Made by a program: the position numbers and the translations under genes
Shown: positions 1 to 64,000 of the stretch, piece after piece
How positions within the stretch are numbered: position 1 is the first letter of the stretch
How the letters are laid out: every line of letters begins with the position of its first letter
NCBI RefSeq assembly: GCF_001874525.1
Contig: NZ_LKAQ01000001.1
Location: 1-64,000 of the forward strand
Origin: Pseudodesulfovibrio hydrargyri
GTDB lineage: Bacteria > Desulfobacterota > Desulfovibrionia > Desulfovibrionales > Desulfovibrionaceae
Reading direction: 5' to 3'
Length of the DNA: 64,000 nucleotides
Notes under the pieces: model-generated
Seen by the model: the letters and a program-made list of their open reading frames with translations, nothing else
Told to the model about the DNA's origin: nothing
The model's database searches: none

Positions 1-13
1 AGTTTTGGAGATT

Positions 14-64
14 CCTAAGAACCTTTTGCAAAAGGTTCTTAGGCCGTCGGAGACGCCCGACGGC
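14..64. repeat. two adjacent intergenic palindromes
   Basis: Positions 14-43 form a perfect 30-nt palindrome (14-bp arms, CCTAAGAACC at the outer edge). Positions 43-64 form a second hairpin (GCCGTCGG / CCGACGGC around a 6-nt loop). Both lie beyond the secF terminator. The first resembles the AACCCTTT-GA-AAAGGGTT core found at 24.1 kb, which suggests a dispersed intergenic palindrome family. The function is unknown. Confidence 0.6.
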
Positions 65-72
65 GAGGCGAG

Positions 73-105
73 AAAAAAGGGGCGGCTATCAAGCCGCCCC
101 TTTTT
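73..105 (-). terminator. terminator of the yajC-secDF operon (bidirectional)
   Basis: A 9-bp GC stem (GGGGCGGCT / AGCCGCCCC) with loop ATCA, flanked by A6 and T5. On the minus strand a run of six T follows the hairpin, about 20 nt after the secF stop. Confidence 0.85.
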
Positions 106-126
106 ATATAACGTATGACGAGCCGA

Positions 127-1191
127 TTAGGCTTCGGCTTCCGTCTCCCGGGGTTCGCTGGGGCCGAATCCGTAGAGGATGGGGCTGGCCACGAAGATGG
201 AGGAGTACGTACCCACGGTGATGCCGATGAGCAGCGCCAGGGCGAAGTCGTGGATGACCGAGCCGCCCATGACGTACAGGCAGAGCACGACCAGGAGCGT
301 GGTGCCCGAGGTCAGGATGGTGCGCGACAGGGTCTGGTTCACCGACAGGTTGATGATCTTGCCGAAGGTCAGCTTGCCCTGCTTGGCGTTGGTGTTCTCG
401 CGGATGCGGTCGAACACGATGATGGTGTCGTTGAGCGAGTAGCCGACGATGGTCAGCAGCGCGGCGATGATGGTCAGGTCGAATTCCTTGTTCATGATGG
501 AGAACAGGCCGACCGTGATCATCACGTCGTGTATGAGCGCCACCACCGCGCCCAGGGCGTAGTTCAGCTTGAGGTACCAGCACAACCCCAGCGTGATGAC
601 CAGGGCGACCAGGATGAGCCAGCCCATGTCCAGACCGAGCAGGCCGATGCCGTAGACGCCGCCGGCCAGGGCCGCGGCCATGACCGCCGCCGCGGTCCAG
701 CGCTGCTCGAAACGGCCGGAGATGTATACGGCGATGAGCAGGACCGCGTAGAACAGGGCCTCGAGGGCCTGGGAGCGGAGGTCTGCGCCAACCTTGGGGC
801 CGACCATTTCAAGGCGTTGGATTTCGAAGCCCGCCTTGAGGTTGTCGGTCAGGGCCTGGTTGATCTTGGTCCGGACCTCTTCGGAGGTGATGTTCGAAGA
901 GGAGGTCCGGATCAGGTACTCGTGGTCGCCCTCAAGCCCCAGGGTCTGGACAACCAGGCCAGGCAGCTTGAGTTCCTCCACCGCGTCCTTGATGTCGCCC
1001 ACGCCGATGGCTTTGTCGATCTTCACCTGGACGATCATGCCGCCCGCGAAGTCGATGCCGTACTTGGGGCCGCCCTTGATCGCCAGGGAGCCGAGACCGG
1101 CCAGGATGAGGACCGCCGAGACGATGAAGGCGATCTTCCTGATGCCGATGAAGTCGAGATTGGTATCGGGTTTGATTATTTGAAGTCCCAT
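127..1191 (-). CDS. secF: protein translocase subunit SecF
   Basis: SecF, 354 aa, works with SecD in the inner membrane to drive late steps of SecYEG export using the proton gradient. The sequence shows an N-terminal TM segment, the conserved GIDFAGG motif near residue 50, a periplasmic domain of about 85 residues, then a block of five hydrophobic segments. That block carries the LNDTIIVFDRIREN motif typical of SecDF/RND proteins. Length is normal for the family. It lies 10 nt after secD in the yajC-secD-secF order and is closed by a strong terminator. Confidence 0.97.
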   Translation of the reverse strand: MGLQIIKPDTNLDFIGIRKIAFIVSAVLILAGLGSLAIKGGPKYGIDFAGGMIVQVKIDKAIGVGDIKDAVEELKLPGLVVQTLGLEGDHEYLIRTSSSNITSEEVRTKINQALTDNLKAGFEIQRLEMVGPKVGADLRSQALEALFYAVLLIAVYISGRFEQRWTAAAVMAAALAGGVYGIGLLGLDMGWLILVALVITLGLCWYLKLNYALGAVVALIHDVMITVGLFSIMNKEFDLTIIAALLTIVGYSLNDTIIVFDRIRENTNAKQGKLTFGKIINLSVNQTLSRTILTSGTTLLVVLCLYVMGGSVIHDFALALLIGITVGTYSSIFVASPILYGFGPSEPRETEAEA

Positions 1192-1201
1192 TATCTTTCC
1201 C

Positions 1202-2797
1202 CTAGATGCTCAGCTTCGCGTTGTCGGCGCGGTGTTTCAGATACAGATCGAACAGGATGCGCGACACGAAGATGGCCGTGAACATGGAGGTGATGATGCC
1301 GAGCGTCAGCGTGACGGCGAAACCGCGAATCGGGCCCGTACCGAACTGGTACAGGATGATGGCCGCGATGACCGTGGTCACGTTGGCGTCGAGAATGGTC
1401 AGGGTCGCCCTGCCGTATCCTTCTTCCACCGACTGCTTGGCGGACAGGCCGCGCCTGAGCTCCTCGCGGATGCGTTCGTAGATGATGACGTTGGCGTCGA
1501 CCGCCATACCGATGGTCAGGATGATGCCCGCTATGCCCGGCAGGGTCAGGGTCGCGCCGAACGCGGCCAGGCCGCCCATGATGAGCATGATGTTCAGGAC
1601 AAGCACGATGTCCGCGACCACTCCGCCGAAGCCGTAGTAGATGATCATGAATCCGAGGACCGCAGCCATGCCCACCATGGCGGACATGATGCCGTTGTTG
1701 ATGGATTCCTGGCCCAGCGACGGACCCACGGCGCGCTGCTCGAGAATGGTCACGGGAGCGGGCAGGGAGCCGGCGCGGAGCACGACCGCCAGGTCGCGGG
1801 CCTCTTCACGGGTGAAGCTGCCGGTGATGGAGGCCTTGCCGCCCGAGATGCGTTCACGGATGACCGGCGCGGAATAGACCTTGCCGTCCAGGACGATGGC
1901 CATGCGCTTGTTGACGTTGTCCGTGGTCAGGTCGGTGAAGATCTTGGCGCCGCGCGCGTTGAAGGTCAGCGCGACGTAGGCGTTGTTCCACTGATCCAGG
2001 CGGACCTGGGCGTCGGACACGTATTCGCCGGTCAGGACCGCGTCCTTCCTGAGGACGATGGGCGATTCGCTGTAGCTGCCGTTGGGTTGGCGGTGCAGGA
2101 GCACGGAAAGCTCGCGGCCCGGGGCCAGGATGCCCTGCTGGGCCTTCTTCAGGTCGGCGGCGTCATCGACCATCTTGAATTCGAGATGCGCGGTCTGCCC
2201 GATGATCTTGATGGCCCGCTCGGGGTCCTTCAGGCCGGGCAGCTGAACCTGGATGCGGTTGCCCTGCTCCTTGCGGATGTCCGGTTCGGCCACGCCGAAC
2301 TGGTCGATCCTGTTGCGCATGGTCTTGATGGCCTGGTCCATGGTCAGCTTTTCGATCTCGCTGCGGTACGTGGCCGGGACGGAAAGGACGTACTTGACCT
2401 TGTCGCCGTCGAGCTGCGCGCTCTGTTCAACCGCGAACGGCGAGTAGTCCTTGATCACGCCCTCGAAGGCGTCCTTCTGTTCGGCTTTGATGAGCGTGAC
2501 CTCGATTTCGGTCTCGTTCAGCACGGTCGGGCGCAGGATGTAGACTTCCTGCTCGCGGGCGGAGGCCTTGAGGTCGTCGCCGAGACGGGCCAGGTTGTTG
2601 TCCATGGCCGTTTTCATGTCCACGCCGAGGGTCAGGTGGATGCCGCCCTTGAGGTCGAGGCCGAGGTTGATCCCGTTGCCCGGCAGAATCTTGCCGAGGG
2701 CGGAGTCTTTGACCCCGGGCAGGGACGGGAGCATGTAGGCCAGCCCCACGAGTACGATCAAGAGAGCGAGGATGGCTCTCAAACGCAAACTTTGCAT
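1202..2797 (-). CDS. secD: protein translocase subunit SecD
   Basis: SecD, 531 aa, is the larger half of the SecDF accessory complex. It has an N-terminal TM anchor, the LDLKGGIHLTLGVD motif near residue 50, a long periplasmic P1 domain to about residue 345, and six C-terminal TM segments. The last part holds the GMAVDANVIIYERIREE motif, whose acidic residues take part in proton-coupled movement. The start is ATG with AGGGAGATTTC upstream. The 130-nt gap to yajC contains an imperfect GGACC/GGTCC hairpin without a T tract, so the two genes are probably co-transcribed. Confidence 0.97.
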   Translation of the reverse strand: MQSLRLRAILALLIVLVGLAYMLPSLPGVKDSALGKILPGNGINLGLDLKGGIHLTLGVDMKTAMDNNLARLGDDLKASAREQEVYILRPTVLNETEIEVTLIKAEQKDAFEGVIKDYSPFAVEQSAQLDGDKVKYVLSVPATYRSEIEKLTMDQAIKTMRNRIDQFGVAEPDIRKEQGNRIQVQLPGLKDPERAIKIIGQTAHLEFKMVDDAADLKKAQQGILAPGRELSVLLHRQPNGSYSESPIVLRKDAVLTGEYVSDAQVRLDQWNNAYVALTFNARGAKIFTDLTTDNVNKRMAIVLDGKVYSAPVIRERISGGKASITGSFTREEARDLAVVLRAGSLPAPVTILEQRAVGPSLGQESINNGIMSAMVGMAAVLGFMIIYYGFGGVVADIVLVLNIMLIMGGLAAFGATLTLPGIAGIILTIGMAVDANVIIYERIREELRRGLSAKQSVEEGYGRATLTILDANVTTVIAAIILYQFGTGPIRGFAVTLTLGIITSMFTAIFVSRILFDLYLKHRADNAKLSI

Positions 2798-2926
2798 GAA
2801 ATCTCCCTGTAATACAAACTGGTTGCTGCCTTCCTGAGGGTTCCGTCGACAAACGCAAGCGCGGACCGGGCCACGTTATGCGTGTGGTCCGATCCGCACG
2901 GAAGTCTCAGGTACGGGTGCAAGAAC

Positions 2927-3292
2927 CTACTTCTTCTTTTTGTCCGTCGCGGGAGCGGCACCGCCGTCTTTGTCGGCAACGAAACCGCGTTTGATGACGA
3001 CGTCGACGCCCTTGGCGATCTCGATGGTCAGGTTGTCGCCATCGATGTCGGTGATGGTTCCGAGGATGCCGCCGTTGGTCCAGACCTTGTCGCCCTTGCG
3101 CAGATCATCCAGCATGGCCTTGTGGGCCTTCTGTTTTTTCTGCTGGGGGCGGATGAGCAGGAAGTAGAAGATGGCGAACATCAGGACCAGCATGGGCAGC
3201 GGGCCGCCGAGAATGCCGCCGAGGCCGCCTGCGGCGCCGCCATCGCCGCCCGCGGGCGGAGCCATGGCGTAGGCTACGGAATCGAAGAACAT
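2927..3292 (-). CDS. yajC: Sec translocon accessory protein YajC
   Basis: YajC, 121 aa, is a small inner-membrane partner of SecDF. A Gly/Ala/Pro-rich N-terminus precedes one TM segment (MLVLMFAIFYFLLIRPQQKK) and a KOW-like basic domain (GDKVWTNGGILGTITDID), the standard YajC layout. The ATG at 3292 is chosen over an upstream in-frame TTG because GGAGG sits 5 nt before it. It is the first gene of the sec cluster and follows the glutamate synthase operon on the same strand with a gap of only 43 nt, so read-through is possible. Confidence 0.95.
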   Translation of the reverse strand: MFFDSVAYAMAPPAGGDGGAAGGLGGILGGPLPMLVLMFAIFYFLLIRPQQKKQKAHKAMLDDLRKGDKVWTNGGILGTITDIDGDNLTIEIAKGVDVVIKRGFVADKDGGAAPATDKKKK

Positions 3293-3335
3293 TGGTTCCT
3301 CCAAAAGGTAATGAGTGTTGTATCTTCCCCGCCGT

Positions 3336-4097
3336 CTAGCAAGGGACGTACAGGTTGCCGTACGGTCTGTGCGAAAACGGACGAATTTTCAAGAAGTTCT
3401 CGCTTAAAATTGCCTTGCTGTCCAGCTTCAATTCCTTGGCGTATTCGTTGACCAGCCCTTCGATGACCTCCAGGTCGTCGGAGTCCACGGGGTTGGCCGT
3501 CAGTCCGGGACCAAGCTGGTCTTCGGGAACGGAACCACGGACGTAGATAACGCCACCGTGCATGCCCGTTCCGAGACTCCGTCCCGCAATGGGCGCATCA
3601 GGCTTATCAGAAAACATACCCAAGAGCAAAATAATTCCACCGGCCATATACTCGCCCAGGAAGTCCCCGGCCTTGCCGCCGACCACGATCTTGGGCTGGT
3701 GCTCCAGGTACGCCTTCATGTGGATGCCGACCCGGTAGCCCACGTCGCCCTTGATGAATATCTCGCCGCCGCGCATGGCGTAGCCGATGACGTCGCCGGC
3801 CAGCCCTTCGATGACGATCCGGCCGTCGTCCATGGTGTTGCCCACGCCGTCCTGGGCGTTGTTGTGCACTCGCACCTTGGGGCCGCGCATGAACGCGCCC
3901 AGATCCTGGCCGGGAACGCCGTAAATGTCGAAGTGCACGTCGCCGTCGAGCGCGGTTGCCAGGTAGCGCTGGCCGTTGCACTCCTTGATGATGAAATCGG
4001 TCACCCCGTCCCTGACCAGGGCGCGGATCTCCTCGTTGAACTGCTTGTAGTACGTCCGCCCTGCCGTCAGGGTCTTCTGTTTTCTCTTGGCAGCCAT
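3336..4097 (-). CDS. glutamate synthase GXGXG-domain subunit (split GltB C-terminal part)
   Basis: This 253-aa protein matches the C-terminal beta-helix (GXGXG) domain of large-subunit glutamate synthase, here a separate polypeptide as in archaeal-type split enzymes. Repeating Gly patterns are visible (GLAGDVIGYAMRGGEIFIKG, GGKAGDFLGEYMAGG, GTGMHGG). The domain is structural and helps shape the ammonia tunnel between the amidotransferase and FMN parts. Its ATG directly follows the stop of the amidotransferase subunit gene, so translation is probably coupled. It is the last gene of the five-gene operon. Confidence 0.88.
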   Translation of the reverse strand: MAAKRKQKTLTAGRTYYKQFNEEIRALVRDGVTDFIIKECNGQRYLATALDGDVHFDIYGVPGQDLGAFMRGPKVRVHNNAQDGVGNTMDDGRIVIEGLAGDVIGYAMRGGEIFIKGDVGYRVGIHMKAYLEHQPKIVVGGKAGDFLGEYMAGGIILLLGMFSDKPDAPIAGRSLGTGMHGGVIYVRGSVPEDQLGPGLTANPVDSDDLEVIEGLVNEYAKELKLDSKAILSENFLKIRPFSHRPYGNLYVPC

Positions 4098-5195
4098 CTA
4101 ATCCTCCAGGTCCACGATGACGGGTTCGCCCGCCTTGGGCATCCAGACGCGGTCCAGTTCGGGACAGACGTCGCGCACGGCCGATTCCTCGCTCGACATG
4201 AAGATCATGTCGTCCTTTTCGGCCACCAGCAGAGGCCGCAGCTTGATGCGGTCGTTGAGGCCCATGAGCCGGGTGTTGTCGGCCACCAGGATGGCGAAGG
4301 GGCCGTTGAGCATGGCCGGTCCGTAGGTGGCGCGCAAGGCGGTGTAGAGTTGCTTGTCGTCCTCGTCCATGCGCTCGATCTCGTCCCAGAAAGGCGGAGC
4401 GAAGACCTTGGCGGCCAATTCCCAGGACAGGCCGTGCTTGCGGATGAGCATGTCCAGTTCGTAGGCCACGACCTCGGTATCGGTCATCATGGTGCAGAGG
4501 TAGTCGTGTTCGCACAGGTAGCGGCGGTTGATGCCGTAGGAGGATATCTCGCCGTTGTGCACGATGGACCAGTTCAGGATGGTGAACGGGTGCGCCCCGC
4601 CCCACCAGCCCGGGGTATTGGTCGGGAACCGGTTGTGGCCGGTCCATATGTAGGCGCTGTATTCCTCCAGACGGAAGAATTCGGCGATGTCCTCGGGGAA
4701 GCCCACGCCCTTGAAAGCGCCCATGTTCTTGCCCGACGAGACCACGAAGGCCCCGCCCACGGTGGCGTTCAGCTTCATGACCACGGCCACCACGTAGTCC
4801 TCTTCCGGCAGCCCGCGGAACTCGTTTTCCGGCTTCCTGGGCACGGTCACGAAGTAGCGGTTGAACTTGGGCGGATTGAGGATGGCCAAGGTCCGGCGGG
4901 TGGGGATGGGCTCGTAGAAGTGCAGGTCGAAGTACCGCTTGAGCATCTCTTCCGAGCCCTTGATGGCCGCGTCGTCGTCGCACATCATGTGGAAGCAGTA
5001 CTTCTCGGCGTGCTCGGGGTAAATGCCGTAGGCCGCGAAGCCGCCGCCCAGGCCGTTGCCCCGGTCGTGCATGCAGGTCATGGCCTGGATGGGCATGTCG
5101 CCCGGGATCAGGCCCCGCTTCCTGTTGATCACGCCGAATATCCCGCAGCCGGAGATATCCTTCTGGAAATCATAATATCTTTCAGGTGCTTTCAT
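4098..5195 (-). CDS. glutamate synthase class II glutamine amidotransferase subunit
   Basis: A 365-aa Ntn-type glutamine amidotransferase that should release ammonia from glutamine for the FMN subunit. The sequence begins with a 16-residue propeptide-like stretch followed by CGIFGV, making Cys17 the likely N-terminal nucleophile after processing. HDRGNGLGGG and TGHNRFPTNTPG are further family motifs. It corresponds to the N-terminal domain of classical GltB, carried here as a separate gene and placed between the FAD oxidoreductase and GXGXG genes. Confidence 0.88.
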   Translation of the reverse strand: MKAPERYYDFQKDISGCGIFGVINRKRGLIPGDMPIQAMTCMHDRGNGLGGGFAAYGIYPEHAEKYCFHMMCDDDAAIKGSEEMLKRYFDLHFYEPIPTRRTLAILNPPKFNRYFVTVPRKPENEFRGLPEEDYVVAVVMKLNATVGGAFVVSSGKNMGAFKGVGFPEDIAEFFRLEEYSAYIWTGHNRFPTNTPGWWGGAHPFTILNWSIVHNGEISSYGINRRYLCEHDYLCTMMTDTEVVAYELDMLIRKHGLSWELAAKVFAPPFWDEIERMDEDDKQLYTALRATYGPAMLNGPFAILVADNTRLMGLNDRIKLRPLLVAEKDDMIFMSSEESAVRDVCPELDRVWMPKAGEPVIVDLED

Positions 5196-5206
5196 GGCAT
5201 TATCCT

Positions 5207-6493
5207 TTAGTCAGGTTCGACGACGCCGGGATTCCAGGTTTCCTTGAAGAACTCGTCCGGCCACATGAGCACGTCGGGCGCTCCGGCCAGGATCTGTTTC
5301 TTGGCGTCCTCGGGAACGGCCAGCTGGAATTTGACGAAGGCGGTGTACATGCCCGCCATGTCGATGTCGCCCACCAGCACGTAACCGACCAGCCGGTCGT
5401 TGTGGAACACGAGCTTGCGGTAGCTTTTCTTCTTCTCGTCCAGGGAGACGGCCGTGTCGTAGGTTTCGTCGCCCTCGGGCGGGTTGACCGTGCCCACGGA
5501 GATGGTCGGCAGCCCGTAGAAGGAAATGGAGTTCATGGCCAGGGACCCGGTGAAGGGAACGTCCGCGCCGGTCATATTTTTGCCCGCGCAGAACCCCTGG
5601 TTGTATGCGTTGGTCCAGATCGGGATGACCCGGTCATCGCCGAACAGGAGGTCCTTGGCCTGGGCCACGTCGCCCGCAGCGAACACGCCGGCCGCGCTGG
5701 TGCGCATGTGGTCGTCCACCTTGATGCCGCGGTCCACCGCTATCCCGGCCTCCTGGGCCAGATCGTAGTTGGGGACCACGCCGATGGCGATGACCACCAC
5801 GTCGCACTGCAGAAAGTCGCCGTCGGTCAGGTGCACGCCCTTGAGATTGCCGTCGTGATCGCGCTGAATCTCCTTGGCGGATACCCCGCAGCGCACGTTC
5901 AACCCCACCTCGGCCAGTCGGGAACCGGCCAGTGCGGCCGCGTTCTCGTCAAAGGCCAGGCTCAGGATGCGCGGCGAGAGCTCCAGGATGGTCACGTCCA
6001 CGCCCCGGTCGAACAGGGATTCGCCTGCCTTGAGCCCGATGAGCCCGCCGCCGATGACCACCGCCCGCTTTATCTCCTTGGCCTTGGAGATGAGCGTGTG
6101 GGCGTGAGCCAGGTTGGTGAAGTTGTAGACGTCCGAGCCATCCGACCCCGGAATGGGCGGGGTGAACGGAATACCGCCGGTGGCGATGAGCAGATTTTCG
6201 TAGGTTACGGTCTCGCCCTTGTCTGTGGCCACGGTCCTGGCCTGGGCGTCGATGGACGTGACCTTGGTGCCGAGCATCAGGGAGACGTTGCTCCTGTCGT
6301 AGAATTCCTGTGGCCGGAGGGCCAGCCGGTCCGGGCCGATCTTGCCCGCCAGCAGATAGGAGATGAGCGGACGGCCGTAGGCCGGGGCGTCCTCGGCCCC
6401 GATGACCAGGATCTCGTTCTTGGTATCGACCTTGCGGATGCCCTCGATGGCTCCGATGGAGGCGATGCCGTTGCCGATGATGACGTATTTCAT
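5207..6493 (-). CDS. NAD(P)/FAD-dependent oxidoreductase of the glutamate synthase operon
   Basis: A 428-aa pyridine-nucleotide disulfide oxidoreductase-type flavoprotein. Two Rossmann motifs are visible: VIIGNGIASIGA at the N-terminus for FAD and VIGGGLIGLKAGE near residue 150 for NAD(P)H. The FAD-binding VFAAGDVAQA lies near residue 270. No CxxC redox-active pair is apparent, as in NADH:rubredoxin/ferredoxin reductase relatives. It likely passes electrons from NAD(P)H through the ferredoxin subunit to the FMN/Fe-S glutamate synthase subunit. This role is inferred from its place in the operon. Confidence 0.85.
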   Translation of the reverse strand: MKYVIIGNGIASIGAIEGIRKVDTKNEILVIGAEDAPAYGRPLISYLLAGKIGPDRLALRPQEFYDRSNVSLMLGTKVTSIDAQARTVATDKGETVTYENLLIATGGIPFTPPIPGSDGSDVYNFTNLAHAHTLISKAKEIKRAVVIGGGLIGLKAGESLFDRGVDVTILELSPRILSLAFDENAAALAGSRLAEVGLNVRCGVSAKEIQRDHDGNLKGVHLTDGDFLQCDVVVIAIGVVPNYDLAQEAGIAVDRGIKVDDHMRTSAAGVFAAGDVAQAKDLLFGDDRVIPIWTNAYNQGFCAGKNMTGADVPFTGSLAMNSISFYGLPTISVGTVNPPEGDETYDTAVSLDEKKKSYRKLVFHNDRLVGYVLVGDIDMAGMYTAFVKFQLAVPEDAKKQILAGAPDVLMWPDEFFKETWNPGVVEPD

Positions 6494-6502
6494 GGTCGCT
6501 CC

Positions 6503-6949
6503 CTACCTCTCCTCGTATTTCAGGGCTTGGTTCGGGCACGCGGCCACGCAGGCCGGGCCGCCCTCGCGCCCTTCGCACAGGTCGCACTTGACGATCTTGT
6601 TCTCGGTCGGGTGCCGTTTTATGGCCCCGTAAGGACAGGCCATCAGGCAGGACCAGCAGCCCACGCACTTCTCGCGGTCGTAGACCGTGCGGCCCGTCTC
6701 CGGGTCCTTGTGCAGGCCGCCGGAGATGCACGCGGCCACGCAGGACGGCTCGTCGCAGTGGCGGCAGGAGATGGCCACGCAGATGTCGCCCTTCTCGAAG
6801 ACCTTCTTGCAGGCGGTCAGCCCGTCCTTGCCCTGCTCCTCCCGGAAGGCGATGATCGCGTCCTTCGACTTGGAGTGGGCGGTGATGCAGGCCACTTCGC
6901 AGAGGTGGCAGCCGATGCAGTATTCCTTGTCCGGATAGACTCTCTTCAT
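6503..6949 (-). CDS. polyferredoxin-like 4Fe-4S electron-transfer subunit
   Basis: A 148-aa ferredoxin of the HycB/CooF type with four Cys clusters in order: CIGCHLCEVAC, CRHCDEPSCVAAC, CVGCWSCLMACPYGA and CDLCEGREGGPACVAACP. These should bind up to four [4Fe-4S] centres. It sits between the FMN subunit and the FAD oxidoreductase genes (12 and 9 nt gaps), which places it as the electron bridge between them. ATG start with a GGAGG sequence upstream. Confidence 0.9.
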   Translation of the reverse strand: MKRVYPDKEYCIGCHLCEVACITAHSKSKDAIIAFREEQGKDGLTACKKVFEKGDICVAISCRHCDEPSCVAACISGGLHKDPETGRTVYDREKCVGCWSCLMACPYGAIKRHPTENKIVKCDLCEGREGGPACVAACPNQALKYEER

Positions 6950-6961
6950 GATGTCCTCCGT

Positions 6962-8491
6962 TTAGCGGCCGGCATGCTTGATGCCGAGGATGTCGAGTTC
7001 GGTGTCGGAAAGGCCGATGCCCCTGAGCTTGTCGCGGTTGCCGCGCAGGGACTCGATGGAGTTGAGCCCCATGCCGCCGAGCATCTCTTCGATCTCGTGG
7101 CCCCAGGCGTGGATCAGGTTGGCCAGCTTTTTGGCCGCGATGTCCGGGTTCTGGCGCTTGGACAGCTTGGGATCGTTGGTGGCGATGCCCCACGGGCACT
7201 TGCCGGTGTAGCAGCGCCCGCAGATGGTGCAGCCCACGGCGATCAGCGTGGCCGTGCCGATGTACACGGCGTCCGCGCCCAGGGCGATGGCCTTGATGAC
7301 GTCGCCGGAGCAGCGGATACCGCCCGCGGCCACGATGGACACGTTGTTGCGGATGCCCTCGTCGCGCAGCCGCTGGTCCACCTGGGCCAGGGCCAGCTCG
7401 ATGGGGATGCCCACGTTGTCGCGGATCATGGCCGGTGCCGCGCCCGTGCCGCCGCGCATGCCGTCCACGGTGATGATGTCCGCGCCCGCCCGGGCGATGC
7501 CCGAGGCGATGGCGGCCACGTTGTGCACGGCCGCGATCTTGACCGAGACGGGGGCCTTGTACTCCGAGGCCTCCTTCAGGGCGTAGATCAGCTGGAGCAG
7601 GTCCTCGATGGAGTAGATGTCGTGATGCGGGGCCGGGGAGATGGCGTCCGAGCCGATGGGGACCATGCGGGTCTCGGAGACCTTGTCGTTGATCTTTTCG
7701 CCGGGCAGGTGCCCGCCGATGCCGGGCTTGGCGCCCTGCCCCACCTTGATCTCGATGCCCGCGCCCGCCCGGAGGTAGTCGCGGTGCACGCCGAAGCGGC
7801 CCGAGGCCACCTGCACGATGGTGTGCTCGCCGTATTTATATAAGGACTTGTGCAGGCCGCCCTCGCCGGTGTTGTAATAGGTTCCGCATTCGGTGGCCGC
7901 GCGGGCCATGGCCCGGTGCAGATTGAAGTTGATGGCCCCGAAGCTCATGGCCGCGAACATGATCGGCACGTCCAGTTCGAGCTGCGGGGTGAGCTTGGTC
8001 TTGAGCGTGACCTTGCCGGTCTTCTTGTCCGTCGCGAGTTCGACCTTGCGCGGCTTGGCGCCCAGGAAGGTCTTCAGCTCCATGGGCTCGCGCAGGGGAT
8101 CGATGGACGGATTGGTCACCTGGCTGGCGTCGAGCAGCATGCGGTCCCAGTAGACCGGGATGTCCACCGGAGAACCCATGCCCGCCAGCAGCACCCCGCC
8201 GGTGTCCGCCTGCTTGTAGATATTCTGCAGGAACACCGGACGCCACAGGCTGTTCGTCCTGAAGTCCGAGCGCTTCTTGACGATGTTCAGGGCCGCGGTC
8301 GGGCAAAGCGCCTCGCAGCGGTGACAGCCGATGCACTTGGTGTTGTCATGCATGACCTTTTGCCGGGCTTCATCCCAATAGTGAGCCTCGTACGAACACT
8401 GGCGGACGCAGACCTTGCAGTTGATGCACAGCTCCGGGTCCCGTTCGATGCAGAACTCATGGTAATTCTTGTTGATGGGCTGAAAAAGCAA
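6962..8491 (-). CDS. glutamate synthase FMN/Fe-S catalytic subunit with N-terminal ferredoxin domain
   Basis: A 509-aa protein forming glutamate from 2-oxoglutarate and ammonia. Residues about 20-65 carry two ferredoxin motifs (CINCKVCVRQC, CIGCHRCEALCP). The rest is the FMN-binding TIM barrel of GltB, with GVHRDYLRAGAGIEIKVGQG and DGMRGGTGAAP. Near residue 425 is the CTICGRCYTGKCPWG cluster that holds the [3Fe-4S] centre. The start codon appears to be TTG at 8491 behind GAGAGGTAAC; no ATG is nearby. First gene of the five-gene operon. Confidence 0.92.
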   Translation of the reverse strand: MLFQPINKNYHEFCIERDPELCINCKVCVRQCSYEAHYWDEARQKVMHDNTKCIGCHRCEALCPTAALNIVKKRSDFRTNSLWRPVFLQNIYKQADTGGVLLAGMGSPVDIPVYWDRMLLDASQVTNPSIDPLREPMELKTFLGAKPRKVELATDKKTGKVTLKTKLTPQLELDVPIMFAAMSFGAINFNLHRAMARAATECGTYYNTGEGGLHKSLYKYGEHTIVQVASGRFGVHRDYLRAGAGIEIKVGQGAKPGIGGHLPGEKINDKVSETRMVPIGSDAISPAPHHDIYSIEDLLQLIYALKEASEYKAPVSVKIAAVHNVAAIASGIARAGADIITVDGMRGGTGAAPAMIRDNVGIPIELALAQVDQRLRDEGIRNNVSIVAAGGIRCSGDVIKAIALGADAVYIGTATLIAVGCTICGRCYTGKCPWGIATNDPKLSKRQNPDIAAKKLANLIHAWGHEIEEMLGGMGLNSIESLRGNRDKLRGIGLSDTELDILGIKHAGR

Positions 8492-8804
8492 GACAGGTTA
8501 CCTCTCTCGTTAGTTGCCAAAAAAGTCATCTTGCGGACAAGATGGTCGGAGCGGACCTCCGCGGCTTTCACAATTCGGGCAATAATACCGAACAACAAAG
8601 GGGAGTCACCAAAACACATCATCCTATCGCCTGTCAAGACTGTCTATAACATACTGATTTCATATACTATGTATATATTTGGAAAGCATCTCGACCGATA
8701 CACGGAGCGTATCGATTCGGCATATCCGGCACGGGAAGCGGCCTCGCTCTACGCAAGGCCCGATATCCCTTGACTTTCGCGGTTTTCGCGGCTAAGAGGT
8801 GATC
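8492..8804. promoter_or_regulatory. divergent control region between the glutamate synthase operon and the Phe leader
   Basis: This 313-nt AT-richer gap holds no gene I can support. On the minus strand, TTGACA (8637-8632) is a possible -35 for the glutamate synthase operon, but the matching -10 is poor. On the plus strand a TATACT box lies at 8663-8668 without a clear -35. An inverted repeat CGATAC-N7-GTATCG at 8696-8714 could be an operator for the symporter unit. Confidence 0.4.
8519..8544 (-). terminator. possible attenuator hairpin in the glutamate synthase leader
   Basis: On the minus strand CATCTTG and CAAGATG form a 7-bp stem with a 4-nt loop, then AC and a run of six T, about 28 nt before the TTG start of the FMN subunit. 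The position inside the leader suggests conditional termination. I see no convincing leader peptide or competing antiterminator. Confidence 0.4.
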
Positions 8805-8894
8805 ATGCAAACGCACCACAGCCGCATCCGTTTCTTTTTCTTTTTTAGCTTTCGCTTTTTTAGAAGCGCCTGCGGTCTTACGGTGTGCGATTAG
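8805..8894 (+). CDS. phenylalanine-rich leader peptide
   Basis: A 29-codon reading frame starting at ATG 8805 and ending at TAG 8892-8894. The peptide begins MQTHHSRIR, then has Phe at eight of the next ten positions (FFFFFSFRFF), and ends RSACGLTVCD. TAAGAGGTGATC immediately upstream is almost exactly complementary to the 16S rRNA 3' end, with 5 nt between AGAGG and ATG. Eight Phe codons followed by mutually exclusive hairpins is the pattern of classical ribosome-mediated attenuation, as in pheL and pheM of E. coli. The peptide probably has no function beyond acting as a Phe-tRNA sensor. Confidence 0.85.
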   Translation: MQTHHSRIRFFFFFSFRFFRSACGLTVCD

Positions 8895-8952
8895 CTGACA
8901 AGTAGTTTCATCCACAACCAGGGCCGCAGGCGACAAGCTTGCGGCCCTTTTT
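8867..8952 (+). promoter_or_regulatory. Phe attenuator: antiterminator and intrinsic terminator
   Basis: Terminator: 8921-8931 pairs with 8937-8947 (11 bp, one G-U, loop GACAA), followed by TTTTT. Antiterminator: CGCCTGCGG at 8867-8875, just after the last Phe codon, is fully complementary to CCGCAGGCG at 8924-8932, the 5' arm of the terminator. Pairs continue through 8879/8920 with two G-U. A ribosome reaching the leader stop would cover 8867-8879 and let the terminator form. A ribosome stalled at the Phe codons would leave it free to pair. Expression of the downstream symporter should therefore rise when Phe-tRNA is scarce. Confidence 0.82.
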
Positions 8953-8997
8953 GTTTGCGGCCCAAGCGCTTCCGGCCCGCAATCAAGGGGCGACATC

Positions 8998-9132
8998 ATG
9001 ATGCTTGGATTGGGGAGTGTTGAGATCGCGCTGGCCTTCTGGCTGTCCGTTGGGGCCACGGTTCTGTGCGTCGTTTACGGAATTGTGAACTGGAACAACA
9101 AGGGCACCGACAAAACCGGAGGAGGCGAGTAA
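8998..9132 (+). CDS. symporter small accessory protein, single TM
   Basis: A 44-aa protein beginning MMLGLGSVEIALAFWLSVG. It has one hydrophobic segment (residues about 8-31), a YGIVNWN end to that segment, and a charged Gly-rich tail. Such tiny membrane proteins occur immediately upstream of Na+/solute symporter genes in Desulfovibrio-like bacteria and are annotated as symporter small accessory proteins. AAGGGG lies about 6 nt before the first ATG; a second ATG follows directly. Its stop overlaps the symporter start (TAATG), indicating coupled translation and a likely 1:1 complex. Confidence 0.85.
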   Translation: MMLGLGSVEIALAFWLSVGATVLCVVYGIVNWNNKGTDKTGGGE

Positions 9133-10739
9133 TGACCGGCAAACTCATCGGCGTCCTCATCTATCTCGGGATCATTTTCTATCTCGGCTACCGGGCCTGG
9201 CTCAAGACCCGGGAGTCCACGGACTACATGCTCGCCGGACGCAGCATGAACCCGTTCGTCCTGGCCATGTCCTACGGGGCGACCTTCGTTTCCACCTCGG
9301 CCATCGTCGGCTTTGGCGGCGTTTCGGGCATGTTCGGCATGTCCCTGCTCTGGCTGACCTTTCTGACCATTTTCGTGGGCATCTTCGTGGCCATGGTCTT
9401 CTTCGGCAAGCGCACCCGGCGCATGGGGCTCGCGCTGGACTCCCACACCTTTCCCGAATTCCTGGGCAGGCGGTACGGCTCCAAGTTCATCCAACAGTTC
9501 TCCGGCGTGGTCATCTTCGTATTCATTCCGGTCTACGCGGCCGCCGTGCTCATCGGCATCTGCCGCATGCTCGAGGTGGCTTTTCCGCTCGTGACCTACG
9601 GCGCGTGGCTGCTCATCGTCACCGCCATCGTGGCCGTGTACGTGGTCACCGGCGGGCTCAAGGCCGTCATGTACACCGACGCGTTCCAGGGGACCATCAT
9701 GGCGGTCATGATGCTTATCCTCATCGTCACCACCTATACCCTGCTCGGCGGCGTGACCGAGGCCCACCAGGCGCTGACCGACATGGTGGGCATGATCCCG
9801 GCCAAGCTGGCCAAGGGCGGCCTGACCGGCTGGACCACCGGACCGAACCTCCAGTCGCCCATCGGCCTGACCGTGTACACGACCATCATCTACGGCGTGG
9901 GCATCGGCGTGCTGGCCCAGCCGCAGCTGGCCATCCGCTACATGACCGTGCCGTCCGACCGCGAGCTCAACCGGGCCGTGGCCATCGGCGGCATCTTCAT
10001 CCTGCTCATGACCGGCGTGGCCTTTGTCACCGGGGCTCTGTCCAACGTGGTCTTCTTCCAGAAGTTCGGCAAGATCGCCATCACCATGGCCGGGGGCAAC
10101 TTCGACTCCATCATCCCGCTGTACATTGACAAGGTCATGCCCGGCTGGTTCTCCGGTCTGTTCCTGGTGGCCATGTTCGCAGCGGCCATGTCGACCATGA
10201 GTTCCCAGTACCACGTGGGCGGTACCTCGCTCTCCCGCGACTTCCTGGAACAGTACGTGACCGTGGGCAACAACGGCTCGTCCATGAAGCTCAACCGCCT
10301 CGGCGTGACCGTGGCCATCATCGCCACCCTGGTCTGGGCCTGGCTGCTGCCCGGCGGGGTCATCGCCCGGGCCACGGCCTTCTTCTTCGGCCTGTGCGCG
10401 GCTTCCTTCCTGCCCATCTACCTGCTCGGGCTGTACTGGAAAGGCATGACCAAGACCGGGGCCAAGGTCTCCATGGTCGGCGGATTCTGCTTCTCCATGT
10501 TCTGGCTGCTCTTCGTCCACGTCAAGGAAGCGGGCTTCATCGGCCTGTGCCAGGCCATGTTCGGCAAGGCCACCCTGGTGGCCGACGCCGCGCCCGGCTC
10601 CTGGATGTGGCTCATGCAGTGGGTCGATCCCAACGTGGTCGCCCTGCCCGTCTCCCTCATCCTGGCCGTGGGCGTCAGCCTGGCCACCCGACGAATTGAA
10701 GAGAAACACTTGGAACTCTGCTGGGAAGGACTCTGCTGA
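9132..10739 (+). CDS. sodium:solute symporter (SSS family)
   Basis: A 535-aa transporter with about 13 TM segments. SSS signatures include the N-terminal YLAGRSMNP-type motif (DYMLAGRSMNPFVLAMSYGA), STSAIVGFGG after it, TGGLKAVMYTDAFQG near residue 175 and MFAAAMSTMSSQ near residue 350. It should import an organic solute with Na+. The substrate cannot be read from sequence. The upstream Phe attenuator points to phenylalanine or a related aromatic compound, which is inference. The start at 9132 is set by the TAATG overlap with the accessory gene; an upstream extension in the same frame looks non-coding. Confidence 0.9.
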   Translation: MTGKLIGVLIYLGIIFYLGYRAWLKTRESTDYMLAGRSMNPFVLAMSYGATFVSTSAIVGFGGVSGMFGMSLLWLTFLTIFVGIFVAMVFFGKRTRRMGLALDSHTFPEFLGRRYGSKFIQQFSGVVIFVFIPVYAAAVLIGICRMLEVAFPLVTYGAWLLIVTAIVAVYVVTGGLKAVMYTDAFQGTIMAVMMLILIVTTYTLLGGVTEAHQALTDMVGMIPAKLAKGGLTGWTTGPNLQSPIGLTVYTTIIYGVGIGVLAQPQLAIRYMTVPSDRELNRAVAIGGIFILLMTGVAFVTGALSNVVFFQKFGKIAITMAGGNFDSIIPLYIDKVMPGWFSGLFLVAMFAAAMSTMSSQYHVGGTSLSRDFLEQYVTVGNNGSSMKLNRLGVTVAIIATLVWAWLLPGGVIARATAFFFGLCAASFLPIYLLGLYWKGMTKTGAKVSMVGGFCFSMFWLLFVHVKEAGFIGLCQAMFGKATLVADAAPGSWMWLMQWVDPNVVALPVSLILAVGVSLATRRIEEKHLELCWEGLC

Positions 10740-10766
10740 TCCGTTGTCGGATGATGTTATCGCAAG

Positions 10767-10796
10767 GCGCCGTTCCGAGAGGGACGGCGCTTTTTT
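10767..10796 (+). terminator. terminator of the symporter unit
   Basis: A 10-bp stem (GCGCCGTTCC / GGGACGGCGC) with GAGA tetraloop followed by six T, 28 nt after the symporter stop. Confidence 0.9.
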
Positions 10797-10828
10797 GTTA
10801 CAAGTTTTTGAAGAATTTTAAAGGGAAA

Positions 10829-10893
10829 GCCGCTTCGCGGCGATGGTGGGTAATTTCGCCTCCGGCGGGCAAGGGTTCGCACCCTTGCATCCC
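10829..10893 (+). repeat. intergenic repeat element, copy A
   Basis: Contains a GCCGCTTCGCGGCGAT hairpin (10829-10844), a GCCTCCGGCGGGC stretch and TTCGCACCCTTGCATCCC (10876-10893). The first and last blocks recur exactly at 19715-19730 and 19889-19906. Both copies lie between a terminator and the next gene. Confidence 0.55.
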
Positions 10894-10927
10894 ATATGGG
10901 CACCTGCGGTGCCTGGAGCGAGCTTTG

Positions 10928-10956
10928 TTGACAGTTGCTTTTGAAGCGAACATAAA
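10928..10956 (+). promoter_or_regulatory. sigma-70 promoter of dut
   Basis: TTGACA (10928-10933), 17-nt spacer, CATAAA (10951-10956), about 36 nt before the dut start. Confidence 0.6.
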
Positions 10957-10991
10957 CAACCATTCGTTCAACACAAGGATAGAGACGCACA

Positions 10992-11450
10992 ATGAACAAG
11001 ATCGACGTGAACGTGAAGTTCCTGCATGAGGTTTGGCAAGAAAATGAACTGGCCTACGCCACCGAGCATTCGGCGGGGTTGGACCTGCGCGCCTGTATCG
11101 ACGAGGGCGAGATCGAGATCGGCCCGGGCGAAAAGGCCGCAATCCCGGCGGGCGTGGCCATCGAGGTCCGCGAGCCCAGCGTGGCCGGATACGTGTTCTC
11201 CCGCTCCGGGCTGGGCACCAAGGAAGGGCTGACCGTCAGCCAGGGCGTCGGCGTCATCGATCCGGACTATCGCGGGGAGATCAAGGTCTCACTGCTCAAT
11301 ACCTCGGGCGAGGTGCGACGAATCAGGCGCGGACAGCGCATCGCACAGCTTGTCTTCATGCCCGTATTTCAAGCGACAATCAGCCCGGTGGAGGAACTCG
11401 GCCAGACCGCGCGCGGCGCGGGCGGGTTCGGCTCCACGGGGAAACACTAA
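10992..11450 (+). CDS. dut: deoxyuridine 5'-triphosphate nucleotidohydrolase
   Basis: Trimeric dUTPase, 152 aa, hydrolyses dUTP to dUMP and pyrophosphate, keeping uracil out of DNA and feeding thymidylate synthesis. All five family motifs are present in order: AGLDLRA, RSGLGTK, GVIDPDYRGEI, RGQRIAQLV and the C-terminal RGAGGFGSTG that closes over the active site. ATG start with AAGGAT about 11 nt upstream. argD starts 13 nt downstream. Confidence 0.97.
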   Translation: MNKIDVNVKFLHEVWQENELAYATEHSAGLDLRACIDEGEIEIGPGEKAAIPAGVAIEVREPSVAGYVFSRSGLGTKEGLTVSQGVGVIDPDYRGEIKVSLLNTSGEVRRIRRGQRIAQLVFMPVFQATISPVEELGQTARGAGGFGSTGKH

Positions 11451-11463
11451 AGAGAGAACGAAA

Positions 11464-12672
11464 ATGTCTGATAAATTCGAAGCAATCAAAGAACGGGAAT
11501 CCAACCTTCTTTGCAATACCTACGGCCGCTATCCCCTGGCCGTGTCAAAGGCCAAGGACTGCCGTCTGTACGATCTGGACGGCAATGAGTACTACGACTT
11601 CCTGGCGGGCATCGCGGTTTGCTCCCTGGGCCACAGCCGGGAGGATCTGGCCGAGGTCATGGCCGAGCAGGCCCGCAGGATGGTCCACGTCTCCAATCTC
11701 TTCTACCAGGAGCCCCAGCTCGATCTGGCCGAGAAGCTGTTGTCCACCTGCGCGGCGGGCAAGGTCTTCTTCTGCAACTCCGGGGCCGAGGCCAACGAGG
11801 GGGCCATCAAGCTGGCCCGTAAGTACATGCACACCGTGCGCAACGAGGAACGGCACGAGATCATCACCCTGGAAAAGTCCTTCCACGGCCGGACCCTGTC
11901 CACGCTGACCGCCACCGGCCAGTACGGCCCCATCAAGGACGGCTTCAACCCGCTGCCCGAGGGGTTCGTGACCGTGCCCTTCGGCAACGTCAACGCCCTG
12001 CGCGGGGCCATCAACGCCCACACCGCCGCGATCATGATCGAAATGGTCCAGGGCGAGGGGGGCGTGCGGCCCCTGCCCACGGACTACGTCAACGACATCG
12101 TGGCCCTGTGCAAGGAGAACGGCATCCTGCTCATCGTCGACGAAGTCCAGACCGGCGTCTGCCGCACGGGCCGGTACTGGGCACACCAGCACTACGGCAT
12201 CACCCCGGACATCTTCACCTCGGCCAAGGCCCTGGCCAACGGCCTGCCCATGGGCGCGGTCCTGTGCACCGACGAGGTGGCCAAGGGATTCACGCCCGGC
12301 TCCCACGCCACCACCTTCGGGGGCGGGGCCGTTGTCTCGGCCGTGGCCGCCAAGGTCGTGGACATCATGGTTGAAGAGAAAATGGCCGAGCGCGCCCAAA
12401 AGATGGGCGAATTCATCGCAGAGCAGGTCGTCGCACTCAAGGAGAAGTACCCCGAGGCCATTGCCGGGACCCGTGGCCTGGGCCTGCTCTTCGGCATCGA
12501 ACTGGCCAAGAACGGCCCGGAGGTCTGGAAGGGGCTGCTGGATCACAAGATGGTCTGCAACCTGGCCCAGGGCACGATCCTGCGCCTGGTGCCGCCCCTG
12601 ACCGTCACCGAGGACGACGTTCTGACCTTCATGGACGCCCTGGACGACGTCCTGGCTTCGATGGAGGGGTAA
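11464..12672 (+). CDS. argD: acetylornithine/succinyldiaminopimelate aminotransferase
   Basis: A 402-aa class III PLP aminotransferase. It should transfer the amino group from glutamate to N-acetylglutamate semialdehyde in arginine synthesis, and possibly act on succinyl-DAP in lysine synthesis. Visible motifs are NSGAEANEGAIKLAR, FHGRTL, MVQGEGG, the LLIVDEVQTGVCRTG strand and TSAKALANGLPMGA, where Lys255 is the PLP lysine. The ATG at 11464 is preceded by AGAGAGAACG; the longer open frame upstream overlaps dut and is not used. Confidence 0.93.
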   Translation: MSDKFEAIKERESNLLCNTYGRYPLAVSKAKDCRLYDLDGNEYYDFLAGIAVCSLGHSREDLAEVMAEQARRMVHVSNLFYQEPQLDLAEKLLSTCAAGKVFFCNSGAEANEGAIKLARKYMHTVRNEERHEIITLEKSFHGRTLSTLTATGQYGPIKDGFNPLPEGFVTVPFGNVNALRGAINAHTAAIMIEMVQGEGGVRPLPTDYVNDIVALCKENGILLIVDEVQTGVCRTGRYWAHQHYGITPDIFTSAKALANGLPMGAVLCTDEVAKGFTPGSHATTFGGGAVVSAVAAKVVDIMVEEKMAERAQKMGEFIAEQVVALKEKYPEAIAGTRGLGLLFGIELAKNGPEVWKGLLDHKMVCNLAQGTILRLVPPLTVTEDDVLTFMDALDDVLASMEG

Positions 12673-12737
12673 TCGAAAGGAGGTCGGCTTGACCGCCCGG
12701 TGGCGAAGGCGTACTCTGGGGCTTGAGGTATCGAGTC

Positions 12738-12965
12738 ATGAGCGGCGTCGCCCCCATAGGTTCCACCCCCGAGTACCTGTTCCGGCGCGAACACGAACTG
12801 GAGCGGCAAAAGGAGTCGGAAACGGCCTCCCGGGCTGAGCAGCCCAAGGCCGAGGTCAAATCCGTGCCCGAGGCCAAGTCGGACGCGGCGAGGCAGGCCG
12901 AGCAAGCCACCCTCTACGACTTTCGATATACGGGCAAGGGCTCGTTCATCGACAAGGTATTCTAG
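12738..12965 (+). CDS. small charged protein of unknown function
   Basis: A 75-aa hydrophilic protein, not recognised. It starts MSGVAPIGSTPEYLFRREHE, has a central Glu/Lys/Ala-rich stretch likely to be helical or disordered, and ends with an aromatic patch (LYDFRYTGKGSFIDKVF). No Cys, no TM segment, no signal peptide. An in-frame TTG start at 12723 is also possible; ATG is preferred. A GC-rich hairpin without a T tract (12990-13016) follows, before prmA. Confidence 0.6.
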   Translation: MSGVAPIGSTPEYLFRREHELERQKESETASRAEQPKAEVKSVPEAKSDAARQAEQATLYDFRYTGKGSFIDKVF

Positions 12966-13043
12966 TTTGGCTTAGATGACGCAACCATTCAAGGCCGGGG
13001 CAAGTTCCCGGCCTTGTCATATTACAAGGAAGGGACCCGCTTC

Positions 13044-13904
13044 ATGTCCACCCTGCTGAAAATCGAATTCACCATCCCCGAACAGGTCGCCGACGAGGCC
13101 GGAGTCTTCATCGCCTCCAAGGTCCCCCACGGCTGGGAGGAAACGCCCGCCGGTGACGGTCGCAAATTCACGCTGTACCTGGAGGACCATCCCCTGGGCC
13201 ATGAAATGGTCAAGGAGTTCCAGGCCCGCTTTCCCGAATCGGACGTGACCTGGTCCGAGCGGGAGTCCGAGGACTGGGCCATGGCCTGGAAGGACTTCTT
13301 CGTCCCGGTCAACTGCGGGGAATCCTTCCGCATCTATCCTCCCTGGCTGGACGACGGGGACAGCGAGCATACCCACATCGTCATCGAGCCCAAGATGGCC
13401 TTCGGCACCGGCCACCACCCCACCACCTCGCTCTGCCTGGCGACCATCGGCAGGCTGGCCCAGGCCGGAACCATCGCCAAGGGACAGACCTTCCTGGACC
13501 TGGGCACCGGCTCCGGCATCCTCGGCATCGGGCTGTCCAAGCTCGGCCTGACCGGCATCGGCCTGGACATCGACCCGCAGGCCGTGGTCTGCGCCGTGGA
13601 GAACCTGGAGGCCAACGGCGTGTCCGGCTCCATGAGCCTGGCCGTGGGCTCCATAGACTGCGTGGAGCAGGACCGGACCTTCGACCTGGTGGTGGCCAAC
13701 ATCCTGTCCGGCCCGCTCATCGAAATGGCTGGGGAGATTCTCCCCCGGGTCAGGCCCGGCGGTTCTCTGGTCCTGTCCGGCATCCTGGCCGACAAGCAGT
13801 CGGACGCGGTGGCCGAGGCCTACGCCAGGCGCGGCCTGGGCGAACCCCAGCGGTTCGTCGAGGGCGAGTGGATCTGTCTGGTTTGGGAAAACCTGAGGGA
13901 CTAG
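13044..13904 (+). CDS. prmA: ribosomal protein L11 methyltransferase
   Basis: A 286-aa SAM-dependent methyltransferase that trimethylates L11. It has an N-terminal substrate-recognition region with the WAMAWKDFF motif and the PrmA signature MAFGTGHHPTTSLCL. A class I SAM-binding core follows (LDLGTGSGILGIG, then GLDIDPQAV, and VVANILSGPL as the catalytic-core motif). ATG 13044 follows AAGGAAGGGA. It is 3 nt upstream of the DNA glycosylase gene. Confidence 0.93.
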   Translation: MSTLLKIEFTIPEQVADEAGVFIASKVPHGWEETPAGDGRKFTLYLEDHPLGHEMVKEFQARFPESDVTWSERESEDWAMAWKDFFVPVNCGESFRIYPPWLDDGDSEHTHIVIEPKMAFGTGHHPTTSLCLATIGRLAQAGTIAKGQTFLDLGTGSGILGIGLSKLGLTGIGLDIDPQAVVCAVENLEANGVSGSMSLAVGSIDCVEQDRTFDLVVANILSGPLIEMAGEILPRVRPGGSLVLSGILADKQSDAVAEAYARRGLGEPQRFVEGEWICLVWENLRD

Positions 13905-13907
13905 CCC

Positions 13908-14561
13908 ATGGCCCTGCACGGTACGCTCATGGGGATGTACGAGGCCATGCTGGCCGAGCTCGGCCCGAGCAGATGGTGGCCGGGCGAGACGCCCTTCGAG
14001 ATCGCCATCGGGGCCATCCTGACCCAGAACACCAACTGGAAGAACGTGGAAAAGGCCCTGGACAACCTCAAGGACGCGGGTGTGCTCGAGGCCGAGGCCC
14101 TGCACGCGCTGCCTGTGCCCAGACTGGCCGAGCTGATCCGCCCGGCCGGATACTACAACGTCAAGGCCAAGCGGATTCACAACTTTTTGCAATTTCTCAA
14201 GGATGAGGCGGAGTTCGACCTGCTCTCCCTGAAGGTCCGGGAACTCTCGGAGCTGCGGCCCCAGGTCCTGGCCATCAACGGCATCGGGCCCGAGACCGGG
14301 GATTGCATCCTGCTCTACGCCCTGGATTTCCCGACCTTCGTGGTCGACGCCTACACGGCCCGGCTCATGGGCCGCCACGGCCTGGCCTGGGAGGACATCG
14401 ACTACCACGGGCTGCAATCCATTTTCATGGACGCCCTGCCGGAGGATGTGGCACTATATAATGAATACCACGCCCTCATAGTTCGCGTGGGGGCGAACTG
14501 GTGCCGAAAAAAGGCCGGTTTGTGCGAATCCTGCCCCCTTCAACCTTTCCTTGAACAATAA
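13908..14561 (+). CDS. HhH-GPD DNA glycosylase, MagIII/COG2231-like
   Basis: A 217-aa base-excision glycosylase of the endonuclease III superfamily. The helix-hairpin-helix reads INGIGPETGDC, and the conserved catalytic Asp is Asp147 in FVVDAYTARL. Where endonuclease III has its lyase Lys there is Glu129, so a monofunctional glycosylase (3-methyladenine-type, like Helicobacter MagIII) is more likely than an AP lyase. The C-terminus has only three of the four Fe-S cysteines (C-x6-C-x2-C, then no fourth). It overlaps no neighbour but directly abuts the next gene (TAAATG). Confidence 0.82.
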   Translation: MALHGTLMGMYEAMLAELGPSRWWPGETPFEIAIGAILTQNTNWKNVEKALDNLKDAGVLEAEALHALPVPRLAELIRPAGYYNVKAKRIHNFLQFLKDEAEFDLLSLKVRELSELRPQVLAINGIGPETGDCILLYALDFPTFVVDAYTARLMGRHGLAWEDIDYHGLQSIFMDALPEDVALYNEYHALIVRVGANWCRKKAGLCESCPLQPFLEQ

Positions 14562-15674
14562 ATGGGTATGCGTAATTTTCTTGTCCTGACAGTATGTTGC
14601 ATCCTGCTGTTTCCGGCCCTGGCCCGTGCCCAGGCCCAGGACGAGGTCTTGAGCGACTCCTTGCAGAAGGAACACCAGAAGGCGGACGAGAACGAGCGGA
14701 AGGTCAGGGCCCTGACCGAAAAGGCCGGTCAGATATCCACCCGGCTGTCGGATATCGAGGACGACGTCAAGCTGCTCAAGGGGCGCATCCGGGACCAGGA
14801 AGCGGTCCTGACCGACATCCGGAAGAACGAGCGCCAGGCCGAGCAGGACCACTTCGCCCTGGAAAGGGAGAAGGAGCGGATCACCCTGGAGTTGTCCGGG
14901 CTCATGCGCACCCTGTGGCCGGTGCACCTGCAGAACGTCCGCTCGCGCTTCGAGGGCGTGGAGGACTGGGCCATGTTCGATCGCCGCTTCAACTGGCTGG
15001 CGGACATCTATGAGGCCACCAACCGCAAGCTGGACGAGGCCAGGGCCAATTCCGAGAAGATCGCCCTGAACCTGGAGAACCAGCGCCAGTTGGCCGAGGA
15101 GGCCGAAAAGCAGTTGGCCCAGGTGAACCAGAGCAAGGACCGGCTGCTCAGCAACCAGTACGCCTTGCGCAGGAATCTCAAGAAGATCAACCGGCAGAAG
15201 GAGAACGCGGAGGAGGAACTGACCGGGATCCTGGCCACCATCGAGGACCTCAAGTACCAGTTGCAGTCCCAGAAGACCAAGCGTTTCGCCCTGTACAAGC
15301 GCACCCTGCCCTGGCCCGTGCGCGGCAAGGTGGAGGCCGGGTTCAACCTCAAGGCCAACCCCCCGGTGCGCGGCCTGGCCATCGGGGCGGCGGACGGCAG
15401 CACGGTGCAATCTATATTTTGGGGCAAGGTCGTGCACAACGACACCCTGCGCGGCTTCGGGCACGTGGTCATCATCTACCACGGATATAATTACTACAGC
15501 CTTTACGCCTATTTGTCCGATACGTTCGTGCGCAACGGACAGGAGGTGGAAAAGAACGAACCCCTGGGCACGGTGGGCTATTTCCCCAAGCTGGATGGGC
15601 CCGGCCTGTATTTTGAATTGCGTTTTCATCAAAAACCAATTAACCCAGAAACTTGGTTAACAGCCCTGAGATGA
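14562..15674 (+). CDS. EnvC-like murein hydrolase activator, degenerate M23/LytM domain
   Basis: A 370-aa secreted protein with a signal peptide (LVLTVCCILLFPALARAQ), a long coiled coil (about 25-245) and a C-terminal LytM fold. The metal-binding residues of active M23 peptidases are replaced: the HLHFE-type motif reads GLYFELR and the YAHLS-type motif reads YAYLS. This is the pattern of EnvC, which activates amidases without cutting peptidoglycan itself. Upstream of ctpA and a divergent polysaccharide deacetylase, the same envC-ctpA-yibQ grouping seen in many proteobacteria. Confidence 0.87.
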   Translation: MGMRNFLVLTVCCILLFPALARAQAQDEVLSDSLQKEHQKADENERKVRALTEKAGQISTRLSDIEDDVKLLKGRIRDQEAVLTDIRKNERQAEQDHFALEREKERITLELSGLMRTLWPVHLQNVRSRFEGVEDWAMFDRRFNWLADIYEATNRKLDEARANSEKIALNLENQRQLAEEAEKQLAQVNQSKDRLLSNQYALRRNLKKINRQKENAEEELTGILATIEDLKYQLQSQKTKRFALYKRTLPWPVRGKVEAGFNLKANPPVRGLAIGAADGSTVQSIFWGKVVHNDTLRGFGHVVIIYHGYNYYSLYAYLSDTFVRNGQEVEKNEPLGTVGYFPKLDGPGLYFELRFHQKPINPETWLTALR

Positions 15675-15722
15675 ATTGTCGTTAACCCAACACATTAGGA
15701 CTCCGTTATTCGGGAGGCATTC

Positions 15723-17006
15723 ATGCGTGTAACGCTTTGGATAGTCACTTTTCTGCTTCTGTTTACCCTCACCGTCGCTCCGTCCCAGACCATAGCGGCC
15801 AAAGGGGACCAATTCGAAGCGCTCAAGACCTTCTCGCAGGTGCTCGACCTGGTTGAAAGCAACTATGTCAAGCCGGTGACCAAGAAGGATCTGATCGATA
15901 ATTCCATCAAGGGCATGCTCGAAGAGCTCGACCCCCACTCCACCTATCTCTCGCCCGAGGACTTCAAGGATATGCAGGTGGACACCGCCGGCAAGTTCAG
16001 CGGCATCGGCATCGAGATCAGCATGGACCAGGGGCGGATCATCGTGGTTTCGCCCATCGAGGACACTCCGGCCTACAAGGCGGGCCTGCTGGCGGGTGAC
16101 ATCATTCTGGAGATCGATGGCGAATCCACCCAGGACATGACCCTCATGGACGCGGTCAAGCTGATCCGGGGCGAAAAGGGTACCCCCGTGACCCTGCTCA
16201 TCCTGCACAAGGATTCCAACAAGCCGGTGGAAGTGGCCATCGTCCGCGGGACCATTCCCATCGTCAACGTCAAGACCCAGTCCCTGGAAGACGGCTATCT
16301 CTACCTGCGGCTGACCAAGTTTCAGGAATCCTCCACCAAGAACCTGCGCGAGGCCATCGCCGAGTACCAGAAGAAGCACGCCCTCAAGGGCATCGTCTTC
16401 GATCTGCGCAATAACCCCGGCGGATTGCTGAATCAGGCGGTCTCCGTGTCCGACACCTTCCTGCAGGACGGCACCATCGTCTACATCCAGGGCAGGGACC
16501 CGGCCAACCGCAAGGACTTCTTCGCCACCAAGAGTTCCGACGACGTCAAGGTGCCCATGGTCACCCTGATCAACGCGGGCTCGGCCTCGGCCTCCGAAAT
16601 CGTGGCCGGTGCCCTGCAGGACCGCAAGCGCTCCCTGATCGTGGGAGAACGCTCCTTCGGCAAGGGGTCCGTCCAGCAGATCATCCCCCTGTCCGACGGC
16701 TCCGGCATCAAGCTGACCACCGCGCTCTATTACACCCCGAGCGGCCGCTCCATTCAGGCCAAGGGCATTGATCCCGATCTGCGCATCCCCTTCGAGGCGC
16801 CCCGGGAAGACGAGAACGACCTGCGCGATCGCTTCACCCTGCGTGAAAAGGATCTGAGCGGACATCTGGAAAACGGCCAGAAGACCGCCAAGCGCAAGAA
16901 GGACGAGGATGCCGAAAAGGCCAAGGACATGCTGGCCCGCGACAATCAGTTGCGTATGGCCCTGGAGCTGGTCAAGAGCCTGCCCCGACTGAAGGAAATC
17001 CAATAG
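15723..17006 (+). CDS. ctpA: S41 family carboxy-terminal processing peptidase
   Basis: A 427-aa periplasmic Ser/Lys protease. Signal peptide at 1-26, a PDZ domain around 90-170 (FSGIGIEISM, AGLLAGDIILEIDG), then the S41 core. Catalytic Ser lies in GSASASEIVAGAL and catalytic Lys in FGKGSVQQI. A charged Lys/Glu-rich tail follows residue 360. It probably trims envelope proteins or murein hydrolases such as those regulated by the upstream EnvC-like protein. ATG with GGGAGGCATTC upstream. Confidence 0.93.
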   Translation: MRVTLWIVTFLLLFTLTVAPSQTIAAKGDQFEALKTFSQVLDLVESNYVKPVTKKDLIDNSIKGMLEELDPHSTYLSPEDFKDMQVDTAGKFSGIGIEISMDQGRIIVVSPIEDTPAYKAGLLAGDIILEIDGESTQDMTLMDAVKLIRGEKGTPVTLLILHKDSNKPVEVAIVRGTIPIVNVKTQSLEDGYLYLRLTKFQESSTKNLREAIAEYQKKHALKGIVFDLRNNPGGLLNQAVSVSDTFLQDGTIVYIQGRDPANRKDFFATKSSDDVKVPMVTLINAGSASASEIVAGALQDRKRSLIVGERSFGKGSVQQIIPLSDGSGIKLTTALYYTPSGRSIQAKGIDPDLRIPFEAPREDENDLRDRFTLREKDLSGHLENGQKTAKRKKDEDAEKAKDMLARDNQLRMALELVKSLPRLKEIQ

Positions 17007-17024
17007 GGAGGCCGGACAGCGCCC

Positions 17025-18263
17025 ATGGACGATCGCGCCCCCGACAACCAGACTGAAAAAAAGACCGGGCTCGATGGATTCCTCAAGGGAATCTATCGGC
17101 CCGGTCCTCTCATTTGCCTGTTCACCCTCGCCTTTCTGGCCCTGGCCGGGCTCGGCTGGATGGTCCTCAACGCCAAGACTCCGCCGCCCCAGGTGATTGC
17201 GCCCGTGGCCGAGGAACGCAAGGCCGAGCCCGACAAGACCCCGGACAAGGTCTATGAAGAGGCCACCTCCGACATGGAGGACCTGGTCAAACAGGCGGAC
17301 CTGGCTTTGATCGAGACCATGCGCGACCTCGACCTCAAGATGCGCGACCTCGACCTGGTGGACGTGGAGCTGCGCAGCTTTGAGGAACGCGGCTACCACT
17401 ACCAGGTCCTCCTGTTCCCCAAGGTCACGGACCGCAACCAATTCCTGGTTACCCTGCGCAAGCGGCTCTACGAGCGACTGCCCGACGCGGTGTTGCTGGA
17501 CAACGGCGACACCGAGGCGGCAATCGAGATCAACGGCGTGCGCACCCACCGGCTCCTGCTCGAGGCCACGCCGCGGATCATCGCCCGGCCCGAGGCCAAG
17601 GGGCCCAAGCTGGTGGTGGTCATCGACGACGTGGGCGAGAACTACGGAGTGCTCAAGGGGCTGGCCGGTCTCGACCTGCCCCTGACCTTCGCGGTCTGGC
17701 CCCATGCCAGCCACACCCGCGAGTGCGTGGAGCTGATCTCCGGGACCCATCACGACCTGCTTGTCCACTTTCCCATGGAGCCCATGGGCTACCCCAAGGT
17801 CAAGCCGGGCGACGACGCCCTGTTCGTATCCATGACCGGCAGCCAGATACGGCAGCGCATCAAGGAGAACCTTGAGCGCATCCCCGAGGCCATCGGCGTG
17901 AACAACCACATGGGCTCACGTTTCACCTCCAACGGGCCGGGCATGGCAGTGGCACTGGCCGAATTCAAGCGCCACGGTCTGTTCTTCCTGGACAGCCTAA
18001 CCTCGGGCAAAAGCGTGGGCCGGGCTACGGCCCAAAACGTGGGCATCCCCTTCTATGAGCGGGACACTTTCCTGGACAACGTCAAGGACGTGAACGCCAT
18101 CCTGCTCCAGTTGCGCAAAACCGAACGGGTTGCCCAGCGGCAGGGCCGGGCCATCGCCATCGGGCACCCCTACCGGCAAACCCTGGCCGCTCTCAAACAG
18201 TGGCAGGACAGCCGGGACACGTCCATTCAGGTCATTCCCTTGTCGAAGCTTCCCACGGAATAG
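17025..18263 (+). CDS. divergent polysaccharide deacetylase family protein (YibQ-like)
   Basis: A 412-aa protein with one N-terminal TM anchor (residues about 27-48), an acidic/Lys-rich linker, a small alpha/beta region to about residue 185, and a divergent polysaccharide deacetylase NodB fold. The fold begins KLVVVIDDVGENYGVLKGL and continues with FAVWPHASHT, HFPMEPMGYP and NNHMGSRFT. Its substrate is unknown; family members sit with envC and ctpA genes and are thought to act on the cell wall. Gap to ctpA is 18 nt. Confidence 0.85.
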   Translation: MDDRAPDNQTEKKTGLDGFLKGIYRPGPLICLFTLAFLALAGLGWMVLNAKTPPPQVIAPVAEERKAEPDKTPDKVYEEATSDMEDLVKQADLALIETMRDLDLKMRDLDLVDVELRSFEERGYHYQVLLFPKVTDRNQFLVTLRKRLYERLPDAVLLDNGDTEAAIEINGVRTHRLLLEATPRIIARPEAKGPKLVVVIDDVGENYGVLKGLAGLDLPLTFAVWPHASHTRECVELISGTHHDLLVHFPMEPMGYPKVKPGDDALFVSMTGSQIRQRIKENLERIPEAIGVNNHMGSRFTSNGPGMAVALAEFKRHGLFFLDSLTSGKSVGRATAQNVGIPFYERDTFLDNVKDVNAILLQLRKTERVAQRQGRAIAIGHPYRQTLAALKQWQDSRDTSIQVIPLSKLPTE

Positions 18264-18652
18264 CCTCTCAGCGAAATTGATTTCGACCCTCGTTCATTGG
18301 CTCGGTGTCCCGGGCCTTAATTATGCCAATTCCCGACGAAAACGGGACGTTTTCTTTAAGACCTAGTTCATTATCCTGAATTTGTTGAAATATTCGAACA
18401 TGCTGATATTGGTATTTGATTATTTCTCGCTATTGTCTAAACAATCTCAAGCAAAATAGGACGAAAAATCCATGGAATCGTTGCCAGCCACCCCCTTGGC
18501 GCGGTATGCGGACGCATAAGGATTTTTGAAATTCGGCCGATAGGAAACTGACGGGACGGCCCGTTTTTTGCTAATTGTTTAGCGACGTTCAATTTTCCGG
18601 CACAGGCCGGTCAAACGGGCCGTGAGATCGGCGAATATGAGGCTTTGTCCAG
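18264..18652 (+). other. 389-nt intergenic region upstream of fliM
   Basis: AT-richer, no gene seen. It contains a TTGTCTAAACAA near-palindrome around 18436, a related GCTAATTGTTTAGC inverted repeat near 18570-18583, and a short terminator-like hairpin at 18551-18569. No clear sigma-28 or sigma-54 promoter was recognised. Confidence 0.4.
18551..18569 (+). terminator. short terminator-like hairpin
   Basis: ACGGG / CCCGT with a 4-nt loop followed by TTTTT. Only 5 bp, and 290 nt from the preceding stop, so weak. Confidence 0.3.
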
Positions 18653-19630
18653 ATGAGCAAAATCCTCGAACAAGATGAAGTTGATGCCCTGCTCCGGGGT
18701 CTTTCCGGTGGGGATGTCGAGACCGAGACCGAGATACCGGAGGACGATACCGGTGTGGTCGCGTTCGACCTGGCCAATCAGGACAGGATCATTCGCGGCC
18801 GCATGCCCGTGCTCGAGATCGTCAACGACCGTTTCGCGCGGTTGTGCACCAACGCGCTGGCCAACACCATGCGCAAGCGGGTCGACATCAACCCCATCTC
18901 CATAGACATGTCCAAATTCGGCGATTTCATGCGTTCCCTGCCGGTGCCGACCTCCATCTCCATCTTCAAGATGGACCCCCTGCGCGGCAATGCCCTGCTG
19001 GTGGTCGACTCCCGCCTGGTCTTCGCCCTGGTCGAGAACTTCTTCGGCGGCGCGGGCAGCCAGCCCAAGGTCGAAGGCCGCGATTTCACGCCCATCGAGC
19101 AGGCCATCGTCGAGCGCGTGGTCAAGATCGCCCTGGCCAACATGGAGGAGTCCTGGAAACCGGTGCATGAGGTCCACGTGGAGATGGTCCGCACCGAGGT
19201 GAACCCCCAGTTCGCCGCCATCGTGCCGCCCTCGGACGTGGTCATCGTGGTCACCTTCGAGGTGGAGCTGGAAAACGCCATCGGCTCACTCATCGTCTGC
19301 CTGCCCTACGCCACCATGGAGCCCATCCGCTCGAAACTGCACGCCTCTTTCCAGTCCGAGCGGCTGGAAGTGGACCACGTCTGGATCAACCGCTTCAAGG
19401 AGCGGCTCATGGAGACGCCCGTGGAAATGGTCGTGCGTCTGGGCCGGACCACCATCTCCGGCCGCCAGCTGCTCTATCTCCAGGAAGGCGACATTATCCT
19501 GCTCGACACCGACGAGGATGAGCTCCTTGAGGCCGAGGTCGAAGGCGTGCGCAAGTTCCAGGGACTGCCCGGCCGGGTCAAGGGCAACAAGTCCTTCAAG
19601 GTCATCAAGGAAGAGGAAATCCGTTTCTGA
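18653..19630 (+). CDS. fliM: flagellar motor switch protein FliM
   Basis: FliM, 325 aa, is part of the flagellar C-ring and receives CheY-P to switch rotation. The N-terminal ILEQDEVDALLRG is the CheY-P binding motif. The CheC-like middle domain (about 45-235) and the C-terminal SpoA/FliN-like domain (from about 250, VRLGRTTISGRQLLYLQEGD) complete it. Length is normal. It is monocistronic here, with a strong terminator and no other flagellar gene in the window. Confidence 0.96.
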   Translation: MSKILEQDEVDALLRGLSGGDVETETEIPEDDTGVVAFDLANQDRIIRGRMPVLEIVNDRFARLCTNALANTMRKRVDINPISIDMSKFGDFMRSLPVPTSISIFKMDPLRGNALLVVDSRLVFALVENFFGGAGSQPKVEGRDFTPIEQAIVERVVKIALANMEESWKPVHEVHVEMVRTEVNPQFAAIVPPSDVVIVVTFEVELENAIGSLIVCLPYATMEPIRSKLHASFQSERLEVDHVWINRFKERLMETPVEMVVRLGRTTISGRQLLYLQEGDIILLDTDEDELLEAEVEGVRKFQGLPGRVKGNKSFKVIKEEEIRF

Positions 19631-19654
19631 TCCCGTCCGTTTGAAAAGCGTTTC

Positions 19655-19681
19655 AAAGAGCCGCCCCGTGCGGCTCTTTTT
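19655..19681 (+). terminator. fliM terminator
   Basis: A 10-bp stem (AAAGAGCCGC / GCGGCTCTTT) with 5-nt loop CCCGT and a T tract, about 25 nt after the fliM stop. Confidence 0.88.
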
Positions 19682-19714
19682 ATCTAAAACAACTAACGAA
19701 ATAATAAGATGAAT

Positions 19715-19906
19715 GCCGCTTCGCGGCGATTTTCGGGTGGCTTCGCCTTGATTCGCCCCGTCCTGGGGCTCACCCCTTCAGGGTGCCGGAAAGACCGGCG
19801 TCCAAATCCGCTGTCCTGCGGATTTGTCGGCTGGCAACGGCAGATCTTGGCGAGTCTTCGAGCCCTATAAATGGCGGCGGAGGCCGAGTTCGCACCCTTG
19901 CATCCC
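19715..19906 (+). repeat. intergenic repeat element, copy B (interrupted), in the leader of the ABC transporter
   Basis: Carries the same GCCGCTTCGCGGCGAT and TTCGCACCCTTGCATCCC blocks as copy A, but with about 158 nt between them instead of 31. The insert holds an 8-bp perfect hairpin AAATCCGC / GCGGATTT near 19803-19824 and a GGGGCTCACCCC-type stretch. No gene was seen in the whole 19682-20035 gap; no clear promoter either. Confidence 0.5.
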
Positions 19907-20035
19907 GTTTATGCGCCTTTGGCGCGGGCAGGCGATTTTGTTTGTTGGTTTATTCCCAAATCAAAATGCCTTGACGAAAAGTGGACCAGACGGTCAAAGT
20001 CCTCTTTTGAAAAGCACTTCGAGGAGGATTTTCCC

Positions 20036-20986
20036 ATGAAAAAGATATTGTTGTTCCTGGCGGCCGCCCTGCTGGTTGCCTCCACCGCCTTTGCAGGCAA
20101 GAAGTACGTCATCTCCGTGACCCAGATCGTGGAGCACCCGGCCTTGGACGCCATGCGCCAGGGGGTGGCCGACCGTCTCAAGGAAAAGGGCATCGACTTC
20201 GACTACAACGTGCACAACGCCCAGAACAACATGGCCACCAATACCCAGATCGTCGGCCAGATCATCGGCGAGCGGCCCGACGTGGTCCTGGCCATCGCCA
20301 CCCCCGGAGCCCAGGCCTGCGCCCAGAAGATACATGACACCCCCATCGTCTTCACCGGCGTAACCGATCCCGTCACCGCCGGGCTGGTCAAGGACCTCCA
20401 AAACACGGGAGCCCGCAACATCACCGGCATGTCCGACTTCAGCCCCATCGACAGGCAGGTGGCCCTGATCCGCGAGCTCGTGCCGAACGTCAAGACCATC
20501 GGCATCATCTACAACTCGGGCGAGCCCAACGCCGTGCCCATCCTGAAGGCCCTGAAGCGAGAGGCGGCCAAGCTCGGCATCAACGTGGAGGAGGCGACCA
20601 TCTCCAACTCCAGCGGCGTGTACCAGGCGGCCAAGAGCCTTGTCGGCCGGTGCGACGCGGTCTACGTGGGCACTGACAACACCGTGGTCTCGGCCCTCGA
20701 GTCCGCCGTGAAGGTCTGCGAAAACAACAAGCTGCCGCTCATCGTCGGCGACGTGGACTCCGTGGCGCGCGGGGCCATCGCGGCCGAGGCCGTGGATTAT
20801 TACAAGATGGGACTGCAGACCGGCGACATGATCGCCCGCATCCTGGTGGACGGTGCCAAGCCCGCCGATATGCCTGTGGAGTTCCTCGATGATCTCAGCC
20901 TGCACGTTAACATGAAGGCGGCAAAGGCCATGGGCGTGACCGTGCCGCAGTCCGTGCTCGACCGGGCCGACAAGGTCCTTGAGTAG
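20036..20986 (+). CDS. ABC transporter substrate-binding protein (TrpX family)
   Basis: A 316-aa periplasmic binding protein of the ABC_sub_bind family. Signal peptide MKKILLFLAAALLVASTAFA is followed by the Leu/Ile/Val-like Venus-flytrap fold (YVISVTQIVEHPALDA, VVLAIATPGAQ, IVFTGVTDPVTAGLV, GIIYNSGEPN, AVYVGTDNTV). The family is linked to tryptophan or tyrosine uptake in TrpXYZ systems; the exact ligand is not evident. ATG 20036 is chosen because GAGGAGG precedes it by about 10 nt and the signal peptide starts there. Confidence 0.88.
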   Translation: MKKILLFLAAALLVASTAFAGKKYVISVTQIVEHPALDAMRQGVADRLKEKGIDFDYNVHNAQNNMATNTQIVGQIIGERPDVVLAIATPGAQACAQKIHDTPIVFTGVTDPVTAGLVKDLQNTGARNITGMSDFSPIDRQVALIRELVPNVKTIGIIYNSGEPNAVPILKALKREAAKLGINVEEATISNSSGVYQAAKSLVGRCDAVYVGTDNTVVSALESAVKVCENNKLPLIVGDVDSVARGAIAAEAVDYYKMGLQTGDMIARILVDGAKPADMPVEFLDDLSLHVNMKAAKAMGVTVPQSVLDRADKVLE

Positions 20987-21027
20987 ACGCGAAACGCATT
21001 TGCCAATCGTGCCCATAAACGATACAA

Positions 21028-21056
21028 GGCGCGTTGCTTCATCAACGCGCCTTTTT
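21028..21056 (+). terminator. intra-operon terminator between binding protein and permease genes
   Basis: GGCGCGTTG / CAACGCGCC, 6-nt loop, followed by five T. It lies 41 nt after the binding-protein stop and 57 nt before the permease start. It probably lets most transcripts end after the binding protein, which is needed in excess. Confidence 0.8.
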
Positions 21057-21112
21057 CGTTTCTCGCCGGACCGCCAGCAAGGGCCCGGCTCGGCAACCAT
21101 TAGGATTAGTAC

Positions 21113-22012
21113 ATGACTCTCTACGCTTTTTTCGGCGCCATCGAACAGGGGTTCGCCTACGGCCTCATGGTCATCGGCGTGTACCTGACCTTCCGGGTGC
21201 TCGATTTCCCGGATCTCACCGTGGACGGCAGCCTGCCGCTGGGCGCGGCCGTCTCGGCCGTGGCCATCACCTCGGGCTATTCCCCGCTCCTGGCCATCTT
21301 CATGGCCGCCGGTGCCGGGTTCCTGGCCGGGGCTGCCACCGGCATCCTGAACACCAAGTTCAAGATCCTCCACCTGCTCGCCTCCATCCTGACCATGATC
21401 GCGCTCTACTCCATCAACCTGCGCATCATGGGACGGCCCAACATGGCCCTGCTTGGCCAGGACACCGTGGTGGACTGGTTCGTGGATTTCACCAACATGC
21501 TGCCCCAGCACTCCACTCCGCTGCTCTTCGGCCTGATCTGCTTTGCCGTGGTCATCGTGCTCATCTGGTTCCTGCACACCGAGATCGGCCTGGCCTTCCT
21601 GGCCACGGGCGACAACAAGCAGATGATCACCAGCCAGGGCGTGAACACCGACAACGTCATCATCTTCGGCGTGGGACTGTCCAACGCTCTGGTGGCTGCC
21701 TCCGGGGCCCTGGTGGCCCAGAATCAGGGCGCGGCCGACGTGAACATGGGCGTGGGCTCCATCGTCGCGGGTCTGGCCTCGGTCATCGTCGGAGAGACCG
21801 TGTTCGGGGACAAGACCATCACCCGCGCGCTCATAGCCGCCCTGCTCGGTTCGGTGCTCTACCGCGTGGCCATCGGCCTGGCGCTCGGCCTCAAGCTCGG
21901 CTCGTTTGCCATCACCCCCAGCGACCTGAACCTGATCACCGCCATCCTGGTGGTCTTCGCCCTGGTCATGCCCAAGATGAAACGCCAGTTCCTGGCCGGG
22001 AGGTCCAAATGA
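21113..22012 (+). CDS. ABC transporter permease (TrpY family)
   Basis: A 299-aa integral membrane permease of the branched-chain amino-acid/ribose permease superfamily with 8-9 TM segments. Motifs include GVYLTFRVLDFPDLTVDGSL near the N-terminus, typical of the TrpXYZ-like group, and GLASVIVGETVFG before the last third. It forms the membrane channel for the adjacent binding protein and ATPase. Its TGA stop overlaps the ATPase start (ATGA). Confidence 0.88.
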   Translation: MTLYAFFGAIEQGFAYGLMVIGVYLTFRVLDFPDLTVDGSLPLGAAVSAVAITSGYSPLLAIFMAAGAGFLAGAATGILNTKFKILHLLASILTMIALYSINLRIMGRPNMALLGQDTVVDWFVDFTNMLPQHSTPLLFGLICFAVVIVLIWFLHTEIGLAFLATGDNKQMITSQGVNTDNVIIFGVGLSNALVAASGALVAQNQGAADVNMGVGSIVAGLASVIVGETVFGDKTITRALIAALLGSVLYRVAIGLALGLKLGSFAITPSDLNLITAILVVFALVMPKMKRQFLAGRSK

Positions 22013-22803
22013 TCTCCATTTCCAACATCACCAAGGCGTTCAACCGGGGCGACGTCAACGAGGTCGCCGCACTCAACGGCGTGAACCTCGAGGTCAAGGA
22101 CGGCGACTTCATCACCATCATCGGCTCCAACGGCGCAGGCAAGTCCACCTTCCTCAACGCCCTGGCCGGCTCCTTTCCCGTGGATTCGGGCAAGATCGTC
22201 CTGGACGACCTGGACATCACCAAGTGGCCGGAACACAAGCGCGCCTCGCTCGTCGGCCGGGTCTTCCAAGACCCCTTGCTCGGCACCTGCGGCGGGGCCA
22301 CCATCGAGCAGAACCTGGCCATGGCCAACAAGCGCGGCAAGTTCCGCGGGCTGTCCTGGGGCGTCAAGGGGAAGGAACGCGAGTTCTTCCGGGAAAAGCT
22401 GGCCATCCTCGGCCTCGGCCTCGAGGACCGGCTCAAGTCCCACACCGGCCTGCTCTCCGGCGGCCAGCGCCAGGCCCTGACCATGCTCATGGCCACCCTG
22501 GTCCGCCCCCGCCTGCTGCTGCTCGACGAGCACACCGCCGCCCTGGACCCCAAGACCGCGGGCATGGTCCTGGACCTGACCGACGAGATCGTCGGCTCGC
22601 TCAACCTGACCACCCTCATGGTCACCCACAACATGAAGCAGGCCATCACCCTGGGCAACCGGCTGATCATGTTCCACCGGGGACAGGTGGTCCTGGACAT
22701 CGACGGCGAGGAAAAGAAAAATCTCAAGGTTGAGGACCTCTTGGAGCGTTTCTCGCGCCTGCGCGGGGACGAGGGGGTTTCCGACCGGATGTTGTTGGGT
22801 TGA
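22009..22803 (+). CDS. ABC transporter ATP-binding protein (TrpZ family)
   Basis: A 264-aa ATPase. Walker A is GSNGAGKSTFLNAL, signature LSGGQRQALTML, Walker B LLLLDEHTAALDPKT (His after the Walker B Glu is usual in this group), and the switch His is in VTHNMKQA. ATG 22009 overlaps the permease stop, so the two proteins are translationally coupled; the much longer open frame upstream is antiparallel noise over the permease. Confidence 0.92.
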   Translation: MISISNITKAFNRGDVNEVAALNGVNLEVKDGDFITIIGSNGAGKSTFLNALAGSFPVDSGKIVLDDLDITKWPEHKRASLVGRVFQDPLLGTCGGATIEQNLAMANKRGKFRGLSWGVKGKEREFFREKLAILGLGLEDRLKSHTGLLSGGQRQALTMLMATLVRPRLLLLDEHTAALDPKTAGMVLDLTDEIVGSLNLTTLMVTHNMKQAITLGNRLIMFHRGQVVLDIDGEEKKNLKVEDLLERFSRLRGDEGVSDRMLLG

Positions 22804-22829
22804 GGCCGGTGCGGGCCGCGATCCATATG

Positions 22830-22857
22830 CTGGCAAATTGCTGCCGACACGTATAAG
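22830..22857 (+). promoter_or_regulatory. candidate promoter of ndk-proC
   Basis: CTGGCA (22830-22835), 16-nt spacer, TATAAG (22852-22857), 27 nt before the ndk start. Confidence 0.4.
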
Positions 22858-22883
22858 ACAGTAACAGACAAACGGAGGCATCC

Positions 22884-23306
22884 ATGGCAATCGAAAAGAC
22901 CTTTTCCATCATCAAGCCCGATGCGGTCAAACGCGGCCTCATCGCCGAGATCCTGAAAATGATCACCGACTCCGGCCTCAAGATCAAAGGCATGAAGATG
23001 ATCCACATGGACCGCGCCCAGGCCGAGGGCTTCTACGCGGTGCACAAGGAACGCCCTTTCTTCGGCGAGCTGGTGGACTACATGATTTCCGGCCCGGTGG
23101 TGGTCTCCTGCCTTGAAGGCGAGAACGCCATCGAAAAATACCGTGTCCTCATGGGCGCGACCAATCCGGCCCAGGCCGCTCCGGGCACCATCCGTGCCGC
23201 CTACGGCCTGGACATCCAGAACAACTCCTGCCACGGTTCCGACGGTCCCGACACCGCCAAGACCGAGGTGGCATACTTCTTCAACGACGACGAGCTGGTG
23301 GGATAA
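22884..23306 (+). CDS. ndk: nucleoside diphosphate kinase
   Basis: NDK, 140 aa, moves the gamma phosphate of ATP to other nucleoside diphosphates through a phospho-His intermediate. The N-terminal [12 protein letters not shown] motif and the active site [10 protein letters not shown] (usual form NIVHGSDS) are present. ATG preceded by GGAGGCATCC. The stop overlaps the proC start (TAATG). Confidence 0.96.
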
Positions 23307-24109
23307 TGACAAAGAAAATCGGGTTCATAGGCGTAGGCAACATGGGGTCGGCCATAGTCAAGGGGCTGGCCTCGCGAGACGACATCGAACTGCACGGGGC
23401 GGACTTCAACAAGGCCAACCTCGAACGGCTCAACAAGGAACACGGGCTCATCATCCACGAGAGCGCGACCGACCTGGCCAAGGCGTGCGATTACATCGTC
23501 CTGGCCGTCAAGCCGCAGCACGCCGAACCCGTGGTCAAGGAGTTGACGCCCGTGCTCGACATGGGCAAATGCCTGACCGCCATCTGCGCGGGCATCCCCC
23601 TGTCCACCTACGAGGAATGGACCGAGGACCGCTGCCCCGTGGTGCGCATCATGCCCAACACCCCGGCTCTGGTCGGCCTTGGAGTGTCGGCCATCTGCCT
23701 GGACAACCATAACCTGACCGAGGACATGAAGGCGTTCGTGCCCGAACTCTTCGCCTCCATCGGCCAGACGCACGTGCTGCCGGAAAAGCTCTTCGACGCT
23801 TTCACCGGCGTGATCGGCTCCGGCCCGGCCTACGTCTTCTACTTCATGGAAGCCATGATCGAGTCCGGCGTGGCCCTGGGGTTGACCCGGCCGCAGAGCG
23901 TGGAAATGGTCAAGGGGTTGTTCCTGGGTTCCGCCACCATGGCCGACCAGAGCGAACACTCCGTGTCCGAACTGCGCGAAATGGTCACCTCCCCCGGTGG
24001 GACCACCATTCGCGCGCTCATGCACTTCGATAGGCAGGCCCTCAAAGGCGACATCATCGACGGCGTCTTCGAGTCCTACTACCGCAGCATCGAACTCGGC
24101 GACCAATAG
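23306..24109 (+). CDS. proC: pyrroline-5-carboxylate reductase
   Basis: ProC, 267 aa, makes proline by NAD(P)H reduction of pyrroline-5-carboxylate. N-terminal Rossmann motif IGFIGVGNMGSAIVKGL, then VLAVKPQ, RIMPNTPALVG and the C-terminal signature SPGGTTIRALMHFD. Complete, normal length. Coupled to ndk by a 1-nt overlap, although the two functions are not in one pathway. Confidence 0.95.
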   Translation: MTKKIGFIGVGNMGSAIVKGLASRDDIELHGADFNKANLERLNKEHGLIIHESATDLAKACDYIVLAVKPQHAEPVVKELTPVLDMGKCLTAICAGIPLSTYEEWTEDRCPVVRIMPNTPALVGLGVSAICLDNHNLTEDMKAFVPELFASIGQTHVLPEKLFDAFTGVIGSGPAYVFYFMEAMIESGVALGLTRPQSVEMVKGLFLGSATMADQSEHSVSELREMVTSPGGTTIRALMHFDRQALKGDIIDGVFESYYRSIELGDQ

Positions 24110-24120
24110 AGAATAGACTC

Positions 24121-24400
24121 GGGGGGAGGGGGGAGAAAACCCTTTGAAAAGGGTTCTTCTCCCCTCTCCCCCCGTACCCCCCACCCCCCTCTTTCCCAAA
24201 CTTTTTGTGTGCCTTCGGCAAGGGCGTGCGTCAGTGGATGCGCGTCTTCTTTTGTATGCAAAAGAGCCGCAGAGCAGCAGGGACAATGCCGCCCTCCGCA
24301 CTTCGCGAAGCGACACAAAAAGTTTTGAAAAAGGGAGGGATGGGGGGTTCGGGGGAAGGGAGGGAAAAACTTTCTCAAAAGTTTTTCCCTCCCTTCCCCC
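24121..24400. repeat. structured intergenic element with two long hairpins between convergent genes
   Basis: This 300-nt gap between proC and cbiB holds no gene. 24121-24173 folds into a stem of about 21 bp (one bulge, one mismatch). 24351-24400 folds into a perfect 23-bp stem with loop CTCA. A third inverted repeat, AAACTTTTTGTGT at 24198-24210 versus ACACAAAAAGTTTT at 24313-24326, encloses the middle. Arms are strictly purine-rich on one side and pyrimidine-rich on the other. They probably act as bidirectional terminators for proC and cbiB, but are unusually long. Confidence 0.65.
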
Positions 24401-24409
24401 GATTCGCCA

Positions 24410-25363
24410 TCAGGCGAACAATAGCCGAATCAATCCGAGCACCGGGATGAGCACGCAGGCGGCCAGGGTTCCAGTCTTTGCGGCTAGCCTGAACAGCTTG
24501 CGGAGCTTGGCGCGATCCCAGTCGGCTCCTTTCGGGCCGAGCACCGGCTTGTCCTTGACCTTTCCGAAATAGACCGTGGGGCCGCCCATCTGCGCTTCCA
24601 GGAGCCAAGCCGCTGCGGCCATGGGCCAGCCCGCATTCGGGCTTTCCATCTTGCGGGCGTCGTCGCGGTAGCGTCCACGGGCCGTTGCAGCCTTGAGGCC
24701 GAGCCGCTTGCCGACCAGGAACAGAAAAAAGGCGGTCAGCCGGGCCGGAATCCAGGCCAGGACGTCGTCGGTTTTGGCCGCGCCCTGTCCGAGCCGGATG
24801 TAACGGTCCGTGCGGTAGCCCCACATGGAGTCCATGGTGGAGACCACCTTGTAGGCCCACAGACCGCCGGGGCCGAGAAGCGCGAGGTAGAACAGGGGAG
24901 CGGTGAAGCCGTCGTTGAGGTTCTCGCTGACCGTCTCGGCCAGGGTGCGGCGGACGGCGGGCGCGTCGAGTGCGGCGGTCTCGCGGCTGACGAGCATCGA
25001 CAGGGCCTTACGCGCGCCGGGCAGATCTCCGGAGTCGAGGAGTCCGGCAACCCGGCGGGCGTCCTTGAGCAGGCAGCCCAGGGCCAGGCCCGCGTAGGCG
25101 AAATACACGGCCAGAAGCGGGCCGAGATAGCGGATGGACGTGAGTTCGGCCACGACGAACCAAGCCGCCCAGGCGAAGAGGAGCACGGCCCCCCACCCCG
25201 CAAGGCGGAGATTGACGCTCGTACGGCGAACGGCCGCCTCGAAGAGGTCGAGCCCCTTGCCGATGAGTCGGACCGGGTGCGGCCAGTTGGCCGGGTCGCC
25301 GACGAGGCGGTCCAGGACAACGGCCAGCGCGGGGATGAGAAAGACGGCTGCGGGATGTTCCAT
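24410..25363 (-). CDS. cbiB: adenosylcobinamide-phosphate synthase (CbiB/CobD)
   Basis: A 317-aa membrane protein of cobalamin synthesis that attaches the aminopropanol arm to adenosylcobyric acid. Family motifs: LDRLVGDPANWPHPVRLIG at the N-terminus, AETVSENLNDGFTAPLFY near residue 150, MDSMWGYRTDRY near 190 and SPNAGWPMAAAAW near 250. Four to five TM segments. ATG 25363 is used; an upstream TTG (25372) lies inside the rpoD terminator T tract. No other cobalamin gene is in the window. Confidence 0.9.
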   Translation of the reverse strand: MEHPAAVFLIPALAVVLDRLVGDPANWPHPVRLIGKGLDLFEAAVRRTSVNLRLAGWGAVLLFAWAAWFVVAELTSIRYLGPLLAVYFAYAGLALGCLLKDARRVAGLLDSGDLPGARKALSMLVSRETAALDAPAVRRTLAETVSENLNDGFTAPLFYLALLGPGGLWAYKVVSTMDSMWGYRTDRYIRLGQGAAKTDDVLAWIPARLTAFFLFLVGKRLGLKAATARGRYRDDARKMESPNAGWPMAAAAWLLEAQMGGPTVYFGKVKDKPVLGPKGADWDRAKLRKLFRLAAKTGTLAACVLIPVLGLIRLLFA

Positions 25364-25370
25364 TGGATAC

Positions 25371-25404
25371 AAAAAGGGCCGGGAAGAGATGCTCTTCCCG
25401 GCCC
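25371..25404 (-). terminator. terminator of the rpsU-rpoD operon
   Basis: A perfect 13-bp stem (GGGCCGGGAAGAG / CTCTTCCCGGCCC) with 3-nt loop, followed on the minus strand by TTTTTG. It ends only about 8 nt before the cbiB ATG. Confidence 0.9.
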
Positions 25405-25413
25405 TGATGGTCT

Positions 25414-27151
<1,738 letters not shown>

Positions 27152-27165
<14 letters not shown>

Positions 27166-28909
27166 TGTCCCTCCTGCGAGACTTCTTCAAGGCTAAAAGC
27201 TCTAGTGCACGCTTGTTGTCGCCACTTTCGTACGCCTGCCTGATAGACTCGTTGAGCTGGCGATTGTCCATATCTGTTAACCCGCGTTCAATCTGCTCAC
27301 AGATGTAAACCCACTCATTCAGCAATTCCCGGCCTGAAAGGACGTTCGTATGCAATTCCTCGCGGCATTGGATGTAGAAGCCCTTTTCCTGTTCGTTCAG
27401 CAGGCTCGCTACTTGGCCTTGCTGCGTTGTTTCGAGCTTGTTCCACAATGCCTGCGCCCATGGGGTGCGAAGAACCTGGGTCATTCCCCTTTTGGCCAGT
27501 TCCGGCACATATTCCGGGTACTGGATCGAAAACCGCAAAAAATACCGGTCATCCGCAAAGTCCTTGCCCACGCCCATACCCGGCTGCTGTTGCTCGACCC
27601 GTTGCGTCTGCCGCGGCTGATGTCTTGGATTGCGCTGTTGCTGCGGTGCCGCAGCACCCGTGTCACGCCTGAAGTCAGCCTCCGACAGTCCGAGCCCGTT
27701 CGCAATGCGAGGCAGGTAGAACGCCCGCAAGGACGCGTCGGACAATTCCGACAAAAAACTCTTGGCCCACGCCATGATGTCCCTGGGGGCGTACTCCTCC
27801 CGCAGGGTGTTCATGCAAAAAGTCAAACCGTCCGGGGCCTCGCTCATGCAGGCCTCGAATCCGTCCGCTCCCTTGGTCTGGAGCAGGCTGTCCACGTCCT
27901 CGCCATCCGGCATCAGGACCACCTTGCAGGCCACGCCCTGAAGCAGGATCATCCTGCTGGACTTCATGGCCGCCTTGCGCCCCGCCCCGTCGCCGTCGAA
28001 GACCAGGTCGACGCGCGAGCAGAATCCGGCCAGCCGTTTCACCTGATCCGCAGTCAGGGCCGTGCCCAAGACGCCGCAGGAGTCGGTGTAGCCGAACTGG
28101 TGGAGCGATATCACATCCATGTATCCTTCGGTCAGGATGGCCCGCTTGGTGCGGGTCATGGTGGACCGGGCCAGACTGAGCCCATACAAGTGGTCGCCCT
28201 TCTTGTATATAGGCGTATCCGAGCTGTTCAGATACTTGGGTTCTCCTTCAGTAATTATTCTGCCGCCAAAAGCAATAACCCGACCCGACAAATTTTGAAT
28301 GGGAAAGATCAATCTCCCACGGAACCTATCGTAGATATTACCTTTTTCATTTTTTGACAAGAGTCCGGCCTCAACCCCCAATTCCGGATTGCGGCCCTTG
28401 CCTTTGAGAAAATTATCCAGGCCGTGCCAGTCGTCGGGCGAATAGCCCAGGCCGAACTTGGCGATCATCTCCGGGGTCATGCCCCGGTCGGTCAGGTAAC
28501 GGCGGCAATGGTCCCCGGAGGCCAGGGACAGATTGCGCTGGAAAAACTGGTTCGCCTCGTCATGCATGTCGAGGAGGATCTGCTTTTTGGCCTTGCGCTC
28601 GGCCGCGTGCGGATCGTGCGGCACGTGGCTCAGTTCCACCCCGCATTCGGCGGCCAGCTGTTCCAGGGATTCCCGGAACTCCAGTCCGTTGATGCGTCCG
28701 TAAAAATCGATGACGTCGCCCGAGGCCTGGCAGCCGAAGCAATAGAAGAAGCCCTCTTCGTCGTTCACGGACATGGAGGGCTTGGTTTCCTGGTGAAACG
28801 GGCACGCGCCCATCCACCGGCCCGAGACCGGTTTCAGGTCAACATACCGGCGCACCACGTCCGAGATATTGATCCGGGCCTTGACGGCCTCGATACCACT
28901 TCTGTCCAC
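27152..28909 (-). CDS. dnaG: DNA primase DnaG
   Basis: Primase, 585 aa. It has an N-terminal CHC2 zinc-binding domain ([10 protein letters not shown] ... [15 protein letters not shown]), a catalytic TOPRIM core ([30 protein letters not shown]), and a C-terminal DnaB-interaction region after a Gln/Pro-rich linker near 435-455. Length and order are typical. Overlaps rpoD and follows mutS2 after 21 nt. Confidence 0.96.
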
Positions 28910-28930
28910 CAGACGCCTCCGGCAATGCCG

Positions 28931-31228
28931 TTACTTGAGCGTTACCTCGGTCATGCCGTCCCCGCCCCGGTCCTCGGGGGCCAGGGAAAAATTCTCCACG
29001 GCGGGATAGTACTTCAAAAACTCGTGTACCTCGCGGCGCAGCGCACCCGTTCCCCGGCCGTGTACGATCTCAAGCTTGCCGGCGCCCTTGCGCAGGGCGG
29101 CGTCCATGGCCCGCTCCAGTTCGCTGATGGCCTCGTCGGCTCGGTTGCCGCGCAGGTCCACCTCGATCACCAAGTCGCCCGGGGCCGCTGCCTTGGTCCC
29201 CGTGGGCTGGGCAACAGGCCGCGAAGGACCGTCCGCCGGGCCGAGATGGTCGGCCTTGACCCACATGGCCACGCCACCGATATCGACCTTTGCCTGCTTC
29301 TTTTTCTCGTTGATTTCCAGCACGGTACCCGACTTGTTCCAAGCCAGATACGACACTTTCTTGCCCGGGACAATATCCGAGAAGGAAAACACGGGTTCTT
29401 TTTTGCGTTCCGGCGCGATGTCCTCGATGCGCAGGCGCGCCTGGTGAAGCTTTTTGCGCGCCTCTTTCTGGCCGATGCGCTCGGTTTTCCACTGCTTGAC
29501 CACGTCCTGGGCCTTGGACTGGACCTCTTTAAGGATTTTGGTGCGCTCCTTCTCGAATTTCTGTTCGAGATTGGCCCGCTTCCTTTCGATGCGGATGCGC
29601 TCGTCTTCGATGGCGTCCAGCTCGGCCTCTTTCTTCACGGCCATGGCGTTGAGGCGGTCCAGCACGGCGGAGGTGTCGGAGCCGTCCAGCAGGAGATATT
29701 TTTCGGCCCGCTCCAGGATGGCGGCGGGCAGACCGTGCTCGCGGGCCACGTCCAGGGCGATGGATGCGCCCACCTGGTCGTAGGCCAGTCGGAACAGCGG
29801 CTTCTTGGTGGACGGGTCGAAGAGCACGCTGGCGGCGCGCACGCCCTTGGTGGCCATGGCGTAGGCCTTGAGCGCCGGGAAATGGGTGGCCGTAAATGCG
29901 GTGGCCCGCTTTTCCAGCAGGGAGTCGATGACCGCCTGGGCCAGGGCCGCGCCCTGGGTGGGGTCCGTGCCCGCGCCGAACTCGTCGAGAATGAACAGGG
30001 AGTGTCCGTCCACCTTGTCCCAGACCCGTTTCAGGTACTGAATCTGGGCGGTGAAGGTGGAGACGTTCTCCTCCAAGGACTGCTCGTCGCCCATGATGAC
30101 GAAAATGTCGTCCCACAGGGGCAGGCTGCTGCCCTCGGCGGCCGGGACCGGCAGGCCGGAAAAGGCCATCAGGCCGATAAGGCCCACGGTCTTGAGGCAG
30201 ACGGTCTTGCCGCCCGCGTTGCCGCCGCTGACGATCATGGCCCTCTGTCCATCCAGCAGCTCGATGTTCACGGGGTGGACCGACTCGTCGGTCAGGGCCA
30301 GGAGCGGATGGCGGGCCTTGAGCAGCCTGGGGGCGCCCTCCTCCGTGACCTCGATGGTCCGGCCGGAGTAGGCGTCGGCCAGGCGGACCTTGGCCATGAG
30401 CACGTCCAGGGTGACCAGTCCGTCATAGGCGTCACGGACCTCGTCCTGCTCCTGGCGCACCAGGCCGGTCAGGTATTGCAGGACCTTGTATTCCTCGGCC
30501 CGTTCCTCGCGCTTGAGTTCCTGGAGCTTGTTGTTGGTCTCCACCAGAAAGATGGGCTCGAAGTAGCAGGTCTCGCCGGTCTGCGAGTAGTCGTGGATGA
30601 TGCCCTTGGTCTTGTTCTTGAAATTCGCCTTGATGGGCAGCACGTAGCGGTCGGACGAGACGGTCATGAACTCGTCCTGCATGGCCGCACCCAGGTTCTC
30701 CTGAAGGATGAAGTCCTTGACCCGCTTGGTGCAGCGCTGGTGGATGGCCCGGATTTCCTGGCGTACGGACATCAGGTTCGGGGAACTCTCGTCCTTGATC
30801 TGCCCTTCGGCGTCCAGGCAGCGCCCGATACCGGACACGGTCTTCTGCGGCCAGGCATAAGCGAAAAGCTCCTTTTCGAGCACCTCCCAGTCGCGTCCCT
30901 CAAAGCCGGCCAGGGATTCGCGGGCGTCCTTGGCCAAATCCAGGAGGATCTTAAGCGCGAAGAGCGCATCCTGGTCGAGTACGGCCAGTTCGCTGTCCAG
31001 GTGCGGAAAGATGCCGCCCAGTTCAGGGAAGGCGCGCATGCGAAAACCCGACTCCCCCACCCAGGCCGCGCCCTGCTCGAACAGGGTCCCTGCCCGGCGG
31101 ACGGATTCAAGGGTGTCGTAGGGATGGATGGCAAGACACGCGGCAGCCCCGGGTTCGGACGTGGCGAAACCGGACAGTGCCCCGAGGATCTTGGGGAATT
31201 CCAATACCTGGAAAGTTCTGGACTCCAT
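28931..31228 (-). CDS. mutS2: endonuclease MutS2
   Basis: A 765-aa MutS2-type ATPase. The N-terminal MutS core domain leads to the ATPase with GGNAGGKTVCLKTVGL (Walker A), FILDEFGAGTDPTQGAAL (Walker B) and TATHFPALKAYA. A coiled coil and a C-terminal Smr endonuclease domain follow (VIEVDLRGNRADEAISELE ... IVHGRGTGALRREVHEFL). Known roles are suppression of recombination and rescue of collided ribosomes. It is inserted between yqeY and dnaG. Confidence 0.95.
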   Translation of the reverse strand: MESRTFQVLEFPKILGALSGFATSEPGAAACLAIHPYDTLESVRRAGTLFEQGAAWVGESGFRMRAFPELGGIFPHLDSELAVLDQDALFALKILLDLAKDARESLAGFEGRDWEVLEKELFAYAWPQKTVSGIGRCLDAEGQIKDESSPNLMSVRQEIRAIHQRCTKRVKDFILQENLGAAMQDEFMTVSSDRYVLPIKANFKNKTKGIIHDYSQTGETCYFEPIFLVETNNKLQELKREERAEEYKVLQYLTGLVRQEQDEVRDAYDGLVTLDVLMAKVRLADAYSGRTIEVTEEGAPRLLKARHPLLALTDESVHPVNIELLDGQRAMIVSGGNAGGKTVCLKTVGLIGLMAFSGLPVPAAEGSSLPLWDDIFVIMGDEQSLEENVSTFTAQIQYLKRVWDKVDGHSLFILDEFGAGTDPTQGAALAQAVIDSLLEKRATAFTATHFPALKAYAMATKGVRAASVLFDPSTKKPLFRLAYDQVGASIALDVAREHGLPAAILERAEKYLLLDGSDTSAVLDRLNAMAVKKEAELDAIEDERIRIERKRANLEQKFEKERTKILKEVQSKAQDVVKQWKTERIGQKEARKKLHQARLRIEDIAPERKKEPVFSFSDIVPGKKVSYLAWNKSGTVLEINEKKKQAKVDIGGVAMWVKADHLGPADGPSRPVAQPTGTKAAAPGDLVIEVDLRGNRADEAISELERAMDAALRKGAGKLEIVHGRGTGALRREVHEFLKYYPAVENFSLAPEDRGGDGMTEVTLK

Positions 31229-31251
31229 GGACGAGCCGGGGGGTTGGAGAG

Positions 31252-31698
31252 TTAGGAGAGCTTGGACCGTACCAGTCCGCTGGCCTTCTTGCCGTCGACC
31301 TGCCCTGTGTGCGCGGCGAGCAAGGCCTGCATGACCTTGCCCATGTCCGCCATGGAGGACGCCCCGAGGTCGGCGATGGCCTTGTCGATGGCGGCGGAAA
31401 GTTCCTCGTCGGACAGCTGCTTGGGAAGATAGACTTCAAGGGCGGCGAGTTCGTCGGCTTCGACCTTGGCCAGGTCGTCCCTCCCCGCCTTGGTGTACTG
31501 GTCGAAGGAGTCCTTGCGCTGCTTGACCTGCTTGGCGATGAGATCAAGCACGGTCTCGTCGGAGAGCGCGTCGCTTTTATCCTCGACCATACGGTTTTTA
31601 ATGGCCGTCTTGAGATGTCTCAAGACGGCCACTTTTACCGTAGCTTTGGCCTTGTAGGCCTCGATGTAGTCTTTGTCTATTTGCTTGGACAGACTCAT
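31252..31698 (-). CDS. GatB/YqeY domain protein
   Basis: A 148-aa YqeY-type protein, homologous to the C-terminal tRNA-interacting domain of GatB. It starts MSLSKQIDKDYIEAYKAK and is mostly helical, with YLPKQLSDEELSAAIDKAI and SMADMGKVMQALLAA typical of the family. The precise role is unknown. Such genes commonly follow rpsU in this operon, as here (3-nt gap). Confidence 0.92.
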   Translation of the reverse strand: MSLSKQIDKDYIEAYKAKATVKVAVLRHLKTAIKNRMVEDKSDALSDETVLDLIAKQVKQRKDSFDQYTKAGRDDLAKVEADELAALEVYLPKQLSDEELSAAIDKAIADLGASSMADMGKVMQALLAAHTGQVDGKKASGLVRSKLS

Positions 31699-31701
31699 AA
31701 T

Positions 31702-31902
31702 CTACATGCTGCGCATCTTGCGCATTTTTTTGGCGAGCCTCTTCTTGGCGGCAGCTTTCTTTTTCTTCTTCTGCACGCTGGGCTTCTCGTAGTGCTGGCG
31801 CTTCTTCAGTTCGGACAGAATTCCGGCCTTCTCCACCTGCTTCTTGAAGCGGCGCAGAGAAACGTCGAAGTTGTCGTTGTCGTCAAAATACACTCCGGGC
31901 AA
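31702..31902 (-). CDS. rpsU: 30S ribosomal protein S21
   Basis: S21, 66 aa, small-subunit protein near the mRNA exit that helps recognise the Shine-Dalgarno sequence. [20 protein letters not shown] is followed by a very basic Lys/Arg C-terminus. The start codon is TTG at 31902 with a near-perfect AGGAGGTGAT upstream. The strong ribosome site plus weak start codon may allow autoregulation. First gene of the rpsU-yqeY-mutS2-dnaG-rpoD operon. Confidence 0.95.
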
Positions 31903-32024
31903 TGAAAATCACCTCCTCGGTGAACCGCCCGCTCATATGGCGGGCCAGCGAAATAAGAGACACTACATATAAACAAAAAAGAGAAAAGGCAACCCAAAAA
32001 TTCGGGAGAATTTTAAAACGGATC

Positions 32025-32057
32025 AAAAAAAGCCTGCCCGGCAGTACCCGGGCAGGC
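32025..32057 (-). terminator. terminator after the small membrane protein gene
   Basis: A 10-bp stem (GCCTGCCCGG / CCGGGCAGGC) with 6-nt loop and seven T on the minus strand. Confidence 0.9.
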
Positions 32058-32082
32058 CCTTTCGATGCAATGGTATCAGAGA

Positions 32083-32253
32083 CTAATGATCAGCCTTTTT
32101 CGCGTCACGCAAAGACTGCAGGACCGTAACCGCCAGGGCGACACCGATGACGCCGAGGACGATGTACAGGACACCGAAAAAGACGAAATGGTCGGGCATC
32201 CACCAGGGAAGATCCATGGGCAGCGGGCTGTGAACGGTTTCACCGTGAATCAT
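32083..32253 (-). CDS. 56-aa single-pass membrane protein, function unknown
   Basis: A small protein starting MIHGETVHSPLPMDLPWWMP, then one long TM segment (about residues 22-45, FVFFGVLYIVLGVIGVALAV) and a charged end (SLRDAKKADH). GGAGATGATACG precedes the ATG and a strong terminator follows, which supports a real gene. It lies 14 nt after the HU gene, so the two are probably co-transcribed. I do not recognise a family. Confidence 0.78.
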   Translation of the reverse strand: MIHGETVHSPLPMDLPWWMPDHFVFFGVLYIVLGVIGVALAVTVLQSLRDAKKADH

Positions 32254-32267
32254 CGTATCATCTCCAA

Positions 32268-32540
32268 TTATTTAACGGCGTCCTTGAGAATCTTGCCGGG
32301 ACGGAACTTGACAACCTTGGTCTCGGGGATCTTGAGTTCGAGACCCGTGCGGGGGTTGCGGCCGACGCGGGCTTTGCGGAGTTCCACGGCGAAGGTGCCG
32401 AAACCGGTCAAGGTCAGCTTGCCTTCGGAAACCAGGGTGCTTTCCACGGTCTCCAGAAATGCATTCAGGGCGCGTTCGGCGTTCGCCTTGGTCAGGTTGG
32501 CCTTTTCCGCGATTTTGACAACCAATTCTGCCTTTGTCAT
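32268..32540 (-). CDS. HU-family DNA-binding protein
   Basis: A 90-aa histone-like protein. MTKAELVVKIAEKANLTKA begins the helical dimerisation part; GFGTFAVELRKARVGRNPRTG and IPETKVVKFRPGKILKDAVK form the beta arm and C-terminal helix. It is closer to HU than IHF. ATG with GAGGAAGG upstream. A second HU/IHF-type gene is at 45.4 kb. Confidence 0.94.
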   Translation of the reverse strand: MTKAELVVKIAEKANLTKANAERALNAFLETVESTLVSEGKLTLTGFGTFAVELRKARVGRNPRTGLELKIPETKVVKFRPGKILKDAVK

Positions 32541-32584
32541 CAGTCCTTCCTCCTCGGTGAAATATTACCCAGATGGTATTTGTT

Positions 32585-32619
32585 AAAGTGCAGCCAGAGC
32601 ACAAAACGACTTGCACTTT
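32585..32619 (-). promoter_or_regulatory. inverted repeat in the HU gene leader
   Basis: AAAGTGCA and TGCACTTT, perfect 8-nt arms separated by 19 nt, 45-79 nt upstream of the HU start. It could be an operator or an mRNA stem-loop. The remaining HU-rsmA gap (to 32813) shows only a weak GCCCC/GGGGC hairpin at about 32735-32753. Confidence 0.35.
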
Positions 32620-32813
32620 GTTTCCGTCACCAACTCACCTCTTGGCCTTTAAATGAACTTTCGCCCCGTGTCCAGCCCGAGCGCTGAAAAAAAACGAAAA
32701 AACCTACGCTATATGGTGCTTCCGGGACTTTTGCCCCCCTATTTTCGGGGCTCAAAAATCCGCCTTTCAGTACCAAGGGTCAGGTATTTTATCGGTCTTT
32801 GTGAAAATATGTA

Positions 32814-33599
32814 CTAATATATTAAGGAAAGTGTACGGAATTGCGTCGGCGTGAGGTTTTCCGGGCGTGCCGACGGGCTGACCCCTTCATCCCGGAACCA
32901 CTGCTCCACTTCCAGGGTCATGCGCTTCTTCAGGATGGTGGAAATCTGCTTGCGCCGCTGCTGGAAAAGCAGCTTGATCAGCCCGGCCAGCCTGTCCGGG
33001 TCGGTCGGCCGGTCCGCAAGCGGCAGCGGGTCGAAACGGACCACGGCGGAGTCCACCTTGGGGCGCGGCCGAAAGACCGCGGGCGGCACCTTGAACAGAT
33101 AGCGCGTGTCGCAGAAGTTCCTGACCCAGGCGGTCAGCCCGCCGAAGGCCTTGGTGCCGGGTTCGGCGGTCAACCGCAGAGCCACCTCGTGCTGGACCAT
33201 GAAGACCGCCCGTTCCAAGGTCTCCACCCGGCTGACGATGTCCCAGATCAGCTTGGACCCGACGTTGTACGGGAGGTTCCCGATGATCTTGCACGGTCCG
33301 GTCCCGTTCAGGTCCGCCCAGGGAAACTTGAGGGCGTCGGCCCGGACCACATCCAGTTCAGGCCAGCGCTCCTCGAGCCGCTCGGCCAGGCCGTCGTCCA
33401 TTTCCACCACGCGCAGACGGCGCGCGCCCGTCTCGACCAGGTGTTCGGTCAGCGCCCCCTGTCCAGGGCCTATTTCTATAATATAGTCCCCGGGCGCGGG
33501 CAAAAGCGCGTCCACGATCTTGCGGCAGATGTTGGGGTCGGTCAAAAAGTTCTGGCCCAGGCTCTTCTTGGCCCGGTGCGGTCCGTCTTGTTGCGCCAT
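32814..33599 (-). CDS. rsmA: 16S rRNA (adenine1518-N6/adenine1519-N6)-dimethyltransferase
   Basis: RsmA/KsgA, 261 aa, dimethylates two adenines in helix 45 of 16S rRNA during 30S maturation. AKKSLGQNFLTDPNICRKI, the SAM motif IIEIGPGQGALTEHL, and IGNLPYNVGSKLIWDI (the NLPY catalytic motif) are diagnostic. The start is ATG at 33599. Divergent from apt. Confidence 0.96.
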   Translation of the reverse strand: MAQQDGPHRAKKSLGQNFLTDPNICRKIVDALLPAPGDYIIEIGPGQGALTEHLVETGARRLRVVEMDDGLAERLEERWPELDVVRADALKFPWADLNGTGPCKIIGNLPYNVGSKLIWDIVSRVETLERAVFMVQHEVALRLTAEPGTKAFGGLTAWVRNFCDTRYLFKVPPAVFRPRPKVDSAVVRFDPLPLADRPTDPDRLAGLIKLLFQQRRKQISTILKKRMTLEVEQWFRDEGVSPSARPENLTPTQFRTLSLIY

Positions 33600-33652
33600 G
33601 TGCGTTCTCCGTCGTCAGGGGATAGCGGAACCCGGTCCGGCTGGCAACAGCA

Positions 33653-33682
33653 TTGACACGATCTCCTGGGAAAACGTATGAA
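33653..33682 (+). promoter_or_regulatory. sigma-70 promoter of the apt-mtnP operon
   Basis: TTGACA (33653-33658), 18-nt spacer, TATGAA (33677-33682). The early transcript contains ATGAATCC at 33679-33686, complementary to GGATTCAT at 33708-33715, which covers the apt start codon. Confidence 0.6.
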
Positions 33683-33712
33683 TCCCCGGTATTCATTCAA
33701 TGAGGAGGATTC

Positions 33713-34234
33713 ATGAATCTGCGCCATTATGTCCGGGACATCCCGGATTATCCCAAGAAAGGGATCACCTTTTTCGACATCACGCCCATTCTGAGCACGC
33801 CCAAGGCCTTCCGCTACGTCATCGACCAGCTATACGAAAAGTACAAGGACAGCGGCGCGGACAAGATCGTGGCCGCCGACGCCCGGGGCTTCATCTTCGG
33901 CGCCCCCCTGGCCCTCAAGATGGGCATCGGCTTCGTGCCTATCCGCAAGCCGGGCAAGCTGCCGTACAAGAACCGCTGCGTGACCTATGACCTGGAATAC
34001 GGGTCCGACACCCTGTGCATGCACGTGGACGCCATCGACGAGGGCGACAAAATCCTGATGATCGACGACCTGCTGGCCACGGGCGGCACGGCCGAGGGCA
34101 TGGTCAAGCTGATCCGCGAGGCGGGCGGCGAGATCGTGGGCGCGGGCTTCGTCATCCAACTCTCCTTCCTGGACGGCGACGAGGTCATGCGCGCTGCCGG
34201 AGTGAAACATGATTTCCTCATTGAAATCGACTAA
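33713..34234 (+). CDS. apt: adenine phosphoribosyltransferase
   Basis: APRT, 173 aa, converts adenine and PRPP to AMP. The PRPP-binding loop is ILMIDDLLATGGTAEG; ADARGFIFGAPLALKMGIGF and VPIRKPGKLPYK are other APRT motifs. AGGAGG lies 4 nt before the ATG. It stands before mtnP and an amidohydrolase, so it probably salvages the adenine released from methylthioadenosine. Confidence 0.95.
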   Translation: MNLRHYVRDIPDYPKKGITFFDITPILSTPKAFRYVIDQLYEKYKDSGADKIVAADARGFIFGAPLALKMGIGFVPIRKPGKLPYKNRCVTYDLEYGSDTLCMHVDAIDEGDKILMIDDLLATGGTAEGMVKLIREAGGEIVGAGFVIQLSFLDGDEVMRAAGVKHDFLIEID

Positions 34235-34246
34235 CAAGGAACGGCC

Positions 34247-34996
34247 ATGAGCAAAATCGGCATCATCGGCGGCAGCGGACTGGACGATCCGGATCTGTTG
34301 CTGGACGCACGCGACGTGGAGATGGGCACGCCCTACGGCAAGCCGTCCGCTCTCCTCAAGGAAGGGACCATCGCGGGCCGGGAAGTGGTCCTCCTCGCCC
34401 GGCACGGCCGGGAGCACACCATTCCGCCCACCTTCGTCAACTACCGGGCCAACATCAAGGCCCTGAAGGACGCGGGCTGCACGCGCATCCTGGCCACCAC
34501 GGCCTGCGGCTCCCTGCGCCAGGAGATCGACAGGGGCCACCTGGTCATCCTGGACCAGTTCATCGACTTCACCCGGCGCAGGCAGGTCTCCTTTTTCGAC
34601 GAATTCGAGCCGCACTGCGCGGTGCACACAGCCATGGCCGATCCCTTTGACGCCGACATGCGCGGCCTGCTCAACGAGGCCTGCGACCGGCTGGGCCTGG
34701 CCCACCACAAGAGCGGCACGGTCATCACCATCGAGGGCTCTCGTTTCTCGACCCGGGCCGAGTCCAACATGTTCCGGATGTGGGGCGCGGACGTCATCAA
34801 CATGAGTGTGGCTCCAGAGTGCATCCTGGCCAACGAGGCGGGCATCCCCTACGCCGCCGTGGCCATGAGCACGGACTATGACTGTTGGAAGACCGACGAG
34901 GCCCCGGTGACCTGGGAGGAGATACTCGAGGTCTTCAAGGGCAACGTGGAAAAGGTCACTTCCCTGCTCGTCGAAGCCATCAAGGAACTGGATTAG
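34247..34996 (+). CDS. mtnP: S-methyl-5'-thioadenosine phosphorylase
   Basis: MTAP, 249 aa, phosphorolyses methylthioadenosine to adenine and methylthioribose-1-phosphate. GIIGGSGLDDP, LLARHGREHTIPPTFVNYRAN, EGSRFSTRAES, NMSVAPECILANEAG and MSTDYDCWK follow the type-2 PNP family pattern; the Ser-Val-Ala-Pro and Asp-Tyr-Asp motifs favour MTA over guanosine. Adenine produced would feed Apt encoded 12 nt upstream. Confidence 0.92.
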   Translation: MSKIGIIGGSGLDDPDLLLDARDVEMGTPYGKPSALLKEGTIAGREVVLLARHGREHTIPPTFVNYRANIKALKDAGCTRILATTACGSLRQEIDRGHLVILDQFIDFTRRRQVSFFDEFEPHCAVHTAMADPFDADMRGLLNEACDRLGLAHHKSGTVITIEGSRFSTRAESNMFRMWGADVINMSVAPECILANEAGIPYAAVAMSTDYDCWKTDEAPVTWEEILEVFKGNVEKVTSLLVEAIKELD

Positions 34997-34999
34997 ACC

Positions 35000-36349
35000 A
35001 TGGCATCCACCGCTTTCGCCGATTCCGCGCCCCGCGCCTGCGACCTGCTGGTCCGGGCCGACGCGGTGATCACCCAGGACGACGAGAGGCGCGTCTTGAC
35101 CGACGCGGCCGTCGCCATCCTCAACGGCATGGTCATCGAGGTCGGCGACTACGCCACCCTCGACGCCCGCTACGACCCCCTTCAGCGGCTGGACATGTCG
35201 GGCAAGATGCTCATGCCCGGTCTGGTCAACGGCCACACCCATCTGCCCATGACCCTGCTGCGCGGATTCGCCGACGACCTGCCGCTCATGGACTGGCTTG
35301 AGGGCCACATCTGGCCCGTGGAGGCCAAGCTTGACGAGGACCTGCTCGGCATTGGCGCGCGGCTCGGCTGCGCCGAACTCATCCGCACCGGGTGCACGGC
35401 CTTCTTGAACGGCTATTTCCATGAACGGGTGACCGGCGAGGCGGCCTCGGGCTGCGGCCTGCGCGCGGTTCTGGGCGAAGGATTCTTCGCCTTCCCCTCC
35501 CCGTTCTTCCCCACGGCCGAGGTCTGCTGGGAGGCGATCCGCTCCCTGGAGGAACACTTTCGGGACGACCCGCTGGTACGCACTGCGGTCACGCCGCACG
35601 CGGCCTTCACCGTGCCGCCCGAGGTCCTGGCCGCCAGCTTCGAACTTGCCGAGTCCCTGGACATCCCGTGGCAGACCCACCTGGCCGAATCCCCGACCGA
35701 AACGGCGGTCTGCCTGGGCAAGTACGGCATGCGTCCGGTGGAGATTCTGCGCCGGGAAGGGCTGCTCTCGCCGCGCGTCACCCTGCACCACTGCGTGGAC
35801 GTGGAGGAAAAGGAGATCGCCCAGCTGGCCGCGTCCGGGACCAACGTGGTCCACAACCCGGCGTCCAACCTGAAGCTCTGTTCCGGCATGTCCCCGGTGC
35901 AGGCCATGCTCGACGCCGGGGTCAACGTGGGGCTGGGCACGGACGGCGCGTCGAGCAACAACCAGCTGAACATGTTCCGCGACATGGGACTGGCCGCGCT
36001 CATGGGCAAGGTCCGCCACGGCGACGCCTCGGCCGTGAACGCCCAGACCGCCCTGGACATGGCCACTCGCAATTCGGCCCGCTGCCTGGGCTGGCCCGAA
36101 CTGGGCCGGATCCAGGCCGGACACCCGGCGGACATGATCGCCCTGGATCTCTCCTCGCCCAACCTCATGCCCGTGTTCAACCACGTGTCCCACGCGGTTT
36201 ACGCGTCCACAGGCATGGAGGTATGCATGACCATGGTGGCGGGCGAGGTTCTGTACCTGTACGGCGAATTCCGGACCCTCGACGTCAGCGGCCTGCGCAA
36301 GGAGGCCGTACGGTGCGCAAAGTGGGTCCGCAACGCCTCCGGAAAATGA
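35000..36349 (+). CDS. amidohydrolase, MTA/SAH deaminase-like
   Basis: A 449-aa metal-dependent hydrolase of the chlorohydrolase/deaminase group. Metal ligands are visible in NGHTHLPMTLLRGFADDLP, QTHLAESPTE, HHCVDVEEKEI and GTDGASSNN. In this family the usual reactions are deamination of methylthioadenosine, S-adenosylhomocysteine or adenosine. Location 3 nt after mtnP supports a role in the same salvage route, though the two enzymes would compete for MTA. Substrate is inferred. Confidence 0.85.
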   Translation: MASTAFADSAPRACDLLVRADAVITQDDERRVLTDAAVAILNGMVIEVGDYATLDARYDPLQRLDMSGKMLMPGLVNGHTHLPMTLLRGFADDLPLMDWLEGHIWPVEAKLDEDLLGIGARLGCAELIRTGCTAFLNGYFHERVTGEAASGCGLRAVLGEGFFAFPSPFFPTAEVCWEAIRSLEEHFRDDPLVRTAVTPHAAFTVPPEVLAASFELAESLDIPWQTHLAESPTETAVCLGKYGMRPVEILRREGLLSPRVTLHHCVDVEEKEIAQLAASGTNVVHNPASNLKLCSGMSPVQAMLDAGVNVGLGTDGASSNNQLNMFRDMGLAALMGKVRHGDASAVNAQTALDMATRNSARCLGWPELGRIQAGHPADMIALDLSSPNLMPVFNHVSHAVYASTGMEVCMTMVAGEVLYLYGEFRTLDVSGLRKEAVRCAKWVRNASGK

Positions 36350-36367
36350 AAAAGAACCGCAAAGAGC

Positions 36368-36397
36368 TTGACAACACCCGCCCTGGGTGCATATCGA
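36368..36397 (+). promoter_or_regulatory. promoter with internal repeats upstream of the PxxKW gene
   Basis: TTGACA (36368-36373), 18-nt spacer, TATCGA (36392-36397). The spacer holds CACCC-N5-GGGTG, and GGTGCA at its end is complementary to TGCACC at about 36408-36413, so the repeats could serve as operator or alternative hairpins. Confidence 0.45.
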
Positions 36398-36478
36398 AGT
36401 CTGCTCTTGCACCGAAATGAAATTACGTATGCCGCTGGCATCCTGTGAGCCGCATTATTTTTAGGAGGAAGGCACGAC

Positions 36479-36766
36479 ATGGCCAAGAAAAAAGGAATCG
36501 TTTCCCTGGAAGGCGCCGTCAAGACCGATGCCGGTCTGACCTACAAGGGCGTCGTCATGGAACCCGTTGTTGAACAGTGTGAAGGTTGCGAGCGCATCGT
36601 TCCCTTCGAGGACGAGCAGTTCTGCCCGACCTATGCCCAGCCCGCCCGCAAGTGGGCAGGCGGCGTGTGCAACTTCGCCACGCACGTACGCGCCGAAGTG
36701 GACAAGGCCGGCAAGGTCAAGGTCAACCCGCTCAAGGCCTCCAAGCGCGCCGCGCGCGGTCGCTAG
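36479..36766 (+). CDS. PxxKW family cysteine-rich protein
   Basis: A 95-aa soluble protein. Cys residues occur as CEGCERIVPFEDEQFC and GGVCNF, with the name-giving PARKW motif between them; four Cys could bind a metal or Fe-S centre. The C-terminus is basic (PLKASKRAARGR). The family is described from sulfate reducers but has no assigned function. AGGAGGAAGG precedes the ATG; the gene has its own promoter and terminator and is probably well expressed. Confidence 0.88.
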   Translation: MAKKKGIVSLEGAVKTDAGLTYKGVVMEPVVEQCEGCERIVPFEDEQFCPTYAQPARKWAGGVCNFATHVRAEVDKAGKVKVNPLKASKRAARGR

Positions 36767-36784
36767 ACCACCGCAAGCAGGAAA

Positions 36785-36812
36785 GGCGGGGCGTTGTCCC
36801 CGCCTTTTTTTT
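36785..36812 (+). terminator. terminator of the PxxKW gene
   Basis: GGCGGGG / CCCCGCC stem with 6-nt loop followed by eight T, 18 nt after the stop. Confidence 0.92.
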
Positions 36813-36867
36813 GTTTGTGTGATCCGATTTTTGGGCTAGTTTCATCGAAAACGCAATCGGAGGTCCC

Positions 36868-38091
36868 ATGGACGCGCTCTTTTCCGAACTGGACCGCCAG
36901 ACAGAGGCGGTTGTCGAACTGCAGACCAAGCTTACGGCCATTCCGGCCCTGGGCCCCCGCAACGGGGGCGAAGGCGAAAAGGCCAAGGCCGACTTCCTGC
37001 TCGGCCATCTCAAGGCCATGGGTATCGGGGACATCCGCGAATACAACGCCCCTGATCCCGACGTGCCCTGCGGGTACCGGCCCAACATCGCGGCCATCAT
37101 CCCGGGCAAGAACACGGAAAAGACCCTGTGGGTCATCTCCCACATCGACGTGGTCCCTCCGGGAGACCTCGACCTGTGGAACTCCGATCCCTACGTGGTT
37201 CAGCACGACGGCGACACCCTCATCGGGCGCGGCGTGGAGGACAACCAGCAAGGCATGGTCTCCTCGCTGCTGACCGCCAAGGCCCTGCTTGACCTGAAGA
37301 TCACCCCGGAGATGAACTACGGGCTGATCCTCGTGTCCGACGAGGAGACCGGCTCGGGCTTCGGCCTGGACTACATCGTCCGCGAGCACGCGGACCTGTT
37401 CCGCGAGAACGACCTGTTCCTGGTCCCGGACTCGGGCGAGCCCGCCTCGGAAATGGTCGAGGTGGCCGAGAAATCCATGTTCTGGGTTAAAGTCACGGTC
37501 ATCGGCAAACAGTGCCACGCCTCCACCCCGGCCCAGGGCGTCAACACCATGTTTCCGTCCGCCGAATTCATCCTGCGCATCAAGGAGCTGGAGACCTTGT
37601 ACCCGGCCGAGGACAGCCTGTTCGACCCGCCCCGCTCCACCTTCCAGCCGACCATGCGCGAGGCCAACGTGGCCAACGTGAACACCCTTCCCGGACGGGA
37701 CGTGTTCTACGTGGACTGCCGGGTCATGCCTGAATACGACCTGAACGACGTGATCGGCACCATCAAGGACATGGCCGCCGAGATCGCGGCCAAGTACGGC
37801 GTGAGCGTCGAGTGCGAGCCCGTCATGTGGGAGCAGGCCGCCCCGGCCACCCCGGCGGACAGCGAGATTGCGGTCCGGACCATGGCGTCGGTGCGCAAGA
37901 TCTACGACAACAATCCGCGCACGGTGGGCGTGGGCGGCGGCACGGTGGCCGCGTTCCTGCGCCGCAGGGGCTACAACGCCGTGGTCTGGTCCACCCTGTT
38001 CCACAACGCTCACCAGCCCAACGAGTGGTCGTCCATCAAGAGCACCATCGGCGACGCCAAGGTCATCGCCGACATGCTCCTGACCCGGTAG
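36868..38091 (+). CDS. M20 family metallo-hydrolase
   Basis: A 407-aa dinuclear zinc hydrolase of the DapE/ArgE/ACY1 family. Metal and catalytic motifs: VISHIDVVPPGD, GRGVEDNQQGMVSSLL, DEETGSGFGL, and the dimerisation domain from about 200 (VTVIGKQCHASTP). The final HNAHQPNEW supplies a C-terminal metal His. It may act on an acyl-amino acid or dipeptide; DapE and ArgE identities are both possible but not decided by context. Confidence 0.85.
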   Translation: MDALFSELDRQTEAVVELQTKLTAIPALGPRNGGEGEKAKADFLLGHLKAMGIGDIREYNAPDPDVPCGYRPNIAAIIPGKNTEKTLWVISHIDVVPPGDLDLWNSDPYVVQHDGDTLIGRGVEDNQQGMVSSLLTAKALLDLKITPEMNYGLILVSDEETGSGFGLDYIVREHADLFRENDLFLVPDSGEPASEMVEVAEKSMFWVKVTVIGKQCHASTPAQGVNTMFPSAEFILRIKELETLYPAEDSLFDPPRSTFQPTMREANVANVNTLPGRDVFYVDCRVMPEYDLNDVIGTIKDMAAEIAAKYGVSVECEPVMWEQAAPATPADSEIAVRTMASVRKIYDNNPRTVGVGGGTVAAFLRRRGYNAVVWSTLFHNAHQPNEWSSIKSTIGDAKVIADMLLTR

Positions 38092-38104
38092 CGCCGTACC
38101 GACC

Positions 38105-39988
38105 ATGCAGCACAAGACCCCGTTTCCGGCCGAGTTCGACCTTATCGTGGTCGGCGCGGGCCATGCAGGCTGCGAAGCCGCCATGGCCTCGGCCCGGCTC
38201 GGCCTGAAGACCCTGCTGCTGACCATCAACGTGGACCGCATCGGGCATCTCTCCTGCAACCCGGCCATCGGCGGCCTGGCCAAGGGCCACATGGTCAAGG
38301 AGATCGACGCGCTGGGCGGCATGATGGGGCTGTGGGCCGACGCGGCGGGCATCCAGTTCCGCATCCTGAATACCCGCAAGGGCCCGGCGGTCCGGTCCAG
38401 CCGCGCCCAGATCGACCGCGCCCGGTACATGCAGGTGGTCCAGGCGTCCATGTTCGCCCAGGAGAACCTGTGGGTCTTCCAGGACACGGGCGCGGCCGTG
38501 CTGACCGAAAACGGCCGAGTCAGCGGCCTGCGCAGCGAGCTGGGCGAGATATTCCCGGCACGGGCCGTGCTCCTGACCACCGGCACCTTCCTGCGCGGGC
38601 TCATGCACATCGGGTTGGAGCACTTCAGCGGCGGGCGCATGGGCGATCCGGCCGCCAACTCCCTGTCGGCCAACCTGCGCGAGCTGGGCTTCACCCTGGG
38701 CCGTCTCAAGACCGGCACCACCCCGCGCCTGCTGCGCGATTCCATCGATTTCTCGGCGATGCAGGAGCAGCCCGGCGACGATCCGCCCGTGCCCTTCAGC
38801 TTCCGCAACAGGACCGTGCCCATGCCCCAGGTGTCGTGCTGGCTGACCTACACCAACGAGGCGGCCCACGAGGCCATCCGTTCCGGGTTCGACCGCTCGC
38901 CCATGTTCACCGGGATCATCGAGGGCACCGGGGCGCGCTACTGCCCGTCCATCGAGGATAAAGTGGCCCGGTTCCCGGAAAAGGACCGGCACCAGATTTT
39001 TGTCGAACCCGAGGGACTGGACAGCCCGGAGATGTACCCCAGCGGTATCCCCACCAGCCTGCCGTTCGACGTGCAGAAGAAGATGATCCGGGCCATCAAG
39101 GGGTTGGAAAACGCCCAGATCGTCCGGCCGGGCTACGCCATCGAGTACGACTTCGTTCCGCCCACTCAACTGCGCCCCACCTTGGAGACCAAGGCGGTGG
39201 AGGGGCTCTACTGCGCGGGCCAGATCAACGGCACCTCGGGCTACGAGGAGGCCGCGGCCCAGGGACTCTGGGCCGCGCTCAACGCGGCCTGCAAGCTGCT
39301 TGGCCGCGAACCGTTCCTGCTCTCCCGCGACCAGGCGTACATGGCCGTACTGGTGGACGACCTTGTGACCAAGGGCACCGAAGAGCCCTACCGCATGTTC
39401 ACCTCCCGCGCCGAGCACCGGCTGTTGCTGCGCGAAGGCAACGCGGACGAACGGCTGACCCCGGTGGGCCGCGACCTGGGGCTGGTGGACGACGCCCAGT
39501 GGGCGCTTTTTTCAGCCAAGCGGGAAAAACTTCAAGCAACGCTTGAGGCCATGCATTCCATCCGGGTACGGCCCGACGCGCCCACCCGCGAACTGTTGGA
39601 ATCCATCGGCGCGTCCGTGCCGGGCAAGGCCGTGGAACTGGCCGCCCTGCTCCGTCAGCCGCAGATGGACATCGAACGGCTGGCCGTGTTCCACTCCGGA
39701 CTCGCCGAGCTGGATCAGGAGGTCCTGCGCGAGGCCGAGGTGCAGGTGCGCTACGAGGGGTACTTGGTCAAGCAGGAGGAACTGGTCGCCAAATTCAAGT
39801 CCCTGGAGGACAAGGTCCTGCCCGAAGACCTGGACTATGCGGCGGTTTCCGGCCTGACCCGCGAGGTGGTCGAAAAGCTGACCCGTATCCAGCCCCGGAC
39901 TCTGGGCCAGGCCGGGCGTATCTCCGGGGTCACACCCGCGGCCCTGTCCTGTCTGGAGATCCACCTGAAAAAACTCGGCCTATCGTAA
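38105..39988 (+). CDS. mnmG: tRNA uridine-5-carboxymethylaminomethyl modification enzyme MnmG
   Basis: MnmG/GidA, 627 aa, with MnmE modifies U34 of certain tRNAs using FAD and methylene-tetrahydrofolate. FAD motif LIVVGAGHAGCEAAMASARLG, then SCNPAIGGLAKGHMVKEIDA, TGTFLRGLMHIG, GYAIEYDFV and NGTSGYEEAAAQG are diagnostic; the helical C-terminal domain binds MnmE and tRNA. Start ATG 38105, 13 nt after the hydrolase. mnmE is not in the window. Confidence 0.96.
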   Translation: MQHKTPFPAEFDLIVVGAGHAGCEAAMASARLGLKTLLLTINVDRIGHLSCNPAIGGLAKGHMVKEIDALGGMMGLWADAAGIQFRILNTRKGPAVRSSRAQIDRARYMQVVQASMFAQENLWVFQDTGAAVLTENGRVSGLRSELGEIFPARAVLLTTGTFLRGLMHIGLEHFSGGRMGDPAANSLSANLRELGFTLGRLKTGTTPRLLRDSIDFSAMQEQPGDDPPVPFSFRNRTVPMPQVSCWLTYTNEAAHEAIRSGFDRSPMFTGIIEGTGARYCPSIEDKVARFPEKDRHQIFVEPEGLDSPEMYPSGIPTSLPFDVQKKMIRAIKGLENAQIVRPGYAIEYDFVPPTQLRPTLETKAVEGLYCAGQINGTSGYEEAAAQGLWAALNAACKLLGREPFLLSRDQAYMAVLVDDLVTKGTEEPYRMFTSRAEHRLLLREGNADERLTPVGRDLGLVDDAQWALFSAKREKLQATLEAMHSIRVRPDAPTRELLESIGASVPGKAVELAALLRQPQMDIERLAVFHSGLAELDQEVLREAEVQVRYEGYLVKQEELVAKFKSLEDKVLPEDLDYAAVSGLTREVVEKLTRIQPRTLGQAGRISGVTPAALSCLEIHLKKLGLS

Positions 39989-40118
39989 CACGCCCCGGCC
40001 TTTCGTTTGTTGACAGGTTGTCCCGGTCTGTCTAAATATATGAATATTGACACGACGTTCGCTCGGCAGCGGGCCGGTTCCCGCACATCGTTTTGCAACC
40101 GTTTCAAGGAGTCTGGTC

Positions 40119-40940
40119 TTGGACGAAGGATCCGACAGTCGATTTCGAAATATATTCAAGAAAATATTCGGTAACAACGACCATCAGATAGAGGAACACA
40201 TCCTCGAAGCCAGGGCCGACGGGGAGTTGGAGAGCCACGAGGTCTCCATGCTCCTGAACGTGCTCGGCCTGGACCAGAAGCTCGTCGAGGAGATCATGGT
40301 TCCGCGCACGGACATGGTCTGCGCCGACGCCTCCAGCACCGTCAAGGACGTGGCCGAACTCATCGTCAACCAGGGCGCCCACTCCCGCATCCCCATCTAC
40401 CAGGACAACAAGGACCACATCTTCGGGCTGGTCCACGCCAAGGACCTGCTCGAGCCCCTGCTCAACGGCGAGATCGACAGGTCCGTGGTCGAACTCCTGC
40501 GGCCCGCCTTCTTCGTGGCCGAGGACAAGCCGCTGGACGAGGTCCTGGCCTACTTCAAGAAGGAAAAGCTGCACATGGCCGTTGTCCAGGATGAATACGG
40601 CGGAACCTCTGGCATGGTCACCATGGAGGACGTGCTCGAGGAGATCGTCGGCGAAATCTCGGACGAATACGACGACCAGCGCCCCGACGAGATCCAGGAC
40701 TATTCGGACGGGACCTTCATCGTCTCGGGCCGCGCGCCGCTGGAGGACGTCAACCGGAAGTTCGCCCTGGACCTCGAAAGCGAGGAAGTGGACTCCATCG
40801 GCGGCTACCTGGCCGCCCTGGCCGGGCGCATCCCCCTGCAGGGAGAGCTCTACACCTTCTCCGGCTGGCGGTTCGCGGTCATGGAGGCCGACGAACGCCA
40901 GATCTGGACCATCAAGGTCGAACCCCTGGGGAACGTGTAA
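40119..40940 (+). CDS. CBS-domain CorC/HlyC family protein
   Basis: A 273-aa soluble protein: two CBS domains (about 60-185; VPRTDMVCADASSTVKDV, HSRIPIYQDNKDHIFG, VVQDEYGGTSGMVTMEDVL) and a C-terminal CorC_HlyC domain (EVDSIGGYLAALAGRIP). There is no DUF21 membrane domain, as in E. coli YbeX (CorC). TTG 40119 is taken as the start because AAGGAG lies 8 nt before it. As in E. coli the gene precedes lnt, so a role connected to the envelope or Mg/Co homeostasis is possible. Confidence 0.88.
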   Translation: MDEGSDSRFRNIFKKIFGNNDHQIEEHILEARADGELESHEVSMLLNVLGLDQKLVEEIMVPRTDMVCADASSTVKDVAELIVNQGAHSRIPIYQDNKDHIFGLVHAKDLLEPLLNGEIDRSVVELLRPAFFVAEDKPLDEVLAYFKKEKLHMAVVQDEYGGTSGMVTMEDVLEEIVGEISDEYDDQRPDEIQDYSDGTFIVSGRAPLEDVNRKFALDLESEEVDSIGGYLAALAGRIPLQGELYTFSGWRFAVMEADERQIWTIKVEPLGNV

Positions 40941-40943
40941 ACC

Positions 40944-42461
40944 GTGTATCAACTGGTTCTTATCGCGACGTTGGGGGCCTGGATCGGGTTCGCCAACCCG
41001 CTCTTCCATTTCCCGTTGGCCGTGCTGGCCTTCCCACTGGGGCTGGCCTGGATCGGTCTGCGCGCCGTGTCCGGCGGCAAGGCGCTGCGCTTCGGCTGGC
41101 TGGCCGGGACCCTGGCGGCCACTGGCTGCTTTTACTGGATGGTCATCCCGGTGCAGATCTACGGGGGCCTGCCGTGGTTCATCGCCCTGCCCTGCCCGGT
41201 GCTCCTGGCCGCGTTTATCGGCCTCTATTTCGGACTGTTCGCCTATGGCATGCACCACGCGGCCAAGCGCATCGACGGCCTGCCCCTCTGCCTTCTGGCC
41301 GGGTTCGCCTGGGCGAGCATGGAGACGCTCATGGGCACCCTGTTCTCCGGGTTCCCGTGGATGAACCTGTCCTCGGCCTTCGCGGCCTGGCCCTTTGCCG
41401 TGCAGGGGGCGTCCGTGGCCGGGGCTTTCGGATTGTCCGGGGTGTTCGCCGCCCTGGCCGTGGCCGTGCTGCTCTGCTCCACCTACCGCTCCGCCCTGTT
41501 CCTGGCCGTTGGGTTGGGCGCGCTGATCGTCGGCTTCGGCTTCTACCGCGTGTCCTCCTTCGACGTGGGCAAGCTCGACTACATGGTCACACTGGTCCAG
41601 GGAAATGTGGACCAGGGACTGAAGTGGGACCCCGCCTATCAGGCCGGGACCATCAGGAAATACGCCAAACTGACCGACGCGGCCGTGGCCGTGAACCACC
41701 CCAAAGTGGTTGTCTGGCCCGAGACGGCCATGCCCTTCTATCTGCAGGACCCGACCCCCTACCGAAAGGCGCTGGAAGCCCTGGCCCGCGAGACCGGCAC
41801 CCCGATCATCACCGGCTCGCCCGCCTACCACGTGACCGACATGAAGACCCGGGCCTACGACCTGTACAACCGGGCCTGGCTCATGGACTCCATGGGGCTG
41901 ACCACCCAATACTACGACAAGGAGCACTTGGTGCCGTTCGGCGAGTACATGCCGTTCGCCGAGTGGGTGCCCTTCAAGCAGCTGGTCCAGGCCGCGGGCA
42001 ATTTCAAGCCGGGCGTGGACAACAGGCCGCTCAAACTGAACGGCGTTGCGCTGGGCATGCTCATCTGCTATGAAGCGATCTTTCCGGACCTGGCCCAGCA
42101 GCAGGTGGAGCGCGGGGCCAATGTGCTGGTGAACATCAGCAACGACGCATGGTTCGGCAACACGTCCGCGCCGGGCCAGCATCTCGACCTGGCGACCATG
42201 CGGGCCGTGGAACAGGGCCGTTGGCTGGTCCGCTGCACCAACACGGGCATCTCCGCGTTCATAGACCCGGTGGGCCGCGAGGCAACCATTGGGAACCAGT
42301 TCCGGGCCGAGACCCTGAGCATGAAAATCGCTGCCCTTGAAGCCAATACCGTGTATCATCGCATCCACGGCTGGCTCAGGGCGTTCATCTATGTGATGAC
42401 TGCGGCCGCCTTCGGCTTCATCGCCCTTGCGGCCAGACGAAATAAAGGAATCATTGAATAA
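40944..42461 (+). CDS. lnt: apolipoprotein N-acyltransferase
   Basis: Lnt, 505 aa, adds the third acyl chain to lipoproteins in the inner membrane. Several N-terminal TM segments are followed by the nitrilase-like domain (about 210-465) with the Glu-Lys-Cys triad in VWPETAMPFY, KEHLVPFGEYMPF and GMLICYEAIFPDL. One C-terminal TM segment. The start is GTG at 40944, 3 nt after the corC-like stop. The stop shares one base with the prfB ATG (TAATG). Confidence 0.94.
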   Translation: MYQLVLIATLGAWIGFANPLFHFPLAVLAFPLGLAWIGLRAVSGGKALRFGWLAGTLAATGCFYWMVIPVQIYGGLPWFIALPCPVLLAAFIGLYFGLFAYGMHHAAKRIDGLPLCLLAGFAWASMETLMGTLFSGFPWMNLSSAFAAWPFAVQGASVAGAFGLSGVFAALAVAVLLCSTYRSALFLAVGLGALIVGFGFYRVSSFDVGKLDYMVTLVQGNVDQGLKWDPAYQAGTIRKYAKLTDAAVAVNHPKVVVWPETAMPFYLQDPTPYRKALEALARETGTPIITGSPAYHVTDMKTRAYDLYNRAWLMDSMGLTTQYYDKEHLVPFGEYMPFAEWVPFKQLVQAAGNFKPGVDNRPLKLNGVALGMLICYEAIFPDLAQQQVERGANVLVNISNDAWFGNTSAPGQHLDLATMRAVEQGRWLVRCTNTGISAFIDPVGREATIGNQFRAETLSMKIAALEANTVYHRIHGWLRAFIYVMTAAAFGFIALAARRNKGIIE

Positions 42462-43580
42462 TGTTGGAATACAACGAACTGAAAGCCGCCTCATCGGACC
42501 TGATCGAGCAATACGAATCCCTCTGGGGGCGTCTTTGACTACGCCGAGACCAAGACGCGCCTCGACGAGATAGAGAAGGAACTCTCCAAGCCGGGAGCCT
42601 GGGACAATCCCGAGGCCCTGACCCCCATGCTCAAAGAAAAGAGCCAGCTCTCCACCAAGCTCGAGATGTACGACAATCTGTCCGAGGCCCGCGAGGACCT
42701 GGACGCCTGGCTGGAACTGGCCCACGAGGCACCCGAGGAGGAATCCCTGTCCGCTCTGAACGCGCAGGTTGACCTGCTCCGCGAGCGGCTGGCCGGGACC
42801 GAGCTGGCGACCATGTTCGCCTTTGAGCACGACAAGGGCAACGCCATCCTCGAAATCCACCCCGGGGCGGGCGGCGTCGAGTCCCAGGACTGGGCCGAGA
42901 TGCTCCTGCGCATGTACAACCGCTACGCCGAGCGCAAGGGGTTCAAGGTCACCCAACTGGACTACCAAGCTGGCGACGAGGCCGGCGTCAAGTCCGTGAC
43001 CCTGCAGATCGAGGGGCTCTTCGCCTACGGGCTGCTCAAGGGCGAGACCGGCGTGCACCGGCTGATCCGCATCTCTCCCTTCGACTCCTCGGGTAGGCGG
43101 CACACCTCGTTCGCCTCGGTGGACGTCTACCCGGACATGGACGACGACATCGAGATCGAGGTCCGGGACGAGGACCTGCGCATCGACACCTTCCGGTCCA
43201 GCGGGCCCGGCGGCCAGTCGGTGAACAAGACCAGTTCGGCAGTGCGCATCACCCACATTCCCACGGGCATAGTGGCCCAGTGCCAGAACGAGAAGTCCCA
43301 GCACCGCAACAAGGCCACCGCCCTGCGCCTGGTCAAGGCCCGGCTGTACGAACGCGAATTGAAGAAGATCGAGGAGAGCCGCAGACAGGACTACCAGGCC
43401 AAGGAAGCCATCGCCTGGGGGAGCCAGATACGGACATACACCCTGCAACCGTATCGTTTGGTCAAGGACCACCGATCCAACAGCGAAAGCGGCAACGTTG
43501 ATGCCTTCCTGGACGGTGACCTGGACGGAATGATCCGAAACTACCTACTATTCATCCATGCCCACGGACAAAAAAATTAA
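42461..43580 (+). CDS. prfB: peptide chain release factor 2, programmed +1 frameshift
   Basis: RF2 recognises UAA and UGA. The reading frame starts at ATG 42461, runs 25 codons to CTT TGA C (TGA at 42536-42538), and continues in the +1 frame from GAC 42537. GGGGG directly upstream acts as the internal Shine-Dalgarno-like element, the classic autoregulatory frameshift that senses RF2 shortage. The product is 372 aa, with SPF for stop recognition (IRISPFDSSGRRH) and the GGQ catalytic loop (SGPGGQSVNKTSSAV). It is translationally linked to lnt upstream and overlaps the GGDEF gene by 23 nt. Confidence 0.97.
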
Positions 43581-44409
43581 ATTCCCCGAGAACGAACTCG
43601 CCTCGGAACTTTGCACCCTCCAGGAGGAGCTGTGCGAATATTCCAAGGGGAGCGGTGAAAATCTCGACCAGGCGGTCTGGGTTTTTCGGCTCATCCAGGG
43701 GGTCAGCTGTGAGGAATGGGAGTCCATCGCCGCCAGGCGTGACCTCGGCCAATGGCTCACCCTGCCCATCAACGGCGACACCTACCCGCAATTGAAACGG
43801 TTCCAGGAGACCCTGGAGCGGCTGGCCTACCAGACAGACCACGACCCGCTCACGGGGCTGGCCAATAGGCGTGCCTTCGACCGCATCCTGGACATCGAGA
43901 TCGAACGGTCCAAGCGCGCCCGCACCCCGCTTTCCCTGGCCATCTTCGACCTGGACGACTTCAAGCGGGTCAACGACACCTACGGTCACCAGAAGGGAGA
44001 CGAGGTCCTGAGCACCTTTGCCCGGCACCTCAAGGCGACCACCCGGCGCTACGACCTGGCGGCCCGCTTCGGCGGCGAGGAGTTCTCCCTGATCATGGCC
44101 GGGTCCGGCCTGGTCAAGGCGCAGCGGCTCTTGAGCCGCCTGCTCAACGAATTCAGACAGCTCGAATTTACCACCCCTGACGGGGACGGGACTTTTCACG
44201 TCACCTGTTCCGTCGGCCTCACCTGCTACAAGGGGAGCGTGAACATCACGGACAAGGAACTGATCGAACTGGCCGACGGCGCGCTCTATGAAGCCAAGGC
44301 CGCAGGCAAGGACCAGGTCAAGGTCTCCAGGCTCGCGTTCGCGGACAACGTCCCCAACGAGACCCTGGTGCACGCCAACGAAAAGCAGTTCCTGTTCGGC
44401 GGGAAATAA
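43558..44409 (+). CDS. GGDEF-domain diguanylate cyclase
   Basis: A 283-aa protein making cyclic di-GMP. The N-terminal 95 residues are a helical region of unknown sensory role. The GGDEF domain starts at DHDPLTGLANRRAFDRIL and has FDLDDFKRVNDTYGHQKGD and the active loop RFGGEEFSL. An RxxD inhibitory site (RRYD) lies just before the active loop, so product feedback is likely. No TM segment. Its start is within the 3' end of prfB. Confidence 0.93.
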   Translation: MPTDKKIKFPENELASELCTLQEELCEYSKGSGENLDQAVWVFRLIQGVSCEEWESIAARRDLGQWLTLPINGDTYPQLKRFQETLERLAYQTDHDPLTGLANRRAFDRILDIEIERSKRARTPLSLAIFDLDDFKRVNDTYGHQKGDEVLSTFARHLKATTRRYDLAARFGGEEFSLIMAGSGLVKAQRLLSRLLNEFRQLEFTTPDGDGTFHVTCSVGLTCYKGSVNITDKELIELADGALYEAKAAGKDQVKVSRLAFADNVPNETLVHANEKQFLFGGK

Positions 44410-44421
44410 CGGAGACGGACA

Positions 44422-45231
44422 ATGAATCAGAACACTACACTCAGTCTCTCAATCATGAGCGGAAAAGGCGGGGTCGGCAAGACCAACATCGTGCTCAACC
44501 TGGGCTACGCCCTGCACGCCATGGACATCACGTCCATGCTCATGGATTGCGACCTCGGGCTGGCCAACCTCGACGTCCTGCTCGGCATCTCTCCGGACCG
44601 CAACCTGCACGACCTGCTGCAGACCGGCGTTGACGCCGAGGACGTGCTCGTGTCCATCGAGGACGGCTTCGACATGCTCCCGGCCACCAGCGGCGTCCCC
44701 GAACTGGTGGAGATGGACGAGGACCTGCAGGATATCCTGTTCAAGAAGCTCATCAACATCGCGGGCGAGTACGACTTCCTCATGCTCGATCTCGGAGCGG
44801 GCATCAGCCACACGGTCCTGTCCCTGGCCGCCCTGACCCAACTGCGCGTGGTGGTGGTCACTCCTGAGCCCACCTCCCTGACCGACAGCTACGCCATGAT
44901 CAAGGTCCTGACCACCCAACACGACATCAAGGACTTCCTGGTCCTGGTCAACCAGGCCACCAGCGCCAAGGAGGCCAACCAGACCTTTGACCGGCTCAAC
45001 GCCGCGTGCATGAATTTCCTGAACATAGAACTGCGCAACCTGGGCTTCGTGCACCAGGACCGCACCCTGGTCGAGTCGGTTCGCCGACAGACCCCGCTCA
45101 TGAAATTCGCCCCGCAGGCCACGGCCAGCAAGGATATAGTCGGTATTGCCAAGAAGCTCATCCGGTACCGCGAGGACAACCGGGAGCGTATCGCGGGCCG
45201 CCCCATTCTGAAGGATTTTCCATCGGAATGA
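44422..45231 (+). CDS. MinD/FlhG-like ParA family ATPase
   Basis: A 269-aa deviant Walker ATPase. SIMSGKGGVGKTNIVLNLGY is the deviant Walker A with the signature Lys, MDCDLGLANLDVLLG the switch I part, and DFLMLDLGAGISHTVL the Walker B part. The arrangement resembles FlhG (FleN), which sets flagellar number; the C-terminus lacks an obvious MinD amphipathic helix. It follows a diguanylate cyclase by 12 nt, so a motility or polarity function is plausible. Confidence 0.87.
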   Translation: MNQNTTLSLSIMSGKGGVGKTNIVLNLGYALHAMDITSMLMDCDLGLANLDVLLGISPDRNLHDLLQTGVDAEDVLVSIEDGFDMLPATSGVPELVEMDEDLQDILFKKLINIAGEYDFLMLDLGAGISHTVLSLAALTQLRVVVVTPEPTSLTDSYAMIKVLTTQHDIKDFLVLVNQATSAKEANQTFDRLNAACMNFLNIELRNLGFVHQDRTLVESVRRQTPLMKFAPQATASKDIVGIAKKLIRYREDNRERIAGRPILKDFPSE

Positions 45232-45248
45232 AATTCAGGAAATAATGG

Positions 45249-45278
45249 TTGACGAAAAGAGTTATTTTTCGGCATAGT
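45249..45278 (+). promoter_or_regulatory. sigma-70 promoter of the HU/IHF gene
   Basis: TTGACG (45249-45254), 18-nt spacer, CATAGT (45273-45278). A 90-nt AT-rich leader follows. Confidence 0.5.
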
Positions 45279-45367
45279 TAGTGAGAATTTCGGACTGATT
45301 CCTTTTTTGTGACCTCACAGGACCAATCACGGAACCTGCGGGAAACATATGTTTCAGGGGGAACATC

Positions 45368-45643
45368 ATGAATAAGAGCGAATTGATCAAGGCTCTGTCA
45401 GAACAGAAAAAAATGCATGTGGACGAGGCCACCAAGGTGGTCGGCGCCTTCGTGGATTCCGTCAAGGAAGCCCTGCTTCGGGGCGATCGCGTGGAGATTC
45501 GCGGTTTTGGCAGCTTCAAGATCAAGGACTACGAAGGGTACACCGGACGCAACCCCAAGACCGGAACCGTCGTCCAGGTCAGACCCAAGAAACTTCCTTT
45601 CTTCCGTCCTGGCAAAGAGTTGAAGGAATACATCAACCAGTAG
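45368..45643 (+). CDS. HU/IHF-family DNA-binding protein
   Basis: A 91-aa nucleoid protein. MNKSELIKALSEQKKMHVDE, VEIRGFGSFKIKDYEGYTGR, NPKTGTVVQVRPKKLPFFRP. The RGFGSF and the KKLPFFRPG ending are closer to IHF than the 32-kb paralogue. AGGGGG lies about 9 nt before ATG. It has its own promoter and no terminator before the UGA-containing gene that starts 1 nt after its stop. Confidence 0.93.
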   Translation: MNKSELIKALSEQKKMHVDEATKVVGAFVDSVKEALLRGDRVEIRGFGSFKIKDYEGYTGRNPKTGTVVQVRPKKLPFFRPGKELKEYINQ

Positions 45644-45644
45644 G

Positions 45645-46505
45645 ATGCGACGACTCACATATTGCCTGTTTCTGGCAACGTTGATCCTTGTGTGCGGCGA
45701 TGCCCGGGCGCAGGGTTCTGTTTTGACCATCCTTTACTCGGCAAATACGTATGGCGCGGTGCGGCCATGCCCTACCTGAGGCGGCAAGACCCTCGGAGGG
45801 GTGGCCCGTCGGGCCACGTATTTTATGGACGTTCAACAAAACGACGCCCCCAGGCTGCTGGTTTCCGGCGGCTGGGAATTTTTCCGGCCCAACGGCAATC
45901 CGGGACTGACCAGAACCATGGTCGCCCTGAGCAAGGCGTTCAACGAAATGCACTACGACGTGGGGCTGCTCACTGCCCGGGAGGCCGAGAAGCTTGCCGG
46001 GGACGACGTGCCCCGCTGGCCGTGGCAGAAGACGGCCGAGGAAGAGCCGTTCACCGTGCGGGAGGTGGCCGGTGGCCGCAAGGTCGGCTTCCTGCGCTAC
46101 CCGTCCCTGCCCGCGGACGCCGATGGGCCGTCCAAGGCCCTGATCGCCAAGCTCTCCAAGGAGATCAAGGCGTACCGGGGCAAGGTGGACCTGCTCATCG
46201 GTCTGTGTGACTGGGGCTGGGTGGCCGAGAGCGACTACCTCAAGTCGAACCCGGCCCAGGTCCCGGACATGCTTTTGGGTAGCGGAGGCGGATCCGGCAT
46301 CAACGGGCGCATCCAGGCCGACGGCCGCTGCCTCTGGGTCAGGCCTTACGACAAGGGCCGCAGCCTGGCCCAGGTAAACGTCCTGCAATGGCCCAAAAGA
46401 GAAAATTCATTTGCCTGGGAAGAAGCGAAGAATTATACATCGGCTTCCATAGGTATGAACGACACGATTGTGGACAATCCGGAAATCGATGCTTTTTTTC
46501 AATAA
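45645..46505 (+). CDS. secreted UshA-like protein with in-frame UGA, probable selenoprotein
   Basis: Read through TGA at 45777-45779, this frame gives a 286-aa protein. Residues 1-22 are a signal peptide (RRLTYCLFLATLILVCGDARAQ). The region SVLTILYSANTYGAVRPCPT-Sec-GGKTLGGVARRATYF resembles the N-terminus of UshA-like 5'-nucleotidase-fold proteins, where Cys is expected at the Sec position; Cys42 and Sec45 form a CxxU pair. Codon use is the same on both sides of the TGA. The metal ligands of active phosphoesterases are not seen. Without read-through, neither part has a plausible start or function. Follows HU/IHF by 1 nt. Confidence 0.8.
45780..45806 (+). promoter_or_regulatory. candidate bacterial SECIS hairpin
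   Basis: Directly after the TGA: GGC 45783-45785 pairs with GCC 45804-45806, ACCCT 45789-45793 pairs with GGGGT 45798-45802 (one G-U), apical loop CGGA at 45794-45797 with two G. Loop position, about 15 nt from the UGA, suits a bacterial SECIS element. Assigned by eye. Confidence 0.5.
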
Positions 46506-46553
46506 AGCGGCAACGTTTTCGGATGGATAAGTATACTTCAGGAGGAGATGACG

Positions 46554-47435
46554 ATGGAATTACGAGGAGCTTTCACCGCTCTCTCGACGCCCTTCAAGGA
46601 TGGCGAGGTCGACGAATCGACCTATCGCGATTTCATTGAATGGCAGATCGAGCAGGGTATTGACGGCCTGGTGCCCTGCGGCACCACCGGCGAAGCGGCG
46701 ACCATGTCCCACGAGGAACAGGGACGGGTCATCAAGATCTGCGTCGAGCAGACCAAAGGCCGCGTGCCGGTCATTGCCGGGGCCGGGTCCAACTCCACCA
46801 AGGAAGCCATCGAGTTGACCAAGATGGCCAAGGACGCCGGGGCCGACGCCACCCTGCAGATCACGCCCTACTACAACAAACCCACGCCCGGCGGCCTGGT
46901 GGCCCACTTCAAGGCCATCGCCCAGGCGGCCCCCCTTCCCATGGTCATATACAACGTGCCCGGGCGGACCGGCCTGAACTGCCTGCCGTCCACGCTGAAG
47001 ATGATCAAGGACGCCGTGCCCGAAGCGATCGCGGTCAAGGAAGCCACCGGCAACCTGTGCCAGGGCGCCGAAGTTGTGGAGCTTTGCGGCCGGGATTTCA
47101 TGCTTCTGTCCGGCGACGATTTCACCGCCCTGCCCTTGCTGGCTGTGGGCGGCGTCGGCGTCATCTCGGTCATTTCCAACATTATGCCCAAGGCCATGAG
47201 CTCCATGTGCCACGCCTTTTTCGCCAAGGACCATGAAAAGGCGCTCGAACTGAGCCTCAAAATGGCCCCGGTCAACCGGGCCATGTTCATGGAAACCAAC
47301 CCCATCCCGGTCAAGTCCTCCCTGGCCATGATGGGCATTTTCAAGGACGCCCAGTTCCGACTGCCCATCGTCCCTCTGCAGGACGAAAACAAACCCAAAC
47401 TGGAAGCCGTGCTGAAAACCGCCGGTCTTTTGTGA
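46554..47435 (+). CDS. dapA: 4-hydroxy-tetrahydrodipicolinate synthase
   Basis: DapA, 293 aa, condenses pyruvate and aspartate semialdehyde in the lysine/diaminopimelate route. GLVPCGTTGEAATMSHEEQ, the catalytic Tyr in VIYNVPGRTGLN and the Schiff-base Lys in AVKEATGNLCQG are all present. ATG 46554 gives better spacing (8 nt) from AGGAGG than the ATG at 46548, which almost touches it. Strong terminators follow. Confidence 0.96.
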   Translation: MELRGAFTALSTPFKDGEVDESTYRDFIEWQIEQGIDGLVPCGTTGEAATMSHEEQGRVIKICVEQTKGRVPVIAGAGSNSTKEAIELTKMAKDAGADATLQITPYYNKPTPGGLVAHFKAIAQAAPLPMVIYNVPGRTGLNCLPSTLKMIKDAVPEAIAVKEATGNLCQGAEVVELCGRDFMLLSGDDFTALPLLAVGGVGVISVISNIMPKAMSSMCHAFFAKDHEKALELSLKMAPVNRAMFMETNPIPVKSSLAMMGIFKDAQFRLPIVPLQDENKPKLEAVLKTAGLL

Positions 47436-47440
47436 TATCC

Positions 47441-47471
47441 AAGGCCTCGGCTCACAGCCGGGGCCTTTTTT
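47441..47471 (+). terminator. dapA terminator
   Basis: GGCCTCGGCT / AGCCGGGGCC stem, 3-nt loop, six T, directly after the dapA stop. Confidence 0.9.
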
Positions 47472-47484
47472 CGTCATCTCCCGG

Positions 47485-47514
47485 AAAAGGGACGGTCCAA
47501 GCCGTCCCTTTTTT
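47485..47514. terminator. second, bidirectional terminator
   Basis: AAAAGGGACGG / CCGTCCCTTTTTT around a 6-nt loop; works on either strand between dapA and the convergent PEP-CTERM gene. Confidence 0.85.
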
Positions 47515-47553
47515 GATGCCGCCACCTTTCTGATTTGGTGTCCAGCCTCCGAC

Positions 47554-47596
47554 AAAAAGAAAGAGGCGCCCTTCTTGATGGGTGCCTCTTTCTTTT
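47554..47596 (-). terminator. terminator of the PEP-CTERM gene
   Basis: Long arms AAAAAGAAAGAGGCGCCC and GGGTGCCTCTTTCTTTT (one G-T position) with an 8-nt loop, just after the PEP-CTERM stop on the minus strand. Third terminator-like hairpin in 150 nt. Confidence 0.85.
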
Positions 47597-47611
47597 GTTC
47601 GGCGAATCGCT

Positions 47612-48328
47612 TTACTTATTGGCGAACTTTTTTCTTCCGACAGACAGCAGACCGGCGAGTCCAACACCGAGCAGGAGGAACGTGGACGGCTCGGGAGTGG
47701 GCGTCGGCGCGTCGACCACGCCGACATTGTCCCATAACACCGTATATTCCTGAGCGAAGGATGTTTTGGTGTTCAAGATGATCTCATCGATCGTCGTGGG
47801 AAGGAAAAGAGAGGAGCTGTATACCAGCGAATTGTTGATGTAGTAGTCGATGGCGCTGCCGGTGATGGCCATTCCCAGTGAATACCAAGCGTCTTCGTCC
47901 GTTAAATCCTGGCCGACCGCGACCCAATGATTCAGATCCCAGACATGAAATCCGTAGCTGTCGGTCAGATTGTGCCAACTGATGATCGGCCAGCCGGTCA
48001 CACCGCCGACGCTCGAGGTTCCCCACAGTCCCGCGCGCATGTCATGCCAAGCGGCGTCGACAAACAGGTCGCCGATGATCATCTTGCCCGTGGCGGGCGT
48101 GCCGATGTCCGTCTTTTCTTTGGTCTGATAGAATTCCTGGCTGGGCACGGGAGGCGCGATACCGATGACGAGACGGCCGTCCGGAGTGGTCTCGAACTGG
48201 TCGGGAGCGGTACGGTCGGGGTACCATGACGAGAGTTCGGAGTCATCATCAAAGGTAAAAACGCTGGCGTTGGCCATGTTGGGAATCAACAGCAGGCAGA
48301 TGGCAAGAGACAACAGAATTTTTTGCAT
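47612..48328 (-). CDS. PEP-CTERM sorting domain protein
   Basis: A 238-aa exported protein. Signal peptide (KILLSLAICLLLIPNMANA) at ATG 48328, a beta-rich lectin/LamG-like body with many Trp (SSWYPDRTAPDQF, AGLWGTSSVGGVTGWPII, DYYINNSLVYSSS), then the C-terminal tag PEPSTFLLLGVGLAGLLSVG and RKK. This tag is cut by exosortase during export with exopolysaccharide. No exosortase is in the window. The gene is isolated, flanked by terminators, with somewhat lower GC than its neighbours. Confidence 0.88.
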   Translation of the reverse strand: MQKILLSLAICLLLIPNMANASVFTFDDDSELSSWYPDRTAPDQFETTPDGRLVIGIAPPVPSQEFYQTKEKTDIGTPATGKMIIGDLFVDAAWHDMRAGLWGTSSVGGVTGWPIISWHNLTDSYGFHVWDLNHWVAVGQDLTDEDAWYSLGMAITGSAIDYYINNSLVYSSSLFLPTTIDEIILNTKTSFAQEYTVLWDNVGVVDAPTPTPEPSTFLLLGVGLAGLLSVGRKKFANK

Positions 48329-48640
48329 AGGGGTCGCCTTTTGGTATAGAGTGACCAGGACCGGAAGACATTTGACAACATATTCACAAAGCAAGGCACA
48401 TGCCAAATAAAACCCCTATGTATTTCAATAAACTGGTTGTTTAAAACTGAAAATATTGTCGGCAGACTTTACACAATCGCCCTGTTGCCGAAAGAAAACC
48501 TTACACTTCTTTATCCCTTGCGCGTGCAATACGAATCAAGACAAACAGGAACACGAACAAGGAGCGACAATTGCTCCAGCCCGCACAAGTTGCACGGCGA
48601 TACGACGTATTTCTCGGTATGGATCAAAAAAGGGCAAAGC
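48329..48640. other. AT-richer intergenic region between PEP-CTERM and ppaC
   Basis: No gene seen. It should contain the promoter of the PEP-CTERM gene on the minus strand, but no box pair was convincing. Open frames here are short and lack codon bias. Confidence 0.4.
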
Positions 48641-48670
48641 AAAGGCCCGCCAGCACAACGCTGGCGGGCC
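48641..48670 (-). terminator. ppaC terminator
   Basis: Perfect 11-bp stem GGCCCGCCAGC / GCTGGCGGGCC with 5-nt loop; TTTGCTTTG follows on the minus strand. Confidence 0.85.
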
Positions 48671-48702
48671 CGACTTTGCGCACTCTATCAGCTTGTTACA
48701 GC

Positions 48703-49623
48703 TTAGCCTTCGAAGGCCTTGATGAAGTTGGGGGCGACCTGCTTCTTGCGGCTCATGACGCCGTCAAGCCAGACGGGCTCGCCCTTGGTGGCGATGCCGA
48801 AGGCCTTCTCGACGACGGAAGGATCGTCGGAGGCGATGAGCATCTCGGAGCCTTCCTTCATGATGTCGGTCAGGAGCAGGAAGACGGAGTGGCGGCCGTC
48901 GGCCTTGACCTTCTCGATCTCGGCCTGCAGGGCGTCCTTGTGGGCGTCAAGCATGGACAGGTCAACCACTTCCAGCTGGCCGATGCCGACCTTGTTGCCG
49001 GACATGTCGAAGTCCTTGTAGTCGCGGAAGACCAGCTCGCTGGCGGGAGCGCCGTCAACGGCGGACTTGACCTTGAACATCTCCATGCCCAGGGCCATGA
49101 CGTCGCTCACGCCGGCGATCTTGGCCAGGGCTTCGACGGCGGCCTTGTCGGCGTCGGTACAGGTGACGGACTTGAACATGACGGTGTCGCTCAGGATGGC
49201 GCACAGCAGGATACCGGCGATGTTGGCCGGGATCTCCACGTTGTAGAAGTCGTACATGGACTTCAACACGGTGGCGGAACAGCCCACGGGCCAGACCCAC
49301 ATTTCCAGCGGACCGGCGGTGGTGATGTCGCCCAGCTTGTGGTGGTCGACGACGGCAAGGAGCTCACCCTTGTCCAGGTTGTCGATGGTCTGGGAAATGT
49401 CGGTGTGGTCGACCAGGATGATCTGCTTGTCGGTGGCGTCGGTGACGATCTCGGGAGCGGCGAAGCCGAACTTCTCGAGCACAAAGGCGGTCTCCGGGGC
49501 GATCTCGCCCTGAGTCACGGCCTTGGCTTCCATACCACGTTTGCTGTACAGATCGGCGGCACCGAGCGCGGAAGCGACGGTGTCGGTATCGGGGTTCTTG
49601 TGTCCAACAACCAAAATAGCCAT
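48703..49623 (-). CDS. ppaC: manganese-dependent inorganic pyrophosphatase
   Basis: Family II PPase, 306 aa. DHH-type metal motifs VVGHKNPDTDTVASAL, IILVDHTD and AVVDHHKLGD, and the C-terminal SRKKQVAPNF substrate-binding motif are present. No CBS insert. In sulfate reducers it pulls ATP sulfurylase forward by removing pyrophosphate. AGGAGG lies 7 nt before ATG; a CRP/FNR-type site is 58-73 nt upstream. Single-gene unit. Confidence 0.96.
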   Translation of the reverse strand: MAILVVGHKNPDTDTVASALGAADLYSKRGMEAKAVTQGEIAPETAFVLEKFGFAAPEIVTDATDKQIILVDHTDISQTIDNLDKGELLAVVDHHKLGDITTAGPLEMWVWPVGCSATVLKSMYDFYNVEIPANIAGILLCAILSDTVMFKSVTCTDADKAAVEALAKIAGVSDVMALGMEMFKVKSAVDGAPASELVFRDYKDFDMSGNKVGIGQLEVVDLSMLDAHKDALQAEIEKVKADGRHSVFLLLTDIMKEGSEMLIASDDPSVVEKAFGIATKGEPVWLDGVMSRKKQVAPNFIKAFEG

Positions 49624-49680
49624 ATCAAGTCCTCCTAATTAAATTATCCCGTATAAGGAAATTGAGCATTGAAAACAGAA

Positions 49681-49696
49681 TGTGACAGATATCACA
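49681..49696. promoter_or_regulatory. perfect CRP/FNR-family binding palindrome upstream of ppaC
   Basis: TGTGA-CAGATA-TCACA, a perfect consensus CRP-type site, flanked by A on both sides. On the minus strand a TTATAC box at 49651-49656 would put the site centre near -45, a class II-like activator position. The regulator may be CRP-like or HcpR, which has a similar motif in Desulfovibrio. Confidence 0.7.
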
Positions 49697-49715
49697 AAGC
49701 ACATCGACTGCCAAG

Positions 49716-49925
49716 CTAAAAGCGCAGTCCGAACGAGAAAAGCGTGAAATGAATAGGGCCCGTCGCCGGAATGCCATAGATCCGCCACAAGCCCCGGATT
49801 GCAACGCTTCCGGCGGGGATGAACAGGTTTGCGCATCACCTGTTGAAGCCAGTCGAACGCAAGCCGGATGGTCCCGACAATGTGAAGATGATCCCAAGCC
49901 CCTGCTCCAGCGACGTTATCGCGTC
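49716..49925 (-). pseudogene. possible remnant of an outer-membrane beta-barrel protein
   Basis: After the PTS IIC stop, one minus-strand frame reads DAITSLEQGLGIIFTLSGPS, then an in-frame TGA at 49836-49838, then CANLFIPAGSVAIRGLWRIY and GIPATGPIHFTLFSFGLRF before TAG. The alternating hydrophobic end with terminal Phe is the C-terminal signature of outer-membrane barrels. No start or upstream barrel is present. It may be chance. Confidence 0.25.
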
Positions 49926-49958
49926 CGGAGACGTCCCGGGAGGTCTGGAGCGGACTCC

Positions 49959-50656
49959 TTACAAGGTTGGCAGGAAGCGGTACAGGGCAAAGAGGATGAC
50001 GCCCGCCGCCAGGATGGCGTAAGCCCGCTTCAGGCGAAGGGCCATGAGGCCGCCGACCGAAGCGGCCACCCAAAGGTGGGCCCAGGTCACGCCCAAGGGC
50101 GGAAACATGCTCGGATACGCGGAGAAGACAAGGTCGAATCCCTGCTTGAGGATGAGCACGGCCACCAGGAAGCTTGCCCAGCTCATGACCAGCCCCCTGG
50201 CCATGGAGCGCAGGATGAGCGTGCCGGGCAGGTGTTTGGAGTCCGGGTTGCGCGCCCAGTTGAGCAGCGCGTTGTAGCTCCCCTGCTCCCGTTCTCGCAG
50301 CCACCCCTCCACCTTGGTGCCGATCCAGGCCAACGGCATGCTGGCAAAGAGCACGAACATGATCCGTGACGGCTGATCCAGGCCGAACCAGGTGGTCAGG
50401 GCCAGGGCCGAAAAGGTGGCCGCCGTGAGCTGGGGCGGAATATACGTCCCGGCCGGGATGAGGTCGAGCCAGAAGAGTTCGAAGAAGATGGCGATGTACA
50501 GGCTGGTGGTGTACTCGCCGGTGGCCGCGCCCCAGAAGAAGCCGACCACCAGGGGGCGCTCAAGCAGGCCGATGCTTAGGGACGAGCGGAACTGGGAAAA
50601 CAGGGCAAAAAAAAAGCGACCATGGCGAACCAGGCGAAGGTGTGCTGAACGACCAT
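49959..50656 (-). CDS. PTS mannose/fructose/sorbose family IIC subunit, frameshifted at a poly-T run
   Basis: Membrane subunit of a mannose-type PTS (SFFELFWLDLIPAG-like region, LERPLVVGFFWGAATGE, PPQLTAATFSALALT). The natural start is ATG 50656, 3 nt after the IIB stop, and gives MVVQHTFAWFAMVAFF. The frame then breaks at a run of nine T (minus strand, 50615-50607); a -1 shift or one added T restores FFFALFSQFRSSLSIG and a protein of about 232 aa. Either a sequencing slip, a broken gene, or transcriptional slippage. Confidence 0.8.
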
Positions 50657-50659
50657 GGC

Positions 50660-51124
50660 CTAGAACCTCACCTGCACGGGATCGTTGGGTACGCACCGGA
50701 AGTCCAGTTCCACGCCCTTGCGGTTCAGGTGGCGCAGACAGGTCTCGTCCTCGTCGGACAGGGCCACGCTCGGGGAGACCTGGCGTTTGCCCGGGCTGTA
50801 GTGGACGTTGCCTATGTTCAGGACATGGAAATCGAACCCGGAATCAAAGGCGCGACGGGCATCGGCACAACTGGAAAAGAGGATGATGGAGTCATGGTCT
50901 CCGGGCGCTGAGAAGAGCCGGGACATGATCGCGGGCACCTCTTCCACGGTGACGAAGGAGCTCTTCACGGCCTGTGGGATGGCCAGGGACATGATTTCCT
51001 GTTGGAGGATGTCGTGGGCCAGCTCGTCGTTGGCCACCACGACGTTCTTGGCTCCGGTGTATGGCAGCCACGTCTCGATGATCTGGCCGTGAATCAAGCG
51101 GTTGTCGATACGAACGAGAGTCAC
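50660..51124 (-). CDS. PTS mannose/fructose/sorbose family IIB subunit
   Basis: A 154-aa cytosolic phosphocarrier. The phospho-acceptor His is in VRIDNRLIHGQIIETWLP. Receives phosphate from the IIA domain and passes it to sugar at IIC. Lies between IIA and IIC genes (10 and 3 nt gaps). No IID gene or sugar-metabolism gene is next to it, so the system may have a regulatory role. Confidence 0.93.
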   Translation of the reverse strand: MTLVRIDNRLIHGQIIETWLPYTGAKNVVVANDELAHDILQQEIMSLAIPQAVKSSFVTVEEVPAIMSRLFSAPGDHDSIILFSSCADARRAFDSGFDFHVLNIGNVHYSPGKRQVSPSVALSDEDETCLRHLNRKGVELDFRCVPNDPVQVRF

Positions 51125-51134
51125 GGCATCATAC

Positions 51135-51572
51135 CTATTTCTTTGCTTTTTTGCGCAGCATCGCCCCGGCCACCTTGATCCCCTGCTGGCCCGCGTTCAT
51201 GACCTTTTCGGCCAGCTCGGGCAGCTTCATGGACCGGGCCTGCAGGGCCGCCACGACCATGGGGAGGTTGACGCCGGTGATGACTTCGAGATTTTCCGAC
51301 TTCATGAGGGACAGGGACATGGTCGTGGGAGAGCCGCCGAACAGGTCGGTCAAGGCCAGGACGCCCTTGCCCTGCTCCACGGAATGGATCGCCTTGCGCA
51401 CGCCTTCCAGGGTCTCGTCAACGCCCTTGTTCACGTCGACGCCCACGGCCAGGCAGTTCTCCTGCGGCCCCATGACCGTTTCGGCGGCCTGAAGCAGGGT
51501 CTCGCCGAAGGTCCCGTGGGTGACCAGCACCACGCCGATCACGCCGTCCTTTTTGTCAGTCTTTGCAACCAT
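51135..51572 (-). CDS. PTS mannose family IIA subunit
   Basis: A 145-aa EIIA-Man domain. VIGVVLVTHGTFGETLLQAA has the phospho-acceptor His, and LALTDLFGGSPTTMSLSLM is the conserved dimer and B-domain contact. Gap to rapZ is only 2 nt. Together with PtsN and RapZ it forms a phospho-relay cluster behind rpoN. Confidence 0.93.
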   Translation of the reverse strand: MVAKTDKKDGVIGVVLVTHGTFGETLLQAAETVMGPQENCLAVGVDVNKGVDETLEGVRKAIHSVEQGKGVLALTDLFGGSPTTMSLSLMKSENLEVITGVNLPMVVAALQARSMKLPELAEKVMNAGQQGIKVAGAMLRKKAKK

Positions 51573-51574
51573 GT

Positions 51575-52456
51575 CTAACCGAGTTCCATGTGTCGATGTT
51601 CGATCGAAACAGTATACCCTTTTTCCTTCAGGGTTGCCAGTACCGACTCGGCCACGGAAACCGACCGGTGGCGGCCGCCGGTGCAGCCCAGGGCCAGGGT
51701 GATCCGATAACGCCCTTCCTCGGCATAAAGCGGCAGGATGTAAAGCAGAAATTCATGGAACCGCTTAATGAACCCCTCGCCCGTGGGGTTGCCCAGGACG
51801 TAGTCGGCGACCGCCTTGTCCTGGCCGGACAGGGGGCGCAGGGACTTGTCGAAATAGGGGTTGGGCAGAAAGCGCAGGTCGAAGACCAGATCGGCCTCGG
51901 ACGGCACGCCGTATTTGAAGCCGAAGGTGATGATGTGCACCCGCATGCCCTTGCTCACGTCCTTGAGGGACGACCACTTGGTCTGGATGACCCGGCGCAG
52001 GTCGTGGATGGAATAATCCGTGGTGTCCAGGACCAGAACGGCTCCGAGGCGCACCGGCTCCAGAAGCTTCTTTTCCATCTCCAGGGCCTGCTCGAGGCCC
52101 AGGTTGCGTGATTCCAGCGGATGCGGGCGGCGGGTGGTGGCGTAGCGGCGGACCAGCTCGGCCATCTTGGCCTCGAGAAACAGGACCTGAGGGGTGATGC
52201 CGAGTTGAGCGAACCCTTCCTGCGCCTTGCTCCAGCCGTCCACGAACTCGAACTGGCGCAGGTCCATGCCGAGCGCCAGACCGCGGTATTTGGTGTCGAA
52301 CGAGAGGATGAGGTCGGCCAGCTTGGCCGACATCTCGGACGGGAGCCCGTCGATGCAGAAGAACCCCAGGTCCTCGAAGACCTTGAGCGCGGTGCTCTTG
52401 CCCGAGCCGGAGAGTCCGGTGACGATCACCACCGGGAAGGGGTTGGTCGAGGTCAC
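51575..52456 (-). CDS. rapZ: RNase adapter protein RapZ
   Basis: RapZ/YvcJ, 293 aa. Walker A VTGLSGSGKSTALKVFEDLG is followed by FFCIDGLP; the C-terminal GCTGGRHRSVSVAE is the conserved end of the family. In enterobacteria it binds the GlmZ/GlmY small RNAs and GlcN6P; in other bacteria it is a nucleotide-binding protein of less clear role. Located in rpoN-hpf-ptsN-rapZ order. Confidence 0.95.
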   Translation of the reverse strand: MTSTNPFPVVIVTGLSGSGKSTALKVFEDLGFFCIDGLPSEMSAKLADLILSFDTKYRGLALGMDLRQFEFVDGWSKAQEGFAQLGITPQVLFLEAKMAELVRRYATTRRPHPLESRNLGLEQALEMEKKLLEPVRLGAVLVLDTTDYSIHDLRRVIQTKWSSLKDVSKGMRVHIITFGFKYGVPSEADLVFDLRFLPNPYFDKSLRPLSGQDKAVADYVLGNPTGEGFIKRFHEFLLYILPLYAEEGRYRITLALGCTGGRHRSVSVAESVLATLKEKGYTVSIEHRHMELG

Positions 52457-52476
52457 AACGGATTCCGTCCCTTCGG

Positions 52477-52926
52477 TTACACGCTTTTGAGCAGGGCCCA
52501 GAGGCCCTCAAGGTCATCGGCCGACAGGAACGCCTTGCGGAATTCCTCGTCCTTGAGCAGGCGGGAGATCTGGGCCAGGACGCGCAGATGCATGCCCGCC
52601 ACCTGTTCCGGGGCGAGCACCAGGAAAAAGATGGTGCACGGGGCGTGGTCCAGCGCTTCGAATTCCACGCCCTTGCGGCTGCGGCCCACGACCACGATGA
52701 CCTTTTCCAGGTCCTCAAGCTTGCCGTGAGGGATGGCGATGCCGTCTCCGATGCCGGTGGAACCGAGCCGTTCACGATCGAGAAGGACACGGACCGCATG
52801 GTCCGTGTCCATCTCTGGATATTGTACGCCCAGGGGGGCGACGAGTTCATTCAATACGTCCGACTTGGTTGCGGACTCGAGTTCGGGAAGGATCAGCTCC
52901 TTCGCCAGGTAATCACTGAGTTTCAT
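52477..52926 (-). CDS. ptsN: PTS IIA-Ntr protein PtsN
   Basis: A 149-aa EIIA-Ntr domain; phospho-acceptor His is in GIGDGIAIPHGKLEDLEKV. It takes part in regulatory (non-transport) PTS signalling affecting nitrogen, potassium or envelope stress. Only 2 nt after hpf. Confidence 0.94.
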   Translation of the reverse strand: MKLSDYLAKELILPELESATKSDVLNELVAPLGVQYPEMDTDHAVRVLLDRERLGSTGIGDGIAIPHGKLEDLEKVIVVVGRSRKGVEFEALDHAPCTIFFLVLAPEQVAGMHLRVLAQISRLLKDEEFRKAFLSADDLEGLWALLKSV

Positions 52927-52928
52927 GC

Positions 52929-53471
52929 TTAGTTTCCGGGGTCGATGAGGCCGTAATCGCCGTTCTTTCTCTTGTATATCACGTTGACGCCGTCGGTCTC
53001 CGCATTGAGGAAGACCAGGAATTCGTTGTCACGGGCATCCAGCTGCATGGCGGCCTCGTCCACGGACATGGGCTTGGGCTCGTATGCGTCGGTGCCGACG
53101 ATGGTGGGCGCTGAACCGGGAGCGATGTCCTCGTAGGACAGGTAGTTCATCTGCACCATCTTATTGGGACGCGCCTGCCTGGGGCGATTCTTCATCTTTT
53201 CGCGCATCTTGCGCAGCTGGGCCTCCAGCTTGTCCAGGACCATGTCGATGGTGGAGTACATGTCCTCCGAATCTTCATAGGCCGAGATATGTATGCGATC
53301 CGAGTTCAGGATCACGTCCGCCTTGTGGCGGAACTTGTCGACCAGCAGGTTGACCTGGAGATCGGCCTCCGCATCGGAAACGTATCTTGCTACCTTTTCA
53401 AAACGCTTTTCCGCATAACCCTTGAGGTGATCGGAAGGCTCGAAGTTCTTGAAAGTGAAGCTGATGTTCAT
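52929..53471 (-). CDS. hpf: ribosome hibernation promoting factor, long form
   Basis: A 180-aa HPF. Residues 1-100 form the RNA-binding S30AE domain (FKNFEPSDHLKGYAEKRFEK), and the C-terminal 55 residues (VDEAAMQLDARDNEFLVFLN) are the dimerisation domain that lets long HPF make 100S ribosomes alone. GGAGGCAGCGT precedes the ATG. It lies 36 nt after rpoN. Confidence 0.94.
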   Translation of the reverse strand: MNISFTFKNFEPSDHLKGYAEKRFEKVARYVSDAEADLQVNLLVDKFRHKADVILNSDRIHISAYEDSEDMYSTIDMVLDKLEAQLRKMREKMKNRPRQARPNKMVQMNYLSYEDIAPGSAPTIVGTDAYEPKPMSVDEAAMQLDARDNEFLVFLNAETDGVNVIYKRKNGDYGLIDPGN

Positions 53472-53507
53472 ACGCTGCCTCCTGGTTGAGAGTGCTTCAA
53501 GCAGCCC

Positions 53508-54917
53508 CTAGAAGTACTGCTTTCGTTTCGAAGACGAAGCTATGCCCATGGCCGAGCGGTATTTGGCGACCGTGCGCCGGGCGATGTTCACTTCCAGCTT
53601 TTCCTGGAGGATCTCGCCTATCCTCTCGTCGCTGAGCGGTTTCTTCGTGTCTTCATCTGCGATCATTTGCTTAATGAGCGCCTTGACGCTCTCCGAACCC
53701 ACCTGGGACCCGTCGTTCAGGTCCAGGGCCGAGTTGAAGAAGAACTTCAGCTCGAAGATGCCGTGAGGGGTCGAGACATATTTGTTGGTCGTGATCCGGC
53801 TCACGGTGGATTCGTGCATCTCGATGTCTTCCGCCACCTCCTTGAGGATGAGGGGTTTGAGCTTTGTCACGCCCTCCTCGAAGAATGCCCGTTGGAAGCC
53901 GACAATGCTCTCAACTACTTTATACAAGGTTCGCTGCCGCTGGTACAGACTTTTCATCAACCATGCGGCGGAACGCATCTTTTCCTGGAAATATTCCTTC
54001 TCCTTGTCGGCCGCGCCCTTCATGGAATCCATGTAGAAGGTGTTCATCTGGAGCCTCGGCATACCGTCCTCGTTGAGGATGATGACGAAGTCCTCGCCGT
54101 ACTTGTAGACGAACACGTCCGGGCTGACGTAGTGCGGCTCGGTGCTGGAGAAGTTGGCACCCGGCATGGGATCGAGCGTCTGCATCAGATCCAGGTACGA
54201 CTTGAGCTCGTCCATGGTGATCTTGAACTTGCGCGCCAGAGGCTTGTAACGATTCTTCTCCAGGTCCTCCAGGTGGTCGCTGACCAGGGAGACCAGGATC
54301 GGGTCGTCATATCCGAGGACCTCCATCTGGACCAGCAGGCACTCCTGCGGGGTCCGGGCGCCCACGCCGACCGGGTCCAGGTGCTGGATGCGGCGCAGAA
54401 CGGACTCGATCTCCTCCTCCGAGGCCTGGACCATGGCGGTCAACTCCTCCATGGTGGCCTGCAGGTAGCCGTTGGCGTCGATATTGCCGAGGATGACGTC
54501 GCCGATGGCCAGCTCGTGCTCGGAGAAGTTGGACAGGCGCATCTGCCAGTTCAGGTGCCCTTCCAGAGAGGGCTTCGAGGCCAGGCGGGCCTCGAAGGAC
54601 ATGCCCTCCTCGGGCATCTCCATGTCGCGAGACAGGGCCTGCTTGGAGGTGGAGGAAAATTCGCCCAGGTAGTTTTCCCAGTCCGCGTTGCGGACCAGTT
54701 CCTCCTCGGCCTGGGATTCGGTCAGGACCTCGGTCTTGTCCGGGACCTCGGTGTCGGTCTCGGTTTCGTCCAGGAAGGGATTCTCCAACAATTCCTGCTG
54801 CACGGTCTCCAGCAGTTCAAGCCGCGACAGTTGCAGCAGCTTGATGGCCTGCTGCAACTGGGGCGTCATGACCAGTTGCTGTGAGAGCTTGAGCTGTTGC
54901 CGAAGTTCCAATCCCAT
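53508..54917 (-). CDS. rpoN: RNA polymerase sigma-54 factor
   Basis: RpoN, 469 aa. Gln/Leu-rich region I (LELRQQLKLSQQLVMTPQLQ), acidic region II, the core-binding domain, a helix-turn-helix near 370-390 and the RpoN box ARRTVAKYRSAMGI near the C-terminus. First gene of the rpoN-hpf-ptsN-rapZ-PTS unit and preceded by its own promoter region. Confidence 0.96.
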   Translation of the reverse strand: MGLELRQQLKLSQQLVMTPQLQQAIKLLQLSRLELLETVQQELLENPFLDETETDTEVPDKTEVLTESQAEEELVRNADWENYLGEFSSTSKQALSRDMEMPEEGMSFEARLASKPSLEGHLNWQMRLSNFSEHELAIGDVILGNIDANGYLQATMEELTAMVQASEEEIESVLRRIQHLDPVGVGARTPQECLLVQMEVLGYDDPILVSLVSDHLEDLEKNRYKPLARKFKITMDELKSYLDLMQTLDPMPGANFSSTEPHYVSPDVFVYKYGEDFVIILNEDGMPRLQMNTFYMDSMKGAADKEKEYFQEKMRSAAWLMKSLYQRQRTLYKVVESIVGFQRAFFEEGVTKLKPLILKEVAEDIEMHESTVSRITTNKYVSTPHGIFELKFFFNSALDLNDGSQVGSESVKALIKQMIADEDTKKPLSDERIGEILQEKLEVNIARRTVAKYRSAMGIASSSKRKQYF

Positions 54918-55021
54918 GATGCGCTACCCGCTTGAGGTTGTGTTTATCGATTGCCGGATAAAGAAATTTTTTTTAACCGCCAGACATTTTTTCCGGTTCA
55001 ACCATGCCACAGTGAACTAAA

Positions 55022-55048
55022 GGATGCAACACAATTGTGTTAACATCC
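55022..55048. promoter_or_regulatory. perfect palindrome upstream of rpoN
   Basis: AACACAATTGTGTT (55028-55041) is a perfect 14-nt palindrome nested in GGATG ... CATCC, giving a 27-nt inverted repeat. It lies about 105-131 nt before the rpoN ATG and 40-60 nt past the likely transcription start, so it may be an operator or roadblock site. Confidence 0.55.
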
Positions 55049-55091
55049 TGTTTACATTAATATTTCCGCCTGCATATTATGATATGAAAAA

Positions 55092-55120
55092 AGTGTACCA
55101 ACCTTTAGCAACGGTGTAAA
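55092..55120 (-). promoter_or_regulatory. sigma-70 promoter of the rpoN unit
   Basis: On the minus strand TTTACA (55120-55115), 17-nt spacer, TACACT (55097-55092). It is 172 nt upstream of the rpoN ATG and just past the lptB stop. Confidence 0.6.
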
Positions 55121-55154
55121 TCGGGAAAGAGGAAAAAAAGACGAAAACGGCGGG

Positions 55155-55880
55155 CTAAAGCCGGAAATCCTCGCCCAGATATATCTGCCGGGCGCGGCTG
55201 GACTTGACGATCTCGGATGGGGCTCCCTCCAGGATGACCGTGCCCTCGTAGACCAGGTAGGCCCGGTCGCAGATATTCAGGGTTTCCCGGACGTTGTGAT
55301 CCGAGATGAGGATACCGATATCCATGGACTTGAGCACGGAGATAATCTCCTGGATGTCGATGACCGCGATGGGATCGATACCGGCAAACGGCTCGTCCAG
55401 GAGGATGAACTGCGGATCGAGGATGAGCGCCCGGGCTATTTCGAGCCTGCGCCGCTCGCCGCCGGACAGGAACATGGACGCCTGGTCCGCCAGCTTGGTG
55501 ATGGTGAACATCTCCATGAGTTCGTCGGCCCGGGCCCGCTGTTGCCGCGAGGTCATGGAGGTCTGCTCCAGGATGATCTCCAGGTTCTGGCGCACGGTCA
55601 GTTTCTTGAAGATGGAGCTTTCCTGGGGCAGATAGCTCACCCCCAGGCGGGCGCGCTCGTGCAGGGGCTTGTCCGTGAGCACGTGGCCACCCAGGGAGAC
55701 CTCCCCGGTGTTGGGCTGGACGATGCCCACGAGCATGTAGAACGTGGTCGTCTTGCCCGCGCCGTTGGGGCCGAGCAGACCGACCACCTCGCGCGCGTCG
55801 AGCTTGATGTTGATGCCGTGCACGACCTCTTTCTGACCGTACCGCTTGGACAGGTTGGTTGCGCGCAGACCCTCGGCCAT
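55155..55880 (-). CDS. lptB: LPS export ABC transporter ATP-binding protein LptB
   Basis: A 241-aa ATPase powering lipopolysaccharide transport by LptFG. Walker A GPNGAGKTTTFYMLVGI, signature LSGGERRRLEIARAL, Walker B FILLDEPFAGIDPIAV and switch ISDHNVRETL. EGAPSEIVKSSRARQIYLGE is the usual LptB end. ATG directly adjoins the lptA stop. Last gene of pyrG-kdsA-kdsC-lptC-lptA-lptB. Confidence 0.96.
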   Translation of the reverse strand: MAEGLRATNLSKRYGQKEVVHGINIKLDAREVVGLLGPNGAGKTTTFYMLVGIVQPNTGEVSLGGHVLTDKPLHERARLGVSYLPQESSIFKKLTVRQNLEIILEQTSMTSRQQRARADELMEMFTITKLADQASMFLSGGERRRLEIARALILDPQFILLDEPFAGIDPIAVIDIQEIISVLKSMDIGILISDHNVRETLNICDRAYLVYEGTVILEGAPSEIVKSSRARQIYLGEDFRL

Positions 55881-56762
55881 TTATTGCACCTTCAGGTTGC
55901 CGGGAGTCATGAAGACGGCCTTGACGCGCTGCTTGCCGCCGATGACCTCGGACCGGTCGTCCTTGATGTGAAAGTTGATGACCTCGCCGGTCAACGAGTT
56001 GGGGCCGTCCTGGAGCTTGGGATCCCGCTCCATCTTGAGCAGTTGCGGGCCCACCAGGTAGGTAAGCAGGCCGCAGGTCCCCTCGGTGGTCCCCTTCTTG
56101 GCACGCACGTTGCCGTCGGCCACGATGCGGTCCACGCTGTCGGCGGAGAATTTCTTGTCGGTGCTGGACGCGAGATAGGCCGAGAGCTTGTCGGCCCATA
56201 GGGTCAACTCGCCGTGGGTGGCGACCACGTGGCCCACAAAGGAAATGACCTTGCCGGTCTCGTCGTAGGTCATGCGGTCGGAGGTGATCTTCACCGGCAG
56301 GCGGCTCGGGTCCACGCCCACCGGGATGGGCGCGGGCGGCGTCGCGGCCACCGGGGCCTTGAGCTCGCCCTCGCCGGAATCCTTTGCCGGAGCAGGCGTC
56401 GGCGCGGGCTCTGATGCGGTGGCGGAAACGGACGCGGCCATCTCGGCCTCGATCACCTTGAGGTACTTGGCGTTGGCGTAGCCCACGGCCTTGGCCGGGT
56501 CGCGGTCCTTTTCGCCCAGCTCGAACACGGCCAGCCAGCCGTTTTGGGGAAAGTCGGTCCTTACCCGCTGCCCCTTGGCCAGGGTGACCACGTGCTCCGC
56601 TCCGGGCCGGGGCGCCTTGCGGACGTTGAGGTTGACCGTGGCCTCGCGCACCTCGCCCCAGTCCTGGGCCATGGCCCGGGCCGGAACCAGCAGCAGGGCC
56701 AGCATCAGCAGAATTCCCGTATGGCGAACCGTTTTCAGCAACGTCTTATTCCTTGTTTTCAT
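55881..56762 (-). CDS. lptA: LptA-like periplasmic protein with N-terminal SH3 domain
   Basis: A 293-aa protein, longer than the usual 180 aa. Signal peptide (ILLMLALLLVPARAMA), an SH3b domain (about 35-105; ATVNLNVRKAPRPGAEHVVT ... GWLAVF), an Ala/Pro-rich linker (110-150), then the OstA/LptA domain (KITSDRMTYDETGKVISFVG, HGELTLWADKLSAYL, GEVINFHIKDDRSEVIGG) that carries LPS across the periplasm. Overlaps lptC by 17 nt. Confidence 0.9.
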   Translation of the reverse strand: MKTRNKTLLKTVRHTGILLMLALLLVPARAMAQDWGEVREATVNLNVRKAPRPGAEHVVTLAKGQRVRTDFPQNGWLAVFELGEKDRDPAKAVGYANAKYLKVIEAEMAASVSATASEPAPTPAPAKDSGEGELKAPVAATPPAPIPVGVDPSRLPVKITSDRMTYDETGKVISFVGHVVATHGELTLWADKLSAYLASSTDKKFSADSVDRIVADGNVRAKKGTTEGTCGLLTYLVGPQLLKMERDPKLQDGPNSLTGEVINFHIKDDRSEVIGGKQRVKAVFMTPGNLKVQ

Positions 56763-57363
56763 TCAAAGGACTCCTTCCCAGCCCTTCGGGGGCCAGCAGC
56801 GCTTCCACGCCGCCGGCGGCCACCATCTGTCTCGTGACCAGGTCGATCTCCAGGGCCTTGGCCTGGACGGTCATGTCCGGGCGGCGCACGGTCACGCCGC
56901 CCTTGAGATACACCTTACCTATTGCGCCCACATAATCAAGGTGCTGGGCGTCCAAGGCCATGTCGCCGAACCGGCCGCTGACCCCGTCGTACAGGGTCAG
57001 GTTGTCATTGGCCTGGTCCACCTCGCCACGATCGGCCTGGACGTAGACTTCCTGGCGGTCGTCGCCGAAGTAGGCGGTCAGCTGGGGAAAATCCACGGCG
57101 ATAATGCCGAGTTCCTGGTTGTACTTGGCGCTCTTGGCCAACAGCTTCCAGGTCATGCTGCCCTCCTTGCCCTGGACCAGTTCGATGTCCTCGGCCGAGA
57201 CGTCGGCGTCGGCGAACATGTCCTTGCGGGAGACGGGCGCCTGCCCGACAGTGTCCGGGGTTTCCAGAATGGGGTCGGAAAAAAAGAGCTCGTTGACGCC
57301 CAGGCCGAGAAGCAGCCCCAGGGCGAAGATGACGAACAGGACCAGAGCAGGACGCCCTCTCAT
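56746..57363 (-). CDS. lptC: LPS export system protein LptC
   Basis: A 205-aa bitopic protein: one N-terminal TM segment (ALVLFVIFALGLLLGLGV) and a periplasmic beta-jellyroll (MTWKLLAKSAKYNQELGIIA, GRFGDMALDAQHLDYVGAIG, LKGGVTVRRPDMTVQAKALE). Takes LPS from LptBFG and passes it to LptA. Its ATG abuts the kdsC stop. Confidence 0.9.
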   Translation of the reverse strand: MRGRPALVLFVIFALGLLLGLGVNELFFSDPILETPDTVGQAPVSRKDMFADADVSAEDIELVQGKEGSMTWKLLAKSAKYNQELGIIAVDFPQLTAYFGDDRQEVYVQADRGEVDQANDNLTLYDGVSGRFGDMALDAQHLDYVGAIGKVYLKGGVTVRRPDMTVQAKALEIDLVTRQMVAAGGVEALLAPEGLGRSPLNENKE

Positions 57364-57888
57364 CTAGTCCACCCAGCGCTGCAGGGCCTGTTCCTTGAGC
57401 CCCCGGGCCTCGAGAATGAACGAAATGGCCTCGCGGACCGCGCCCTGCCCGCCCTTGCGGGAGGACATCCAGTCCGCGGCCTCGATCACCTCGGGCACCG
57501 CGTTGGGCACGCACAGGGCCAGGCCGGCCCGGGCCATCACGGCCAGGTCGATCCAGTCGTCGCCCATGTAGGCGGCCTCTTCCGGGGCGACGCCGACCTC
57601 CTCACACATCTGCTCGAAGAGCGGCAATTTGCGATGATGGCCCGCATAGTAGTGTTTGATGCCCAGTTCGGTGATGCGTCTCTCCACCGGCTTCTGGTCC
57701 AGGCCGGTGATGATCCCGACTTCCAGACCCACGGCCTGGGCCAGCTTGATGCCGAGGCCGTCCTGGACGCTGAACCGCTTCATCAGGATGCCCTCGTCGC
57801 CATAGTACAGGCCGCCGTCGGTGAGCACGCCGTCCACGTCGAGCACCAGCAGCTTGATGTTCCGCGCCAGGGCGGTCGCGTCAGCCAC
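57364..57888 (-). CDS. kdsC: 3-deoxy-D-manno-octulosonate-8-phosphate phosphatase
   Basis: KdsC, 174 aa, HAD-family enzyme releasing Kdo from Kdo-8-P. The nucleophile motif is [34 protein letters not shown] and [20 protein letters not shown] complete the HAD pattern. No cap domain, as expected for this tetrameric enzyme. Overlaps kdsA by 8 nt. Confidence 0.94.
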
Positions 57889-58684
57889 GATTGATCTCCC
57901 ACAGGGCCAGCAGCCTCTTCAGCAGGGTTTCGACCTCGGCCAGGGGCAGGGAGTTGGGGCCGTCGCACAGCGCCTTGTCCGGGTCGGGATGGACTTCCAT
58001 GAACACACCGTCCGCGCCCGCGGCCACGGCGGCCGAGGCCAGGACCGGCACGTATTCGCGCTGCCCGCCCGAAGCGCCGCCCAGCCCGCCGGGCAGCTGC
58101 ACCGAGTGGGTGGCGTCCATGATCACCGGGACGCCGAAGGCCCGCATCTGCGGGATGGAGCGCATGTCCACCACCAGGTTGTTGTAGCCGTAGGTGGAGC
58201 CGCGCTCGGTCAGCCAGACCTGGTCGTTGCCCGCCGCGCGGAGCTTGTCGACCACGTTTTTCATGTCCCAGGGAGCCAGGAACTGCCCTTTCTTGACATT
58301 GACCACCCTGCCCGTTTCGGCGGCGGCCACCAGCAGGTCGGTCTGGCGGCAGAGGAAGGCCGGAATCTGCAGGACGTCGGCCACCTCGGCCACGGGCGCG
58401 GCCTGTTCCGGGTGGTGGATGTCCGTGACCACGGGCAGTCCCGTGGTCCGCTTCACCTCTGCCAGGATCGCGAGCCCCTCTTCCATGCCCGGCCCCCGAA
58501 AACTGGTCAGCGAGGTCCGGTTGGCCTTGTCGAACGAACTCTTGTAGACGAGGGGGATGTCCAGCTTGGCGGCCAGGCCGGCGAGCACGTCGGCGGTCCG
58601 AAGGGCAATCTCCCTGGTCTCAATGGCGCAGGGTCCGGCCAGAATGAACGGGCCGGACCGGCTGGCGGTATACAGGTCTGCCAT
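57881..58684 (-). CDS. kdsA: 3-deoxy-8-phosphooctulonate synthase
   Basis: KdsA, 267 aa, condenses arabinose-5-phosphate with phosphoenolpyruvate. [52 protein letters not shown] and [19 protein letters not shown] are the family signatures. AGPCAIE carries the Cys that binds metal in the metal-dependent form. Gap to pyrG is 3 nt. Confidence 0.96.
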
Positions 58685-58687
58685 AGG

Positions 58688-60328
<1,641 letters not shown>

Positions 60329-60396
60329 TCAGGAAGCCCCTTGATTATGCTTGAATTATAAGGATATATCATAACCAGTCTCATCCGCCGGTTATG

Positions 60397-60425
60397 TTGA
60401 CTGTCGTGCGTCGGACACGTATGTT
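60397..60425 (+). promoter_or_regulatory. sigma-70 promoter of purQ
   Basis: TTGACT (60397-60402), 17-nt spacer, TATGTT (60420-60425), 74 nt before the purQ ATG. A TATAAT box (minus strand, 60359-60354) may serve the divergent pyrG. Confidence 0.55.
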
Positions 60426-60498
60426 CCAGCCCAGCACGTCGCTGCTTCGCAAATTTTGCAGGGTAATGCGACAAAGTCAATATGAAGAGGAGATTTTC

Positions 60499-61314
60499 AT
60501 GGCCCGCGTCAACGCACTCGTCATCACCGGATACGGCACCAACTGCGAAAAGGAGTCCGCCTACGCCCTGCAGGAGGCCGGGGCGGACAATGCCGATATC
60601 GTTTATTTTTCCGATCTCGCAGCGGGCCATGTCCGCATGGACGACTACAACTACCTGCTCTGCCCCGGCGGATTTCTCGACGGCGACGACCTGGGCGCGG
60701 CCCAGGCGGCCGCCCTGCGCTGGCGGTGGTCCAACGACGCGGACGGCAAGCCCGTCCTGGATCAGCTGAAAGGCTTTTTCAACAAGGGCGGCATCATCCT
60801 CGGCATCTGCAACGGCTTCCAGCTGTTGTGCAAGCTCGGCCTGCTCCCGGGCATCGGCGGGCGCTACTTCGAGCGCCAGGTTTCCCTGTCCTACAACGAC
60901 TCCGGCCGGTTCGAGGACCGCTGGGTGCGGCTCAAGACCAACCCGGCCTCGCCCTGCGTGTTCACCAAGGGCATCGACTACCTGGACGTGCCCATCCGCC
61001 ACGGCGAGGGCAAGATCATCCCCATGGACGACGCCACCTTCCAGGCCCTGCGGGACGAAAATCTCATCGCGGTCCAGTACGTCCACCCCGAGACACGCGA
61101 GGTGACCCTGGAATACCCGTACAATCCCAACGGGTCCCCGCTGGGCATCGCCGGGCTGACCGACCCCACCGGCCGCATCCTGGGCCTCATGCCCCACCCC
61201 GAGGCGTACAACCACAAGACCAACCATCCGTCCTGGACGCGCGGCACCGATCCGGACATCCCGCTGGGCCTGACCATGCTCGAAGCCGGGGTGCGCTACC
61301 TCAAGGAGCGGTAG
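60499..61314 (+). CDS. purQ: phosphoribosylformylglycinamidine synthase glutaminase subunit
   Basis: A 271-aa class I glutamine amidotransferase. Motifs: LVITGYGTNCEKESAYAL, LCPGGFLDGDDLGAAQA, nucleophile Cys in IILGICNGFQLLCKLGLLPG, and GLMPHPEAYNHKTNHPSW with the catalytic His/Glu. It is longer than typical PurQ (about 230 aa). purL and purS are not adjacent; tadA follows after 8 nt. ATG 60499 has GAAGAGGAG upstream. Confidence 0.88.
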   Translation: MARVNALVITGYGTNCEKESAYALQEAGADNADIVYFSDLAAGHVRMDDYNYLLCPGGFLDGDDLGAAQAAALRWRWSNDADGKPVLDQLKGFFNKGGIILGICNGFQLLCKLGLLPGIGGRYFERQVSLSYNDSGRFEDRWVRLKTNPASPCVFTKGIDYLDVPIRHGEGKIIPMDDATFQALRDENLIAVQYVHPETREVTLEYPYNPNGSPLGIAGLTDPTGRILGLMPHPEAYNHKTNHPSWTRGTDPDIPLGLTMLEAGVRYLKER

Positions 61315-61322
61315 CCCCGGAC

Positions 61323-61811
61323 ATGGCCGCCCCCTCCGCGCCCCAACCGCCCGCCGGGACCACCTGGCGCGATCTCATGGACGTGGCCTTCGGCGAGGCG
61401 TGCAAGGCCGCCCAGGCGGGCGAGGCCCCCATCGGCGCGGCCCTGTTCACGCCCACCGGCACCCTGCTCGCCTCGGCCCACAACCGGCCCATCGCCTCGC
61501 ACGACCCCACGGGGCACGCCGAGATTCTCTGCCTGCGCGAGGCGGCCCGCGTCATGGGCAACTACCGGCTGCCGGACACGATCATGGCCGTGACCCTGGA
61601 GCCGTGCCTGATGTGCACGGGCGCGCTCATCCACGCCCGGGTGGCCGGGGTGGTCTTCGCGGCCAGGGACGAACGCGCCGGGGCCCTGGTCTCCAACCTG
61701 GAGGGCTGCTCCCTGCCGTTTACCAACCACCGGCTGTGGACCGTGGAGGGCGTCATGGGCACCGAGTGCTCCTCCCTGCTCAAACGGTTCTTCCTGGAAA
61801 GGAGAAAATAG
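61323..61811 (+). CDS. tadA: tRNA-specific adenosine deaminase
   Basis: A 162-aa zinc deaminase converting A34 to inosine in tRNA-Arg. Zinc and catalytic motifs: DPTGHAEILCLREAARVMGN (His and Glu) and TLEPCLMCTGALIHARV (PCxxC). A Pro/Ala-rich N-terminus precedes the domain. ATG 61323 is preceded by AGGAGCGGTAG. Confidence 0.94.
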   Translation: MAAPSAPQPPAGTTWRDLMDVAFGEACKAAQAGEAPIGAALFTPTGTLLASAHNRPIASHDPTGHAEILCLREAARVMGNYRLPDTIMAVTLEPCLMCTGALIHARVAGVVFAARDERAGALVSNLEGCSLPFTNHRLWTVEGVMGTECSSLLKRFFLERRK

Positions 61812-61886
61812 GCCGCCCCTCTTTACAACGGGACAATCCGCCTTATTTTTCATATTCAGACCCATTCATCCATTCAGGAGAGACAT

Positions 61887-62273
61887 ATGATCATCGCACT
61901 GCCCACCCGCGAAGGCCTTATCGACGACCATTTCGGCCACTGCGACCACTACACCCTGGTGACCGTGGAGGATAACCGCATCGTTTTCAGCGAACGCATG
62001 GATTCCCCCCAGGGATGCGGCTGCAAGTCCGACATCGCCCCGGTCCTGGCCGGCCGCGGCGTCAAGGTCATGCTCGCCGGCAACATGGGCGAGGGCGCGC
62101 TGAACATCCTCAGGAAGGCGGGCATCGAAGTGGTCCGGGGCTGCTCCGGCCCCATCGAGGACGTCCTCGCCAAATGGCTGTCCGGCGAGCTTGAGGACAA
62201 CCGGATCACCTGCGACCACCACGACTGCGACCACCACGACGAGCCGGTCCTGACCGAACTCAAGCCGCTCTAG
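61887..62273 (+). CDS. NifX/NafY-type Fe-Mo cofactor-binding domain protein with His/Cys-rich tail
   Basis: A 128-aa protein of the dinitrogenase Fe-Mo cofactor family: MIIALPTREGLIDDHFGHCD, SPQGCGCKSDIAPVL, MLAGNMGEGALNILRKAGI, VVRGCSGPIEDVLAKWLSG. The C-terminus adds CDHHDCDHHDEP, a likely metal-binding tail. Such proteins in anaerobes often bind Fe-S or Mo clusters unrelated to nitrogen fixation. Single gene with GGAGAG upstream of ATG and a strong terminator. Confidence 0.88.
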   Translation: MIIALPTREGLIDDHFGHCDHYTLVTVEDNRIVFSERMDSPQGCGCKSDIAPVLAGRGVKVMLAGNMGEGALNILRKAGIEVVRGCSGPIEDVLAKWLSGELEDNRITCDHHDCDHHDEPVLTELKPL

Positions 62274-62301
62274 GCCGCCCCGGCGAACACATCTGCAACG
62301 C

Positions 62302-62331
62302 AAAAGCCCCCGATCCCGTTCGGGGGCTTTT
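62302..62331 (+). terminator. terminator of the NifX-like gene
   Basis: AAAAGCCCCCGA / TCGGGGGCTTTT arms with 6-nt loop. Confidence 0.9.
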
Positions 62332-62406
62332 GTCTGCGCTCCATGTCCATCCGGCCCATTCCAAGCCGGACCGCCCCCTCCATCCGCGATCAACTCCAAA
62401 AGATGC

Positions 62407-62435
62407 TTGCCACTTGCCGCGAGTCTGTTTATATA
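62407..62435 (+). promoter_or_regulatory. promoter of tRNA-Ser
   Basis: TTGCCA (62407-62412), 17-nt spacer, TATATA (62430-62435), with the tRNA 5' end about 30 nt downstream. Confidence 0.7.
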
Positions 62436-62464
62436 CCCACTTCACATTGGCGCTAGCCACCCAA

Positions 62465-62560
62465 GGAGAGGTAGCGAAGTCCGGCCGTAACGCGCTCGAC
62501 TCGAAATCGAGTTGGCGGTGAGTAACCGTCACGTGGGTTCGAATCCCACCCTCTCCGCCA
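62465..62560 (+). tRNA. tRNA-Ser (anticodon CGA)
   Basis: 96 nt including an encoded CCA. Acceptor GGAGAGG pairs with CCTCTCC; discriminator G. Anticodon stem CTCGA/TCGAG-type around loop CTCGAAA gives anticodon CGA (reads UCG). A long variable arm (GGCGGTGAGTAACCGTC region) marks it as a class II serine tRNA, and GGTTCGAATCC is the T loop. Confidence 0.97.
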
Positions 62561-62568
62561 GGACTATG

Positions 62569-62603
62569 AAAAGCCCTTGAGCCCTAGGCTCAAGGGCTTT
62601 TTT
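62569..62603 (+). terminator. terminator after tRNA-Ser
   Basis: Perfect 12-bp stem AGCCCTTGAGCC / GGCTCAAGGGCT, loop CTA, six T. Confidence 0.92.
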
Positions 62604-62672
62604 GTGCATTGAGACTTTTACACGCTGATATTTCTGATATATATGAAGGGTAAATAACCCATAGGAAGAATT

Positions 62673-63302
62673 ATGGGATTAGACAAAAATACGAATGCTG
62701 TTATCAGCGAGCCATTTGTCGAGCTAACCATCCAAGCGATGAAAGCTCGACGCAGCCTGCTTCTTTGTAGCCTGATCGTTTGCGCCAGAATATCTGGCAT
62801 ATCCATCGAAGGGCCAATAACCGTCATGCAAACAACCCTAACAGGGATTACCCCAGAAAAATTGGATTGGTTGCTCCTCGGCGGTATCCTTTATTTTTTT
62901 ATCATGTTGATAGTGCATGGCTTTGAGTCGTTTCAGAAGTGGAAACTAAGATTGACAGGACCAACTCAGCAAGAATTCATTGAATCACTGGGGGATATTC
63001 TGGCTATCCCTAATGACCCACAGTATGGAGTTGCTTATAAGATCTTTAGACGACTCATAAATGATCTAGAGGAGCAAACAGCTCAGCCTGTTGAAGGGGC
63101 ATATCCTCCAACAAAGCTTAAGACACTTCACCAAACCTTTGCCACATACAGTGACAAGTTGGAACTGCTCGAAAAAAAGTTTTGGCGACACCAACTTACA
63201 TTGGTACTTCGCTTCGCAATTTTGGACTACTTTGGGCCACTCCTTTTTGCCTTGGCTACAGGAGGATATTTCCTCGTCCAAATAATACGAAGTTCAAGCT
63301 AG
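62673..63302 (+). CDS. membrane protein of unknown function
   Basis: A 209-aa protein, not recognised. One weakly hydrophobic segment (about 27-45, RSLLLCSLIVCARISG), a clear TM segment near 66-84 (WLLLGGILYFFIMLIVHGF), a soluble helical middle (85-170) with EQTAQPVEGAYPPTK, and a C-terminal TM (188-206). GC content and codon use (many AT-ending codons) differ clearly from the genes left of the tRNA, suggesting transfer. GGAAGAATT precedes the ATG. Confidence 0.7.
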   Translation: MGLDKNTNAVISEPFVELTIQAMKARRSLLLCSLIVCARISGISIEGPITVMQTTLTGITPEKLDWLLLGGILYFFIMLIVHGFESFQKWKLRLTGPTQQEFIESLGDILAIPNDPQYGVAYKIFRRLINDLEEQTAQPVEGAYPPTKLKTLHQTFATYSDKLELLEKKFWRHQLTLVLRFAILDYFGPLLFALATGGYFLVQIIRSSS

Positions 63303-63308
63303 GTGAAG

Positions 63309-63521
63309 TCATTCCAGATTATAGCTCTTTTCCTTCACAATCTCCTTTAAAAGCATTCGGGCTAAAAACTCAGGAGGCATACTTCCCGTTTGGGTTGTTT
63401 TTTCTGCCCATCCATATCGAACGATGATGCAACCTTTCTCGGAAAACCACTTCCCCGCGTGGGTGTTACCATCAATATCGATTGAAACATCGAAACTGCG
63501 AGGTGGTTTTTTCCTTGACAT
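63309..63521 (-). CDS. small conserved-looking protein of unknown function
   Basis: A 70-aa soluble protein beginning MSRKKPPRSFDVSIDIDGNT, continuing HAGKWFSEKGCIIVRYGW and ending with a helical PPEFLARMLLKEIVKEKSYN. The pattern (short beta-sheet then helix) is plausible for a real gene, but no ribosome site is seen before this ATG; the frame stays open further upstream to 63641. Convergent with the preceding gene with a 6-nt gap. AT-rich like its neighbour. Confidence 0.5.
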   Translation of the reverse strand: MSRKKPPRSFDVSIDIDGNTHAGKWFSEKGCIIVRYGWAEKTTQTGSMPPEFLARMLLKEIVKEKSYNLE

Positions 63522-63930
63522 ATAGAAATTCATTTTTTTTAGATTGTAATAGACGTAAGCCCTCATCACAATCGCAATGTCCACCGACCCCCAAGGATGG
63601 AGAAACAAACATACTTCATACTCAATTCCTTTGCCAAACAAACACTAAGCTTCAGTATCGACCATAAATTCGTTGCGTTACACAATGCTTGAAAACAATA
63701 AAAATAGCTCCCCTATTTCCTCCCTCCTTTCCAGAAATCCAAGAGAGAACCAGCATAACATCTAGCCTCTTTTTTCTTCCATTGCAGGCAGTTCGCCCCG
63801 ATTCTTTAACTCCGAACGCCCGACTGTCATTCCGAAAGAAGAATTTGCCCGGTTGAACTATAGTGTTATTCTGGTATAAGCTGTTTCGCTATAGGAAAAA
63901 ATAAGGCAAAACAATACAGAGGTAGGTCGG
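63522..63930. other. 409-nt AT-rich intergenic region
   Basis: No gene that I can support. Contains the promoter at 63853-63880 for the edge gene. Composition returns to high GC at about 63935. Confidence 0.4.
63853..63880 (+). promoter_or_regulatory. promoter of the gene at the right edge
   Basis: TTGAAC (63853-63858), 16-nt spacer, TATAAG (63875-63880), about 50 nt before the ATG. Confidence 0.55.
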
Positions 63931-64000
63931 ATGGGCAAGGACTCCGGGACCGGGTACGTTATTTCCCGCCTGCGCAGGTTTGACGACAAGGCTGTTTACG
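63931..64000 (+). CDS. start of a gene cut by the window edge
   Basis: ATG 63931 with AGAGGTAGG upstream opens a frame beginning MGKDSGTGYVISRLRRFDD and still open at the edge (23 codons). Too short to recognise. High-GC codon use suggests native sequence rather than the AT-rich insert to its left. Confidence 0.6.
   Translation, partial: MGKDSGTGYVISRLRRFDDKAVY

Follow-up and report, generated by a model that had tools for sequence, protein, structure and literature searches.

In Escherichia coli, the attenuators pheL (of pheA) and pheM (of pheST) each consist of a phenylalanine-rich leader peptide, four RNA segments, an intrinsic terminator and an antiterminator formed by the pairing of segment 2 with segment 3, and the enterobacterial pheL family is represented in Rfam as Phe_leader. 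The window analysed here, a stretch of 64,000 nucleotides of the genome of Pseudodesulfovibrio hydrargyri, contains an attenuator that is alike in its phenylalanine-rich leader, four segments, terminator and 2:3 antiterminator, but it controls a transporter unit and its mRNA is predicted to be leaderless (Table 1). Searching Rfam with the attenuator of the window returned no leader family at the gathering threshold and, when relaxed to E ≤ 10, 12 matches that did not include Phe_leader; Thr_leader, the only leader family matched in the relaxed search, was at chance level (14.4 bits, gathering threshold 55). The T-box riboswitch covariance model gave no match either at the gathering threshold or in the relaxed (E ≤ 10) search.

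Two further systems share other features with it. In Streptomyces lividans several leaderless leader peptides are described, among them metL, which precedes the importer genes metNIQ and is proposed to attenuate them (PMC8079986). That system is likewise a leader peptide on an amino acid importer with leaderless transcription, but it concerns methionine and an ABC importer, and a typical Rho-independent terminator is described there as missing (PMC8079986). For the leaderless leader peptide of Sinorhizobium meliloti trpL, the 5′ end of the attenuator RNA is at the leader ATG, whereas the start in the window is only predicted, and trpL differs in responding to tryptophan and in controlling a biosynthetic operon (PMC7298713). 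No report on attenuators ahead of transporters in Desulfovibrionales was found among the papers listed by full-text searches of the open-access literature. Taken as a whole, the locus in P. hydrargyri is probably a Phe-tRNA-responsive, ribosome-mediated attenuator of a two-gene unit that most likely encodes a Na+-coupled L-phenylalanine importer, which would extend peptide-leader attenuation to a secondary transporter.

Table 1. Features of the attenuator and its two-gene unit (positions in the window) and of related leaders elsewhere in the same genome (G000, with contig).
Feature	Position	Strand	Evidence
Predicted promoter: -35 TTGACT 8770-8775, 17-nt spacer, -10 TAAGAG 8793-8798	8770..8798	+	Hexamers; position of TTGAC in relatives
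Leader peptide orf, 29 aa, MQTHHSRIRFFFFFSFRFFRSACGLTVCD	8805..8894	+	Conserved in relatives
Segment 1 ("protector"), partner of segment 2	8821..8835	+	MFE structure of the leader
Control region, 8 Phe codons in 10	8832..8861	+	Phe-rich in 58/79 readable symporter copies
Segment 2; the part 8867-8879 pairs with segment 3 (antiterminator)	8862..8879	+	
Segment 3, 5′ arm of the terminator and alternative partner of segment 2	8920..8932	+	
Intrinsic terminator, stem 8920-8948, T tract 8948-8956	8920..8956	+	Compensatory changes in relatives
Small accessory protein of the symporter, 44 aa (NF045580)	8998..9132	+	53.2 bits, cut-off 35
Symporter of the SSS family (535 aa), predicted to import Phe (aromatic amino acids) with Na+	9132..10739	+	Family match; substrate inferred
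Terminator-like hairpin 3′ of the symporter gene	10764..10793	+	
Phe leader of ADTH synthase gene (L073)	G000:C1:316616-316750		
aro-trp gene run headed by a Phe/Tyr/Trp leader (L157, L177)	G000:C4:2204000-2219200		

The original prediction described a 29-aa leader with eight phenylalanine codons in ten positions, and the same orf and codons were found (codons at 8832, 8835, 8838, 8841, 8844, 8850, 8856 and 8859). The terminator and T tract that it placed behind the leader are present, with 12 pairs scored in the stem (nine of them G-C) where 11 bp had been described, and the complementarity between 8867-8879 and 8920-8932 amounts to 13 pairs, of which two are G·U. RNA folding, named as a check, gave for 8795-8960 a minimum free energy (MFE) of -61.6 kcal/mol (z -4.7) that none of 200 shuffles equalled; this MFE structure combines a 1:2 helix (8821-8835 with 8862-8878) with the terminator. 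The arrangement of leader and terminator is real and not due to chance, because it was found in none of 468 control windows (520 nt, half-overlapping, on both strands of the remainder of the 64 kb). A short phenylalanine-rich orf of 39 aa near 31672 of the window (L070/L071) fell outside the same leader-plus-terminator rule. The phenylalanine codons of the leader orfs called are mostly TTT (456/670); the symporter gene of the window prefers TTC (33/38).

Ribosome-mediated transcription attenuation is very probably the mode of control at this locus, and the signal would be phenylalanine. RNA polymerase would begin at or beside the leader AUG. With plentiful Phe-tRNA, the ribosome would pass the phenylalanine codons, segments 1 and 2 would pair or segment 2 would be covered, and segments 3 and 4 would then form the terminator, ending transcription. 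With scarce Phe-tRNA, the ribosome would stall at the phenylalanine codons over segment 1, leaving segment 2 to pair with segment 3, so that the terminator would not form and the transporter would be produced. Folds were computed with segment 1 masked, as it would be by a ribosome stalled at the early phenylalanine codons; for RNA extending to 8933, the best one was then the antiterminator, in which segments 2 and 3 pair. Masking of the stop codon by a ribosome, or no mask at all, gave the terminator as the best fold. The terminator is still the MFE structure of the full leader RNA with segment 1 masked, and therefore antitermination must be kinetic.

The conservation of the attenuator was assessed by searching 348 genomes of the class for the symporter (E ≤ 1e-100), which was found in 71 of them at 82 places. 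One 3′ fragment was omitted and 81 places were scored, of which 79 had 520 nt of upstream sequence and two had too little. An aromatic leader followed by a terminator precedes 65 of the 79 readable copies: 58 leaders are phenylalanine-rich, six are tyrosine-rich and one is mixed Phe/Tyr (in G208, tallied as Y by the script), and the remaining 14 copies have none. The conservation of phenylalanine codons on which the original prediction staked itself is thus seen in the 58 copies, with tyrosine or Phe/Tyr codons in seven more. Among 36 genomes of the genus to which the window belongs, 30 have a leader-bearing copy, including two (G304 and G320) that also have a second copy without a leader; too little upstream sequence was present in G315 and G325, and four genomes gave no symporter match at E ≤ 1e-100. 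The best ten-residue stretch of each leader contains from four to nine control codons. Between genera the letters of the leaders vary while the plan is kept, also in two genomes of another family, whose leaders are A+T-rich. In a tree of 81 symporters, all leader-bearing rows fall inside one clade of 70 rows (support 100/94), which also includes three rows without a leader and three that were unreadable.

Together with 30 leaders of another gene (described below), the 65 symporter leaders of the census and one from a MAG (locus L040) made up a set of 96, all of which have a terminator hairpin 18-33 nt past the leader stop codon. Conservation of the alternative pairing, another check proposed at the outset, holds in most of them: in 61/66 symporter leaders and 27/30 of the others, no more than 5 out of 200 dinucleotide shuffles equalled the 2:3 duplex. 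The 1:2 duplex, which is present in the MFE structure of the window, reached the same mark in only 31/66 and 24/30, respectively. In 14 aligned leaders, 97.7% of the cells of the 2:3 helix pair, versus 41-50% if the alignment is slid by one to three columns. Changes on both sides were seen in only two pairs of the 2:3 helix, whose values in five measures are attained by 4 to 27 of 500 shuffles; in the terminator helix, compensatory change affects five pairs (15 cells, a number equalled by none of 500 shuffles), and the pair-type count is no higher than in shuffles, all of these significances being overstated because the sequences are related.

The start of the leader mRNA was predicted from the upstream sequences of the same 96 leaders. 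TTGAC lies 35-39 nt on the 5′ side of an in-frame leader ATG in 95 of them, at exactly 36 nt in 55; shuffled upstream stretches contained it in 346 of 19,200 cases. Pairing of the leader starts with the anti-Shine-Dalgarno sequence is poor (median energy -1.7; -4.5 or better in 12/96), whereas -4.5 or better was reached by all 48 pattern-recognised accessory gene starts (of 66 loci) and by 65/66 symporter starts. Given the fixed spacing of TTGAC and the ribosome site that is mostly absent, the start is predicted at the leader AUG: in all likelihood the mRNA begins at or beside 8805, which would make it leaderless. Leaderless leader mRNAs are thereby predicted for this lineage. The -10 elements are weak, and a consensus promoter scan of the window did not list the attenuator promoter. 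The original prediction probably errs in its near-perfect ribosome site, since a leaderless mRNA is predicted. The candidate sequence TAAGAGGTGATC looks like such a site (anti-SD energy -7.1), yet the predicted -10 element overlaps it, and the two nearest relatives (L098 and L099) have not kept it. The lack of a conserved ribosome-binding site at the leader starts would also suit an untranslated short orf, that is, T-rich coding noise next to a constitutive terminator whose hairpin merely ends readthrough. Such an explanation is extremely improbable, considering that several genera and two families retain phenylalanine or tyrosine codons although the flanks vary, that the alternative pairing is retained, and that the control windows yielded nothing comparable.

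The two genes downstream were described originally as encoding a 44-aa accessory protein and an SSS symporter, and both identities stand: the former matches NF045580 above its cut-off, as the latter does PF00474 (173.3 bits, gathering cut-off 22.8). The stop codon TAA of the accessory gene and the ATG of the symporter gene share one base, and the hairpin behind the symporter gene is likely the end of the two-gene unit, ahead of a dUTPase gene. The best NCBIfam match of the symporter is to TIGR02121, the model of the SSS-family proline carrier PutP (186.6 bits), far under the equivalog cut-off of 515.5; the symporter of the window also has a small accessory protein as a partner. The attenuator offers a testable substrate for this symporter that scores under all the listed NCBIfam cut-offs.

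In the same genome, a phenylalanine leader of like design (MHNNTARFFFFFSFIRNACGLGVR) precedes a gene for 2-amino-3,7-dideoxy-D-threo-hept-6-ulosonate (ADTH) synthase (TIGR01949, 404 bits, cut-off 299.45). Such a leader was found at 30 of 30 scored g1 ADTH loci, which supplied the 30 leaders mentioned above, and at three more by eye (L165-L167). The leader of a second ADTH copy contains phenylalanine, tyrosine and tryptophan codons (MNCTTVSNAYFSNFYFWYWFSHACGLGRGAV), and similar leaders occur in the four other genomes examined; a third copy has no such leader in the five genomes examined. In the aro-trp gene run, headed by this tri-aromatic leader, seven of nine scanned proteins match models at E ≤ 1e-40, namely 3-dehydroquinate synthase II, prephenate dehydratase, AroA, TrpE (below cut-off), TrpG, TrpB and TrpA. 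When a covariance model trained on seven symporter and seven ADTH leaders was used to score 150 of 1134 candidates in the genome, 14 hits were obtained at E ≤ 10, and the three best were the leaders of the symporter and ADTH synthase, both in the training set, and that of the aro-trp run, on which the model was not trained (E 1.6e-6). Next in rank, a hit at C4:374607-374687 (E 0.038) was rejected along with two weaker hits, as none of these sequences shows a phenylalanine-rich leader.

Six genomes of the Halodesulfovibrio type (g21; G057, G079, G108, G120, G142 and G151) encode a neighbouring pair of symporters, one with a phenylalanine leader (such as MNKLNTNFFFAFFGFRGIQACGSVECVRA; L056-L061) and the other with a tyrosine leader (such as MNTINHHMNSYFYAYYGYRVIKTCGSVECV; L047-L051 and L053). 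To our knowledge, a peptide attenuator that reads tyrosine is unusual. In the tree, the tyrosine-type genes form one clade (94/98) adjoining the phenylalanine type (100/99). Tyrosine leaders are absent from two further g21 genomes in which two copies occur: G132 has two phenylalanine leaders, and G021 has a phenylalanine leader on the first copy and none on the second (G021b), which lies about 100 nt behind the leader-bearing copy. The tandem paralogs with their two leaders form a natural control in which codon identity can be set against transport specificity within one organism. The residues that differ between the paralogs of Halodesulfovibrio, listed without the use of a structure, did not indicate a substrate site.

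Regulation shared with aromatic biosynthesis, together with the split between phenylalanine and tyrosine leaders, indicates aromatic amino acids as the substrate; the tyrosine-leader paralogs and the like attenuators on ADTH synthase and the aro-trp operon suggest a stronger case for transport of phenylalanine or an aromatic compound than the original prediction had. Judging from these genomic associations, phenylalanine is rather likely to be the main substrate of the symporter. The same attenuator could instead control the import of an aromatic precursor of phenylalanine (phenylacetate, phenylpyruvate or a similar aryl acid) that an aryl-CoA ligase, together with an indolepyruvate-type ferredoxin oxidoreductase (IOR), would convert into phenylalanine, a route known from archaea. 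The genome does encode the alpha subunit of an IOR (733.2 bits against a cut-off of 650.9) as well as PaaK-like ligases, of which the highest-scoring has 623.2 bits, just under the cut-off of 646.3, and the SSS family includes monocarboxylate carriers, to whose model NF058657 the symporter of the window has a weak match. In one relative (G032), a symporter gene without a leader is located behind a PaaK-like gene (545.4 bits, cut-off 646.3), but that copy is outside the leader-bearing clade. Moreover, among the candidates scored, the leader model ranks highest the leaders of the symporter, ADTH synthase and aro-trp genes and not any on those ligase or IOR genes, and the split between phenylalanine and tyrosine leaders would demand phenyl-acid and hydroxyphenyl-acid versions of the precursor, leaving precursor import unlikely. 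In the G032 locus (L171, 7398-8702), of which three genes were scanned with HMMs, LivG/LivF-like ABC genes are also ahead of the symporter gene.

A different objection is that the attenuator may answer phenylalanine starvation while the transporter carries other cargo, for example as a general nutrient importer whose attenuator was gained by chance. The 14 readable copies that lack an aromatic leader fit this idea, and in seven of their neighbourhoods, where orfs were viewed by eye, the genes look varied and share no theme; therefore, the substrate may differ among the copies without a leader. For the leader-bearing copies, unrelated cargo is very unlikely: the leader has been retained across the 70-row clade that holds every leader-bearing row, and it switches from phenylalanine to tyrosine between paralogs.

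A broader interpretation, towards which we lean with some reserve, is that the aromatic amino acid economy of Desulfovibrionales is governed by one family of leaderless attenuators with a common terminator design and differing codons: phenylalanine alone for an ADTH synthase isozyme and the Na+ symporter, phenylalanine, tyrosine and tryptophan for the aro-trp operon, and tyrosine for the sister symporter. The codons may then act as a label that spells out the substrate in a new SSS clade importing aromatic amino acids, a label that would have switched from phenylalanine to tyrosine upon the duplication of the transporter in Halodesulfovibrio. Matches to TTYTTYTTYTTY occur 40 times in the genome of P. 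hydrargyri (30 as loci and 10 within stretches), and the short phenylalanine-rich orfs near them include the symporter and ADTH leaders as well as orfs at L070/L071, L075, L078/L079, L096 and L142.
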